Position numbers and translations under genes: made by a program
Notes under the pieces: generated by a model
The model's input: only the letters and a program-made list of their open reading frames with translations
Database searches by the model: none
What the model was told of the DNA's origin: nothing
Shown: positions 1 to 64,000 of the stretch, piece by piece
Numbering within the stretch: position 1 is the first letter of the stretch
Layout of the letters: the number at the start of each line of letters is the position of its first letter
DNA from: Morchella semilibera
Lineage: Eukaryota > Ascomycota > Pezizomycetes > Pezizales > Morchellaceae
Direction: 5' to 3'
NCBI GenBank assembly: GCA_009192285.1
Contig: WBVU01000019.1
Coordinates: 186,001-250,000 of the forward strand
Length of the DNA: 64,000 bases

Positions 1-1053
1 CCACCGTTGGGAGAGATTTGTAGAGCATATCTCTCTCTTGAATCAAAATGCACCTGTGGATGTTAGCTACAAAGTTTTGTACCTAGCAAGGCATGGCCAA
101 GGACATCATAACGTTGCGGGTAAGTTTTTGTTTCTTCTTCTTCTCTTTTTTCATATAATGATGTTTATAAGTTAACTAAATTTAATACGATATCAGAACA
201 CTATTTCGGAAATGAGGCTTGGGAGGTATGAGTTAATTAGATTTGATGTATATGGGATTTAGTTAATTTCTTTGCAGTGTTATTGGGCAATGAAAGGTAC
301 CAATGGTACTTACCACTGGGTAAGTGTTCTTCTCAAGTCCTGCTATTCCCACCCAACTGACCTCCATAGGGACCTGATGCTCGCCTAACTGAAAAAGGCA
401 TCTCCGAGGTACACCGTACCCGAGATGCCTGGAAGTCCCAAATCCCTTTTGGCATTCCCACCCCTCAAATCCACTATGTCTCTCCTCTATCACGTTCCCT
501 CTCAACTCTTGTCGAGACCTGGAAGACGATTGCACTCGATCCTCCTCGACCGCTGGTAAATGAGCTTCTTCGAGAAACACTTTCCCTTCATTATGGGGAT
601 CACCGCTCACCGGCCTCCGAATTGCGCGAACGTTATCCACAAGTAGAGTTTCCCGTGGACGGTTCGTTCCCAGAGGAAGACCCGCTGTGGAACTACCACC
701 GCGAGTCTTTGCAAGGTCGTAACGCCCGTATAAAGTATGCCATGGACAACATGCTTGCCAATAACAATGCAACATATATCTCGATGACTTCCCACTCAGG
801 AGTAATCAACTCGACTCTTGTAGCTCTTGGACACCGTCCATACAATCTTCAGACGGCGGGCATGATTCCTATCGTCGTGAAAGTGGAGCGGGACCAGGGT
901 GGTCTACAGGGATGGTTCCAGCCGAATTATCCCTCGTCCAGGAATGATGATACTGGCCCAAGGGTGGAGGAGAGAGTAATCTGTGATGGCTACCCACCTG
1001 TTAATGTATCGGGATTGTACGAGAATGGGATGGGGGTTTGGCCATGGGCATAG
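1..1053 (+). CDS. Histidine phosphatase (phosphoglycerate mutase-like), 5' truncated
   Basis: Model join(<1..119, 197..225, 278..319, 370..1053); the start lies upstream of the window. The product belongs to the histidine phosphatase superfamily, close to fungal PMU1-type phosphomutase-like proteins. The catalytic signature RHGQGHHN is encoded at 89-112, and the second catalytic histidine sits in TSHSG near 793. RETL and an acidic stretch follow family order. The third piece, a 29-nt microexon (HYFGNEAWE), is needed both to restore phase and to supply the family stretch between HNVA and the CYW motif. All introns have GT..AG ends and are 50-77 nt. The physiological substrate cannot be read from sequence. 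The next gene converges on it from the minus strand. Confidence 0.85.
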
Positions 1054-1487
1054 GCTACTTCCGCTAAGTAGGCGAAAATTACGCCCTGGTAACGATCTGC
1101 AATATATCAGAGAGGCCTCTGGAAGGCACTCCCAACCAAAGATGTATGGTTGATTGAAGGTTGTAAATATTAAAGAAAGTAGAATACCCGTACTTAATGT
1201 TATCGATTTCATTTTAGTTGATAATTTTTGGCCTGCAAGAACTCGTAAAACCTGTGAAAGAGATATACTGAACAGTTTACAAACATGAGTGGAGGAAAGA
1301 TAAGAGGGAAAAAAAAATCACACCATGCATCCTCGCGATTAGGGATAGTAAAACAAAGTAAAGGGTATTTAGGTAACCAAAACGCCCCTAGAATACCATG
1401 CCATCCTTTACGTCCACATTGGATGCTCAACTTACACCCCCCCCCCTCTTCCTCCCTCCCCTCCTCCCTAGCCGAAGCAGCTTCCGA
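1054..1487. other. Convergent intergenic spacer
   Basis: This stretch lies between two converging genes. It holds their 3' flanks, an A-run near 1310 and a C-rich tract near 1436-1465. No coding or RNA gene is supported. Confidence 0.6.
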
Positions 1488-2740
1488 TTACATGACTGAT
1501 GAGGTCCTTGGCCTCTTTCGGCTACTTCCGGGCCTCTTCTCGGAGGAAGGTGGTCCCATTTCGGTTACCGTTGTCCCTTCACGTTCCTCACGCTCAATGG
1601 TCCTTCCACCCTTGTGATCCTTGGCCTTTTCCTTCTGGTCAAGCACCATGGAGAGTATGTCGTAGGCGAATTGCGGGAATTCAAGGATCATACCCATGAA
1701 CTCCTTCTCAGCCTCATGACGTAGAACGTGACCTTTCAAAAACATATTAGCACTATGCAAACACTATGAGGGGGGGACAAAGGCTTACTTCTATGGGCCC
1801 AGAAGGTTGCGATAGGGTTCCTAATCGTCTTATCGTCCTTCGGTGTATTTGCATACACAAACCTCGCATATTCAAGCTCGCCCTTGGCGGTGGAATTGAT
1901 TCTGTGGATCTTGCTGTGTGCTAAGGTCTTGAGCTCTTCCATACCAAGCTTTTCGGCAAGGGTATACACCCTGGCATGCTTCAAGAGATGGGTCCCATCG
2001 TCATCAATCTCATCGGGGGAAATCCCCTCCAGAACTAACTCAGAGGCATTTTTGTTGAAGACGAGACGAGGAGTGTACTCGTTCGTGTAGAGGTATTGAA
2101 GGAAGCAGCCAACAGCATCGATGTTCTCACCCTTGAGACCATCGACAGTGAGAGAGGAGTCGAAGTATGGGCTGCGCTGGAGCAGCGCAAGATGAGCTTT
2201 GAGAACAGCATCACCAACGGTGATAGTCACAATCGGAGAAGAAAGGTAGCTATGTTGATCATCCATCATTATCATTATCGTATTAGCGGATTATTCGGCT
2301 TTTTAATTGATTGTTCAATTCCTGATTGAGCAGGGTGGAAGGGGATAGAGGGAAAGGGCAACGAAAATAGAGAAAGTATAAGTGAGGTGGGGTGAAGGTA
2401 GGAAAAATTCAAGGCTAACGATGGATACTTACTCAATAAAAGTCAGTTCCTTCTTATGAGGAACGACCTCGTTTGAGGAATTTCCAACAACGACGGCTAG
2501 TGCCATGCTGCCGGACTCTCCGCCTTCTTCATTGCCCTCCTCGTATTTTTCCTCAAGGTCACCATCACCATCACCATCTTCACCTTCCTTCTTCTCTTCC
2601 TTCTCGGTTTCCTCAGCCTCCGCTGGTGTCTCACCGAACAAGTCGCCTGCGAGGTCTGAAGCTTCTACATCCATTGTTTCTGCGATTGGGGCGACGGGGG
2701 CTGTGGGGGTCTGATCTGGCGTAGTAGTTGAGTTTGACAT
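1488..2740 (-). CDS. BTB/POZ domain protein
   Basis: Model complement(join(1488..1732, 1789..2249, 2433..2740)), 337 aa. The first exon encodes an acidic low-complexity N-terminus (SNSTTTPDQTP, then an E/D/K-rich stretch to about residue 90). The second encodes a BTB/POZ fold: IVTITVGDAVLKAHLALL, then SPYFDSSL, FLQYLYTNEY and a trailing helical region HARVYTLAEKLGMEELK, which is the classical fungal BTB order. The last exon gives the helical region after the BTB and a basic tail. Splice phases (2, then 1) join cleanly, and the second intron has a TGCTAATATG branch point. BTB proteins are protein-interaction modules, often Cullin-3 adaptors; no partner is visible here. Confidence 0.85.
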
Positions 2741-3105
2741 TTCTTATCTCTCCTCGCTTCTTCTTGAATACTTACTAGATAACAACAGGGATTCGATGAA
2801 TGGGCAATACTGTGCAAAAGACGGTGCAATGGTCAGTCTTTGAGCCTGGTCGACGCGTGTTGTTGTTGCAACATCACAAACGGTTAGGCTTTTCACGGGT
2901 ATAACCCTTGGCAGGAACTCGCTTACGATATAGTAGTTCCTACCTTTTAGGGCACGATAAATAAAGCATCTGCATGGAATTATTACGGGTAACTAGCATG
3001 TAGATCTTGATACATTGGTGCTACGAATGCTTCTTGTACTAACAACCTATACAGATCGCTAGAAGGAACTTACAAAACACATTCCTTCAAAACATTCCTT
3101 CGCCC
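2741..3105. other. Intergenic spacer (promoter of BTB gene, 3' end of aminopeptidase gene)
   Basis: There is no open reading frame of interest. The stretch holds the presumed promoter of the minus-strand BTB gene and the 3' flank of the minus-strand aminopeptidase gene. No recognisable regulatory element stands out. Confidence 0.5.
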
Positions 3106-5380
3106 CTACTCAAGCTTAAGATCTTTCTTCACCGCATCCCTGCAAATAGGGTGGTAGAAATTGATATGTGCCTTGAATGTTTCGACTGCCAAATCCCTAT
3201 CGCATTCATTCAACGACCTATACAGAGGTCTTACAAATTTCATTCTTCCCCAATTGCCTAAGGCTTCAGCTGTAGGCTGATATAGCGTCGAGTCTCTGGC
3301 CTTAAGTCCGACTATCAAGAACCGGCTTAGGATTTCCGCGTTCTTACTCTTCAAGAGCCCGTACTGATCTTTCATCGTTTCAACAAGTTCAGTTTTGAGC
3401 GGTTTATCAAAGTCGGTGAGTCTCTCAAGGAAGACGACAATTTGTCCAGATGTCCAAGAATCGATATCCTTGGGACTAGGCGCCCAATCCTCTGGTGGTG
3501 ATTGATTTGTGTTAAGGTCGTACCATTTGCCTGCAAGTTTGTAGCAGACATCGGCAAGCGAAGTATCAAAGTCAGGCTTTGGTGGAAGGCCAGGTGCGTG
3601 AAACCACTTGTCCCAGTCTACTTCCTTTTCAAGCGCCGCAGAAGCTTCAGCGTCGGACGCAAAAAACTCTAATAATGTTGTTTTAAAATCCTCAGAGGTC
3701 AATGATTTCTGGTGGAACTTTTTGAAATACTGTTGTTCATCTCACAGTTACTAGGTGTCCCTAAAATGATAGAGGGCTTACAAACATGCGGAATGAATTT
3801 ATCCCATTTTGCCCTCCCTACCACTCTATCAAGGAAGAATAGGAAGTTGAACCCCTTCTCATAGGGGATACTAGAGAAAGCGTCATCCGGATCTTTCCCT
3901 TCCAAGTCCACGACTAGCTTCGTAAACTCATGTTCCTCTCCATAGAGTCGCACGCTTTCCTCTAAGGCCTTCCACCCAATAATTGCTGAGAAATGGAACT
4001 CCTTATCCCCATGAAGAATACCACCGATACGTCTCTCAAGATAGGTAGTCCACCCCTCGTTTAGCCAGAAATGCTCCCAGCTTGCATTGGAAACCAGATT
4101 TCCAGACCAAGAATGTGAGAGTTCATGGGCGATTACATCGATGTTAGACTTGTCACCCGAGATAATTGTTGGTGTTGCGAAGGTGTGTGTCGGGTTCTCC
4201 ATCCCTCCATATGGAAAGCTGGGAGGGAGGATCAAAACGTTGTAGGTAGTCCAAGAGTATGGGTACACAAGTGACTCTGCAGCTTCCATGAACCTTTCCA
4301 TATCACCCTCAAGCTCCGTCTTACAAGTTAAAAGCTCCTCGGGACCTGTATAGACCAAGGACCGAGGGCCGATAGAAGCTGACGCAATGTCTCCAGATGC
4401 AATGGCAAAAAGGTATGACGGAATCGGAATAGGTTGGTGTGATGTGTATGCAAGCGTTCCAGCTTCACCTTTAGAATTCCCAGCAATAAACTCACGAGTT
4501 CCTGTTGGCAGGCCAGAAGTAAGGACGGGGAGAGGGGAACGAATCTTGATATCGAAGGGCGACTTGATAGCTGGAGTGTCTTGGCATGGGTACAGAGAAC
4601 GGGCATGAATAGCCTGGCATTGTGAGACTGATACATATATCTAGGATTTAGCATGAGATCTAATTGCGCAACGAAGACAATTAAGGGTTAATTTACACAT
4701 GTAAGGGTGTTTTTTGTTGGATGTTTGCTCAGGTGTCATCCACTGCAAAGCAGTACACTTCTCGGTAGTACCGTAGGAAATCTATTGGTGCGTTAGACTT
4801 TTCAAGGAAGCTTTATCAGAGTTTCAGGCGTGAGCACCTTCACTTTGACGCACTGGCCTTCCTTCACTTCTTTCCCGGTATCAATTGTCAAAGCACTCCC
4901 ATGAGGCTCTACTCGCTCTGAAACGCTAAATTTTGCATTTTCTCCATCAACGCACACACTCTTGACATCCAAATAACTTGTGTCCAGAACCACGTCCTCC
5001 AATGTATCCTCAGTAGCCTTCAATGTCAGAGTAGCATCTCCGGACAGTGACGAAGTAGAAAACGATAAAGCCAGGTCGATATCGGTGTGCGTAGTTGCAA
5101 AGACAAGATAATTTGCCTGGGTGCTGGGGTCTTTCTTAATTGGCGCCATCTTTGTAAATATTCTTGAAGTTGTCGAGAATGAGCGATTGTCAATAGTAGA
5201 AAGCAGAGTGCGGGGTTGAGGCTTAAAGTAGGGCAGAGGAGGGGCCCAGGGAGCAGCAGCAGGGATACACAGAAAACGTGACGATATTTTTCTGCATGAA
5301 GATGGAATCCGGAATTGAGGTCGTGTTGCTAGAGTGAGCATGGTGGAAATCCGTGAAATCAAGAACGGAGATCCAAACAC
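3106..5380 (-). CDS. Leukotriene-A4 hydrolase-type aminopeptidase (M1 family)
   Basis: Model complement(join(3106..3729, 3786..4627, 4697..4781, 4838..5380)), 697 aa. It is an M1 zinc aminopeptidase of the LTA4H/yeast Lap2 type, a cytosolic or mitochondrial exopeptidase that may also have epoxide hydrolase activity. The peptide-binding motif GGMEN and the zinc site [10 protein letters not shown], followed by NEGWT (HEXXH-18-E), are both present, as is the C-terminal helical domain. The N-terminal 77 residues before [11 protein letters not shown] are rich in Arg and Ser and poor in acids, resembling a mitochondrial targeting peptide. Intron donors include two less common forms (GTGCTC, GTTTGT), chosen because they alone restore the conserved [11 protein letters not shown] and PHYFKKFHQ junctions. 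It starts upstream of the MITE and mobile-element region. Confidence 0.92.
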
Positions 5381-5751
5381 ACTTTCATTAATTCACAACT
5401 GACCAGAATCATCCAAAGCAATGGGTTGGTTCACGGATTTGGGCCTATCCCTTGGACGGGTAGATTCGCGACCAACCACTTTCAGCTAATATTAGCCTCG
5501 TGTGGTAACTGTTGGGAATTCTTGTTTGGTTCGTTTGTTGCTATTTACCATAAGAAGAAATATAACTCCCCTACTAGGGTCTAGGCCGTGAATTTAACTC
5601 TCATCCGTCTAAGAGATATATAGAGAGATGAAATAAACAAAAGAAATCATATCTCGGGAAGATGAATCCAAATAAGGAAACTATCTTCCCGATACAGAAA
5701 GAAGCTGATGTCAGCTTTCTTTCTCTGGAATGCAATGTCCAGCAAGAAGTA
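5381..5751. other. Intergenic region with two adjacent hairpins
   Basis: This is the region upstream of the aminopeptidase gene. At 5654-5663 and 5683-5692 a perfect 10-bp inverted repeat (TCGGGAAGAT / ATCTTCCCGA) forms one stem-loop. Immediately after it, 5695-5708 pairs with 5711-5727 with a one-base bulge and a 2-nt loop. No gene is supported. Confidence 0.55.
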
Positions 5752-6142
5752 CTCGGGTGTGAACCAAAGTGATCAGAACTCTACGACAATTGGTGGAGAA
5801 TATGTGGGTGCGACAGGCTGGGCCAATAAGACCTGCCAAGAATTCTTATCTTGAATGGGGGAAAAAAGTCATCAGAACTTTTCCAAGATCCTCATCAAAA
5901 AATCCAAAAAAAAATCCAAAAATATTGTATCTATCAGTACCTTCTCTATATGCTATTTGGATACAAATTTGGCTGTGCAGAGAAAACTTTCAGGAGGCAG
6001 CAGTAAAATTGAGGACCAAGTTCTGGGCTCTGAAGTTTCCTGGGGCACACGGTTGATATAAGCCCAGGGTGGGGCCAACTTGGCACTCCAGGCCAACCAG
6101 ACCAACCAGGAGCAGTTCTGATCACTTACCCTCAACACCCGG
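5752..6142. mobile_element. Candidate MITE with TA flanks (Tc1/mariner-like)
   Basis: A 391-bp non-coding segment has terminal inverted repeats of about 28 bp. The left end reads CTCGGGTGTGAACC, then AAGTGATCAGAACT at 5767-5780. The right end, read as its reverse complement, is CCGGGTGTTGAGGG, then AAGTGATCAGAACT, with the inner 14 bases identical (plus-strand 6114-6127). A TA dinucleotide flanks both sides (5750-5751 and 6143-6144), as expected for Tc1/mariner-type insertion. There is no transposase ORF, so it would be non-autonomous. It abuts the left end of the larger element. Confidence 0.55.
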
Positions 6143-6153
6143 TACATGCAGCT
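6143..6153 (+). repeat. Candidate target-site duplication, left copy
   Basis: The 11-mer TACATGCAGCT recurs exactly at 12745-12755 on the other side of the element. ACATG-type words are common in this genome, so chance cannot be fully excluded. Confidence 0.45.
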
Positions 6154-6203
6154 ATAGGAGTGTACGGTTGAGGGGGAGGGTTCAAACGAACAGGGGGAAT
6201 GTT
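6150..6203 (+). repeat. Left terminal inverted repeat of the element
   Basis: This segment matches the reverse complement of 12664-12720: AGCTATAG near the outer edge, GGAGT, GGTTC, and a perfect 14-base inner block at 6190-6203. The middle is diverged with small gaps. Confidence 0.6.
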
Positions 6204-6278
6204 CCGGTGTGGTGGCTTAGAGTGCCAAGAAATGCCAAGAAACCACTAACCAATTTTAATATATATATTTACATGATA

Positions 6279-9200
6279 TTATAGGGCTAAGGCTTTCCTC
6301 CGTTCAAGTAATTCTAATTCTTTTTCAGCCAATTCCTGTTGTTCCTTTTTAAGCTTTAACTGTGCTTGTTTTAATTTAAGAATTTCCCATTCATCTTCGA
6401 TTGTTGGAATATAGGGCCGTTTGGTTCCCCCAATTGAGTTGCGGGAATTTGAATTAGAAGTTACTACTCCCGATGAGTTTGAAAAAATTGGGAGGTCGTT
6501 ATTGATTCTGATTGGGCATGGAGTACATATCGGGAACTCAGAATTCAAGTCAGAAATAGGTGAATTTATCGTTGGTGTTATCGTACTTTGAGTATTGGTG
6601 CTATCAACATAATTAAGTTTCCTGGGTGTATGATTTTCAAGACGGCGATTATCTATTAATTAATAAGTAATTGTTAAGTACTTGTTAAATATTTTACTTA
6701 CTTGCTCTAATAAATTTTTGTTTTGCTCTATTCTGTGCGGATTTATTACGCCAACTATGAACAATACCGTAAGTATCTTGAATTTTGCATTGTGATAATA
6801 CTTGTTCGTCATATTGTTTTGCACTATAACCACCTATTAGTTAAGTGATTGATAAGTAATTAAATTATTGTTACCTTAAAATAGCTCCAAGAAGTGATTG
6901 TTGGATACCAGAGAAGCGATTTATTTGACTATGTGCCGACTCAACTATATTTGATGTTTTTGCTGCTGCTTCGAAGGCATCTCGATTAATTTTCGAACAA
7001 TATTTATTTAAACCAGATAAGACCCAACGTTGTAATTTATGTTTTGCCCATCCATTCTAAAAAAAATTAATAAGTGATTGATAAGTGTTTAGGAAGTAGT
7101 TTATACCAATTGTGGGTCTTGTGCAATAAAATTTAGAACTTTCAAACAATCATCCCTTGATTGTTGTTCAGGTAAACTCCGCATTTCCGGTTTTAAAGTA
7201 TGTGTTGGATATTTTTCTTCAATGCCTCGAAAAAAATGAATAAGGCAAAAAAGCATTATATGCTCTATATGATCTTGCCAATTCATTTCCGCAATCCCCG
7301 GCATCAAAGAAGTATTCTTAAAGGTACTCGAAAACCAATCACCAAATGCTAAATACCTCGTAAGCACTTATTAATCGATTGTAACTTGATATACTATTAC
7401 CACTTGCTTGCTTTGAACACATATCTGATCGACAAACCCGTAATCCATAACCATGTATATGGTTAAATTTGATAGGACGTTTGTTGGCATAGGCAACCAA
7501 TCTAAAAACAGTATCAAATATTCTTGAATAAGTTTCTTTCGATTCCGAATTGACATATACCCGACAGAGTACAACAACTATACAAGTGTTAATTAATTAA
7601 TAAGTGCTTATCAAGTGCTTATTACTTACTCTTCTTATATCTTTCCAAATAGGTAGCAATAATCCACTCATTTATATTGCCATATACCCGTTTAAATGAC
7701 ATATCAAAATCTACCTCGTAAACACTTTCAAATAATGAAGCCTGTTCATCATTGAATGTAACGATTAAAATATTTGTACCATCATTATATATATATCGAA
7801 TATATGGATTTGCTTCGTTTTTATGATTATTTTGCCATTCGCTAATAACACCTAATTTCTTTTAATAAATACTTGATAAGTGCTTGATAGATGATTTTTA
7901 TATAATATTTACCTGCAAAATCTCTACCTTGTGGGTAATCTAGGAGTTGTTGTCTTCGTAAAAGGGCACCAATTTTACTAATATTCCCTAATGATGCATG
8001 AATATCTGTAATTGTTTTACCGTTTTTGTCTTTTATATATGCTTTTAATTCATCGGACAATAAAAATCCACCTTGAAAATCAGAACTAATCAAAAACAAT
8101 TACTTGTTAAGTACTTACCAAGTGTTAAATTTAATGTATTTTTTCGCGATAAAATATTTTGTAGATCATCGATAATTTGTACAGGTGTTTTGACTAATGG
8201 CGGTGGAATATGCTTATGTATACCGTATGCTGCTAGAAGGATATATGGATATCTATTTATATCTGTCGGGAATAGAATATAAATTTTTGCATCGCATTTG
8301 TATGTAATTAGCTTTCCAGCTCCTTGTCTATGGTTAAAACCTAAAAAATTACTTAGTAATTACTTGATAAGTGCTTATCGATTTTTATTACCGCATTTTC
8401 TTTTCTTAGAACTCATTGATAAAACTTGAGTACAGGAATCCATCGGTCCGCTATATCCATGGTTTATTAGATATTCTAAATATTCATGATTATATGTTTC
8501 GTATGCTGGTAATTTATGAAAGAAATGTTGTTTTTGTCCTGGTTTCCAGTTACTGCAAGTTATCGTATACGTTGGTATTGCACCGGTAATTGACTGTATC
8601 TTTTATTAATTCTCTTTAACATCAATAAACAGGAATATATATCATACCATATAAGAATACTTTCTTATAACTGGACGTGAGTTGGCACATATACTTTCGC
8701 CAGTATTAGGTGATTTACATTGAGAACCTTGACGGAATAATGACATAAGACCATGATATAGCCTAATTAATCATTTAGTAATTACTTAACAAGTGCTTAT
8801 ATTATAATATATACATACGTAGTAGTTTCACTTTGTAAACGTTCAGTATATTGTCCTTCTCCATTATTCATCGATGACATTATATTCTGCCAATCATGAT
8901 TGGAAACTTGCGTATGTTGAAAATCTCTGAATTTAGTGTCGAGAAATTCACAACATTTTACACCTTTACAGGTATAGCTAATACACTTGACTTGTGCTTT
9001 AATATAATCACAAGTCGTAATATAGCCACTACCTTTCTTAGTCATCGAATATTGTATCTATAATCAATTAGCAAGTACTTATCAACCAATTAGATATAAC
9101 TACATTCTGGGAGTAAGTAAAATACTTAGAGTTTAATAAATCCGTTGGACCAAGGTGTATAACATGTCCAATACCCATTTCTGATGTTTCAGGATATTCG

Positions 9201-9730
9201 GGAAATACTTTATGATGTTGAACATGTTCTACAGTTATACTGTCGGTACGTCCAGCACCAAAACATGTAAACTCTTTAGTTATAGCTGTATCTTGCCCTT
9301 GTATGTTCTATTTAAAATTAATTAGCAAGTACTTGTCAAATACTTAATAAGATAAAATACCGGTGTTTCTTTATTTGTACCATCTTTTAAATTAAAGATA
9401 TTACTTTCTTCCTCAAGAAATGTATTTGTCGAAAGATTTAATTCATTGCAGTTTTCTGGTAGAGATACTGCTTCAAAAATATTTCCACAGCTACTATCAT
9501 TATGTTCGGTAAATGCTTGCTAAGTACTTGTTAACTAATTTCTAGTATTAAGAAGGAAATTTTCTTACTTTTGCATTTGAAATAGGATGAATAATAGGTA
9601 ATAAAGATCCTTCGTAATATAGATTTGGGGGTTGTTTACTATTGTAGTAGCCTGAATTCTCTTCTCTACGTACCTGAAATGCTGTCGTAAAAGGATATAT
9701 ATCAAAGGGAGTAGAAGACCGTTGACTCAT
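6279..9730 (-). CDS. MULE-like DDE transposase, 14 exons
   Basis: Model complement(join(6279..6652, 6702..6823, 6875..7056, 7107..7348, 7401..7577, 7630..7851, 7913..8071, 8119..8340, 8392..8593, 8648..8762, 8819..9057, 9104..9307, 9361..9519, 9569..9730)), 926 aa, with every junction in phase and no stop. The N-terminal third has Cys/His-rich patches (CKGVKCCEFL; SQCKSPNTGESIC) that may bind zinc or DNA. A candidate catalytic core follows: Asp about 537 in DFDMSFKRV, an Asp near 613 in VCRSDMCSKQA after HIHGYG, and Glu about 740 in SNIVESAHSQINRF. These are spaced like a Mutator-type DDE triad. From memory, this core resembles uncharacterised proteins abundant in basidiomycete genomes. The C-terminus is a coiled coil rich in Lys and Glu. 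The 13 introns are 46-61 nt, and 12 carry the same 11-bp motif. Family placement is an inference. Confidence 0.75.
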
Positions 9731-10566
9731 TTTTCCTGATATATTTCAATAAGTACTTATCAAGTGCTTTCTTTAATATAGGAGTTTATAACAATTTAGA
9801 TTGAATGTTCGGATCTTGATTGTTGATTCTCATTCTCATTCTACGTTCTATATGAATACCAAAAAATTTATCTACTAGTAATTCTTGGCTAACGGGAAGA
9901 TGCTAAAATACTTTACTTAATTAGGAAATAATAGGATAGACACACTTATTTTGGAAGCGCACTAATAACTAGTGTTTAAGCTAACATATACTATTATAAT
10001 TATTAATTTTAATTTTCAGGTACTAACCCTTATAATACTAAAGAGACGGTAAATTATAAAAATTTTTTTTTACACAATTTCTATATTATGCCACCTCTCC
10101 GCAAATATGAACTCGTCTCCATACGTCCCTCCTCATTTACCGAATACTTTATTATAGAGGTATGTTTTCTAAAAGTTTTATGTATACAACCTTCAAATAA
10201 TTAACAAGTACTTACAAAGCAATTTTTTATTTTAGAAAATGGGCTGTATAATTATTACAGTTATCTATCTTTGCGGAAGTTCCAGAACCATTCGAATTGC
10301 CTGCAGCACAAAATGTGAAAACATTCCTCGGGGTTGCATATATGGTCCTTTTCAGGTTTTACGACGTGATTTAAGGGTCCAGACTGCTCCAGATTGGGAG
10401 ATTTTAAAGGATTCCTGTGAAGCTCCAAGTTGCCCGCACTGTCCACCACTCCGCAGGACATTACAGAATGAAGAAGCAAATCCGACAGTCTATATGTATG
10501 GACTTCCTATACCAAAGTAAGTAATTGATAAGTACTTATCAATCATATATTAATTATTTGTCATAG
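6653..10566. repeat. Dispersed 11-bp intronic motif (core AAGTRCTT)
   Basis: Introns at 6653-6701, 6824-6874, 7057-7106, 7349-7400, 7578-7629, 7852-7912, 8072-8118, 8341-8391, 8763-8818, 9058-9103, 9308-9360 and 9520-9568 each hold one to three degenerate copies of a unit such as TAAGTGCTTAT or CAAGTACTTAA. So do both introns of the plus-strand gene (10160-10235 and 10517-10566). Adjacent copies repeat every 11 bp. Only the intron at 8594-8647 lacks it. Further copies are in the transposase leader (9745-9775) and after the plus-strand gene (10806-10840). Exons are essentially free of it. Confidence 0.8.
9731..10087. promoter_or_regulatory. Divergent promoter region of the element
   Basis: The transposase gene (leftward) and the Cys-rich gene (rightward) share this 357-bp AT-rich interval. 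Copies of the 11-bp motif (AAGTACTT, AAGTGCTT) lie at about 9749-9770, just before the transposase start. An open minus-strand stretch at about 9790-9905, preceded by an AG, could be an extra 5' exon, but I could not join it in phase. No TATA box is assigned. Confidence 0.4.
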
Positions 10567-10795
10567 AAACTGCCATGGATTTTTTTATGGATTTCCAGAA
10601 ATTTCTGAAGGCCGTACTATACGAGGTTTAAATTTGCCATGGTTTGAAACGTATCCTGAAGGTTTTATTCGTACTAGTAGTAGGAAACGAAGAGCTTCAG
10701 AATTGTTGAGCTTGGATAGTGATAATAGTTCAGAGGAGGAGGACAAGTCTATTATTCTAGATTCACGTGTAAATAGTGTAGAAAGAACAATGTAA
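10088..10795 (+). CDS. Element-encoded Cys-rich protein of unknown function
   Basis: Model join(10088..10159, 10236..10516, 10567..10795), 193 aa. The short first exon encodes PPLRKYELVSIRPSS. The middle has Cys clusters (CSTKCENIPRGC; CEAPSCPHCPPLRRT) that could form a zinc-binding fold. The C-terminal exon has a basic stretch, RTSSRKRRASELL, followed by a Ser/Asp/Glu-rich acidic patch, which resembles a nuclear localisation signal beside an acidic region. I do not recognise the family. It is divergent from the transposase and shares the intronic 11-bp motif, so it is probably an accessory protein of the same element, for example for DNA binding or regulation. The second intron begins with overlapping donors; GTAAGT after ATA CCA AA keeps phase. 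Confidence 0.55.
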
Positions 10796-11119
10796 CTATA
10801 AAGTAGACAATTATTTGATAAGTATTTAATAAATACTTAATCATAGGATATCACTCGATTCTATCATTTTTACAAAATTCATTGTTTGGAACCAAATATT
10901 ATAAAAAGAGACGTTACATTTATTAAAATTTATATGATAAATTATATGTTGAATATCCTATTACTACAACTTATATATATATAAAAACAATTAACGAAAG
11001 ATAAATATCAATCATAGATTATCAATCATCTCCCTAACAAATGATATATAATTCACGGAAAAAACTAATTAGAAACTTTATTAGAAAGAAATAAATAAAA
11101 ATTTGGACACACATTTATT
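10796..11119. other. AT-rich spacer in the element
   Basis: This is a very AT-rich stretch with the 11-bp motif near 10806-10840 (TAAGTATTT, AATACTTAA) and short TA runs at 10970-10985. No gene is seen. Confidence 0.5.
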
Positions 11120-11405
11120 AATAACGAGCAAGCACTTGACAAGCGCTTGTCCTTTCAACTGACGTTTACCAATAACGAGCAAGCACTTGACAAGCGCTTG
11201 TCCTTTCAACTGACGTTTACCAATAACGAGCAAGCACTTGACAAGCGCTTGTCCTTTCAACTGACGTTTACCAATAACGAGCAAGCACTTGACAAGCGCT
11301 TGTCCTTTCAACTGACGTTTACCAATAACGAGCAAGCACTTGACAAGCGCTTGTCCTTTCAACTGACGTTTACCAATAACGAGCAAGCACTTGTCAAGCA
11401 TTTAT
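11120..11405. repeat. 51-bp tandem repeat array
   Basis: There are five full 51-bp units starting at 11120, 11171, 11222, 11273 and 11324, plus a partial sixth from 11375. They are nearly identical. Each unit contains AAGCACTTGACAAGCGCTTG, two copies of the 11-bp motif found in the element's introns, embedded in a unique 30-bp spacer. Because 51 is a multiple of three, both strands stay open, but this is a by-product of repetition and not evidence of a gene. Confidence 0.9.
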
Positions 11406-11542
11406 TTAAATGCTGTTAGATAGGTTCTATGAGTTGTAAAATAGGTTAAGTACTCATCAAAGAATTATTTATATATACAAAATCCAATAGTACTATTAGG
11501 ATTATGGGGTGGCGAAAAATTTCTATGTATTTTGATAACCAA

Positions 11543-11586
11543 CAAGTGCTTGTCAAGTGCTTGTCAAGTGTTTGTTAAGTGCTTAT
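11543..11586. repeat. 11-bp tandem array (CAAGTGCTTGT)x4
   Basis: Four head-to-tail units: CAAGTGCTTGT, CAAGTGCTTGT, CAAGTGTTTGT, TAAGTGCTTAT. This is the cleanest form of the motif dispersed in the introns, and it defines the unit length as 11 bp. It lies just past the 3' end of the zinc-finger gene. Confidence 0.9.
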
Positions 11587-11630
11587 TGATTATTGATAAA
11601 TTTGAATTCAAACTTTTATTTTTTTTCTAA

Positions 11631-12299
11631 CTAATTCTTTTTTCCGCGGGTTGCATATCTCTTAACGGGGACAACAATTTCCTCCTCAGAGTCAGTAAGA
11701 TTACCAACGGAACTCAAAGGACTAGATTCTCTGTCCTCCTCAACCACATTTTCTTGCTCCTCCTCTTGCTCCTCCTCTGTATCATTTTCCTCTCCATCGT
11801 CAGAGTCAGTAATACGTTCAGCAGATTTGTAGCCCTTATTGTTGTCATTTTTTTTTCTAGCAACTGTATTATGCTTCCGAATTTCCCTGCCGTTATTTTC
11901 CTCCTCTTCGTAGTCGTCATCACCCTTAATTCTATTTTCAAGAACATTAAGTGCTTCGTTGAAACAGCCAAAGCTGAATGCACCCATACGTCCCTTGAAA
12001 AGCTCAAGATCTTTCAAGTGCTTAGCTCTTTTAACCTTATTTTCGGGAAGGTGGACACCAAGAACATGAGATCGAAGATTTGAAGTGTTACTGAAAACGG
12101 TACCACAAATATCAATACCAGAAACATTCTTGATACGACAAGTAGTCTCATGAGGAAAGATAGTAAGAATTCCATCAGTTGGCCAAGCAGGACAAGCAGA
12201 GTCATCGAAAAGCTTTGTCAAAATCTTCTTAAGCTTTGCTCTATCACTGGGATCTCCAGCCTCCTCCCTAGCACGCTCAATCTTTTTTTTAAAGGACAT
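11631..12299 (-). CDS. Zinc-finger, acidic-tail protein of the element
   Basis: Single exon, 222 aa. A basic N-terminal helix (SFKKKIERAREEAG) is followed by a Cys/His pattern, TCRIKNVSGIDIC then GTVFSNTSNLRSHVLGVH. This gives two Cys and two His with a C2H2/BED-like second half and suggests a single zinc finger that contacts DNA. The C-terminal half is highly acidic (DDYEEEENN, ENDTEEEQEEEQE) and the end is basic (RYATRGKKN). I do not recognise the exact family. It lies inside the inverted repeats and next to both motif arrays, so it is a candidate for the factor that binds the 11-bp motif; that role is inference. Confidence 0.55.
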   Translation of the reverse strand: MSFKKKIERAREEAGDPSDRAKLKKILTKLFDDSACPAWPTDGILTIFPHETTCRIKNVSGIDICGTVFSNTSNLRSHVLGVHLPENKVKRAKHLKDLELFKGRMGAFSFGCFNEALNVLENRIKGDDDYEEEENNGREIRKHNTVARKKNDNNKGYKSAERITDSDDGEENDTEEEQEEEQENVVEEDRESSPLSSVGNLTDSEEEIVVPVKRYATRGKKN

Positions 12300-12401
12300 A
12301 CTAAATAATATTAGTACACAAGCTATATTAAAAGCTTGGAATAGCTATACCTGACAAAAGACTGCGCCATTTAAAAGTAGAGGGTTACTTCTTGATTGCT
12401 T

Positions 12402-12580
12402 GTGGTTGCGCGCTGTGGATTGCTTCCTGCCTGCTGCTTCCTGCCTGTGGTTGCGCGCGCTGCTGGGACCACCATGCATTAGCAGTTTCCCTCTGACTCC
12501 GGGTTTGACATGTCATATAGAGACTCACCTACTAGTAGGGGGATTTGTTCCAGTGGTTGCGCGCGCTGTGGATGCTTCCT
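12402..12580 (+). repeat. GC-rich subterminal repeats (GTGGTTGCGCGC)x3
   Basis: Copies of GTGGTTGCGCGC at 12402, 12447 and 12553 stand out in a GC-rich patch at the right end of an otherwise AT-rich element. Two of them continue into CTGTGGAT and TGCTTCCT, so the shared unit is about 30 bp. They lie just inside the right inverted repeat. No gene is seen here. Confidence 0.55.
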
Positions 12581-12663
12581 TGTTTGGGGGATCGCTTGCC
12601 AGTGGGTGGGAGATCGCTTCTCTCTAAGAAGTGGGATGGGATCGCTGATTACTAAGCGAGCTC

Positions 12664-12720
12664 AACATTCCCCCTGTCCACCCGAACCTTCCACATTTAC
12701 TACCGACTCCAGCTATAGCT
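12664..12720 (-). repeat. Right terminal inverted repeat of the element
   Basis: This is the reverse-complement counterpart of 6150-6203. It includes the exact block AACATTCCCCCTGT at 12664-12677 and an outer AGCTATAGCT palindrome. Confidence 0.6.
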
Positions 12721-12744
12721 AGATGCTCAATTAGTTACATGTAT

Positions 12745-12755
12745 TACATGCAGCT
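12745..12755 (+). repeat. Candidate target-site duplication, right copy
   Basis: TACATGCAGCT, identical to 6143-6153. Confidence 0.45.
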
Positions 12756-13296
12756 GGGCTCGTACTAGAACCCTTGCCCTAGGTTGCCGGACACCTGGTC
12801 TTGTGCCCATAGGTATTACCCTACGGACAGCCCCTTGGAACGCGCCACGTCCAAACCCTATGCTTATCCTTGACTGCGTGATACTTCATGATTCAATTAA
12901 GGCTGAGTGACCCTTCATGATCCATTAAAATCACCCCTGGCACTGTCTCTTCCAACTGTCTTACGAATTGTTCCTTACCTACATGTATTTACTCTGTGAT
13001 ACCTTACTTATTGGAGGTCGTGCATCAGCCGGCCAATAACAGTTAAACCTCGATCTAGTATGACATCAAAGGTGCGAATATTCAAATTGCGGACAACAAA
13101 CATGGCACACTCAAGTACGAGATAAAAATGTGTATTCTTACTGCATAACATAGGAAGTACATACAAAAAAGCCTTAAGGCACATAGGCCCGGAGCACCCG
13201 CCCAAGCATAAAGCCACAAAACAAAGCCGTCCAAGCGGGTAGAGAGATCGCTATCCAGAGCAATCTTCCTAGAAAATTTCCCCCGCGACCATAATG
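12756..13296. other. Intergenic spacer
   Basis: I see no supported gene. A reverse-strand stretch near 12760-12840 has a tRNA B-box-like word (GGGTTCTAGT) but no cloverleaf. Confidence 0.5.
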
Positions 13297-13479
13297 TTAG
13301 TCGGTGCTAGTGGTGGTGGTGGTGTGGGTTTTACACCACCCACAGCGGTCATGATCACAGGTGACTCCCTGAACAACATTCAGGCACGGCGTATCGAGAG
13401 TGATTCCACGCTGCCCGCATTCGCAGCATGTCCACGTAGATTCCGGGCGGTTTTTTCCAAAGTAGTACGGGGTAGGCAT
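13297..13479 (-). CDS. Small Cys-rich zinc-ribbon-like protein
   Basis: A 60-aa single-exon product. It has the pattern W-x-C-C-x-C-G (STWTCCECGQRG), then PCLN and CDHDRCGWCKTH. This layout of two Cys knuckles with a terminal His is seen in small conserved fungal proteins with a zinc-ribbon look, here recalled only as a pattern. The tail is Thr-rich (HTTTTTSTD). There is no signal peptide, so it is probably intracellular. No neighbour suggests a role. The short length keeps confidence moderate. Confidence 0.45.
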   Translation of the reverse strand: MPTPYYFGKNRPESTWTCCECGQRGITLDTPCLNVVQGVTCDHDRCGWCKTHTTTTTSTD

Positions 13480-14400
13480 CTTGTCTGTGTAGTTAATATC
13501 GGGAGATGCAAATAGCGAGGGCTATTATAATCAGTGGATTTGAAGACGAAATATTGTTGGAGTAAGAGTTCTTGAGTGATTAGGAATAGTAAGAATATTC
13601 CGACTGCAAGGTCCGTTATAAAGCACTGCTTTTTTGAAGTTCTGGGGGCCGTAGTAGTACTATGCCTGTGTCTGTACGGCGGCATGCTCTAATTCTATGC
13701 CTTTCCAAAGAACTGACTGTCCATGCGTTTTGGTACCGTGATTCCTAGGAACTGCTAGATGGGCGCAGATATACACATAGAATTTTGTACTGACTGAAGG
13801 CTTACACAGCGGAATGTCCCCCCTCTCACGGGTGTTCTCCTGTCGGGCGGTTAACGGCAAAAAATGATTTGCTATGAGGTCATGACGGCGGGATTGTGTC
13901 ACAAGCCTCGAAGCGAGTGTTCCTTACAGCCCTAGCCCTAAACCACCGAGTGATTCTCGATGACGGCGTGAATACGTCCGATACCTGTCTCAGAGACCCG
14001 GAGAAGACTTGAGGCCTCTTGATGGCAGTGGTTAAGGCCTCCTTTGCCTGGGTATCTAGAGGTGCAGACTGAATTGGCCCCCCTTTGAATAGAGCATGTG
14101 ATAAATGGTGAAGCTTCTTCCAAAGAGGAACGGGTCTTCTGGAATAAATTAGCACTGCTCGACAGCTGCAGAACTGCATACCCTGACAAAGTCATCACTC
14201 GGAATTCTTTTTCGTTGACTTCCTTTGCAGGCCCCATAACGTCAGACTCTTGGCAACGACAACGTCGTCGTCGCCTGTTCCTGTGTGTGTGCTGCTGCAT
14301 GTAAACCCCGCACTCGAAACGGACCACCCCACCCCACATCTTACAACTACCACTCCTCTTCACAACTATCTATCCATCCTCATCAATCGCATAAAAAAAC
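13480..14400. other. Intergenic region upstream of the EBP1-like gene
   Basis: This region holds the promoter side of two divergent transcripts. Open frames exist on both strands, but none has domain character or codon bias that I trust. A short CGTCGTCG run occurs near 14264. Confidence 0.45.
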
Positions 14401-16006
14401 ATGGCCGACGAGTCCCCCGCCGTCCCTACTATGGTCACCGTCACCACCGCCACCGTCACCACCGCCACCATCACCAAGGTCGAGGAAGTTGGTATGTGAT
14501 GATGCAGACACCCCTCGTTTTGTTTGACCCCGAGAAACAAAAACGCTAATCCGCGGAGGTTGACTACAGACTACTCGTTGAACAACCCCGATGTCCTCAC
14601 AAAGTACAAAGATGCTGCCGTGATTGCGCATAAGGTGCTCGAGGCCGTTTCAAAACTGGCTGTTGAGGGCGCAACTATTTTAAGCCTTTGCCAGGCTGGT
14701 GACAAGATGTTGGATGAGGAGACCGCAAAAGTGCACAAGGGGAAGAAAATCAGCAAGGGTATGGGAAATTCTCGTCGCCTACTCAGCCCAGTTTTCTTTA
14801 ATGGATTTTCCCCCTACCATCACCGTTAGAATTTAAGGAGGCTGTAGTATTTCACCACAGATGGAAGACAAAAAAAAAAAGACCTTTTACTAAAAAGTCT
14901 ATTTTGATATAGGAATTTCTTTTCCCACAACTGTTTCCCCCAACGATATTCTCACCCCATACACCCCTCTATCCACCGATCCTGCTGAGGCTGCCATTAC
15001 CCTCTCAAACGGCGATGCCCTCAAGATCCAGTAAGCTTAAAAAAAAAAAAATCTGACCTCCTCCGAAGCTGCATTCTAATCCATCCCAGGCTCGGTGCCC
15101 ACATTGATGGATTCCCCGCAATCGTCTCAGACACCATCGTCGTTGGCGAGCAGACCGCCGAATCGAACCACAACGACCTCATCCTCGCAACCCATTACTG
15201 CAACGAGGCCCTTCTCCGCCTGATGATCCCGGCCGATATACACCCCTCCAACACTCCTGAGAAGCCATACAAGGTCCCCTCATCATACGAGATCACAGAG
15301 AAGCTGAAGAAGATTGCTGCCGTCTATGGCTGCACTCTTGTCGAGTCCACCACCTCTTTCGTCTTTGCCCGCAACGAGATTGAGGGCAAGAAGCGTCTTG
15401 TCATTCTTCCGGGTGAAGGTATTCCCAAGAGCGAGGGGGCCCCTGAGGTTGGCGATGTCTGGGGTGTTGAGCTATCCTTGTCTAAGGGCAATGGAAAGGT
15501 CAAGGAAGTTCCCGGGAAGAGGGCTACCCTCCACAGAAAGACCGAAAACAAGGTCTCCCTTAAGAGAGAGTCCAGCAGAACCACACTCAATGAGGTGGTC
15601 AAGAAGTTTGGAACTTTCCCCTTTGGTCTGAGACAGCTGGATGATGAGAGGACAGCCAAGGCTGGAATCTTGGAGTGCGTTAGAAGCAACGTGTTCAGGC
15701 AGTTTGAGGTTTTGGGTGATAAGGACGGTGCTGCTACTTCCAGGCTGTTTACCACCATTGGTTAGTTTTCTCTCTCTCATTGTTTCATTTTAGTTGAAGT
15801 TTGTACTGACGAGGACAACAGCCATCACAAAGAACGGCATCACAAAGCTCGCCGCGCCCCCAGCCCCAGATCTCGAGAAGATTACCTCGGATAAGAAGAT
15901 TGAGGACGAGTCCATCCTTGAGCTGCTGGCCATCCCCCTAAGGGCAGAGGGCAAGGCCTCCAAGAAGAAGAAGAAGAAGACTGCCAAGAAGGAAGATGCC
16001 GAATAA
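14401..16006 (+). CDS. EBP1/PA2G4-family protein (M24 metallopeptidase-like, non-catalytic)
   Basis: Model join(14401..14491, 14570..14758, 14913..15030, 15090..15760, 15822..16006), 417 aa. The product matches the proliferation-associated PA2G4/EBP1 family (fission yeast Cdb4 type), a pita-bread fold related to methionine aminopeptidase that binds ribosomes and RNA. Markers are YSLNNPDVLTKYKDAA, GDKMLDEETAKVHKGKK, GISFPTTVS, LGAHIDGFPAIVSDT and THYCNEALLRLM, and the family's Lys-rich C-terminus is present (ASKKKKKKTAKKEDAE). The metal-binding residues of true aminopeptidases are not fully conserved in this family, so a catalytic role is unlikely. The N-terminus has a Thr/Val repeat (VTTATVTTATITK). 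All five exons join in phase. Confidence 0.93.
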
Positions 16007-16977
16007 ATGTAGCATTATTAGCATTAGTACTTTTTTTCCCTCCCCACCATTATTCCATTAGTATTTTCCATCGCAAGCTCCTTTACTGGAAAGTGAACCA
16101 TATTTTTGTCTCTATCTCCTTTTTTTTTAAGAAACGAAAGGGAAAAAAAAACGGCGGTGGGAAAACTGGTGCCTTCAATACTCATTGCATTTTTTAAGAA
16201 GAAAGAAAAAATATGAACTCGACGTGTGCGTATACATTCATAATATTACATGTACGTAGTTTGTTGGTGATATCTCATGATCCTCACCCACCAACCCAAT
16301 ATACATACATCGTCGCCGGTCCCGAATCCGGACCGGACCGGACCGGACCAATCCTCTTTCTCCTCCTTCGTGCATACACTACACTACATACGGACGCATG
16401 CACCCCCGGCCCGCGCGCGGATCGCACGCACGTGGGTTGTGTTGTGCTGTGTTGTGCTGTGCTGTGTTGTGTTGCTGGCTAGCCGGTCATGGGGCGTCAC
16501 TCGGTATCGGCGCTATCTTTCAGGGCTGTACCTGTGTAAGGGGGCCGGTCCTGGGCTCCTGGTTCGGGTTGTAGAGCAGGTATAGACAACTAGTAAAGTA
16601 CAAGTACAGCACAAGTGAACGTGACAGAACAGGACAGAACAGACGACAAACGACGGGGACCAAAAAGAACGGACGAAATTATAGCTAGCAGGAGATCTCT
16701 CTCTCTCTCTCTCTATTTTTTTTTCTCTCTTTGTAATTTTTATTTTTTTTGCTGTTCTGTATCACACTTCTCTCGCCTCTGCAAACCGCAGGACCCGCAG
16801 GACAAGACAGGAAGAGTAGAAAAGGGAAATGGAAATGAAAATGGAAAAAAGAAAGACGTTACAACACACACAGACACAGACAACATAACAAGACACACAC
16901 ACAAAAAAAAAGACACAAAACACAGAAAAAAGAAAAAAGAACAAGAGAAATAGCCATTTCCTACAACTACAACTACG
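16007..16977. other. Convergent intergenic region with microsatellites
   Basis: This lies between the EBP1-like gene and the 3' end of the Pds5 gene. It contains (CCGGA)n near 16330, a GTTGTGCT-rich tract at 16436-16475, (CT)n at 16697-16715 and A/AC-rich tracts at 16820-16940. No gene is supported. Confidence 0.6.
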
Positions 16978-19900
16978 CTACGCCTCAACATCACTCGGCG
17001 GCTCCGAAAGCTCACTACTATCCTCATGATCGGCCGCCACCGCCTCCTTCACGCCCCCGTTTCCGTTCGCCGCCACTGCCGCACTGCCATTAACTGCCGC
17101 CGCCGCGGCCGCCGCACCCCTCGTCTTCCGCCCGCCCCGCGCCGCGACAACAACAACTGGCATGATCTCCGGTGAGCTCGGGGCCACGGCACCGCCCCGT
17201 TTCGGCCGGCCACGACCGCGCTTCATGGGCGTGACCTTCTTTGGCGCCTCTGTGTCTGCGTCCTCGGCTTCGTCCGCCTTCTCGGCCCGTCGTCGCTCTT
17301 CTTCCCCGCCTCGGCGGGTGCGGGTGCTGGTACGTCCTCCTGCATTGGCTCCGCTGTTGGTTTGGCCGCCGCCGCCGCCGCCGCCGCCTTCTTACCCCTC
17401 ACGGGGGCCGCCGCCGCGGGGGACGACACCTCCTCAATCTTTTCTCCACGCGGTTTCCTCCCCCTCTTGGCGGGTATCTTCTCCTCCACCACCTCGTCCT
17501 CCGCATCCTCCTCCTCCTCAGCGCTCCCCGCATCCTCCATCTCCACATCACTATCCTCGTCGCTGTCGCCACCGCCCACCAGCACCTCATCGTCATCCTC
17601 ATCGCTCGGCCCGCTCTCCACATACTTGACCTTGGCCGCGGCCCTCCCGCTGCGCCGCAGCTCCGAGTCCGACACCACCGTCTTCGGCGTCTTTGGCGGC
17701 CGCCCCACCTTCCGCTTCTCCTTCTCCTCGGGCGTCGCGGCGGCCTTGTATTTCTTCTTTGCCGGGGTTGCGGCGGTTGCGGCGCGTGCACCGGGGGTGG
17801 CCGGGTCCGACTTGCGCTTCTTGCTGGCGCCGCCGCTGGTGCCGTCGCGGTCGCCGCGGTGCCGGGCGCTCTTGGGCTTGATCAGGGAGTCGAGGCGCGC
17901 CTCAGTCTCCTGCGGCAGGTAGGTGGTTCGTGAGACCTCAAGGGACTGCTCCGCGGACTGCATGGGCATGAAGAGACCCGCTGGGAGGCGGATCTTGCCA
18001 GGCCATGTTTGGATCGCCCAGTGGTGGTGCTCGGCGTAGCGGCGGATGACGGCTTGGGCAAGTTCAGAGAGGTAATATAGGTTCTGCCATTTCAGTTAGT
18101 TAGGGGGAGGGGGGGGAGAGAAGGGGGGGGGGAGAGAAGGGGGGGGGGAATACCTCGCTGTTATTCGGACTCAGCCCGTCACGGAACTGCTTTACGCGCT
18201 GGGCAACGTGGTATATCAGGCTGACGTTCTCCTCGCTGGCCACGGCGGTGAGGTAGAAGAGTATGTATCTGCAGAACCAGGCGCGCACACTTCAATCAGC
18301 TCCGTCTGTCTCTGTTCCACCACCCCCCTTTTTTTGTTTGTAACATATTTTTTTTTCTTTCTTTCTTTCCTCTTCCAGGCCACCCCCCTAACCAAGGGTA
18401 GAAGAAGAAGAGCGGAAGAGGGAGGGAGGGGCGGGGGAGTGGGGGGAGTGGGGGGAGTAGGGGGGGGGGGGTTGTCCATCCATCCATAGTTGGGAAGAAA
18501 AAAACAAACCAAAAAAAAAATTAGAAAGAGAAGAAAGAAAAAAAAAAACCTACTTCGCAAAATCCGCCAAATCCTCCACCTGATGTCCAAAATCCGGATG
18601 ATGCGCGAGGAGACTCAGTAATCTCGCAAACACAGCCTCCATGACGTTCCCGGCCGGGTTGGCGCGCCTCATTGTCGCCGTGCGCGCCTTGACCCACGTG
18701 ACGGCCGCGTCGCGCATAGCCGCCACGGGCTCGTAGGCCATGAGGAAGATTATGGTGTAGAAGCGGTTCCCGAGACGTGCCGAGGCCAGGTACTTTTTCA
18801 CCTTGTCGACAAAGGCGGCGCGCACCTCGGGGCAGTGGTCCTGCAGGACGCAGGCGAGACGGTTGAAGTCGGTCGGCGCGATCAGGTCGTCGTAGGGCTT
18901 GTGTGTTGCCAGTTTGAGGATCGAGAGTGCGGCCGAGAGGCGCAGGCGGGATTTGTGCGCGCGGCTGAGAAGGTGTGTTAGTGATCATTACCCCCCCCTC
19001 CCTGCACCAAACACGAAAAAAGGGAGTTTAAAAAAAAAACTTACGGTGTATCTTCATCAATACTCAACTCCCCCTCCTTCACCACCAACTGCATCAACAT
19101 CTTCATGACCGCCTCCGGCACCTTCGACCTCGTCCCTCCACCACCGCCGCCACCACCACCTTCCTCTTTCTCCTTTGCAGCCTCCGCCGCCGCCGCCGCC
19201 GCCAGCGCCCTGAGGCGATTCACCGTGATCCTCAGCGCCAGCATCTTTGCCCTACACTCATCGTCGACAGCCTCCTCCTCGGCCCAGACGGCCTCCTCAC
19301 TCCTGCGATCCTCCTCGCTCGCCGGCCCGCGCACCTTCAGCAGCACATCCTTGGCAATATCCATGATCGCGTCATTCTCCTCCTCGCACTGCTCGGGCGC
19401 CAGCAGCACCAGCTGCGCCAGACACGCAAGCCGCGCCAAAAAGTGCTCCCCGCCAAACTCAAACCCGGAAACGCACCGCCGCACCAGGTCGGCCGCATAC
19501 ATGTCGCGACGCTTGGCCGAGTACATGAGGATGCTGACAGCGTGCTTGGCCGCGGCCGGCGGCCGCCCCGTGAGCGCGAAGCCGACGAGCGCCTGCAGCA
19601 GCTTGCGCTCCTGCGGCATGTCGGCCGGGTAGCTCTTTGCGAAGCCCGCGCACGCCTTGAGCGTGTCGACGACGGCGGCGGCCTGGGCGGGCGGCTGGTG
19701 GCCCGACGAGGACTGCTCCTGTAGTAGGTCCGAGAGCGCCTTGACGTTCGCCTTGAAAACGGCCGGGTTGGAGGAGGACATCTCCTTGAGCAGGTCGTGG
19801 GCTACGGCTGCGAGCCCGTGGTCGTCGGTGCGCGAGAACTCGACAATGTGCGGCACGTGCGACTTGTTGTAGATGAGCTGCGAGACGCGGTACAGCAGCG

Positions 19901-22452
19901 GCGTGAGTGTCTCCATGATTGTGGGCGCGGTGCCGGGTGCCTCGGAGATGCGCTTCTTGATCTCCTTGAGCGCCTTGACGACCGTGCGGTAGTCCGAGTC
20001 GGGCGAAAAGCAGAAACGGATCAGCTGGTAGCAGCGGCGGTCGTGGAGTTTGGCAAACTTGAGCAGGTTTTCCTTGGCCTTGGGCGTGTCGGGGAGCTTT
20101 TGGGAGAGCCATTCGATAAACTTGTTGAGTGCGCGCTTGACGCCCTCTTCTTCTACGTCCTTGTCCATTACGCCGCCCTGGAGAGAAGAGAAAAAACGGG
20201 AGATTGTTAGCTGTTGCTGCTACTTTTATCATTTCCAAAAAAAAAAATTATAATGTAAAGTACTTAGGGTTAGGGTGCGGAACCGGGGGTATGTGGGGGG
20301 GGAGAAGAGAAAGGGGAGAGGGGGGGGGGTAAAAATACATTATAATCCTCACAACTCTTCAAAAAGACGTCCATAACCTTCGCATAACTAATCTGCCTGA
20401 GCGGGACGGCAAACAGCGCCTTCTTAGCCTTTGTATCGAGCCCCTTGACCAGCACCAGCAGTCTCATAACCCTGATGCGATCCCCCTCCGCAATCTCCCT
20501 CTCCCTCTCCTTCTCCGCCTCCTTCTCCTTCCCCTTTGCCGCCGCCGCTGCCCGTCCGTTATTATTCTCCCCGCTAGTAGTAGTGGTAGCCATCTTCTCC
20601 TTCTCAATCGGCGGATAGTTTACCGGCAGCAACACGCCAAAGAGGACATGGTCGAGGAGGACATTGACCTCGGCATCGTTGATATAAAATGTATCGAGTA
20701 TCTTACTCGGGATCCACCCGAGCTGCGCCGTGACCAGCTCGTTGCCCGCCGCAATGTCGGCGTACGCCATGTTCCACATGCGCGCGAGGCAGAACATGCC
20801 CTCCCACCGCACGCTGAATTTCTTATCCCGCACCCGCTCGCCCAGGTTCTGTAATACCTTCTTCCCCCAGCCCCTGCCGTCGCCGTCCGCGCCCGCCGCC
20901 TTCCCCTTCGCGCCGCTACCGCTGCCGCGGGCCCCCGTCGCAACAGGGGGCGCGCCACCGGCCGCAAGCTCAGGGTTGTACGTGTTGAATGGTGACAGGT
21001 CCGCGCCGAGCTTGGTGGTGATGCTGGCGTAGTCTAGTTCTCCGAGGGAGACGCAGGCCGATAGTCGCACGCGGTCGTCAAGGTCGTTCAGCTTCACGGC
21101 GACCAGGTCGACGAGCTGCACGGCCATAAAGTCGTTTCGCTCCTTCATGATTCGGACCGCGGCCTCGACCCATTTCGCGCGGACGGCGGAGCTCTTGTCG
21201 TTTGCGCGGCCGAGCCAGCTCTTCCATGTTGCGGGCGCCGAGGCGGCAAAGGACCCCGTCAGCGCCATGTCGCCGATCGTCTCAGTGCTCAGCACGCGGA
21301 TCTCTGCGTTCTCAGCCATGAGCTCCTGCTCGAGCTGCGGGATCACGTTCTGGAGCACGGCCGGGCAGGCCTTCCACAGCTCCTTGACGAGCAGGTGGGC
21401 CTTGTGCAGTTCCTGGAGGTCCTCGTGCGAAGGCTCGTGCAGCGCCGGGTCGTCCGAGTCCGAGTCGGGGCTCATGGACGTGTGGCGGCCGCTCTTGTTT
21501 GCGCGCGGGCGCGAGGACGGCGAGGCGTCCATGATGACCTCGGAAAAGTACTGGCAGATTTGGCGTGCCATCTTGTCGACGCACTGGTTGCAGATGGCCT
21601 TTGCCATGTTGTACGCTGGCGGGGGGACCGGGGCAATGAGCTTTGTCTGGCCGTCGTCCTTCTTGCCCTTGACCTCCTTCACGGCGGGTTTCCCGCGCGC
21701 TGTGATTGCGGCGAGCGCTGCGGGGTTGGCGCGGAAGAACTGAGCGACAATGATGTCGACGACCTCTGAGGGGAGGGAGTTGCACTCCTCAATGAGCTGC
21801 ACGAGGATGTCTGTCATCTGGTACTCTACATTCTTTGGCCCGTCGGGGCGCGCAAGGTCGAAGAAGTGGGTAAATATCTTGAGGGTGATTGCCTCGCTGT
21901 TTGGGATGTCGGATATGAGAACCACAGATTTTACGGACGCCAGCGACTCGAGTAGGTACAGGTGTTGCTGGTAGTATGGCGTCTCCGGGTCCGCCAGACC
22001 CTTCAGCTGCCGCACAAAAAGCTCAAATATATCCTACCACACAAATATTATCAGCACCAATTACCCCCTCCCCCTCGAAAAAAAAAAAGAAAGGAAAAAA
22101 GAAAGAAAAAACTCACCTTCAACTGTACCGCCGTATAGGGCGCATCCGGCGCATGCAATCTCAACATATCCGCAAGACAACACGCCGCGAACGCCTTGAC
22201 GCCTGGGTCCTTGTGCTGCAGCAGACCGACATTGACGAGCTCCTTCGCGGGCGTTGCCAGGCTCTCGCGGTCGACGGCCTCCTGCTCGAGCGCGATCAGC
22301 TCCTTGCTGAGGGCCTTGAGGCGCGTGATGAGGGTTCCTGTGGGGATTGGCTTTCCGGCCTTCCAGGAGAGGGCGTCGGCGAATTGGAGGACGGTGGACG
22401 GCTGCTGCTCGTCTTCGTCCTCCTCGAGGGGAGGGCGGGAGGAGCGGGCCAT
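16978..22452 (-). CDS. pds5: Sister chromatid cohesion protein Pds5
   Basis: Model complement(join(16978..17339, 17396..18083, 18154..18268, 18554..18964, 19045..20177, 20339..22033, 22117..22452)), 1579 aa. Pds5 is the HEAT-repeat cohesin regulator that binds Scc1 and controls cohesin loading, release and acetylation. Family motifs are in order: LLQHKDPGVKAFAACCLADM and LRLHAPDAPYT in exon 1, DIFELFVRQLKGL at the start of exon 2, then HEAT repeats through YYLSELAQAVIRRYAEHHHW. The C-terminal tail is charged and carries three AT-hook-like motifs (KVGRPPK, KRGRKPRG, RGRGRPKRG). The 56-nt intron at 17340-17395 restores frame between an Ala-rich stretch and EEERRRAEKADEAED; without it the frame breaks. 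Length fits the family. Confidence 0.93.
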
Positions 22453-23958
22453 CGCGTGGAGTGTGTGGGTGGATGGGGGGGTGTGGTGGTGGGCTTGTTG
22501 GTTGGTTGGTGGAGGAGTAGGAGGAGGAGGAAGAGAGGAGGAGGAGGAGTGGGTGGGGGACGGACGCGTTAGGGGGGGTCGATTGAAGAGGCGGGGAGGG
22601 GAGGGGGGATTCTAGAGCGCGTCGAACGTGAGTGAGTGAGAATTGCTAGATTTACAGGCAGAGAGCAAGAGAGAAGGGGGGGGGGGGGGGAGAAGAGGGG
22701 GAGAGGGGGAGAGGGGGAGAGATGAGAGGGGGAGGGGGGGGGGGCAGAGACTCACAGATACAGATACTGATACAGCAGGTACAGATACAGACGGAGAGAG
22801 GGGGGGGGGGGGGAGATGAGAAAGAGATAGATGAAGAGAGAGAGATGAAGAGAGAGAGAGATAGAGATAGCGAGAGATTACTTCTTCTTCTTCTTCTTCT
22901 TCTTCCCCTTCTTCTTGTTGTTCGTGTATGCAAATGCGTGATATCACAGGAGTAGACGCAGAGTCGACGTAGAGAGAGATTGTCTGTCGGTATTAACAGC
23001 AGCAGCACTCCCGTATCCAACTCAGGGTTAGGGGTGTGTGGCCCATATATATATCCACATATATGTCGATAAAAGAGTAGAAGTTTGCCTGCCCCCAGAA
23101 GGTAAAGTCAGTCCCTCAGATCAATTCCCAATGGATGAATGCTGAAGTGATAATATGCGACAGAATTAACTCGACAGAGGGGAGTCAATCAATCAATCAT
23201 CAGTCAATCAATTGATCAGTTTGTCAACACCAGACAGAAGAGGATTACTCAGCAAGGCCAACCAACAACCAACCAACCGCCAAGACCCGTATCGAGTGTT
23301 GTGAGCGCAGTCCTCGACTCGTCTAGATCATCTACTAGGCAGTAAGTATAACTGGGTGCCATTGTACTGGAGAACAGTAGATACTCTGCTCTTCTCCTCT
23401 GCTACTTACATGATACGGTACATACATCAAAGTACATACAGCCATCTCTCACTCGCCCCCAAGATAAGCGAGTGAGACCCCGTGACGCAGCGCAGTCCAA
23501 GAGCCCAATTACCAGTGCTGACATGAAGCGTCCATACAGAGCCCTTGTGTAGACACACGCAGTACAGAAGGGAACCCAATCACCCCTGTGCAGTACAATT
23601 GATGGGCCCAACTACTTATGTGGCTGGTGGCTAACTGCTGCAGTACAATCTCGCTATAAGCTGGATATAAAATGTGACAATCGATACTGCATCTTATATG
23701 TAGGCCCTTTACTTCTTATAAGAAGCGCCCAGTCCACCAAATTACATATCCTTAGAGGCCGAATCCTTACAGACAACATCCTATCAACAAGATTGTACTG
23801 TACACACTTGTACTGTACACACCGACACCGAGAAAGAGAAGACAGACACTCAAACCAGACCTACAATTACTACCGTGGCCAGCTACATGCAGACCGAGCA
23901 CACGATACACAGTATAGTATACAATACACGCCCACCCCCAATCTCCATCCCACACCAC
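22453..23958. other. Intergenic region with simple repeats
   Basis: This is the promoter side of pds5. It is dominated by purine-rich low complexity on the plus strand (G-runs and GA tracts at 22480-22870), a TTC run at 22881-22913, and (CAAT)n-like words near 23185. No gene is supported. Confidence 0.6.
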
Positions 23959-24231
23959 TCATAACCAATACCAAATCCCCACGACCCCCACCCCCACAGC
24001 CACACCCGCACCCACCACCCCCCACCCGCCCTTCCTCCCCTCCACCCACCCCGCCAGATCATACCCCGCAACACACACCCACAGCGCCACCTGCACGCCC
24101 ACGACAAGCACCAAGACCGCCCACCACCACCACTGCACCGTGCCCCTCTTCTTCTTCCTAGTCTTCCGGCTGCACCCGCTGCATGTGGTGGGGGCGGCGA
24201 CAGTGAGGGTCGACGTGCCGAGTTTGGACAT
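23959..24231 (-). CDS. Possible small membrane protein
   Basis: A 90-aa single-exon frame. It starts SKLGTSTLTVAAPTTCSGC, followed by a strongly basic block (RKTRKKKRG) and then two hydrophobic segments (WWWWAVLVLVVGVQVALW; VVGAGVAVGVGVVGIWYWL) separated by a short loop. The basic block before the first segment fits a positive-inside topology. The family is not recognised. The second segment is low complexity (G/V), so the frame could be fortuitous. Confidence 0.35.
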   Translation of the reverse strand: MSKLGTSTLTVAAPTTCSGCSRKTRKKKRGTVQWWWWAVLVLVVGVQVALWVCVAGYDLAGWVEGRKGGWGVVGAGVAVGVGVVGIWYWL

Positions 24232-25105
24232 TAATATTGCAGGTGGTGTGGAAAAGCTGTATGTATATATGTTTTTTTGGTGGTGATGCTAGAAAGGTTG
24301 TACTTTTTTCGAGGGGGTGGCAGATGTATACAAGTATGTAGATAGCAGCTAGTGCCAAAGCCCCGAGCAAAACCACATCATCCGCCGCGGAACTAGAGCT
24401 CCAGGAATACATGCCCCACCGATCATTACCCTGCCTCAACAAACAGCCTCTTTAGTATCTGTACAGTCGCGATACTGATATCCCCGCCTAGTGGCACCTC
24501 TATGTAAGGATATCACCAGCGGTGGACAGCCGTTGACTCGCGCCCAACTATATCAGCCCGGTCGAAATAAAGACGCCACCGGCTGTATATATACCCTATA
24601 AGCTGGGATTGTTCGGTCGACTCGACTCTGTATTGCTGCTGGTCACTTAGCTACTTGTCTTCCAGGGCATGTACATATAGATGCCAACCTAGGACGGGTG
24701 AAGGAACGCCATCATTCCAGCAACAAACCAGCAGTCAACAGTAACAGTAACCGGGACCGTCCAGCCCAAGTCTCACGTGGCGGGCAGTCCCATCGAACGT
24801 TCAACACAGGTACATATCAAAGCGCTGATCCGTGGGCCAGATTAGGGGGTAGCAGCATGTCTTGATATAGTAATACACGGCTCTAACAATATATACTAGA
24901 ATACAGGTCTGGGGTGGGTATCTTAGCTAAGTAGATGTCAGGAGAAAAAAAAAAAGTCAAGGGCGCCATAAAAATACACATATCGTACGTAGGGTAGAGA
25001 CTCATCTCCACCGGGTACAACAACAACAATTATATACCTATATCGCATCGCCAATACCACCGAGTGACACCCCATGATGCCAAAAACAAAACCACAAACC
25101 ACAAA
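24232..25105. other. Intergenic spacer
   Basis: No supported gene. It contains an A-run near 24942-24954 and no other distinctive feature. Confidence 0.5.
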
Positions 25106-27077
25106 CTACCCCGTACACCTCTCCTCTGGCGCCCTCCACTCCAGCCCCATCCCCTCAAAGACCCTCCTCTCCGCCTCCTCCCACCCCTCCACGCTCCTCA
25201 GCGCCCCATCAACGCCGCCCACCCTCTCGTCGTTCCTCTCCCACAGCCCATCGGGCATAAACCTCCACCTACGCACCTCACACCACAGCCTAAGGTCCCT
25301 CACCCACGTGCCGGCGCCCGTCAACGCCACCAGCGCCATCCCCGCCGTCTCCGGCATCGTGACAACAATGTCCACGCGGCGGCGCAGATTCCTGTTGCGG
25401 CCGCCGCCGGCAGGCGGACGGGGGGTCCGCAGGCGCACGTCCGAGTAGTGCTGCTCCTGCCAGACAAGCGCCGCGCTCTGCAGGGTGTTGTTGAAGCTTG
25501 TGGTTTTGCGCGGGGGCGGGGAGGAGCGGTCGAGGCGGAGGGTGTAGTTGATGCATCCCTCGCTCTCGAGCGAGGCGACGAGCTGCTCGAGGAAGGGTCC
25601 GGAGACCTGTCTGCTGTCTGGGTGCGAGATGAGGAGGTCCACGTCGCCGAGGGTAGGGCTACCACGCCTGTACGAGCCAACGAGGATACTAGTTATTCCG
25701 GGGCGGAGACTAGAGGCGTGGCGCATTATGATGTCTGCGGATGTCAGTTACTCCCCGGTAAGCCTTGTCCCTCTACCCACTCCTCTATAGAGATGATGGT
25801 AGATAGACTAGTGGCTAACGTACCTCTGACCCTCTCGGCCTCATACCGTGGCACCGGCTTCTGGAAGTCATCATAGTACTTGACGCCAATCTGCTGCGCC
25901 CTCGTGAGACTCCTCCAGCCATACTCAACCACATCATCAATCGAGCGCCACCCCTTCACGAACCAGAACTCGCGCGCAGCTTCCGGCCCAACGCCCCAGA
26001 TCTTGTAGAGCATTTCCAGCCCTTTCAGATTCTCATTCTGTCTGAGCTTCTCGACGTCGGGGACCGTGCGAAGCTTTGGGTCCTGGTTTGAGCGCTTCCA
26101 GGAGTGGAAGAGGGCAGATATCTTGACGCCACAGCCGGGAAGGAGGGCTACTTCGCTGCTGTAGGTGAGGAGGTGCGGATATGCCTGGACCGAGGCAATG
26201 GCAGTCGAGTAGGCACGGACCCCGACGTCATCGGAGGTCAGGACGCGGTGCTCGCGGACTCTGTGCAGCTGGGCGATAAAGTCTGCATTTGGAGAAGCAG
26301 CGGGCGTTGAGCGGCAGCAGGAGAACTTGACCTGGAGACATCAAAAAAAGAAAAAAGAAAAAAACAGTAAGTATTTTTGTACGCAGCAGACGATATATAT
26401 AGACGGCTACATACATTCCTCTTCACCCACTCTGGCATCTCATTGATACCCCTTGCCTTGGTCCGTTCATCCTCGTATTCAGGTGTGCTCGGCCTCACAT
26501 TTCTTGCCGCGCTCTTGGACAGCTTGATGAGCTCGTCCGTAATCCTACCCCCATACACACCCCGCTGATACTCATCCTTCTCGCCCCGCCACCCCGAGTT
26601 CTCCCTAGCAGCCTTCACCGCGTCTATCTTCGCCCTCTGCAGGACCCCTCTCCGCTGCTCCTCCTGCTCCTTCTCCTCCGCCACAATTCCTTCCCGCGCC
26701 GTCTTCCTGGGCCCCTCCGGCGATGGCACCGGCGTCACCTCGACAGCGCTCACAGTCGCTGCATACACCGTATACGCCTCCATCGGCAGTAAGCTCCCGG
26801 CCTCAACGCTCTCGGTGAACCATCGCAGCTTCACGACCCTCAATGGCGCCGTGTGGAACGGTTCTGGGGCCGTATGGATCCCGTGTTTGCGTAGCTCGGC
26901 CTGGCAGCGTGTGACGGTGTTGATGTCGGCGAGGAAGAGGGAGGCGGTGGAGGCGGTGGCTGCGAGTGGACAGTTGTGGGCCAGCAGTTGGGAGCGGAGG
27001 GCTGTGTGGACGTCGGGGGTGAGGTGTGTTGGGAGCAAAAAGGCGGGGGAGAGGTGAGATAGGTCTAGGGTAGGCAT
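25106..27077 (-). CDS. Family X DNA polymerase (Pol4/lambda/mu-like)
   Basis: Model complement(join(25106..25734, 25824..26331, 26415..27077)), 599 aa. PolX enzymes fill short gaps in base excision repair and end joining. The N-terminal about 110 residues resemble a BRCT domain (SLFLADINTVTRCQAEL; LRVVKLRWFTESVEAG). A linker then leads to the 8-kDa/fingers region (LLPGCGVKISALFHSW; MLYKIWGVGPEAAREFW, a helix-hairpin-helix). The palm has the nucleotide-binding VGSYRRGSPTLGDVDLLI with two catalytic Asp, and the third Asp in RRRVDIVVT. The C-terminus has the thumb region, ending ERNDERVG...APEERCTG. Splice phases are 0 and 1. Whether it is lambda-, mu- or yeast Pol4-like cannot be settled by eye. 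Confidence 0.9.
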
Positions 27078-29644
27078 TGTACAGTGTGGGGTAGTGCTAT
27101 GTATTTAGCTCTAGAATAATCACCTGTGATACTCGGTAGCAACACAGCAACAATTAACGGGTGATGATTGATATATATATCACGAAATCCAGAAGACGAA
27201 AATTAAGAAGAGCCCGAGAGATATAGCGAGAGGGGGTGAGAGGGGGGGGGGGGGGGAGAGAGAGAGAGAGTTTAGAGAGCAGCAGACGTTCCCCTCATAT
27301 GCATTGGAGACAGAGATGATGATGGAAGAAAGGGGGGACTCAGATATACTACTACCAGTCGCAGAGTTACTGCCCTAGATCTAGCTACATACATGGACAC
27401 ACGACGTCATGTTCTAATTCTGCCCTGCCATCGACGGCACTCATCGAGATGAATATCATCCAACAACAACAATAATAACAACAACAAACAGAAAAGCACA
27501 GGCCCCCCCCTCCTCCTCCTCCTCTCTTATTTCGGATCCCTGAGATCGCGATATGCCTCAATTCCTGTTGCTATATAGCTTATATAATGGGGGTAAGCTC
27601 CCGCTTAACATCTTGGCTCGTTGTTGCCTAGAAGTAGATGTGCGCAGTGAGTACATAGGTGATAGATAAATGCTACTTTGTGAGATGTGGGGCCTGTGTT
27701 GGATTCGTGGGTGCAGAGAGAGGGTGGTAGGACATGTAAATATCGATATGCTCTCAGCTCCCCTCCATTCTTTACTGTTGCTTTTCCTCCTTCTTCTTTG
27801 GTGAGACTTAATTAGCTGGTGTATCGTGAACTAGGCAACTGTCCGGCGGGACGTTAACAGATCTAGGTGCAGATGAAACTTCTAGAATAAACAAACGGCA
27901 CCAGCTGCAATGCCATACATACAACAACAGTGTCAGCGATTGAGATTTCAAGTCCGCAGATCATAGCTCGATCATCCGCGGTGCTCAGACCGCAAAACCC
28001 AAACGTCAAACGTCAAAATCCTCCCCCGGCAAATGTCGTCAATACGATCCGTGCACACACTCCTAGGCTAGGTTTCGTGGCATCCTGGATATGTAACCGA
28101 GTATGTGTGGCGTGTTGTGCGAAGGAGAAGAAAAAAGTCGCACATTGATCATTACCACTTTTGAAACTCAAGATGGTGGGACAGGTCAGGCCTGGGGCAA
28201 GGCGGGAGGTGGGGGCGGGGTGGCGGGTTTCCAGAGCGACCTTTTTTTTTTAACTGTCAATTGCTGACCCCCCCTCCCCCCTCCATAGTGGGTATGGGAG
28301 ATCATGTACTCTTGATAAGAGAGATAATAAGGCCTGTTAGCAAAAAGCCACCAACTGTTGCTTTTTTCTTTTTTGAAGGGGTCCCGGGTCAGCATTAATA
28401 ATAATAATCTTAAGGGACAGCTGGCAGGCATATTGCGTCTCGTCTGGCCTCTAAGCGGGCGTGTTTCGGACCGCGCTATGCCATATGCAGGCGCAGGTCG
28501 GGGTTAAACCGGTAGTTTTGCGAACAAAAAAGTAACAGCCTGATTATCTGTCCATTTGCTGTTGGCCGTAGGTGCAGACACCAACGCCTGGGTAAGCAGT
28601 TGGGGGCGGAAGGGGGGTATAATTTTACTTACAGACGAATCTTTTACACAGATTGAGGATCGAATCCCTGTGTGCATATAAAGGTTAGGCAGCCAACTAT
28701 TACTGCGAAAAAAAACAAAGTGGGATCTTCCCATGATCAAAGTGCCCATGGGTACCACCCCTCTCTCACGAACTGAAAGTCGTGTTGCCTCTTGTGTGGA
28801 AGCAGGATGATGGGACACGGAAATAATTTTCGAGCCTCCCTCCAGAGAACGAGTGATAATGTGTGATACGGACCTAGAGCACCGCACCAGCCAGTGATGC
28901 TGGGATGTCAGGTGCCAGAAGGAATGATCTGATCAAAAAGGACTGATTCTGTCAGAGTTTTAACGGACCTAGAACAGTCCGAAAAGTGTCGTACTACCCG
29001 CCCCAAAGCAAACCGTCAGAGTCAGAGGTCAGCTATATATGGCCGCCCCTGGGAGAGGGGAAGAGGGGGGGAGCAACACAGTCACTAAACCATGCTGTCG
29101 GAGTGAGCGTTGTACAAATGAAACAGATTTCCCAGCTGTCAGAAGTGGTTGGCTGCCCTAGCCAGGTTATTGATCGAATCACAAGAGTCGCAAGTAATAT
29201 TTCTTGCATATCTTGCGGGGGGTGGGGCGGTTAGGTATCTTGCGGGGCGGGAGGAACTTGACTACATGAAGGTACGTTTTATGGCTTGTGGTCTTTTTAC
29301 CTTTACGACCCTCCAGTGGCGGTGTCCTTGAAAGATCGAGCTGATTTTTAAGTTCTCCCTGTATGGCGTATGCGCCACAGTACGTCAGGATGCGACCTGT
29401 AAATACAAAGTATTTACCCAGAGTCTATTGTTTTTTTCACCGCCATTTAGCAAGACAGCAAACGTAAAATTTTATGCGACTACCATCCTAGATCTATGCG
29501 CTGACTAGTCTTAACTCCCGTTTTTCTCTTTAAGGTACATCGTTTTTCATACTCATCATGAATACATGTATGCTCCCATAACCCAGTATATAGGGGCCAC
29601 CAAACACACAAAACCGGCTTTTCAAAAGGGGGGAGAGAAAAAAA
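27078..29644. other. Long intergenic region
   Basis: This 2.6-kb stretch has no convincing gene. It holds GA/G-rich simple sequence at 27230-27275, (AAC)n near 27460-27490 and one copy of a short dispersed repeat at about 28335-28420. A tRNA-like B-box word (GGATCGAATCC) is at 28656-28666. Confidence 0.5.
28335..28420 (+). repeat. Dispersed short repeat, copy 1
   Basis: It shares CTGTTARCAA..RGCCAC and GTCAGCATTA...CTTAAGGGACA with copies at 46976-47048 and 56173-56250. Confidence 0.45.
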
Positions 29645-32600
29645 TTAATACTCAAAATCGTCGTCAACGCCTTTGCTTGCCTTTTTGTTTCCGCTCGTCA
29701 CTACCTCCTGCCTCTTGTACATCTCCGCAACCTGGGAGCTGGTCGTTGCATCATCAGCGCCCTTGTCATCTCGAACCTTGATGAACCGCGGGAACCGTAG
29801 CGAGATTCCCCTCCCTTGCCGGTATCGTCTGCCATGCCGGCAGCGGCCTTGTAGACGGGGCTGATAGATAGATCCGCGGTCTTAACTTCCCAAACGATCT
29901 TGGGCTCAAACCAGACATCGGGCTGCACATTGTTCCCCTTATCGTGGGAGTAGTATGGCTTTGGCCTTTGGATCTCTAGTTCCGACAGAAGCGTGTGGAA
30001 CTCCTCGAGGTTTGCTTCAGAGAACCCAGTACCAATTTTGCAAATGGTTTCGTAAATCTGGGTAGAGGGATTGTAGCATGCCAACAAGAAAGCGCCATAG
30101 CCACCTGTACGTTTCCCGCGACCGTGGTAGGCGCCAACGACAACGAGGTCGAGGGAATCGCCGATGCCGGCAAGGTAGTCTTTTTTAACTTTAAGCCAGT
30201 TTCGACTGCGCTTACTGGGCTCATAGCCACTTTCTTCACCGTCGAGCATCTTGACCATGAGGCCTTCGCAGGAGGATCTGACACTCTCTTCGAGAAAAAC
30301 TTGAATTTGTTCAAGATCATTGGCATCAGCGTAGGTTGCAAACGTAAATTCACCCTCAATCTCGGTGAATGACTCATGCATAAGGCGGCGGCGTTTTTCA
30401 AGGGTTTCTTGGCACAAAGACTGCATTGGAACATGTTAGAATTATCATAAACAAGAAAACAGGAGGGCAGCATACCTTGCCGTTAAGAAATAGCAGGTCA
30501 AACGCAAAAACGCAAACCTTCACCTTGACATCTTCGACCTTCACATCCTTCCTCTTTCTAGTCATCAACTGCTGGAATGGTAACACTCTTTTCTCATCCT
30601 TATCCCATGCTACTGCCTCACAGTCCAACACGAAACTCTCGACGCCGGGCTTAACCCATTTGTCAAGAATAAAAAGGATATCCGGGTACTTCTTGCTTAA
30701 ATCCTCAGAGTTACGTGAAAAGATCCTTGTGATACCCTTAGTAGGGGTTGTTGTCTCGGATATGGAGGTCGCGGGGTACGAAATTGAAGAGTCGGGGGAT
30801 ACGAAGTGAATCTGTGCACGCTCCCCGTCGTATTTATATTCACAAGTAAACCGCTTGTTTTCGAAGCGGTCAAGAACTTCAGAAATAGCTTTTGTAGGTT
30901 TGGCTAACATTGGTTTTAAGGGAACACCTAGGATCAACTTAGCACACAGGCAGAAATCCGAGAAAAAGGGATGACAGTACCAGGCTGGAGCCTACAATGA
31001 TCCTTCAAGTTCATCAAACCATGTTTCATCATCATAGGAATAATGACATCGTAACTTGGTAGTTCACTATACTACTGTTAGTGGTGTAGCTTCAACCACG
31101 CCCATCGACAGACATACCTGAAAACGCTTCTCAGCTTCAACTCTGCCTCGGTCAACATCGAGACACTAGCCTCGCGCCCCTTCTGTTCCATCTCGTGCAC
31201 AATCACGGCTTGACTTAGTGCAACAATCACTGTATTCTCGGCTAACCCAGTTCTTAGCTTCCCCTCCAGACCGCGGACTAAGTACTTTGCTTCATCACCC
31301 TTGGCGGCAGCCAACAATTTCTTAATACCAGCGACCTTTCGCCCCTGCCCACCTTCACCTTTGATGGTTGCAATCTCAAAAAGACCCTGATGCACACTTT
31401 TAACCGTCAATGGCTTTGGCTTAAACAGTGTCCCTTGTTTGTTCCTACTCTTCATAGCTACCATTCCAAGATCCCCAATTTCATTTTGATCTTCCCGAAT
31501 CATGGCCATACTTCGTCCGCAACTCTCGCTAATAGCCTTCATTAGTAGACTTTCCCCTATTCCTAGCTCCACCCCTTCATAGTCCGCCGCCAGTTTATTA
31601 ATCATTAAATGAATGGCCATTAATAAATCGTCTGGGGTCAATCGCAACACCTGACGCAAAAAGAGGGATGCATGGGATAACTTTTCAAGTCTTTTGGACG
31701 TCCCCTCGGCAAGTGTAAAGGTTTGGACCAACGCAGCATAAGGAGTTGGCGTACCAGCTGCCCAGTCAGGGAATGGATGTGATGGAGCTTTCCCGGAAAG
31801 TTTTTTTGCAACAACTTGCCGGGCCTTGTCTGCTATAGCCGGCTTCATGTCATCATCAGAACCAACCCCAACATCTTCCTCAGCAGCTGATTTAGACCCT
31901 TCATCTAATCCCTCAACTTCTTCAGATTTTATATTGCTCTTTTCTGGAGACGTTGGCCTCTTCTTCTTCGGACTCTCCAAATTTTTGGTGCCTGGTTTCC
32001 TCTCACGCTTTTTGTCGGATTTATCGCCATCCTCATCCCCCCACCCCTCCTCCTCCTTCTTAAACGTAAAACCTAACCCTTCATTTGCTTCCTTTGCTGG
32101 TACCTTTTGTCCTTTCGGGGTTGGTAGGGCTTTCTTAGGAGTCTTAGCTGAACGCTTATTCCGTTTAGTTACTGGTTCATCGTCCTCAACCTCTGATGCT
32201 GTTTCTTCGGGCTCATTTTTTATGGGTTCCTTGGTCTTTTTCTTGAGCTCCTCGAGTGTAACTTCTTTAGGATCTTTGATAGATAGCCGCTTGCTCTTCT
32301 TGGTTATTAATTCATCATCTTCATCTTCCACCTCAGTCTTTATCTTTGCTCCCCCCACTTTTGGCTTCTGGGGTTCTTTGGTGGATTTCTTGCTCTTGAC
32401 CGGCGATGGACGTCTCCCAGGTTTTGCTACTGGCTCTATGTCTTCTTTTTCGGAGGCGGAACCTTCCTCCCTTTCCGCCGCCTTTGGCTTCTGGGGCCCC
32501 TTGGTAGATTTCTTGTCCTTGGCCGGCGATGAACGTCTTCCGCGCCTTATTGGCCCAAGGTCCTCCTTTTCGGAGGCGGAACCCTCTTCCTCCGCCACCT

Positions 32601-33170
32601 TTGATTTCTGGGGTTCTTTGGTGGATTTCTTGCCCTTGACCGGCGATGAACGCTTTCCGCGTTTTGTTACTGGCTCTATGTCTTCTTTTTCAGAGGCAGA
32701 TTCCTTTTCCTTTTCCACAGTCTTTGAGGGCCTACGACCACGCTTTTTAGAAGCTACAGGTGTGTGTTAGAATGACCTATGCCAATTAATTGCAGGGGAA
32801 AGATTTCTCTAACCAATTCTTTTCACGGGAACCGCATCTTCGGCTTCATTGGTTCCGGCCATGACGGCGTCGCCGTCTTCATCCCTAACTAACTCTGGAG
32901 CTTCATCGAGCTCCCTGTCGACGGTTTTGTCTACCCCTGCCACCTTCACATTATCCTTTTTCGGGACCTTAAGTTTTGTCTGTTGCTGTACCGGGGGCTT
33001 CGTTCCAGCGGGCAAGGTGAAGAATCTCCTATATCCATCAACATACGTTAGCCCACAAAATCCCAAAAGGTATAAAAATGTACAGCCCAACCGAAACAAC
33101 AGGAACCGAAACCAGACCCCAGCGTCAATTGTTTTTTCACGTACCCGAGTGTTGCTTGTTTAGGCGGCAT
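29645..33170 (-). CDS. cdc9: DNA ligase I (ATP-dependent), frame broken near the C-terminus
   Basis: Model complement(join(29701..30420, 30476..30927, 30981..31066, 31118..32753, 32814..33028, 33145..33170)) if read strictly, 1044 aa. The family C-terminus continues in another frame to a stop at 29645. Ligase I seals Okazaki fragments. The PIP box QATLGRFF starts at residue 5, split by the first intron. A long Lys/Glu-rich linker carries a tandem repeat. The DNA-binding domain spans about 330-640. The active-site motif [12 protein letters not shown] has the adenylated Lys near residue 685. Further motifs are GLMVKML and WLKVKKDYL. Around 29808-29817 the frame shifts inside [11 protein letters not shown]; the remaining conserved residues ([28 protein letters not shown]) lie in the shifted frame. 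This may be a sequence error in a G-run or a real lesion. Confidence 0.9.
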
Positions 33171-36100
33171 AATCCCGATTCTCGATATCGCGTTTGTGCG
33201 TAACGTACGAGTGACGAGATTTGTTCGCGAAAGGAGAAGAGTGAGTTGGTAGAGAGCCACAACGATGGTTGGGAAATTGGTGTGGCCTATAACTGGTGGT
33301 GTGCGCATGTTGGTGTCACCTACGTGGGGGGCCTGCAGAGAGACGCGACTGGCTGGTACAATTTGGGGAGGCTGGTCGACGCGTTTTTTTTTTGGTGTTA
33401 CATGTTACAGCGAAGATGAGAAATTCGCACAACCTTTGATAATTTTTTTGCTTGGCAATCTGGACTAAACGCCGTACAAACATCAGCAATGTACTCCTGT
33501 CCATGGAGTACATACTTGTAATTACACTTAACTCGAGCTCTAAAACTCTCTTGTCGAGATGAACTTTCAACCCGGCCAAACCCCGGCCCTTTTTGACCTT
33601 GTAAGTACCCATGCACTCTTGCAATTGTAACAGCTGCAGAAATTAAAGATATTAAAGGTAAACTCTTATAATTAATTATAAAACGGCAAACAACCAAGAT
33701 CCTATTTTCCACAGTGTCTATCCGTTTCTAATTACTACTTATAAAGTATTCCGGGTTCTCCAAACATGAATATCGAATATACTATGATATACAAGTAATT
33801 GCTTCACTTATTTGTACACGTCTGCACGTAGGCTCCCAATGATGAAATAAGCTGGAATTCAATCATTTACCGGCTTCTCCTACAAACTTGCCACGTAAAA
33901 AGCAAGACAGGCAAATGCCTACAGGTACATGTAATATTCCTATAAACCGGCGATATTTTAAGGCTATCGTAGCAGGCCGCTACCTACACCTGTACATATA
34001 TACATACATGTAGAGGTATTAGCCCCTCGTGCGTGTAGAGTATATGTACAAGTAAATGAATTATACCTAGATGTGGTATAATGTACATGTATGTACATGT
34101 AAGTGTAGGGAGTTGTTTTACAGCCTGATAAACATGCATGTACAATGTATAATCATGAAATATCACTCGATTATTGATAAACAGCAGGTTCTCCAAGTAC
34201 ACCTACACCCTATTCGAGAGAGGGGGGGAAAGTCGAGAATCTGATGTATCAAAACATGATATGGCTCTATTTGATGCGCGGAGCACAGCCGATATTGGGG
34301 CTCTGGTGATACAGCATACCCACCCGAAAACAACGGGAATCCGCGCCGAGGAGAGGACTACCATTCTCGCCTGTCTGCTACCTGATAGATAACAACGTTC
34401 CGCAAGTTGTTTGACTCCCTCCCTCTTTACCTGTTGCCCTGTGGAGGTGGTGTGGGTTTTGAACCTTCTGCTCCTACAAAGCTATCTATAGACATGGTGA
34501 ACGAATTAAAATCCACCGGAATCCCACATGATGTGCTCTGCATGCTACCGTATGTGATACTCGACATAGGCCCATCTCTTATGCTTGGGGATATGGAATA
34601 ATGCGGGGTATAGTAGCATAAGCTGTAGCTTTGCACCGAATAGGAGGAGACATCTCAGGCTGAATTGATAGTGCACGCGTGGGGCTAAGAACACAAGAAA
34701 CAGGATCTGCGTTATTTGGGGGGACAATGTGGTAATAGTCGCTTGGCAAGAGCCACCGTTTAAATCACCTTCGTGCTCTAGATATGTCTTGGTCTATCCA
34801 GAGTAAGTATTCGAAGGGGCCCGTCGTTGTCTCATTACGATAGCAGCATCATATCAGTGATAGCAGCGATTGGGTGACTTCATGCCACAACGACTTAGTG
34901 CTCTTATCCAGCGCGCGAGTCCGGAGATGAATGTTGTATGTAGGTACAATACATGTGCTCTAGGTACTGATCATGCCATCTCGTACAGGACCTGGTGTAC
35001 GGCGGAGATGCTACGTGAATCATTTAGGCGCTTGCGGTTATCGATATTAACTGTAGACACGATGATAGTGCGGGGTACATATCACACCAGCGCAATGAAC
35101 CCGATTCACTCCCACGGAGGTTGCTAGGTGTATGTCTAGAGTAAGTACTCTAGATGTACGTGAGATGCTGATGCTTGGCTAAGCTTAATTACTGACTTCC
35201 TAAATGTATCGAGCTGGAGCCAGAAGGTGATATATACGCTGGCAGGACTCGGCTCTCTCTGACCTCCAGTTGACGAACCTGAGGATATCTCAACGCTCTG
35301 GGTGTAAATATCTAGCGAAGCTTTTGAGCCTCAATTCAACGAGACCGAGTTAGATATCGTCATCAAACCATCTTGGGACCTGCAGAAACGGGGTCTATCT
35401 CCAGCCCACAGGTTGAGTTTTGAATCATACGGCATATACCGCGGCCAATCGCTATTGCAAATAAGATCGTTGTTTCTACAGTAACAGGGTTCAAACAGGG
35501 TGTGCACGAGCCAGGTGAAATGAGGAGATGGATTGCTATTTGGGCGGGGGGGGGACAACCACGTTTGGCGCTGCAGGGCTACCGGAATATCGATTGATAA
35601 AGTAATACCTACATGTATCTACATACCTTTCATGACGGGATAGTCATCAAAACGGGTAATACCAAACAAAAGATGAAACTGATAAAACGGGATCATGTAG
35701 AGGGTATATAGGTACATCAATACCCTCTGCATACTCGCGGTAATATTCAAAAGACCTGAAACATAAATCGGCCCGTCTATGCAAGGAAGGGGACTTGTAG
35801 GTAATGTATACCTGGCTTCATCGGACCCGGAATTGCCGCCGAGATTTTTCTTCATCGGGGTTGTAGGAAGTGACGTGTCTGTGCTGAGAGTATTCACGGT
35901 CTCACATGATGTTCACCGGTTCGGTCCTCCCTGCTTGTTCCGGCATCTCCAAGAGGGGAGAGGGGGGTTGAATTTTCGATGGGTTGCCATGTATTGATGA
36001 AACTGAGTAAAAGATCTGTATCGTGTGTGGGAAAGCTACAATATTTTGGTAGGGATGGTGTGGATTGGGGGTGAAGAGGGGAGGGGGGTTTGTGAGATAC

Positions 36101-37249
36101 ACTTACCTTCGGAATCATAGTCAATCAGCTGGTGAAGGAAGATGAGGTGAGGTGAGGCGGAATTAAACAGAAATGGCGAAAATTTTCGGACATGTCATCT
36201 TATTTTGATGTTCTCTGATCAGCATGGGTCGAAGAGTAAATACCCAAGTGGATCTGCTCTATGCCAAATAACAACATGTAGCTGCTGTATGTGTAGAGTG
36301 CATACATGCAGTTAATTACTTATAAGAGCTACGGTATATATTTGTAGACAATATTTTTACCAGTGCTTGAGAGTAACATACCTATTACCTACTTCTAGAG
36401 TAAAATAGATTACATACTCTAAGAGCTATCGCATGCAGAAGTGAAAACCCACAGCATTCGATTTGCTGCGTATGCGTATGCGTGGGAGTTGGAGGAGAAG
36501 AGAAGAGAAAGGGTGTGAGAACTGAGTTCCCAGGCATCGTCAGACCGCCCCAACCCTGCATACATACTTTTGTACCCCTGTCAACGCACGAGGTCAGGTA
36601 GAAGAGAGAGAAATAGTCAAACCAACCCCACCAACTCCGCTTGCTCCTCCAATCCCCTCTTCTGGAGTTTCCTCTGTCCTCACACATCCCTCAATTAACT
36701 GGTTCAGTTTCCCTCCTACGTGTAGCAACTGGTTCTCTTTCAACTGGTCATACTTCCACTGGTCCTCTCCTTTAGTTTCCCCCTTTGAAAGTCAAAGGTG
36801 CAACTTCTCCTGGAAGGTATGTATGTAGTGCCAGTTTTCTTGCAGTAGTGACTAGACCCATTTATTCGCAGCCCGGGCCCCATCTCATCTCTCTTCTCAA
36901 ATTCTTACTCGTGCACACGGTCCACCACAAACCCGTCGTGCATTTCTGATGTCACTTGTTTTGCCAATGAGAACACTTTGCTAACCATCATCGGCATAGT
37001 AGACCTGTACTTATCCCCAAGGATTGGAAAGAAGAAGGACAGTAAACAGAAATAAAACGAAACGAAACGACGAATCCGTTGTCACAAGGCTGCAAGTGGA
37101 ACCGGGGGGGAGGAAAAAAAAAAAAAAGGAAAAAGAACAAAATCGCACCTATTCATCTCGACATCTCCTTCATCATCTTTCCATCTTCATCCAGAAACTG
37201 TCCCTACTTCGACATCCTCTAAAATTCCTCTAAACCAAACAACATAATC
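33171..37249. other. Long intergenic region
   Basis: About 4 kb without a convincing gene. It is rich in TACATGTA-type words (33920-34150). A minus-strand open stretch at 33398-33712 (RVKCNYKYVLHGQEYIADV) faintly resembles a DUF3592-like beta fold, but no complete model is possible. A/G runs occur at 37105-37135 ahead of the next gene. Confidence 0.5.
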
Positions 37250-40200
37250 ATGACTTCTACCATTGAACACATGGATTCCACCGAGAAGGTTTGATCTCCT
37301 CTTTTTCCGTTATTTAATTATTTGCCTTAAAAGCTAAATTTAAATGTACACGAAGCCTATCCTCGAACCTATTTCTACATCTACAGATTCCCATTCGATA
37401 GAGGTTACAGAAAACCAATCAAAATCACATAATGCCAAGAACATGGGCACAACTACACCTGAGGTTGAGGGAGAAGAACAACAGATGATCGCGGCTGTAG
37501 AGGATTATCCTACAACACCCGTATCAGTAATAGATCCCAAGTCTGATTCCGTATTACGGTTGTCAGAAACTTTGGAGACTGAGACAGAGGATGCTCCGCT
37601 ACCCCCATCCTCATCACTTGGACCGTTACCCATTGTAGACTCGGAAGAAGCTCAAGAGAAGGCTCTCCCAGAGGAAACTCCGCCGGAAAAAGATATCGAA
37701 GAAGTCCAGAAGCTACATCCAGAGACAGGGTCATTAGTTGAAGGTTCGCTTTCTCCTAAGGATGAGCATGAAACGGCCCCAGAAACAACAGATCAGCCAC
37801 AGGTCGAGGAGACGCCACCGTCAGAGGCGCAGGAGAAACCACCTATAGTCGATGCCAAATCTGAGAGTGTCGACGCCGAACCGCGGGAAGATGGCGAGAG
37901 GGATGTTCCGGAAGTGGTGGTAGAGTTGACCGCTGAAAACCAACCAAGCCACGGCGACGATCTTGGACCCGATTCTACGCCTGGACAGAAAGATGCATTC
38001 GAAAAGCGACAAGCTGATGCTGAACCCGATGTGCTTCTTATCGTTGAGGAACCCTCAAACCCTGAGGTTGTTCCAGACGAGGAAATAGCAGCTCAATCGA
38101 GCGAAATGGAGAAGAAGGAACCTCCTACCGCCGAGGAGAAGCCACTTTCGGAAGAAGAGACAGAGAAACAGCATCCTGTAGAAGCCGAAAAAGATGGCGC
38201 TACTGATGTAGGCCCTGTTGCATCTGAAGTAGAGGTGCAAGACCAAAAACACGACGAGGAGGGACGAGAACAAGAAGGGCTTGCTGATGTTGAGGCGGCT
38301 CGCATTAAGGCTGAGGAGCAAGCTGAAGCCGAGCGCTTACGACTCGCGGAAGAGGAACTGGAGCGTGAAAGGCTTGCCGAAGTCGAAGCCGCCCGCGTCA
38401 AGGCTGAAGAGGAAGAAGCAGCTCGAGTAAAAGCAGAGCAGGAAGCCGAAGCAGCTAGAATCAAGGAAGAAGAGGAGGCAGCTCGATTGAAAGCAGAACA
38501 GGAAGCCGAGGCCGCCCGCATCAAAGCCGAGGAAGAAGAAGCCGCCCGCATCAAGGCTGAAGAGGAAGAGGCAGCCCGTGTGAAAGCTGAGCAAGAGGCC
38601 GAAGCTGCTCGGATCAAAGCTGAAGAGGAAGCCGCCCGCATTAAGGCTGAACAAGAAGCCGAGGCTGCTCGGATAAAGGCCGAAGAGGAAGAAGCTGCCC
38701 GTCTGAAAGCCGAACAGGAAGCCGAAGCCGCCCGGATCAAGGCAGAAGAAGAAGCCGCTCGTATCAAGGCCGAAGAGGAAGAGGCAGCTCGCATCAAAGC
38801 CGCAGAGGAAGAAGCTGCCCGCATCAAGGCCGAGGAAGAAGAAGCAGCCCGGATAAAGGCCGAAGAGGAGGAGGCAGCCCGTCTCAAGGCAGAACAGGAA
38901 GCCGAAGCCGCCCGCATCAAGGCTGAAGAAGAAGAAGCCGCTCGTATCAAGGCCGAAGAGGAAGAGGCAGCTCGTGTGAAAGCCGAACAGGAAGCCGAAG
39001 CCGCCCGCATCAAGGCCGAAGAAGAAGAAGCCGCTCGCATCAAGGCCGAGGAGGAAGAGGCAGCTCGTGTGAAAGCAGAACAGGAGGCCGAAGCCGCGCG
39101 CATCAAGGCTGAAGAAGAGGAAGCCGCCCGCATCAAGGCCGAGCAAGAAGCCGAAGCAGCCAGAATCAAGGCCGAGGAAGAAGAAGCAGCCCGCATTAAG
39201 GCTGAAGAGGAAGAAGCCGCTCGCATCAAGGCCGAAGAGGAAGAGGCAGCTCGTGTGAAAGGAACAAGCCGCCGCATCAGGCCGAAGAAGGAGCTCGGGA
39301 AAAGGCCGAACAGGAGCCGAAGCCGCCCGCATCAAGGCCGAAGAAGAGGAAGCCGCTCGCATCAAGGCCGAGGAGGAAGAGGCAGCTCGTGAGGAAGAAG
39401 AAGCAGCCCGCATAAGGCCGAGGAGGGAAGCCGCTCGATCAAGGCTGAGGAGGAAGAGCGCCGTTAAAGGCAGAACAGGAAGCCGAAGCCGCCCGGATCA
39501 AGGCAGAAGAGAAGAGGCAGCTCGCATTAAAGGCGAGGAGAAGAGCTGCCCGGATCAAGGCCGAGGAGGAAGAGGCAGCCCGTTAAAGCCGAGAAGAGGC
39601 CGAGCTGCTCGGATAAGGCGAGAGGAAGAGCTGCTCGTTGAAAGCGGAACAGAAGCTGAAGCCGTCGCATTAAGGCGAAGAGGAGGAGGCAGCTCGCATT
39701 AAAGCTGCAGAGGAAGAAGCTGCCGCATCAAGGCCGAAGAGGAGGAGGCAGCTCGTCTCAAGGCAGAACAGGAAGCTGAAGCAGCTAGAATTAAAGGCCG
39801 AAGAGGAGGCAGCTCGACTGGAAAGCCAGAACAGGAGGGCCGAGGCCGGCCCGGATCAAAAGGCTGAAGAAGAGAAAGGCCGCCCGGCCATCAAAAGCTG
39901 AAGAGGAAGAGGCAGCCCGTGTGAAAGCTGAGCAAGAGGCCGAAGCTGCTCGGATCAAAGCTGAAGAGGAAGCCGCTCGGATCAAGGCAGAAGAAGAAGC
40001 CGCTCGCATCAAAGCCGAAGAGGAAGAGGCAGCTCGTGTGAAAGCCGAACAGGAAGCCGAAGCCGCACGCATCAAGGCCGAAGAAGAAGAAGCCGCTCGC
40101 ATCAAGGCCGAAGAGGAGGAGGCAGCCCGTCTCAAGGCAGAACAGGAAGCCGAAGCCGCCCGTCTCAAGGCAGAAGAGGAAGAAGCTGCTCGTCTGAAAG

Positions 40201-43200
40201 CGGAACAGGAAGCTGAAGCCGCTCGCATTAAGGCTGAAGAGGAAGAGGCAGCTCGCATCAAGGCCGAAGAAGAAGAGGCAGCTCGAGTGAAAGCTGAACA
40301 GGAAGCCGAAGCCGCTCGCATCAAGGCCGAAGAGGAGGAGGCAGCCCGTCTCAAAGCAGAACAGGAAGCTGAAGCAGCTAGAATTAAGGCCGAAGAGGAG
40401 GCAGCTCGACTGAAAGCAGAACAGGAGGCCGAGGCCGCCCGAATCAAGGCTGAAGAAGAGGAAGCTGCGCGTGTCAAGGCAGAAGCAGAGGAAGCCGCCC
40501 GCATTAAGGCCGAGCAAGAAGCTGAAGCAGCTAGAATCAAGGCAGAAGAAGAGGAGGCAGCCCGCATTAAGGCCGAGCAAGAAGCTGAAGCAGCTAGAAT
40601 CAAGGCAGAAGAAGAGGAGGCAGCCCGTCTCAAAGCAGAACAGGAAGCCGAGGCCGCCCGTATCCAAGCTGAAGAGGAAGCCGCCCGCATCAAGGCTGAA
40701 GAGGAGGAGGCTGCCCGTATCAAAGCTGAGGAGGAAGCTGCCAGGATCAAAGCTGAACAGGAAGCTGAGGCTGCCCGTATCAAAGCCGAGGAAGAGGAAG
40801 CCGCCCGCGTGAAAGCCGAACAGAGGCTGAGGCCGCCCGCATTAAGGCCGAAGAGGAAGAGGCTGCCCGCATCAAGGCCGAAGAGGAAGAGGCTGCTCGA
40901 ATCAAGGCTGAAGAGGAGGAGGCTGCCCGTATCAAAGCTGAGGAGGAAGCTGCCAGGGTCAAAGCAGAACAGGAGGCCGAGGCTGCCCGTATCAAAGCTG
41001 AAGAGGAAGCTGCCCGTATCAAGGCTGAAGAAGAAGAGGAGGCCGCTCGCATCAAAGCCGAGGAGGAAGCTGCTAGGATTAAAGCTGAACAGGAAGCTGA
41101 AGAGGCTCGAATCAAGGCCGAGGAAGAGGCGGCACGCATAAAGGCCGAGGAGGAAGCAGCTAGAATCAAGGCCGAACAGGAAGCAGAAGCAGCCCGCCTT
41201 AAGGCTGAAGAGGAGGAGCGCCAGAGACTTGCCGCCGCCGAAGCTGCCCGCATCAAGGCCGAAGAAGAGGAGGCTGCGCGCATCAAGGCAGAGCAGGAGG
41301 CTGAAGCTGCCCGTATCAAAGCCGAAGAGGAGGAAGCCGCCCGCGTGAAAGCCGAGCAAGAGGCTGAGGCTGCCCGGATCAAAGCCGAAGAGGAAGCTGC
41401 CCGCATCAAGGCAGAAGAGGAGGAGGCCGCTCGCATCAAAGCCGAGGAGGAAGCTGCCAGGATCAAAGCTGAACAGGAAGCTGAAGAGGCCCGAATCAAG
41501 GCGGAGGAAGAGGCTGCCCGCATCAGGGCCGAGGAGGAAGCCGCCAGGCTCAAAGCCGAACAAGAAGCTGAAGAGGCCCCGAATCAAAGCTGAAGAAGAG
41601 GCAGCCCGCATCAAGGCTGAAGAGGAAGCCGCAAGGATCAGAGCAGAGCAGGAAGCTGAAGAGGCCCGAATCAAAGCCGAAGAAGAGGCAGCCCGCATCA
41701 AGGCCGAGGAGGAAGCCGCCAGGATCAGAGCAGAGCAGGAAGCTGAAGATGCCCGGTTAAGGCTGAGGAAGAGGCTGCGCGCATCAAGGCCGAGGAGGAG
41801 GCCGAAGCCGCTCGTATCAAGGCTGAAGAGGAGGAGGCCGCTCGCATTAAAGCCGAGGAGGAAGCTGCCAGAATCAAAGCTGAACAGGAAGCGGAGGAAG
41901 CCCGCCTTAAGGCTGAAGAGGAGGAGCGACAGAGACTTGCCGCCGCCGCCGAAGCAGCCCGTATTAAAGCTGAGGAGGAAGAAGCTGCCCGTGTTAGGGC
42001 CCAGGAAGAAGAGGCTGCCCGACTTAAGGCTGAGCAAGAAGCCGAAGAAGCGCGCCTCAAGGCCGAGGAAGAAGAGCGCGAGAGGCTTGCCGCTGCCGAA
42101 GCAGCTCTTATCAAAGCTAAAGAAGAAGAAGCCGAAGCCGAGCGATTGCGATTACTTGCAGAGGAACAGGAGCGGGAGCGACTTGCTATCGAGGCTGCAA
42201 GGATCAAGGCCGAAGAGGAAGAAGCTGCTCGGGTCAAGGCCGAGGAAGCCGAGCGTCTCCGACTTATCGAAGAAGAGCAGGAGCGAGAGAAGCTTGCTGC
42301 CATTGAAGCCGCCAGAATTAAAGCTGAAGAGGAGGAAGCCGTCCGAATTAAGGCAGAAGCAGAAGCAGCCAGGATCAAGGCTGAGGAGGATGAGGCTGAA
42401 CGTCTTCGATTGATTGAAGAGAAAGAAGACCAGGAAAGAAAGGCTGAAGCCGAAGTCATCAAGGAAAACGATCAAGGTAAGTTTAGTTCCCTTGTGCCCT
42501 GTGCAAAAGTCTCTCTGACAGTTATAGCCAAAAATATTGTGGAACCAGGTGTATTTGTCGATAAATCCAGCGGTGAAACCATCGTCTCTGAGGATTCTGG
42601 GTTGAGCGCTGGTATCATTGCTGCTTCTGTTCTTGGTGGCGCTGCAGCTCTCGGCGGCGGCGCTGCAGTCATTGCCCTTGCTTCTAAAGACAAGCCATCT
42701 TCAGATGATGGGAAGCTAGCTCAAGACAACGAGGAACAGATCATTGAACCAGCCCCCCAGACTGGTCCATCACCAGTTCATGGAGTTATTATCCCAGAAT
42801 CGGAGATCAAGAAAGCTGTGAGGGATGCGGATACCTCAGGAGCTCCGGCGATTGTCATCTCATCTCCACCAACTTCACCCACTGTAGGAAAGCATCCAGG
42901 TGGAGAAGATCCTTCTGCGGAGTTCATTGAGCCTACTCCCGGTGTTTCAGAAACTCCGGCGGCCAGCACAAGTGAGCAAGAATCAGGTGAGATATTCTCT
43001 CACCCGGTATGGAACCAGTCAATTACACCCTTCTTACACTATTCTTTAGAAAATACCCCCGAAGGTGTTAGACAAAGGCTTGCCGAAGCCAACGCACGTA
43101 GTCGGCCTGGCAGCAGCAGCAATAATACAGTCTCGGCGAGGCAACATCGCAATGTTATGCAAGCGTTCTGGAACTTCATGCTTTTCGGGTGGCTTGGTAA

Positions 43201-43312
43201 TCTTGGTCTTTTTGGCTTTGGGGGCGGAAGAAGCAAAAGCCCGGTAAAGCTACCACCACCACTTCTTAAAACTTCAACCCTACGACGAGGGGAAATGCTG
43301 GTCTGTTTGTGA
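37250..43312 (+). CDS. Very long charged-helix repeat protein (frame broken in places)
   Basis: It starts at 37250 ([13 protein letters not shown]). An intron at 37289-37355 leads to an acidic, Pro/Glu-rich region of about 300 residues, then more than 1,200 residues of repeats built from R-[ILV]-K-A-E-[EQ]-E-[AE]-A-A units of 9-11 residues. Such E/K/R-rich arrays form a single alpha helix or a coiled coil. A hydrophobic segment, [20 protein letters not shown], at about 42608 and a second one, [19 protein letters not shown], at about 43169 suggest membrane association. Introns at 42477-42521 and 42987-43049 are inferred. Frame is lost repeatedly at 39256-39905 and at about 40822, 41576 and 41752, probably assembly errors in the repeat. 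Function is unknown; scaffold or structural roles are guesses. Confidence 0.75.
38280..42460 (+). repeat. Coding tandem repeat (AEEEAARIK-type units)
   Basis: Near-identical 27-33-bp units encode the charged helix. Because the unit lacks stops in the complementary frames, long spurious antisense reading frames arise here. Unit phase is disrupted by indels at 39256-39905. Confidence 0.85.
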
Positions 43313-44761
43313 TTGGGCTATTTCTTTTGTCTCCCTTCTTTTTGTAGCATTTCATTATACAATTGTTTAGTGCATTTCAGTTTTGCTAGCATTCGCGCCT
43401 TAACATCTCCCTACACGAAGATGATTTCTTTTGTTCTTTTCTGGATACCTTTTTTTCCCTCAAATCTTATTTCTTATGTGTCTAACTACAGTTCATTCGC
43501 GCCCGGGTGTCTTTTCCTTGCAATTCATTTCTCGTACTCTGGATTTCTCATGGGTTTAATTGAGTGGATGTCTCAGGTCTATATGTCAAGCTACATGTTT
43601 CTTAAGTGTGATTTTAACAATGCAGTAGTAGAAGAATTCTACATTTTTTATGATAATTATTGGGGGTATCTAACCTATAGTAGATACGCACTCGCTAAGC
43701 GCGAGTTCTATCCAACATCTTTAAATATTTGTCGCGGCTGGGGCAGGGTCTAGGTGGGGATATTATGATCGAGTGATCTCTCATGAGTGTAATCTGCGTA
43801 GCTGCTTGTTTACCGGCTTCGTAGCTGCGTGACATATATAGATATGGCTTTGTAATGGTTTCCATGGTGTGGAAGTGGGTGTAGGGGCAGGAAGCTATGT
43901 GGGTGGCGGCGGTGGCTTGCGGGTTAAAAAAAGGACATCAGTATATATCCTACTACAAAAAGAGTAAAAAGAGCTTCGCAGGTGTATATGAAAGGTGCAG
44001 GCACATGCGCACAGAATCATTACATGTTTTCCGGTCAAAGTTAAAACAGGTTTGGTTTTTCCCTTTTTCCCTTTTTTCACCTGGGCTCACTCGTGAAAGA
44101 CTTTCGGGATATGTACCTACATGTATATATACATTAGGACCGTTGTGTAGTGGGGGACTGACTGGCTAACAATGATAATTGCTTCGCGAATTCAGTAGGC
44201 TACCACATATATGTATTTAAAAATACATGGCAAGCTTCTTGACAGGCGTGTATTATTTGTTTTTATGTTGTTCGTTAACTCTAGAACATCGTCATGATAT
44301 ACATACATGTAACTGCACGTGGTTGCGTACGCGTGCGCGTGCGGTCTACCAACTTGCAACCTCACGATATGAAAACGTCAGCATATCTGGAATGCACCCT
44401 AATTCTACTGCGACTGGCTTGTGGGCTATGGGATACATGCAAGGCTACGCTTCCCTGCATCACGGCTGGGCACTCTGTGCTTAACTCTTATTTTTTCTTT
44501 CGCCCACTCGATATAGTTATCATTAGCCCACGGTACATATCACAAAGTGGTTCCTTGAAGCCTATTTCCTAGGTGTACGTAGGTACATATATTCCTAGAG
44601 TAAAAATCTATAACTAATATATATACAATCTTCAAAAGCAGTACGCATGCACGGTCGGTTCATCGACTATAAACATATCTAAACGACAAAATGGCATCAT
44701 TAGTACTCCTATAACTATAACTCCAAAAGGCAAAGAATAAAGTCCCCCAATCCCATACATT
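43313..44761. other. Convergent intergenic region
   Basis: This is the 3' flanks of the repeat-protein gene (+) and the transporter gene (-). It contains palindromic TACATGTA words at 44115-44130 and 44303-44312. No gene is supported. Confidence 0.55.
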
Positions 44762-46935
44762 CTAATCTTTACTTCCCACATTTCCATCCTTTCCAACGAC
44801 CTTCTCTTCCTCTCCGGCACCAGCTTCGATGTCTGGTCTTTTCGATGACGATCCAATAACCACACCAGTAACACCTTGGTCGATCTGGTCGAGCTTATGA
44901 TTCTTCATCAATAACCCCATCGGCAGCATAGGGATGCACACACAGACCGCAATGATCAAGAGGATCCTCATAGTCTCATCGTACGCCCTGACGATTGCAA
45001 TTCTCTCGGGAGTGCCCATTGCATATGTTTGCGCCACGACAGCCGAGGAAAATATGCTCTTTACATCCCCCTTCGCACTCTCGGGGAGATATAATCCAAG
45101 TTTCTTTTGGATGTTGTAAGTCCAGATAGCGCCACTGATTGCACTACCGACAGCACCACCAAGTGATACAATCGTCAGGAACAATGCAGTGGCTGCACCG
45201 ACTTCTTGATGGAGGGACGAGGCTTGAACTCCGAGTTGTGCGGGGACGTTCAGCATGCCGCCACCAATACCAACAACGACCTGGGTCATGACAATCTGTG
45301 CGGTGTTTGCGTCCGCATTGCGGTAGCGTAGCATGAGGCCAATTCCAAGAACATAGATGCAGATGCCCGAAATCATAAAGTACTTGTAATGACGGCTATA
45401 CTTTATGAAAAGAGACACAATGATAGAGGAGACCGTTGACGCGAAGGAGAAAGTCTATACAACTTTAGCACAACCCAAAGAATGAAAAGGAGAACTTTAC
45501 TCACCAGAGTTATACGACCAGCGGCAACACTTCCTGTGTTTCTAGCTACTTGCAGATACGAATAAAAGTATGGCTGAAGCGACAAATAATAGGCCACTGC
45601 TACTGTTAGATTCTATCCTCGTCTCTTCACATGACATGGATTGTTCTACTCACTAAAATAGAAAAAGCCTAGCGCACAGCCTGCAAGAACTGTCCTATTC
45701 TTCAACAATCTCAAAGTCAAAAGTGGCGTTGGTGCCATCTTCTTAGACATCTCCCAGACCGGGAACAAAATCAAGCAAACGCCACCGACAACTAATTATC
45801 CCACTCTTTCATCAGCAAATAGATTCAAAAGAGTCATTATGGCAGGAATGCATATTTACCAATGGTGGCGATAATACTCCCATTTTTCCACCGCCCAGTC
45901 GCCGAGGCCGCAAGTGTCAATGGTACCAGTAATAAACTGAATCCGGCCACTAACAACAAAACTCCCAGTATATCTAGTTCTGTCCATAGACTTTTCAGAT
46001 AACTAAGAGTCCCTTTTTGCTTCCAGGGATATTGCGGGATTAACCCAGCCTTTGCAGCTCTCCGTTGATTTACCCACAAAGATATGAAAAGCGGCAACGA
46101 AAGAACAGGCGTGATGATAGCCCTGTATATAATGGTAAATAAAAAGCTTCAAACCACATTATAAGAAGAGCAAGTGTACTTACCACATACCATATCCCCA
46201 CCTCCAAAGGGGTGTTCCCAGTTTCCCGGCAATTTCTGGCCCAACCCACACTGTAGCCAAGAACGGCGTATCCGGCAATGACGAGATCAATGCACGATTC
46301 AACAGGTCTGATGTATCCGCAATGAAAATTTGCTGTAAAATTCGCAATCCTGTAGAGCCGGCGGCGTAAAAGATCTGGGCACTGGCGTATGCCTCGATGT
46401 TCTTGGATGCGGCTTGTTGGATATATCCCAAGACATATAGAAGCATTGAGATTGCAAAAGCTTCCTTACGGCCAAAGACATCCGCAACTTTAGCCATTGG
46501 TGGTTGGATTACAGCTGAGATTCTGTTAGGTAACTCTCACCCCCTCTCGAATCTTATAAGTGGAGACGTACCGTTGAGAACATTCCCAATAACACCAACA
46601 GTCGACAACAGTGAATGTGACGCAAATGATGAGGTGGCATTATATGCGAGCAGACTAGTAACTTGAATATCCAACGACGTACAAATCGCCATAAGAAATA
46701 TTCTACATATGCCTCGATGTCAGTAAACTTGAACTCTCAAACCATATTAGATCTCATACCCAGCATATGCAAACCAAAGAGAGTGTTTTGTCCATGTACG
46801 GGCAACTGCCTCCGCCCTTGCTACACCCGTCTGCACGATAACTTCCTCTGGGCCCTCATGTGGAGCACCCTTTCCGATACTTTGCAACTCTCCCCCGCTC
46901 TCCGAGTCGTCGTTTCTTGACCGCGCTCCAAACAT
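44762..46935 (-). CDS. MFS transporter, siderophore-iron (SIT) type
   Basis: Model complement(join(44762..45454, 45505..45602, 45654..45791, 45860..46122, 46184..46514, 46572..46702, 46760..46935)), 609 aa. The length and many hydrophobic segments (about 14 expected) fit the siderophore-iron transporter family, which imports ferric siderophores by proton symport at the plasma membrane or in endosomes. Typical marks are the N-terminal WTKHSLWFAYAGIFLM, the loop PPMAKVADVFGRKEAF with the MFS D-x-x-GR-x-E/K signature, and MLNVPAQLGVQASSLHQEVG in the second half. The C-terminal tail is polar and acidic (SKRPDIEAGAGEEEKV). Six introns of 50-68 nt all keep phase. The specific substrate is not decidable, and no siderophore biosynthesis gene is nearby in this window. 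Confidence 0.88.
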
Positions 46936-49771
46936 TGAATCTCTATTTTATCAATTATTGATAGTATAGATAAGATCTGTTAACAAGAGCCACAAGCCTT
47001 TGCCTTTTGTCTGGAGTCAGCATTTACTGACAATTTAAGGGGGATATAACAGGCCATAATGATAGGCAAAGGGTGAAAATCTGTTCAAATGACAGACTAA
47101 TGCATGCTGATATTCGCTTCAGGGATATTTACCTACTCGTTTCAGGGATGTGTATATGTGATATGATCGGGTTGATGGTAGAAATCCTTGTGTCTTCTTA
47201 ACGCCCGGGATAAGGCACTTATATAGAGGTGGCTATGGGGGTACGTGATAGACTTAAGCCCTAGACCGAGGGGTTTAAATCCCGCTGATTGTGTTTAATT
47301 ACGCAAAGCTGCGAGTAGAAATCAATGTGTGAACTAACATAGTACTAGTACGTACACCAATTAACAGATGAGCGATTGACGTTCTACATACCACTGACAG
47401 AATATTGGGTGTACTTAGGAGATGCCTTGACCTGCCGGCGTGATGATAAACAGAGCCTTTAACGAGAATTGGTCAAGTTAGCCACCTTATTGGGCGGTTT
47501 CCGTTAGTCCCACAGTTTTGTGTGGTGAGCCACTGATTGCCACGTCCTGAATATAGACCAAGATATGGCGCGAGAAGGCCTAGTGTAAGGGATTCTGAGA
47601 AAATGTGACTGTTAGCCTAGGCTCTAGTATCATAATGGGAGCAACTTCTATACTGATTCTTTTGGAGTTTACGACATAGTTCCCCGAGCCATACAAACAT
47701 GTAAGTATCTCCGCTATAGTCGGTACGTCCCGAGATATCCGTGACGTCACCTAGCCGCCCACCTCCATTAAACACCGCTGCAAGCCTCACCCGAGGTGCA
47801 CAGAAATCGCACTAAGGATCCATTGACGCGCAATCTGATAATCTTGTTGAGCCGCATGACCATCTGATATGATTAATACAAACATCATTTAGATTAGGTG
47901 CGCGGGTAAAAAAATCTCAAACCCCACTTCTTGACTCAAACACTACGATTTACCAAACCCCATTTAGCCTTATCTTGTAGTAGTAGCTTATCAGATCGTG
48001 CGATCAATTACGGCAACTCCTTCGGCATGTACCCCGGGGTCCTTAAAGTGATGCAACAATTGAAACTCAATACACTGGTGTTGCGCCCACCATCAAGGCT
48101 AGACCTAGTTACTACATGTATATAGCCCTGTCTGATCCAATTCGATCTATATGGATCACACGCATCTCCAACTTTGGGCATGGCGGCCAATAGCTGTGAA
48201 ATTGTGGTTCTTTATCGTCGTTGAGGACCCCCCCGGGGTACATGTTATATTCTCCATACACGTAACTTCCTTCTTTAGTAGGGGGGTTCGCTTTTGCCTC
48301 CGAAGTCACCCCCGCCGCGTCTCATCTTTAGTGCACAAAGGCTTAAGTGCGTGCCTACTTACGTAGCACATGCTGCTCGGTTATATCGGTAGACATGCCA
48401 TCACATATGGCTGTAAATTGAGGGCTTACAATGTGTGCACCCTACCCTACATGTATACATACCATAATCAGGTAGTACCTGGGCTAGGCAATGTATATAA
48501 TGCATGTAGCTGGCAAGCAGTTCCTCTGCTAGGCTTTAACGATGCAATACTGCATGTTCAAATTACAAGTAGCTCCAATAACAAGGAGAGACAATTCACT
48601 CCAAACGTTATATACGCCTAAGCTAAGATGTACTTGCACATACTGCGTAGTCGAAACACTCCTCTAACGGAAAAATCGGAAACTCCAATTGCAATCCAGA
48701 TAGAATCACAGCCTCTCACTCGAGACAAGGGGGATAAAGATTTTTCTAATTGACCACAGGGCTATAGGTAACTATAGGTCACAATCCCGTAATATGCTAA
48801 TATAATATGCTAAATATACTGTGACCTCATGGTAACGACATAAGTACAAGTCTATACCGGAGAATAGTCCTAGGCATAGTGGTTGACTACATGTAGCCCC
48901 TAGCATATAGGCATCGAAGCAACACATATTACAATAGCCGCTATCTCACCATTAATTTGTAGTGGTCATAGTGTAAGATGGTATACGTTTGCGTAGGGGA
49001 TTGATTTACTGAAGTCGTTATGTCATTCTTCGTAACTGGAGTATCCGCCACCCAATATATACTTATATATAAAACATTAACACGAATACACTAGTTAATG
49101 AGACCGTATAAATCACGTAATAATTCATCTTACACATTTCAGGGTACCATCATAACAAAGATGGCTCATGATTTGTGTACATGTCTGATTGCTAAATCAA
49201 CCGACATTTTAAGGATTCTTGTCCTATACCTACATAGACACGATTTGGCTAACTAAGAGTTAGGAAACAGTTTGTTAGGCGTCTCTAATACTCCCATAAT
49301 ACCTTAAGCTTGGAAATAATAGAAGTTCCACGTAGATCCGTCATCATCACTCGCACTCGCCAGCAACCGCAAGGCGAGACAATGTCCAAAACATGTATGA
49401 GGTTTCTCCGAGGTTTTTATACACACTAAGCACAATGAGGCTTCAGTTTGAACCATGGCGATAGATTAGATACTAAAGAAATTTTACTAGAAATCACGCC
49501 GTTACACTTGAGTCACTTAAGCTTGTCACTCCCACTAGGACCCGGTAGCCTGGTTGGTTTCGTTTTATCCCTGTTTTCTCTTCTTTTTAAAGTGCTCATT
49601 GGCTGACCCAGGGCTTTGGGACCCGCTAAGAGGACCCACAACGCGACTTCCAACAAATCAATCGCGACATCCCAATAAACAGAGCTAAACCGAGCTTTTC
49701 TTTCATCCGCCGCCATCATCACCATCATCACTTCCAACCACCACGGCATGATTTGATTGTCTCATGCCACA
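46936..49771. other. Long intergenic region
   Basis: There are 2.8 kb without a convincing gene. It includes one copy of the short dispersed repeat at 46976-47048 and scattered TACATGTA words. A tRNA-like B-box (GGTTTAAATCC) near 47272 has an upstream A-box-like word, but no cloverleaf could be drawn. Confidence 0.5.
46976..47048 (+). repeat. Dispersed short repeat, copy 2
   Basis: CTGTTAACAAGAGCCAC, then GTCAGCATTTACTGAC and TTTAAGGGGG. It is homologous over about 70 bp to the copy at 28335-28420. Confidence 0.45.
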
Positions 49772-52700
49772 ATGATACCCGAAACTCCAACCCAACCTGA
49801 CCCCATTGATATCAACCACTTGCAGAGCCTCCTTGGTGTACGCATGACATGCATATCTATGACCAAAGCCCTCCTAGTTCACAACGTTACTAACGCAGCC
49901 TACAGAAGGATGCCCAATCCACTGAGACACAAATAATTTGTTCGCCTCCCCGCTCGCCCCCCCTCGTACCCCGAACTCCCGCAAAGCAATTCTCCACTAA
50001 ACAACCCTCCAATCCCACCTCCAACACCCCCAATGATTATTCTGGAAATCTTCATCTTGCCTACTCCAACAGCCTCAATTATAGTCAGATAGACCTCGGC
50101 GAAACACAAATCGACGATGGCACCTATCCTGGATGCGACATGATTGCCGCCACCCCGCCAGCTCACCGTCCCCCAGCTAACGGCGCTTTTACTACCACCG
50201 ATGAACTCGAGTCTCAGCCTCCAGAACCGTCAATCCTTTTCCCAGAAGCTCACAGATTTGTCACCCCACAGCACCCGCGGAGTAAAAGGCCGGTGATTGA
50301 GGGGCATAACCCGCTTCAGTCAATGACTTTCGGGGGTGCGGCCTTGCAGGGGCGGATGAACGCATCTCTGGCGCAAATGTTTGACAGCGTATCCTCGCCG
50401 ATACGGCCAATAAATGCAGATGCTAGTCTTCCACCGACGCCGAGTGCGGTGGAAGCTATGGGAGTCATGGCAAAAACGCTTGAGAGAGTTAATGTAGCAA
50501 GGGACCAAAGTAGTCCTGTACCAGAAACTGAGGCCGAGCCCGAGCCTAAGCCCAAGACGACCGTTCAAGAAGCTGAAGATGACGAGAATTATGAACCAAC
50601 ACAGCCGGACTCGATGGTTTACATCCCAATGAAAGAGTCCCAAGAAGCTCGAGACCGAAAGGCAGCCGAGAGGAGACCACGGCGCCTTCGTTCGCCCTCG
50701 CCAGCGGTTTTTGAGCCTTTCGCCTACATCCTTTCTCAGCCCGGAAGTACCCAAAGGATCCCCTCTAGTGACAAAGATTGCGATGAGGATCTCTTCTCTT
50801 CCGGCGAAGATTATAAGCGCCGTGTTGAGAGAGCCCGGCGAAAAGGTGAAGAGGAAGTAAAGGGCCTCTTTGCCAAAAACATGCCTAAAGCTCCAGCTTC
50901 CCGGGGACGTACTAAGAGTGAGGGGGATAAGCGGCCTGGATCGAAGGATAAACCCCCACCTAGATCTACAAAATCTTTGTCGCCTATTCCAACGATAGAT
51001 ACTAGCGTCGAAGATACTGGAGACGAGGAGGACACGCAGCCTGACACAGCGGCGAAAGAACCGTCGCCCACTGCCGCAACAGCAGAGGATGAAGATGGAC
51101 CTGAGCCGGAACTCCCCCTGCACACTGCCGACGAAGAGGTTGACACCGACATTGCGCCGACATTTACGTCAGATGTTCCCACACAAATTATACCTGCTGC
51201 CGCGCAAACGCAGTACACACAGCTTACTCCTGAAAATTGGGAATTGTTACATCAAGCTCCTACCGTTTCAAAATTTCGACGTCGCCCTGCACCGTCTCTA
51301 TGGCAAGAACCCCCAGCGATATCTTCATCATTGCTGTCCAGTTCTGCAGTTTCGGAGTCCACGCAACCCACGTTAATATTAGAGAGAAAAACGATATCGT
51401 TAAAGTCACTCGCCCCATTCAATATACCCTCCCCGGCATCTGTCCCCGAGTATGTAAGGGAGACAAGTGGTCTCGTGCCTCCGACTAGTAGTCTCACGCC
51501 CCTCCCTAGTGGAATCTCGACACCCGCTAGAGGGATTGCGGCGGAGTCGTCTCCCGTGGCCGGCCAAACAAATGATGATACACCCTTAGGGAAGAGAAAA
51601 CGACCTTTAAAAGAAGCTGACAACATGGTTCCCTGCTCGGTGGAAGAAAATAGGGTCGACAGTTTCAAGCGATTGGAAGAGACAGGTGGGTTTTTGAGCA
51701 GTAGACCGGAACCAGATGATATCGATATGGTGGGAATCGTGGCTGATGTAGGAGTAGAGCGGGAGCACAACTTGGAGGACCGAGGTGCAGAAAATACTGT
51801 CATGGAGGATGGAGGCAATAAGAGAATAAGACTTGACTCTGGGAAAGGGAAAACCCCTAAGCCTAAAGGGTCGTCGAGGCGGGGGTCAACTCGCACTCCC
51901 GTTAACAAATCTAACACTAAGACTCCCGGCCGAAAAACCCGCTCCTCAATTAGTATACACCGTAGCATATCCTCGCTCGCAGACACCGACGACGATGCTG
52001 ATATTCTCACTACCACCAATCCACATTTCCACGTATCTGTCCCCCCTCCCCAAGGCGAACCTACTGCGGTACCCTCGAGAGTTTTCGCGCTCTTCCGTGA
52101 TGGTAAAACAGCCTACTATCCTGCCACAATTCTCGAGAGCAATGACCGCGAGATGAAAGTCGTTTTCGACGATGGTACTGAGGATCGACTAAGCCGAGAT
52201 CATATCCGCTCACTCGATCTACGTGCCGGCGACCACATCCGCGTTGATGTCACAGGAATGAAGAAGTCATCGTGGGTAGTTGACAGCCTCAAGACTTTAG
52301 ATGAAGGTAGCAACAAACACACGGACTGCCGCGGCAATCATATCGTCACTGTTAAGGGTAAATCCGGCGAACCAATAGACGTAGCAATAACTAATGTCTA
52401 CCTAATCCAAACAATGTGGAAGAACTTCTCCACTCGTACCTCTCCTACGTTTCTCCGGCAACGTACCCCCAATGATCCCTCTTCGTCCCCCACAACACCT
52501 AGCCACCGTCGCCTCGCCACTCCCCTAACAACCGGCCTCACCCGTAGCGCCTCTGGTGTCTTCACGGGTATGATATTTGCTCTCTCCTTCGGCGCGAATG
52601 AAACCATTAAGAAGTCTACCACAAGCAAAATCCTCTCTGCTGGCGGCCGCATCATCGATATTGGCTTTAACGAGCTCTTCTATGATACTGATACATCTCT

Positions 52701-53274
52701 GACTCTCCGCCCTGAATTTTCAAACCTCGGCTTCACCGCTGTCATAGCCGATATCCACTCTCGGCGCGTAAAGTTCCTCCAAGCGCTTGCACTAGGCTTG
52801 CCATGTCTTGCTAGCCGCTGGATTGACGACTGTGTAAAGAAGGCCAAACTGCTAGACTGGGAACATTATCTTCTCCCCGCTGGCGAGAGCCGGTATCTTG
52901 GCTGTGTCTGTAGCCGCACGCTTGAGACATATGACTTACGGCGTGTATCCTTCAGCAGTGTTCTGGAGCGACGTAGGAGGCTACTGGATGGTACGAGAGT
53001 TATTGTAGTAGGGAGTGGAGAGAAGAGACGAAGCTATCTATTCCTTACTTGGGCAATGGGGGCAAGCCGGGTGGTTAAGGCCGGGAATGTGGAGGCTGCG
53101 GGTAAACTTCTGGAAGGGCCGGAGCAGTGGGATTATATATGTGTAGAGGCTAAGGAAAGAGACAGGGCCCAAAGGATGTGTAGAGAGAAGGCAGGAGTGG
53201 GTGGAGCCAAAGTTGTGGATGATGAATGGATTGTTCAGAGTTTGATTTTTGGGAGGTTGGTCGATGAAGGTTAG
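49772..53274 (+). CDS. DNA-damage checkpoint mediator, Crb2/Rad9 (53BP1)-like
   Basis: Model join(49772..49837, 49906..53274), 1144 aa. Crb2/Rad9 proteins bind modified histones and phosphorylated H2A at breaks and recruit the effector kinase. The N-terminal two thirds are disordered, with many TQ/SQ sites (EPTQPDS, EDTQPDT, TQYTQLT) suited to ATM/ATR phosphorylation and Cdk-type TP sites. A Tudor region follows at about 730-800 (RVFALFRDGKTAYYPATI, FDDGTEDRLSRDHI). The C-terminus has tandem BRCT repeats (GMIFALSFGANET, GGRIIDIGF, PCLASRWIDDCVKKAKLL; then GTRVIVVGSGEKRRSY, DDEWIVQSLIFGRLVD). The first intron uses donor GTACGC after GGT to keep phase. The start was chosen because it opens PETPTQPDPIDIN, a typical acidic TQ leader. 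Confidence 0.88.
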
Positions 53275-54737
53275 GCGTTGGTTATTCGTTTTTTCCCCTT
53301 CTTTATTATTATCATTATTATCTTATTTCCCTTTGTTTTCAGCGGTATTTGTGTGTTCTCATATACCTACATCTTATACCCTTATCTAGCGATGCGTTAT
53401 GATCGTTATGTCAGTCATGTCCATCATTTTCAAAAAAAGAAAAAGTATTTCTGCACACTACCAATACAAGAGCAAAAAGGAATCAACACCTTCCAAAAAG
53501 TTTTGAACGACGGTTTTGTCCCTGTCCTGTTTGTAATTGTACTATATGAGTGGAGTAATAATAGGCCTCAAAGAGCGAGCAAAAAGCATAAGTCTCAATC
53601 CTCAGCCGAGCCTGTAGTTTTGTGGTTATGATCCTCCCAAAAAAAGAAATCCCGTTCATCACAGCTGTTTAGATAAATACATAATAAGAAACAAAAAGGA
53701 TACAGCTGCAATTGTTACCCCGTTGGTACCAATATTTCCCTCCCCCCAAAAAACAACGTCTCACAGCAATTGCTCCCATTATCGCAAGCACGAGCTGTAA
53801 GGCAAATCGTCTAGCCTAGGTATCATGCAAAAACCGGCCTAGTTTAGGAGACCTCCCCCACCCTCCTGACAAAAGCGGCACGTATTACATACATACATAC
53901 CCACAACGGAATTACACATAGGGAGCCTCCTTATCAATTGGTGAGTGGCTTTGGGGATGACATGTGTACTCTAGTGATGGCCCCCAAATCTTCAGCTTTA
54001 TGTTCTCCTTGAATCGGCCATTCTAGTCTTCCAGTTTAAAAAACACAGGTTCACTCTCGTTTCATCGATGACAACGCGAATAGACCAACCGGGGTGGGTA
54101 TTGGTGCGTCGGATCCCAAGATGGGTCTGGCGAGTTCTAATTATGGAGGAACAACCATGGATCGCCACCATTGCCTATCATGGTCGACTCTCCCTATTGG
54201 GGGACCAACCGCAATGGACCTAGGTGAGAAATTAAGCACCAACATTTACTGACTCACGTATACCCCCATAGAATACCCACAAAAAAGAAAACTCTTAGTA
54301 CCTCGCCCATCAGCGCTAAATGGGCGGCAATTTTGATAATCACATCCCGTCACTCGACATAAATTACTCAAACAACCCTAACCCTCTTCCAACGATAATA
54401 AACTGGAATAAAGATATACATGTACATGTACCTACATAAAGTTTCCCCGCCATAATAACCATTAGTAAAAAAAACAACAACATAGATATAATCGAAACTA
54501 CCGCAAAAACAAAACCCTTAACCAAATCCCAGCAGGTCCAGTACAATTTAAATTGGTTTTCAATCCCACCCCCGCCCTATGCAGTTGAGCCACAGTATGA
54601 AATTCCAAGCCAGCAGAAAATGAAGATATCAACAACTAAGAAAACGCAGGAAAGCACACAAAATGAGAGTTCTTCAATGCCAAGGCACGGCCCATATTCA
54701 CCAGCCACGTCCACGTCCACATGACACAGGCAACAAC
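53275..54737. other. Convergent intergenic region
   Basis: This holds the 3' flanks of the Crb2-like gene and of the Gtr1 gene. It has A-runs and ATT repeats near 53300-53320, a (CATA)n run near 53890 and ACATGTACATGT at 54418-54430. No gene is supported. Confidence 0.55.
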
Positions 54738-55893
54738 CTAATGCAAACCTACGCCATTTTCCACCTGCTTATCTACCCCTCTACCGCCGCTATCCTTCTC
54801 AAGTTTTTCGAAATGTTTCCTCGCTACTGCAATGTTCATTAGTGTGGTGGCGCTCTCTGCCGCGTTGGCAGGCATGACAACTAGGATATATGTATTTGGT
54901 GTCAACACGTCGATAAAGGCGCTAAACATGTGAGCTCGCAGCTCAAAAGCAGTGAAGTTAGACGCCATCTTGGTGCATGATTGCTTGAATTGCTTCACGA
55001 TATTTGAGATCTTCTCGAAGCGATCGGGGTATGGGTTTGGCTCGGCCGAGCGCGTAACAGTGGAGATGACAAGGAAAGTAGTCCTCTCAAAGAGGATAAC
55101 CTCTTCTGCTTCGGCAATCTCCGCGAAGCGTCTAAGATGATTTTCGAGTTGTGGAAGGTTTGGTATTAAGTTATAGACAATTTGTGCCCATGCCTATAGA
55201 TGAGTTATTAGACGCGACCGACATGGTGTCCAGGGTATTCAGAAGCCCCTACCTTGTATAGAGTTTCATCCCAGATACTTGTCGGGTAACAAACAATCGA
55301 CATCCCCCTACTCCGCTCCTTCAACACCGCGCTCCGTTCCAAGAAAAGCTTCTCCCGTAACTCTGTTTTCACAAGGTCCATCTTGTGGACTAGGCAAAAG
55401 ATGAGTGCATGAGGACTGTTGTCTCGCAACGCTTCGATACATGAGCTGTAGGTGATGAGGTCTCGGTCAAACTCGCGCGACTCGATGTCGAAAACGTAGA
55501 TGAGGACTTCAACATTCTTGAAGATATGGTCGCGTTGTTGTGCTAGGTAGTTCTCCATAAATGCATCCTGTCTGTAACAATTTTAAAATCCATGTCGCAC
55601 AGGTGGGAAAGGGGATACACACCCACCACAATCCCACAGATTCAACGTCAGGTTCCCGAGAAACCTGACGTGGGAGTGCTCAACATCGATCGTGGCGCCC
55701 AACCTGCGGGTATCCTTCGCGACATAGTTACTAAATACAATAGATCTCATGGAAGACTTCCCGGAACCAGATTTCCCCTGTTTTCGAGAGCTTTGTTAGC
55801 TACCTGCCGTCCACTGGCAACAAGCTCTGAGGGTGGTGGATCAGGGCCTACCATAAGGAGCACCTTCTTTTTGCGACCCTTTCTTTCTTCCAT
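54738..55893 (-). CDS. gtr1: Rag-type GTPase Gtr1 (RagA/B)
   Basis: Model complement(join(54738..55193, 55253..55571, 55623..55777, 55852..55893)), 323 aa. Gtr1 forms a heterodimer with Gtr2 on the vacuole and signals amino-acid status to TORC1. Switch and nucleotide motifs are clear: P-loop [10 protein letters not shown]2 region [14 protein letters not shown]3 WDCGGQD, and HKMD as the G4 motif, followed by the family's C-terminal roadblock-like region ([13 protein letters not shown]). The sequence [20 protein letters not shown] is nearly invariant in RagA/Gtr1. The first intron falls immediately before the P-loop glycine. An out-of-frame upstream frame (from 56048) overlaps this start. Confidence 0.95.
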
Positions 55894-57263
55894 ATTTTAC
55901 TTGACCGCTTGAGTTTTCTTATTTGAGACTGCTGTAGAGGCTTTCGAGTTCTGGTTGTGGTTTTCTTTGCGGGGGTGAATGCTGCTGTTGGGAGTGGTGC
56001 GGTCGTGTTTGAGTTTGAACTTGGGGCTGGGTTAGGGGAGTTGTGCACGGACGAACAGGAGGAAGGCGATAACTAAGGTGCGTCACGCGCTAAACTTGTT
56101 ATCAATGGTGCGACAAAGAGCCCCATCCCACCTGTGAAACAATGACTAATAAATGACTCGAGATTCGGCCCTTAAGCTGACCCCTTGCGAAAGCTACCTT
56201 TGCTTTTTAATTTTCTGGGGGTCAGCATTACTGATAGCTTAAGGGACAATTCTACTTGCCTTCTCATCTAATCACCCTACCTGTTTATGATTGAAGAAAA
56301 GGAATCACGGATGATAAGAATAATGTCGGTACTAACGTAGCTGTAGTAGTACTTAGGGTACACACTCTAGCTACATGTAGCTATGCAGTATATGCATAGC
56401 AAAAACTGCGAAACACCATCGCTTGAGCTTTGGCTACTAGAGATTATTATTTAAATTACCTCTAGAATCTCTGACACAAAAGGAAGGTATAAGTAACCAT
56501 CATGTTTTAGGATCCTACATCATATGGAATTACTCGACCAGTAACTACCTACATGTAGGGCACCCACATAGGGAGATGTTTAAGGTTTTAGGTTGAAGAG
56601 GCGTAACCTAAGAGACGATAGCTATAGTCTTTAGGGCAGTGTTGAACACTCCAACTGTAATGTTGTGCGGATGACATGATATATGAGAGCTAAGGTCCTC
56701 CCAGCTCATATATGAGCAGCCAAAGTTACCCCAATGTTCTAATCTTGAAGGCCCCAGTGCAGCACGCTTTGCCCAACACGTCTGTTCTTACCAATGGCAA
56801 GACAGCTCAAGAATATATGGATCGAGTGATTGCTCATGAATCCAAGTATATTTGCGTCATGTGTAGTCACTCGGCGCCGGATGAGCCGTCACAATTCACT
56901 TTCCCTGAGCTTACAGCTCCGTCCTTTCTCTCGATTTCCAGCCAAGGATACATATTCCCAACCGGGCGGATAAAGCACCACCCCTTGGCTCACTCATACG
57001 CAACCTTGGATGTTTGAATTTGACAACAAAATACCTCTCTCCTTCAGTACATCTCTCAGCAAATCCCTTTGATTTACTACTACAAAAACGCTTATATCTT
57101 AGAAAATTTTGAAGTCTTTATCAGGGTACTGGATGGTTAAATGGGGCCGATTCCGGTTATAATTCGATAAAGCATGCTTGTTCCGCGGAATGGAAAATTC
57201 TCATTTAGATGATATCTACATAATCGCCTTTTGTGTAAGTTTTCCTTGTTCGTTGGCCTGGAT
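55894..57263. other. Intergenic region
   Basis: This is the 5' leader and promoter of gtr1 plus the 3' flank of the lysyl-tRNA synthetase gene. A short upstream frame (56048 to 55848, minus) overlaps the gtr1 start. One copy of the dispersed repeat lies at 56173-56250. A plus-strand frame at 56712-57017 has no recognisable features. Confidence 0.5.
56173..56250 (+). repeat. Dispersed short repeat, copy 3, with perfect 10-bp inverted ends
   Basis: It begins CCCTTAAGCTGACCCC and ends GGGGTCAGCATTACTGATAG, then CTTAAGGG, so the ends CCCTTAAGCT/AGCTTAAGGG are perfect inverted repeats. Its right half matches the copies at 28335-28420 and 46976-47048. Confidence 0.5.
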
Positions 57264-59314
57264 CTATGACTGAAGCTCGCCAGTGCTTTCAACTCTATAA
57301 TCATGCATTAGTCATATTCCGGTATAGTGGGGGAGTGCACTTACGGAGCACTTGGACGAATTCCGACAACCTCAGCAGCGGTCTTCTTCTCAGAGTGGTC
57401 ATCCTTCATGAATGCTATATATCAATAGTGTCAGCAATACTTGAGCCTAACCTCTTATCAACCGGGAGAACCTACGGAAAGCCAACACTTCCTTGATAGA
57501 GTAGTTATCGGTGATGAACATAACCATTCTATCAATACCCATACCCCAACCACCAGTAGGTGGCAATCCATACTCAAGACTCTGGCAGAAGTTCTCGTCG
57601 ATAAGCTGTGCCTCGTCATCACCTTGATCCTTCTGGTTTGCCTGCTCCTCGAAACGAAGACGCTGGTCAAAGGGATCGTTCAACTCAGTGTATGCGTTCA
57701 CAATCTCCTTCTTGCATACGAAGGCCTCGAAACGCTCACAGAGACCAGGGATGGAACGATGGTACTTGGCAAGTGGAGACATCATCTGGGGGTGCCCAGT
57801 GATGAAAGTAGGGTTTATGCAGGTCTCTTCAATGAACTCGCCGACCATCTTGTCGAGGAGACGGGCATTGGTCTGAGGTGGTGAGCAATCAATGTTGTGC
57901 TTTTTAGCAACCTCCCTCAAGAAGTCATTAGTCTCCTTAGTGTGGAGCTGGTCTCCAGGAGGGAAGGTAGTTCCTGTAGCGGCCTCAAGAGCGGGGATCA
58001 TCTCAATTCTCTTCCATGGCCTCTCCCAGTTGACCTCGTAAACCTCCCCAGATACAGTTGTGAACTTAGTCTTGTATGATCCGGTGATACTCTTAACCAT
58101 CTCGGAGACGAGCTCTTCAGTGATATCCATGATGTCGTTCACATCGGCATATGCCCAATAGAACTCGCAAGTTGTGAATTCAGGGTTGTGGGTGAGATCA
58201 ATACCCTCGTTTCGGAACTGGCGACCAATCTCATAGACTCTCTCGAGCCCACCAACAACCAACATCTTCAAGTAAAGTTCTGGAGCGACACGCATAAACA
58301 AGTCCATATTAAGATCATTGTGGTGTGTAACAAACGGCTTAGCAGTGGCTCCTCCAGCAATTGCGTTCATCATAGGTGTCTCAACCTCGACGAAGTCACG
58401 ACTGTCGAAGAAGCGGCGGATGTAAGAAACGATCTTGCTTCGGGTGATGAAGATGTCACGAGACCTATTGTTCATGATAAGATCAAGATATCTCTGGCGG
58501 TAACGCGTCTCTTGGTCCTTTAATCCGAAGTGCTCGGTCGGCAGCATGTGTAGACATGGGGTCAATAGCACAACCTCCTTAGCAAAAATCGAGAGTTCTC
58601 CCGGGTTATCCTCCTTCTTGGGGTTTGTCTTTCCAGGGTAGCCGACAATTCCGATGATATCACCACGGCGAAGGTGCTCGTGCTGAGCGAGATAGTCACC
58701 AACAGCGTCCTGCGCCTGCGCCATAATCTGGATCTTGACTCCTTCAGCGCGGAGGTCATAGAAACGAAGCTTGTTGCCTGATGCACGGAAGCCGTGGATA
58801 CGCCCAGCGACACGGACTTCGACATCGGGTTTAGTTTCACCCTTCTGGAGAGCATTATATGTGGAGATGATCTCGGAGAGTTTGTTCTTGACATCGAACT
58901 TGTGGGGGTAAGGGTTTGGGCTCTTGGTCTCACGAAGCTTGTTGATGGCTCGAGAACGGATCTCAAAGTATTGCTAAGACTCGCGCCCCCCCCGGTCAGT
59001 TGAAGCGCAATACTGGGCTTATTGTAGTGAATACAAACATTAGGCGTGAGTTCTTCCTCAGCAACTTCGGTTTTCTTGTCTGCTGCAGGCTTTGGTGGGG
59101 CAGAAGCGGCCTTCTCAGCCTACGTTGGAGAAAACATTCGTGTTAGTGAACAACATATCACGATTCCCCAAGATTCAAAACCAACCTTCTTCGCATCTGC
59201 CTCTCTCTTCTTCTGTCTCTTCTTCAACTCTGACTTCGAGACCATCTCACCGGTTACTTCATCCTTGTGGAGGTTGGGGACGCTCCCCTCAGCAATAGGA
59301 GCGTTGTCAGCCAT
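57264..59314 (-). CDS. krs1: Lysyl-tRNA synthetase, class II
   Basis: Model complement(join(57264..57294, 57345..57414, 57476..58973, 59039..59119, 59186..59314)), 602 aa, the normal length for cytosolic fungal LysRS. It charges tRNA-Lys. A basic N-terminal extension ([17 protein letters not shown]) precedes the OB-fold anticodon-binding domain ([19 protein letters not shown]). The class II motifs follow: motif 1 around [18 protein letters not shown], motif 2 [20 protein letters not shown] and motif 3 [12 protein letters not shown]. Two small 3' exons complete the protein: 70 nt encoding [18 protein letters not shown], and 31 nt giving the end VESTGELQS. The start is the first ATG of the frame. 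No upstream mitochondrial leader is seen. Confidence 0.95.
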
Positions 59315-60493
59315 TGTCAGTTAATTTTTTCCTTAGTGGGTAGATAGGGGGGTATTCTTCACGAACTACTCGCTGGTATAAAGGGAATGAAGGATAAAAA
59401 CGTGCGGGGTTCGCCCATGAGTCAAGGGATACTTTCTAGAACGGTTGCTAGCCAAGGATTTTTTTTTCTATCGATACCCCGCCAAACAAAAAGAGGGGCA
59501 TGAGATGGTGGAGGGATGGGGTAGCCACCACAGCCACGCAGTCTTGGCAATTGTTGAAAGATGGATAAATATCTTCTTTTTTGATACCAGCTCAGGACGT
59601 CCGCGATTGAGGGTCCAGACCTTCACAATTAACCTTCTTTCTCTCTTCAACACGATATTTATCAACACTTACATTTGAATACCATCGGGCGAATAACAGC
59701 AGTACCTAGGCTTCTTGCTTGTCCATACAGGCAAGTAGCAATTACCTACTTGTACTTAAACCATGTATTTCTACCTTCCACTATTGCATGGTTGTCAGTA
59801 GAGACCCAGTCAAGGGAGGACTGCTTTTGTCAGTCGGTGTAGGTACTTGCAAAAAGCAGCTGTAGGGGTCAGAATTGTTATTGCATGGCCACGCGCACTA
59901 GAAACCAGCGACCAGACCAGGAAGCCCACAGCCGGAAACATATAACAAGTAAGGATTCGCCCCGACCTTTTTTTTTTTTAGTTAGCCCGCTAGAATTGGA
60001 ATTTTTGTTTTAATGATTTTAGGATGATAAAGGAGGGATCACCGGTGGTCACTCGAAGATTATTATTTTCTATAAATATGTCTAGCCCTAAATATTATGT
60101 TTTTTCACTTATAGATCTTTCAAAACGCACCCAATAGGAATCTAGGCCAACAATAATCCCCCTTAGAGTCCTTATCTCAGCTGTACCACTGAACGAAGAC
60201 TGGATTTTCCACCGCTTCCTCGCGAATTCAGTTTCGAACCGCGCGGCACAAAAACCATACACTACATGTACCTCATAATTAAAAATCCAAGAAGAACACA
60301 GAACACAATGATAAATATGACCACGCCACCCTAAAAGAGAACTGCAGCAAAAGAAGGCCATAATAAGAGAAACTAATAGCGATATTAATGGTATTAAAAA
60401 GTCAATTTCTAGACCCTCAGAAGAAAAAGAAGTAGAGAACGAAATAAACAATCTAACAAGTCCAATTATGTCCTGTTCATAATGCAATTGAAC
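59315..60493. other. Intergenic region
   Basis: This is the promoter of krs1 and the 3' flank of the BTB gene. A minus-strand frame at 60095-60487 contains one hydrophobic segment (FLIPLISLLVSLIMAFF) but no credible gene structure. A T-run lies at 59970-59979. Confidence 0.5.
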
Positions 60494-63156
60494 TTAGACA
60501 TTACCTTGGTAGAAGAGGAAGGTTAGCATATGCTTATAAACTTTAAAGGGGATGAATGACCTACCAAGTACAACCATGAACCTCAACCTGCTATCTTTCT
60601 CTGCAGATTCCCCAACTGGACCTCCACTTCCTTCCTCCAAGATCAGACTAGAGCTCTTCCACCCCCAGCTCTGGCTGAAATTGAAACTATCTGGCCCTGA
60701 TGAGAACATACTCAATACCTTCCCCTTCCGGCTGGGGGAGAAAATCTTGAAATAAGTCTGTATCATAGGTCTAGCATCCACATAGTAGCTCAATGCCGGC
60801 ACCGCTGTATTGGCGGGGTCTGCATTCGCCGGAAGTGATGACCGCTGTGCTGATGTATTTGCGCCGGGTCGAGAGTTAGGGTTGATGCTCGCAAATGTAC
60901 TAGTAGTGAGGTCCCCATCCGTAGTTACTGTGACATCAATGTCGTCCGTCATAGAATTGAGAGTATTATTCCCAACACGCTGTTGCTCTTCAACGTTGAT
61001 GATCTGATTTGTATCGTCTGCGCCTCTATTGTGACTCGAGCTTCCACCTGCTGTTTCACGGTCCTTTGCGCGGTGGAGGTAGACACCAAGCTGAACATTT
61101 TTGGAACTACGAACTTTCTGAATATAGATATTCCAGTGAGAACCTGCATAAAAGACAGTTTTAGAGTAAACACGTTTCTTCTCCTTTAAGCTCCTAACAC
61201 TACGGAACTCGGCCGAGAAGCGGAAGGGTGGAAATTCGGAGTATCGGAGTTCCTGAATAATGGGGATAGAGGTATCGGCGCCTTCTACGCCCAAATGATC
61301 TGCTCCACGCGCTACCCGTTTAGGGCCTGGTCCGCCTTGGTTAGAAACAATGAGGCATTGCTCAGGGCAATCTCCTATGACGGTTGTTGTGTCTTCTGTT
61401 GGGATATAGTATTTACACCGAGAAGATTTCCCTGTTGGCGTCGTAAGGTTGTTTGCTCCGTCGTTGTTGTTACGAGTTGGAGTCGATGGGTCTGAACCTG
61501 ACTGTGACATCTTCTCACCTACCCTCGGTGTTGTTGGTCTCTCTGCCAAAGGTGATTTTTTCCCCGACGGTGTCGTTTGCCTAACCATTTCCGTCTCCGT
61601 GATACCCAGCTCAGGATTGCCAAGGCCCACGTTCAAAACCCTTTGCCTCAACAGCATCTGCTGCCATAGAGCTTCCTTGATCGTACTTTCGCTCACAGTT
61701 CTCCTCCCAAGTACATCCCTATCATCCCCAATCTTCTGCAGTTCCTCGAATGTCATGTGAACATAGTAAATCCCATTCTCTAGCAGTTCCCTTAATGGTC
61801 TCAAATCCGCTTCATCCTCCTCTGCCATCGAGGCCCTATCTGTCTCATCGTACTCCGTCCCTGGAGTCCCGAAATTACTTTTACCAGCGGCACGGTTATA
61901 TGTATATGAGTGATTAATCCTCCAATCCACCATTTCTTTGACGAAGCTGTACCTCAACCACTCGCTGGGGACATAGAAGCCATCGTAGCCTATAATCTCT
62001 GCTGCAACCTCTCCGCTAATTCCATCCCAATCCTCAAAGCTCATCTCCCAACCATCTCTGTATAGAAGTGCCTTTGCACTATCCAACAGTCTATCCGTAA
62101 GGGGACCGTAAAAGCTGTTCGTTACAAATCTTATAACCTGTGATATGTTGCTTGTACTCAAATTTCGTAGTAACGAGGCAACACATGATTCTGCAAGGTC
62201 CTGGAGGTCCAAATAGCTTGCCGCAGCTAATAATGGGAGAGCATGCTGATCTTCCTCCGCCCGGTCAACATGTCCGTACAAACGTGCTAAGGCCATTTCA
62301 AAGGACTGTTGCGTGATGTTTGGGTCTGAGATTTCTGGGGATAGTGATATCTCGGACTGTGTCGACTCTAACCAAGGTCCTTTGATCCCACTATTGAAAC
62401 AGGTTGAAAAAAAAGGTGATCGATCTAATATCAGACGATGCAAGTTATATGTGTTCCCAAACGCCAGAATAGAAACGTCGCTGCAAGCGCCCTCCAAAAA
62501 CCCGCGAGTGTAAAGGAAATCTTCCAACTTGACAGAGTCCGAGCCTAGCATTTCGATTAGTAATATAGCCACAACACTTTGAGAACTGAAAAAGCAGAAC
62601 ACAGAGAAAGTGTATGTCAACCTCGGTAACTATAAGTCCTCCCACTTGTAGCGTAAGAACTTTGGGGGGTTGGGGTAGCAAATAACCGCGAGAATGTATT
62701 TGGTACAGGCCTATCAAAAGTAGGAGAGCTGATTGGTGTTGTTGGGTCGTCCACCTCTTTTACAGCCGGATTGCTACTTCCAGAGCTATGGTTTCCTGCA
62801 GCAAGTATAGCATTCGCAGCATCACTCTCGGCTGTTCTTCCAGCTGCCCCAGAGTAGCTCAGTGGTCGAGATGTGAATGACTGCAACCTCACTGCAGCAT
62901 TACTGCTAGATGTTGGAGACGCGATAGTCCCCTCCGCACTTGCACCCGAAAGACTACTAGCCCCGGGATTATTGAATATTGAAGATGCGGCCGGCGGGTT
63001 GAATATCTGCGGTTGAGGCTGGGGCGGCGATGGCGATGATGCTGATAATGACGGGGATGTAAGGGGGGATGTGGGCGACATAACAGTAAGGCCGTCTACG
63101 AGTGTGTGTAAGCCTCTCGTGTTGGGGGTATTTGTGTTGATAGTAGTGCTGGCCAT
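60494..63156 (-). CDS. BTB/POZ protein (germ-cell-less-like layout)
   Basis: Model complement(join(60494..60504, 60565..62544, 62622..63156)), 841 aa. A low-complexity Ser/Pro/Ala N-terminus (about 178 residues) precedes a BTB domain (FLEGACSDVSILAFGNTYNL, LHRLILDRSPFFSTCFNSG), followed by BACK-like helices (LAESCVASLLRNLS, VIRFVTNSFYGPLTDRLLD) and a long C-terminal region with beta character (FPPFRFSAEFRSV, FYAGSHWNIYIQKV). The order resembles the fungal relatives of germ-cell-less BTB proteins. The last exon is only 11 nt and converts MVVLG into MVVLGNV-stop; this fits the branch point ATGCTAACC upstream. The 77-nt first intron ends ATGCTAG to keep phase. Probably a Cul3 adaptor, by family analogy only. 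Confidence 0.85.
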
Positions 63157-64000
63157 GACAGCGTAGAGGGGGGGGGGGATTCCAAGGGGGGAGGTTGAGC
63201 GGATGAGTATCTGTGTGTTGCTGGCGGGTTAAGGTAAGATAATAATATTCTCCTGGGCGTTGTTCACTTTACGCGTTGTTGCTATGGAGGAGCATGTTGA
63301 CAGTGGGCAAGAGCTTGAGATCTTCAATGAAGAAGCTTTGGCGAGGTAAAAAAAAAAAAAAAAAAACATGTTAGGAACCAGCAAAAAACATTAAGAACCA
63401 GCAAAAAACCCAGCCCCAACTGCTGGCCTGGTTCACATGCGGCCATGTTATCAGCGGTTATTTATCTGGTTAACAGCTCTCCATCTTTTGTGACTATTTG
63501 TTAAACGAACACACAAACAAGCACTACTGTGTATGAGAACCAAGAAGCTACTTTGCATGCTGAAATATCTATCCACCATCGAACCCGCCAAAATTTACAT
63601 ACCTTGCTTAAATTCTAGGAAATTTATACTCCTCCGATCACGACTGATACGATATTGTTGGGATGAAATCTACCAGGATGTCAATGATAAACCATCCATT
63701 TCATTCCATATCGCTAGTAGAACTCCTTGTCCGTGAATTGACAGATTATCGTCGGTAAAGACTACATGTATTTAGTATTCGTGATAATAGCTAAAACTAG
63801 ATAAGTAAGTTGACGGGAGTCTGCAGCAGTACAAAGGACCGATTCACACAAGGCGATGATATCAAAAGCAGCATCGTGACCGCTATACAGTACTATTCCA
63901 AAGCACACTTAAAGAAGGAAGGGAGGGAGGAGGGGATGAAAAAGCTAGCCCTCAAGAAGTCGAGCAACCCCCCCACAACTCCTCCACCGACGTAGCGATC
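63157..64000. other. Intergenic region at the window end
   Basis: This is the promoter side of the BTB gene: a G-run at 63168-63177, an A-run at 63348-63366 and a short direct repeat, GGAACCAGCAAAAAAC / AAGAACCAGCAAAAAAC, near 63373-63408. No gene is supported up to the end. Confidence 0.5.

Follow-up and report, generated by a model that had tools for sequence, protein, structure and literature searches.

Paired palindromic units at an 11-bp pitch in the introns and spacers of a Morchella semilibera transposable element: candidate docking sites for a sequence-specific protein

The window analysed, a 64,000-nucleotide stretch of Morchella semilibera contig WBVU01000019.1, contains a 6,552-bp transposable element (copy C16) with three genes, A, B and C. 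Four further insertions are present in the genome, five including the window copy. Both ends of the window copy are common to the copy on contig C2. The principal features are located as follows.

6158-12709, no strand: whole element
6149-6157, no strand: left target-site duplication, CAGCTATAG, with an identical 9 bp at 12710-12718
12710-12718, no strand: right target-site duplication, the partner of 6149-6157
6279-9730, minus strand: gene A, candidate transposase, 14 predicted exons, 928 aa, no Pfam match
10088-10795, plus strand: gene B, 193 aa, two predicted introns, no Pfam match
11631-12299, minus strand: gene C, zinc-finger-like with an acidic tail, candidate motif-binding protein, 222 aa, with C54, C65, H78 and H83 conserved

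The target-site duplication is 9 bp long in all four insertions in which both ends were seen; it is exact in C16, C1a and the split copy C1b/C1c, and 8/9 identical in C2. The terminal inverted repeats are imperfect: they start with GAGT and share ACAGGGGGAATGTT, with the first four bases and a 14-base block in common. Excerpts from a description of Mutator-like elements (MULEs) give them target-site duplications of 8-11 bp and mention some MULEs without terminal inverted repeats (PMC6446971); the duplication found here falls in that range and terminal inverted repeats are present, in imperfect form. When we looked for allelic empty sites, the sequences to the left of C16 and C2 proved to match numerous loci across the genome. 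No Rfam match was found in the window.

The introns of genes A and B were predicted from the sequence. In gene A, 13 GT-AG introns leave a single open frame; the first set of boundaries ended at 766 aa, and to hold the frame intron 5 was given a different donor and intron 12 its following acceptor. Judged by eye, gene A contains what may be a D/D/C-x2-H/E-like transposase pattern. Pfam scans of genes A and B were carried up to E 1, residues 400-830 of gene A had no relative at E 0.001 in a large protein set, and a PDB search with gene A gave nothing meaningful (two matches, E 0.55 and 0.78). When viral contigs were compared with 327 gene A residues, seven stretches fitted a pattern and none was a relative. 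The pN/pS of gene A is 0.33-0.38 against C1a and C2, and 0.50-0.73 against C1b, C1c and C1d. Gene C matches PF00096 at E 0.0049 and 17.7 bits, under the 25.2-bit cut-off, in a Pfam scan at E 0.01, and the large protein set yielded no relative of it at E 0.001. A relative at C11:889469-889948, 32% identical, retains the Cys and His residues. The predicted structure of gene C was of too low a quality (mean pLDDT 46) to be used in a fold search.

A first-pass annotation had proposed that the introns of genes A and B carry a shared palindromic unit. We defined this unit as the two-fold symmetric 10-bp sequence YAAGYRCTTR and counted as a site any match with at most one mismatch. On this definition, the 791 bp of intron hold 24 sites, distributed over 14 of the 15 introns (12 of 13 in gene A and both in gene B) exactly as had been annotated. 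In 500 dinucleotide shuffles of the same introns, the mean was 0.73 sites and the maximum 4, which upholds the earlier view that the pattern is too regular for chance AT-richness. The exons of genes A and B (3,369 bp) are essentially free of the unit, with one site, or nine at up to two mismatches, and the host part of the window (57,300 bp) has 16 sites. None of 47 putative host introns, chosen by splice-signal pattern, contains a site. The annotated 11-bp repeat of adjacent copies is strict: all 22 neighbours less than 40 bp apart lie at exactly 11 bp, 13 of them outside and nine inside tandem arrays. Between 6.67 and 10.83 kb, the cluster centres are separated by 178-450 bp. Outside the introns, the unit occurs as annotated in the leader of gene A, downstream of gene B and in two tandem arrays; the 3' side of gene A (6158-6278), which had also been named, has no site at up to one mismatch, and neither does 12300-12709. 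The individual locations are as follows.

6653-6701, minus strand: gene A intron 13, unit pair 6664/6675
6824-6874, minus strand: gene A intron 12, unit pair 6842/6853, acceptor picked to hold the frame
7057-7106, minus strand: gene A intron 11, unit pair 7071/7082
7349-7400, minus strand: gene A intron 10, unit 7361 and a two-mismatch partner 11 bp off
7578-7629, minus strand: gene A intron 9, unit pair 7601/7612
7852-7912, minus strand: gene A intron 8, unit pair 7866/7877
8072-8118, minus strand: gene A intron 7, unit pair 8097/8108 at the donor, with the in-register window running on into the exon
8341-8391, minus strand: gene A intron 6, unit pair 8357/8368 and a weaker in-register unit
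8600-8647, minus strand: gene A intron 5, the sole intron without the motif, donor picked to hold the frame
8763-8818, minus strand: gene A intron 4, unit pair 8779/8790
9058-9103, minus strand: gene A intron 3, unit 9072 with two-mismatch partners on either side
9308-9360, minus strand: gene A intron 2, unit pair 9326/9337
9510-9568, minus strand: gene A intron 1 (9520-9568), unit 9521 at the acceptor and partner 9510-9519 within exon 2
9750-9770, no strand: leader of gene A, unit pair 9750/9761
10160-10235, plus strand: gene B intron 1, unit 10205 and a two-mismatch partner 11 bp off
10517-10566, plus strand: gene B intron 2, unit pair 10518/10529 at the donor
10819-10839, no strand: 3' of gene B, unit pair 10819/10830
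11120-11404, no strand: 51-bp tandem array, one unit pair per repeat, six pairs
11543-11585, no strand: 11-bp tandem array, four units

Searching the genome for the tandem form at up to two mismatches, we found 31 of 32 matches inside copies of the element, the other one being at C6:67055. At three mismatches, 18 of 67 matches lie outside the element; a reversed control pattern has 10 matches. Two loci, L017 (C6) and L018 (C20), have one paired site each and no match to the element searches, and were taken as chance.

The tandem arrays vary in length between copies. The 51-bp repeats with a unit pair number six in C16, two in C2, three in C1a and two in C1b, and the units of the 11-bp array number four, four, six and one, respectively; in C1a, a 22-base loss removes both units of intron 13. 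Such fluctuation would be expected if an 11-bp tandem repeat had seeded many places of the element and were decaying there as a neutral satellite. Substitution rates in the motifs are likewise near those in the rest of the introns (0.039 and 0.035 in C2, 0.013 and 0.018 in C1a, 0.039 and 0.059 in C1b, 0.155 and 0.174 in C1d), and when each alignment column was counted once, 15 of 168 core positions were variable against 154 of 1150 in the background (P 0.11). The degenerate positions were not more variable than the core (13/112 versus 15/168, P 0.54). Pairwise comparisons, which all use the C16 branch and are thus non-independent, point the other way: 18 motif-breaking changes were observed versus 35.8 expected, and 14 preserving changes versus 13.9. 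Selection to keep the motif is therefore suggested by one test on the aligned sequences and not significant in another. Decay without function also fits poorly with two strong units in most introns that fall off on both sides, and with sites in nearly every intron while the exons stay at background, and we regard it as unlikely. A miniature element sits in two motif cores of C1d; a preference of this insertion for the motif was rejected, as it was absent in 11 other copies, two of them with the same flanks. The genome encodes a C5 DNA methylase domain above the cut-off; nevertheless, the C-to-T excess at CpG in the copies is modest, and methylation of the element is therefore not established.

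The 11-bp register extends beyond the best pair of each intron. In-register windows outside that pair average 5.86 of 10 matches versus 3.81 in shuffles (0/2000 as high), and for the next unit within the intron the means are 6.75 (n = 12) and 6.08 (n = 12) matches of 10. In two introns, 8072-8118 and 10517-10566, the motif begins one base from the donor end, and in intron 9520-9568 it supplies the acceptor AG, as the first-pass annotation had noticed. Additionally, exon size is even over the first 13 exons (mean 186, CV 0.21; 0/100000 random placements as even). These properties would suit an introner-like origin, in which a spreading, intron-generating unit made of 11-bp repeats, whose letters resemble splice signals (GTAAGT, CTTAG ends), gave rise to the introns of genes A and B; insertion of introners at nucleosome linkers is reported in excerpts of PMC9860276. 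We nevertheless consider this origin very unlikely. The near-confinement of the tandem motif, at up to two mismatches, to copies of the element gives no sign of spread, and the checked intron positions are aligned between copies, though the splice dinucleotides are only partly kept (13/15 in C2, 10/10 in C1a, 12/14 in C1b, 1/1 in C1c and 1/5 in C1d). With the best units removed, intron similarity is still 1895 versus 1691 in shuffles (maximum 1796), which the shared 11-bp register may account for; no whole-intron homology was shown outside this register. The unit also builds intergenic arrays, and exon-side in-register units adjoin introns 1 and 7 (9510-9519, 9/10 matches; 8119-8128, 8/10 matches). 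Even exon size, finally, can also be yielded by splicing constraints.

The extension of the register into the exon beside two introns points to DNA rather than RNA. Introns of gene A and gene B alike contain the unit, which often stands 11-25 bases before the acceptor end and overlaps splice-site-like letters, as an intronic splicing signal or regulator, or an RNA structure, might do. However, it also lies behind gene B and in the arrays between genes B and C, at two junctions a partner unit falls on the exon side, and its distance to both splice sites is variable (acceptor end, 1-28 bases; donor end, 1-45 bases). The 15 introns fold with unremarkable energies (mean z 0.05), which lends no support to RNA structure. 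Dyad symmetry is, moreover, typical of DNA sites, and a role at the RNA level appears highly improbable. Equally improbable are transposase-binding sites needed for transposition, comparable to CACTA subterminal repeats: subterminal repeated motifs are known in other transposon superfamilies and this motif is short, repeated and nearly private to the element, but it is interior, with no site at up to one mismatch within ~500 bp of the left end or the last 400 bp at the right.

Of the two alternatives offered by the first-pass annotation, distributed protein-binding sites are thus better supported and introner-like spread is not, because of the strict 11-bp pitch, the dyad symmetry, the arrays in the spacers, the register running into exons and the ordinary RNA folding. 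Judged from its sequence, the motif probably represents DNA docking sites for a sequence-specific protein. Each palindrome would be bound by a protein dimer, with the dimers lined up along the same face of the helix, and introns and spacers would keep the sites because coding sequence tolerates them poorly. With less assurance, the binder may be encoded by the element, the first candidate being gene C, for its sub-threshold zinc-finger match and conserved Cys and His residues, and the next gene B or part of gene A. Also with less assurance, the coating may protect the element from silencing or control its transcription, as VANC21 does for VANDAL21. As the best explanation overall, we give docking sites spread over the element for a DNA-binding protein, perhaps one of its own, a probability of roughly 0.6. 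By analogy, anti-silencing as the specific purpose of the coating is possible but doubtful. If the sites are bound, the element would be a separately evolved case, from outside plants and of far more regular build, of a transposon that labels itself lengthwise with protein sites of its own, and would offer a clean system for how elements evade silencing; it would also raise the question of whether introns are kept, or even made, because they accommodate regulatory DNA within coding sequence. Direct in vitro work should be feasible with so simple and regular a motif. Searches of the open-licence PMC literature brought up no title on a fungal element with such intron motifs, which does not prove their absence.

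Several known systems share parts of this arrangement. The TNPA sites of En/Spm are subterminal transposase-binding repeats and, like the motif described here, are short, repeated and private to one element; the fungal motif differs in being internal, mostly intronic and missing near both ends. Fungal DNA transposons with TET/JBP dioxygenase genes, whose named target duplications are 2-8 bp in the excerpts of PMC12730594, resemble the present element in being fungal and in carrying an additional gene with a potential effect on silencing; no such domain came up when genes A, B and C were scanned against Pfam, and the duplication here is 9 bp. With introners, in excerpts of PMC9860276, the element has in common several introns that share sequence and an even intron spacing. 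Unlike introners, it shows no spread beyond itself, its register reaches exons and spacers, and searches of the genome with the tandem motif (up to two mismatches) and with element DNA found no near-identical introns.

The closest parallel is VANDAL21, an Arabidopsis Mutator-like element, with its anti-silencing protein VANC21 (Hosaka et al. 2017, PMC5735166; Sasaki et al. 2023, PMC10398659). In excerpts of Hosaka et al. (2017, PMC5735166), VANC21 sits at YAGTATTAY motifs in introns, intergenic DNA and terminal non-coding parts of VANDAL21, and the motif regions are often tandem repeats that gain or lose units. Where excerpts of PMC6446971 state the target duplication of VANDALs, which are Mutator-like, it is 9 bp. 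Like that system, ours is a multi-gene element whose short motif is concentrated in introns and intergenic DNA and seldom occurs in the rest of the genome, and its motif regions are often tandem with a repeat number that varies between copies. The VANC domains, DUF1985 and DUF287 as named in part of PMC5735166, gave no Pfam match with gene C at E 0.01 or genes A and B at E 1. A parallel to the fast-evolving VANC finds no support, since gene C does not seem to evolve markedly faster than gene A across copies. The resemblance is thus one of layout, read here from sequence alone. In contrast to VANDAL21, the fungal element has no site at up to one mismatch in its terminal non-coding parts, and its different motif is palindromic, keeps a strict 11-bp pitch and is paired in most introns. 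It is conceivable, although rather unlikely, that self-coating evolved here independently of plants, through a zinc-finger-like protein on helix-phased intron pairs, and that the introns stem from binding arrays, the need for docking having shaped the structure of the genes.

The transposon at 6158-12709 is a single element, both of whose termini are common to the copy on contig C2; the genome searched comprised 56.8 Mb in 23 contigs. The copy in the window (C16) is flanked by the 9-bp target duplication CAGCTATAG, the C1a insertion by GCTCTGGCA (9 bp), the split copy C1b/C1c by GTAAAGATA (9 bp), and the C2 copy by a 9-bp duplication with one difference. The fifth insertion (C1d) is fragmentary, with approximately 17% divergence in exons and introns. 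The GC content of the 1-kb windows at 6001-12000 is 0.30-0.38, and that of the remaining windows up to 24000 is 0.43-0.69. In the right-hand ~300 bp (12400-12709), C1a (locus L009) and C1b (locus L012) match the C16 copy at 66-72%, whereas the gene A parts match at 90-97%; thus, the right end appears to have a history separate from that of gene A, perhaps through subfamily exchange. The predicted genes of the element are as follows.

Gene A (candidate transposase), minus strand: 14 exons in one 928-aa frame, predicted model.
Gene B, plus strand: three exons, 193 aa, predicted model.
Gene C (zinc-finger-like), minus strand: single frame, 222 aa.

The gene A model is a prediction because two boundaries were switched to alternative GT-AG sites, which extended an initial model ending at 766 aa to 928 aa. 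Genes A and B had no match in a Pfam search, and gene C had a sub-threshold C2H2 match. Compared with the C16 copy, the pN/pS of gene A is 0.38 (C2), 0.33 (C1a), 0.50 (C1b), 0.73 (C1c) and 0.72 (C1d), that of gene B is 0.29 (C2), 0.22 (C1a) and 0.81 (C1b), and that of gene C is 0.38-0.78. Each of the other copies has, where covered, at least one stop codon in some gene; splice dinucleotides are retained in 13/15 aligned introns of C2, 10/10 of C1a, 12/14 of C1b, 1/1 of C1c and 1/5 of C1d. A relative of gene C at C11:889469-889948 (L029:4469-4948) shows 32% identity and keeps the Cys/His positions and the acidic tail. It sits inside a 443-aa open frame in DNA of host-like GC, and a tandem repeat search of this locus found neither an 11-bp nor a 51-bp array.

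The distribution of the 10-bp palindrome 5′-YAAGYRCTTR-3′ is a real and highly non-random feature. With at most one mismatch, 24 sites occur in 791 bp of introns, at least one in 14 of the 15, versus one in 3,369 bp of gene A and B exons, which bears out the first-pass annotation that the motif is concentrated in introns and nearly absent from exons. Gene C contains two sites in 669 bp, the 9731-10087 region two in 357 bp, and the 10799-11630 spacer 19 in 832 bp; at this threshold, 6158-6278 and 12300-12709 contain none. Host DNA of the window has 16 sites in 57,300 bp, and AT-rich host windows (n = 71) one in 3,550 bp. Neither shuffled nor putative host introns yielded such a density: 500 shuffles gave a mean of 0.73 sites and a maximum of 4, and none of 47 putative host introns, a rough control picked by splice-signal pattern, had a site. 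Genome-wide, the tandem pattern gave 99 matches with up to three mismatches versus 10 for the reversed control; with up to two mismatches, 31 of 32 matches are inside element copies (the other is on contig C6), and with exactly three, 18 of 67 are outside.

As previously proposed, adjacent units recur every 11 bp: all 22 neighbours less than 40 bp apart are at exactly this distance (13 outside the tandem arrays, nine inside), and the 16 sites in host DNA to the right of the element all lack a neighbouring unit within that range. In eleven introns, two units with no more than one mismatch each form a pair, one member of which lies in the exon in one case; the remaining three motif-bearing introns have a partner 11 bp away with two mismatches. 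Beyond the best pair, in-register windows average 5.86 of 10 matches versus 3.81 in shuffles (0/2,000 as high); the adjoining unit inside the intron averages 6.75 and 6.08 on the two sides, the second-next 4.7-4.8, and units further away are close to the background of ~3.8. Phase 7 is also high (5.28), which we take as self-similarity of the unit. With motif-motif pairs excluded, identity at lag 11 (0.433) is the highest among lags 5-23. The partner unit of intron 1 falls in the exon, and the exon window adjoining intron 7 is in register with 8/10 matches; all exon flanks together average only 4.01 in register versus 3.3-3.84 in other phases. Between 6.67 and 10.83 kb, the clusters are spaced 178-450 bp from centre to centre.

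We read the units as DNA sites rather than RNA signals, because they are palindromic, form arrays between genes and lie at varying distances from the acceptor (1-28 bases) and donor (1-45 bases) ends, and because the 15 introns show no unusual RNA folding (mean z 0.05). The best explanation is that they are putative protein docking sites spread along the element, which would most likely serve to control its own silencing or transcription. This was one of two alternatives raised initially; the other, introner-like spread as the source of the motif-bearing introns, is not supported. The introns may have originated from 11-bp arrays.

Comparison among copies is suggestive, at most, of selective constraint on the motif. 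Pairwise counts over introns and two noncoding spacers gave 18 motif-breaking changes versus 35.8 expected and 14 preserving changes versus 13.9 (Poisson 0.0008, from non-independent comparisons); an earlier count over three copies, restricted to sites selected in C16, gave 12 versus 21.8 and 10 versus 8.9, respectively. When each column was counted once, variation was seen at 15/168 core positions versus 154/1150 background positions (P 0.11), and degenerate positions showed no more variability than the core (P 0.54). Plain substitution rates differ little between motifs and the rest of the introns. Around one 51-bp repeat, a segment of 77 bases has 2/20 core and 17/57 other positions that differ between C1b and C16; C2 differs from C16 there at no core and two other positions. 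Array lengths vary among copies.

Several searches matched paired contigs (C12/C13, C9/C10 and C21/C22, among others) at near-equal coordinates, which suggests that the assembly contains two haplotypes or nuclei. One protein carries a Rad9-like Rad53-binding domain of fungal type, which points to a fungal source. A long imperfect tandem array at 38379-41892 has numerous periods that overlap, from 27 bp upwards, and a consensus encoding E/A/R/K-rich repeats, and approximately three 117-bp repeats at 32355-32697 share the open frame of a DNA ligase N-terminal domain, upstream of that domain.

Miniature elements also lie in or near motif sites, at the following positions.

Locus L014, ~5533-5640 and ~6171-6308: miniature elements.
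Locus L012, ~5817-5957: miniature element.

A 137-bp form (CATCAGCAA...TTGCTGATG), frequent in the genome, is inserted within the motif core of one C1d intron; a shorter, diverged one (~107 bp) occupies a motif core in a second C1d intron, and in C1b one lies ~25 bp past the unit pair 3′ of gene B. The targets of 11 other copies viewed lack the motif. The ends are similar to the PlavakaB termini, given as CATCA..TGATG in PMC12730594.

According to Hosaka et al. 2017 (PMC5735166), VANC21 of the transposon VANDAL21 occupies YAGTATTAY motifs, and its signal is stronger in intronic DNA, between genes and in the non-coding termini; a high density of this motif is described there as unique to VANDAL21 loci, and the motif regions, introns included, are often tandem repeats that gain or lose units. 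Silencing and anti-silencing map to the same non-coding regions, as reported by Sasaki et al. 2023 (PMC10398659). By domain content, the Morchella element does not belong to the VANC group. Its layout, apart from the terminal regions, resembles that of VANDAL21; the dyad symmetry of the unit and its strict helical phasing are features that the Morchella element has in addition.
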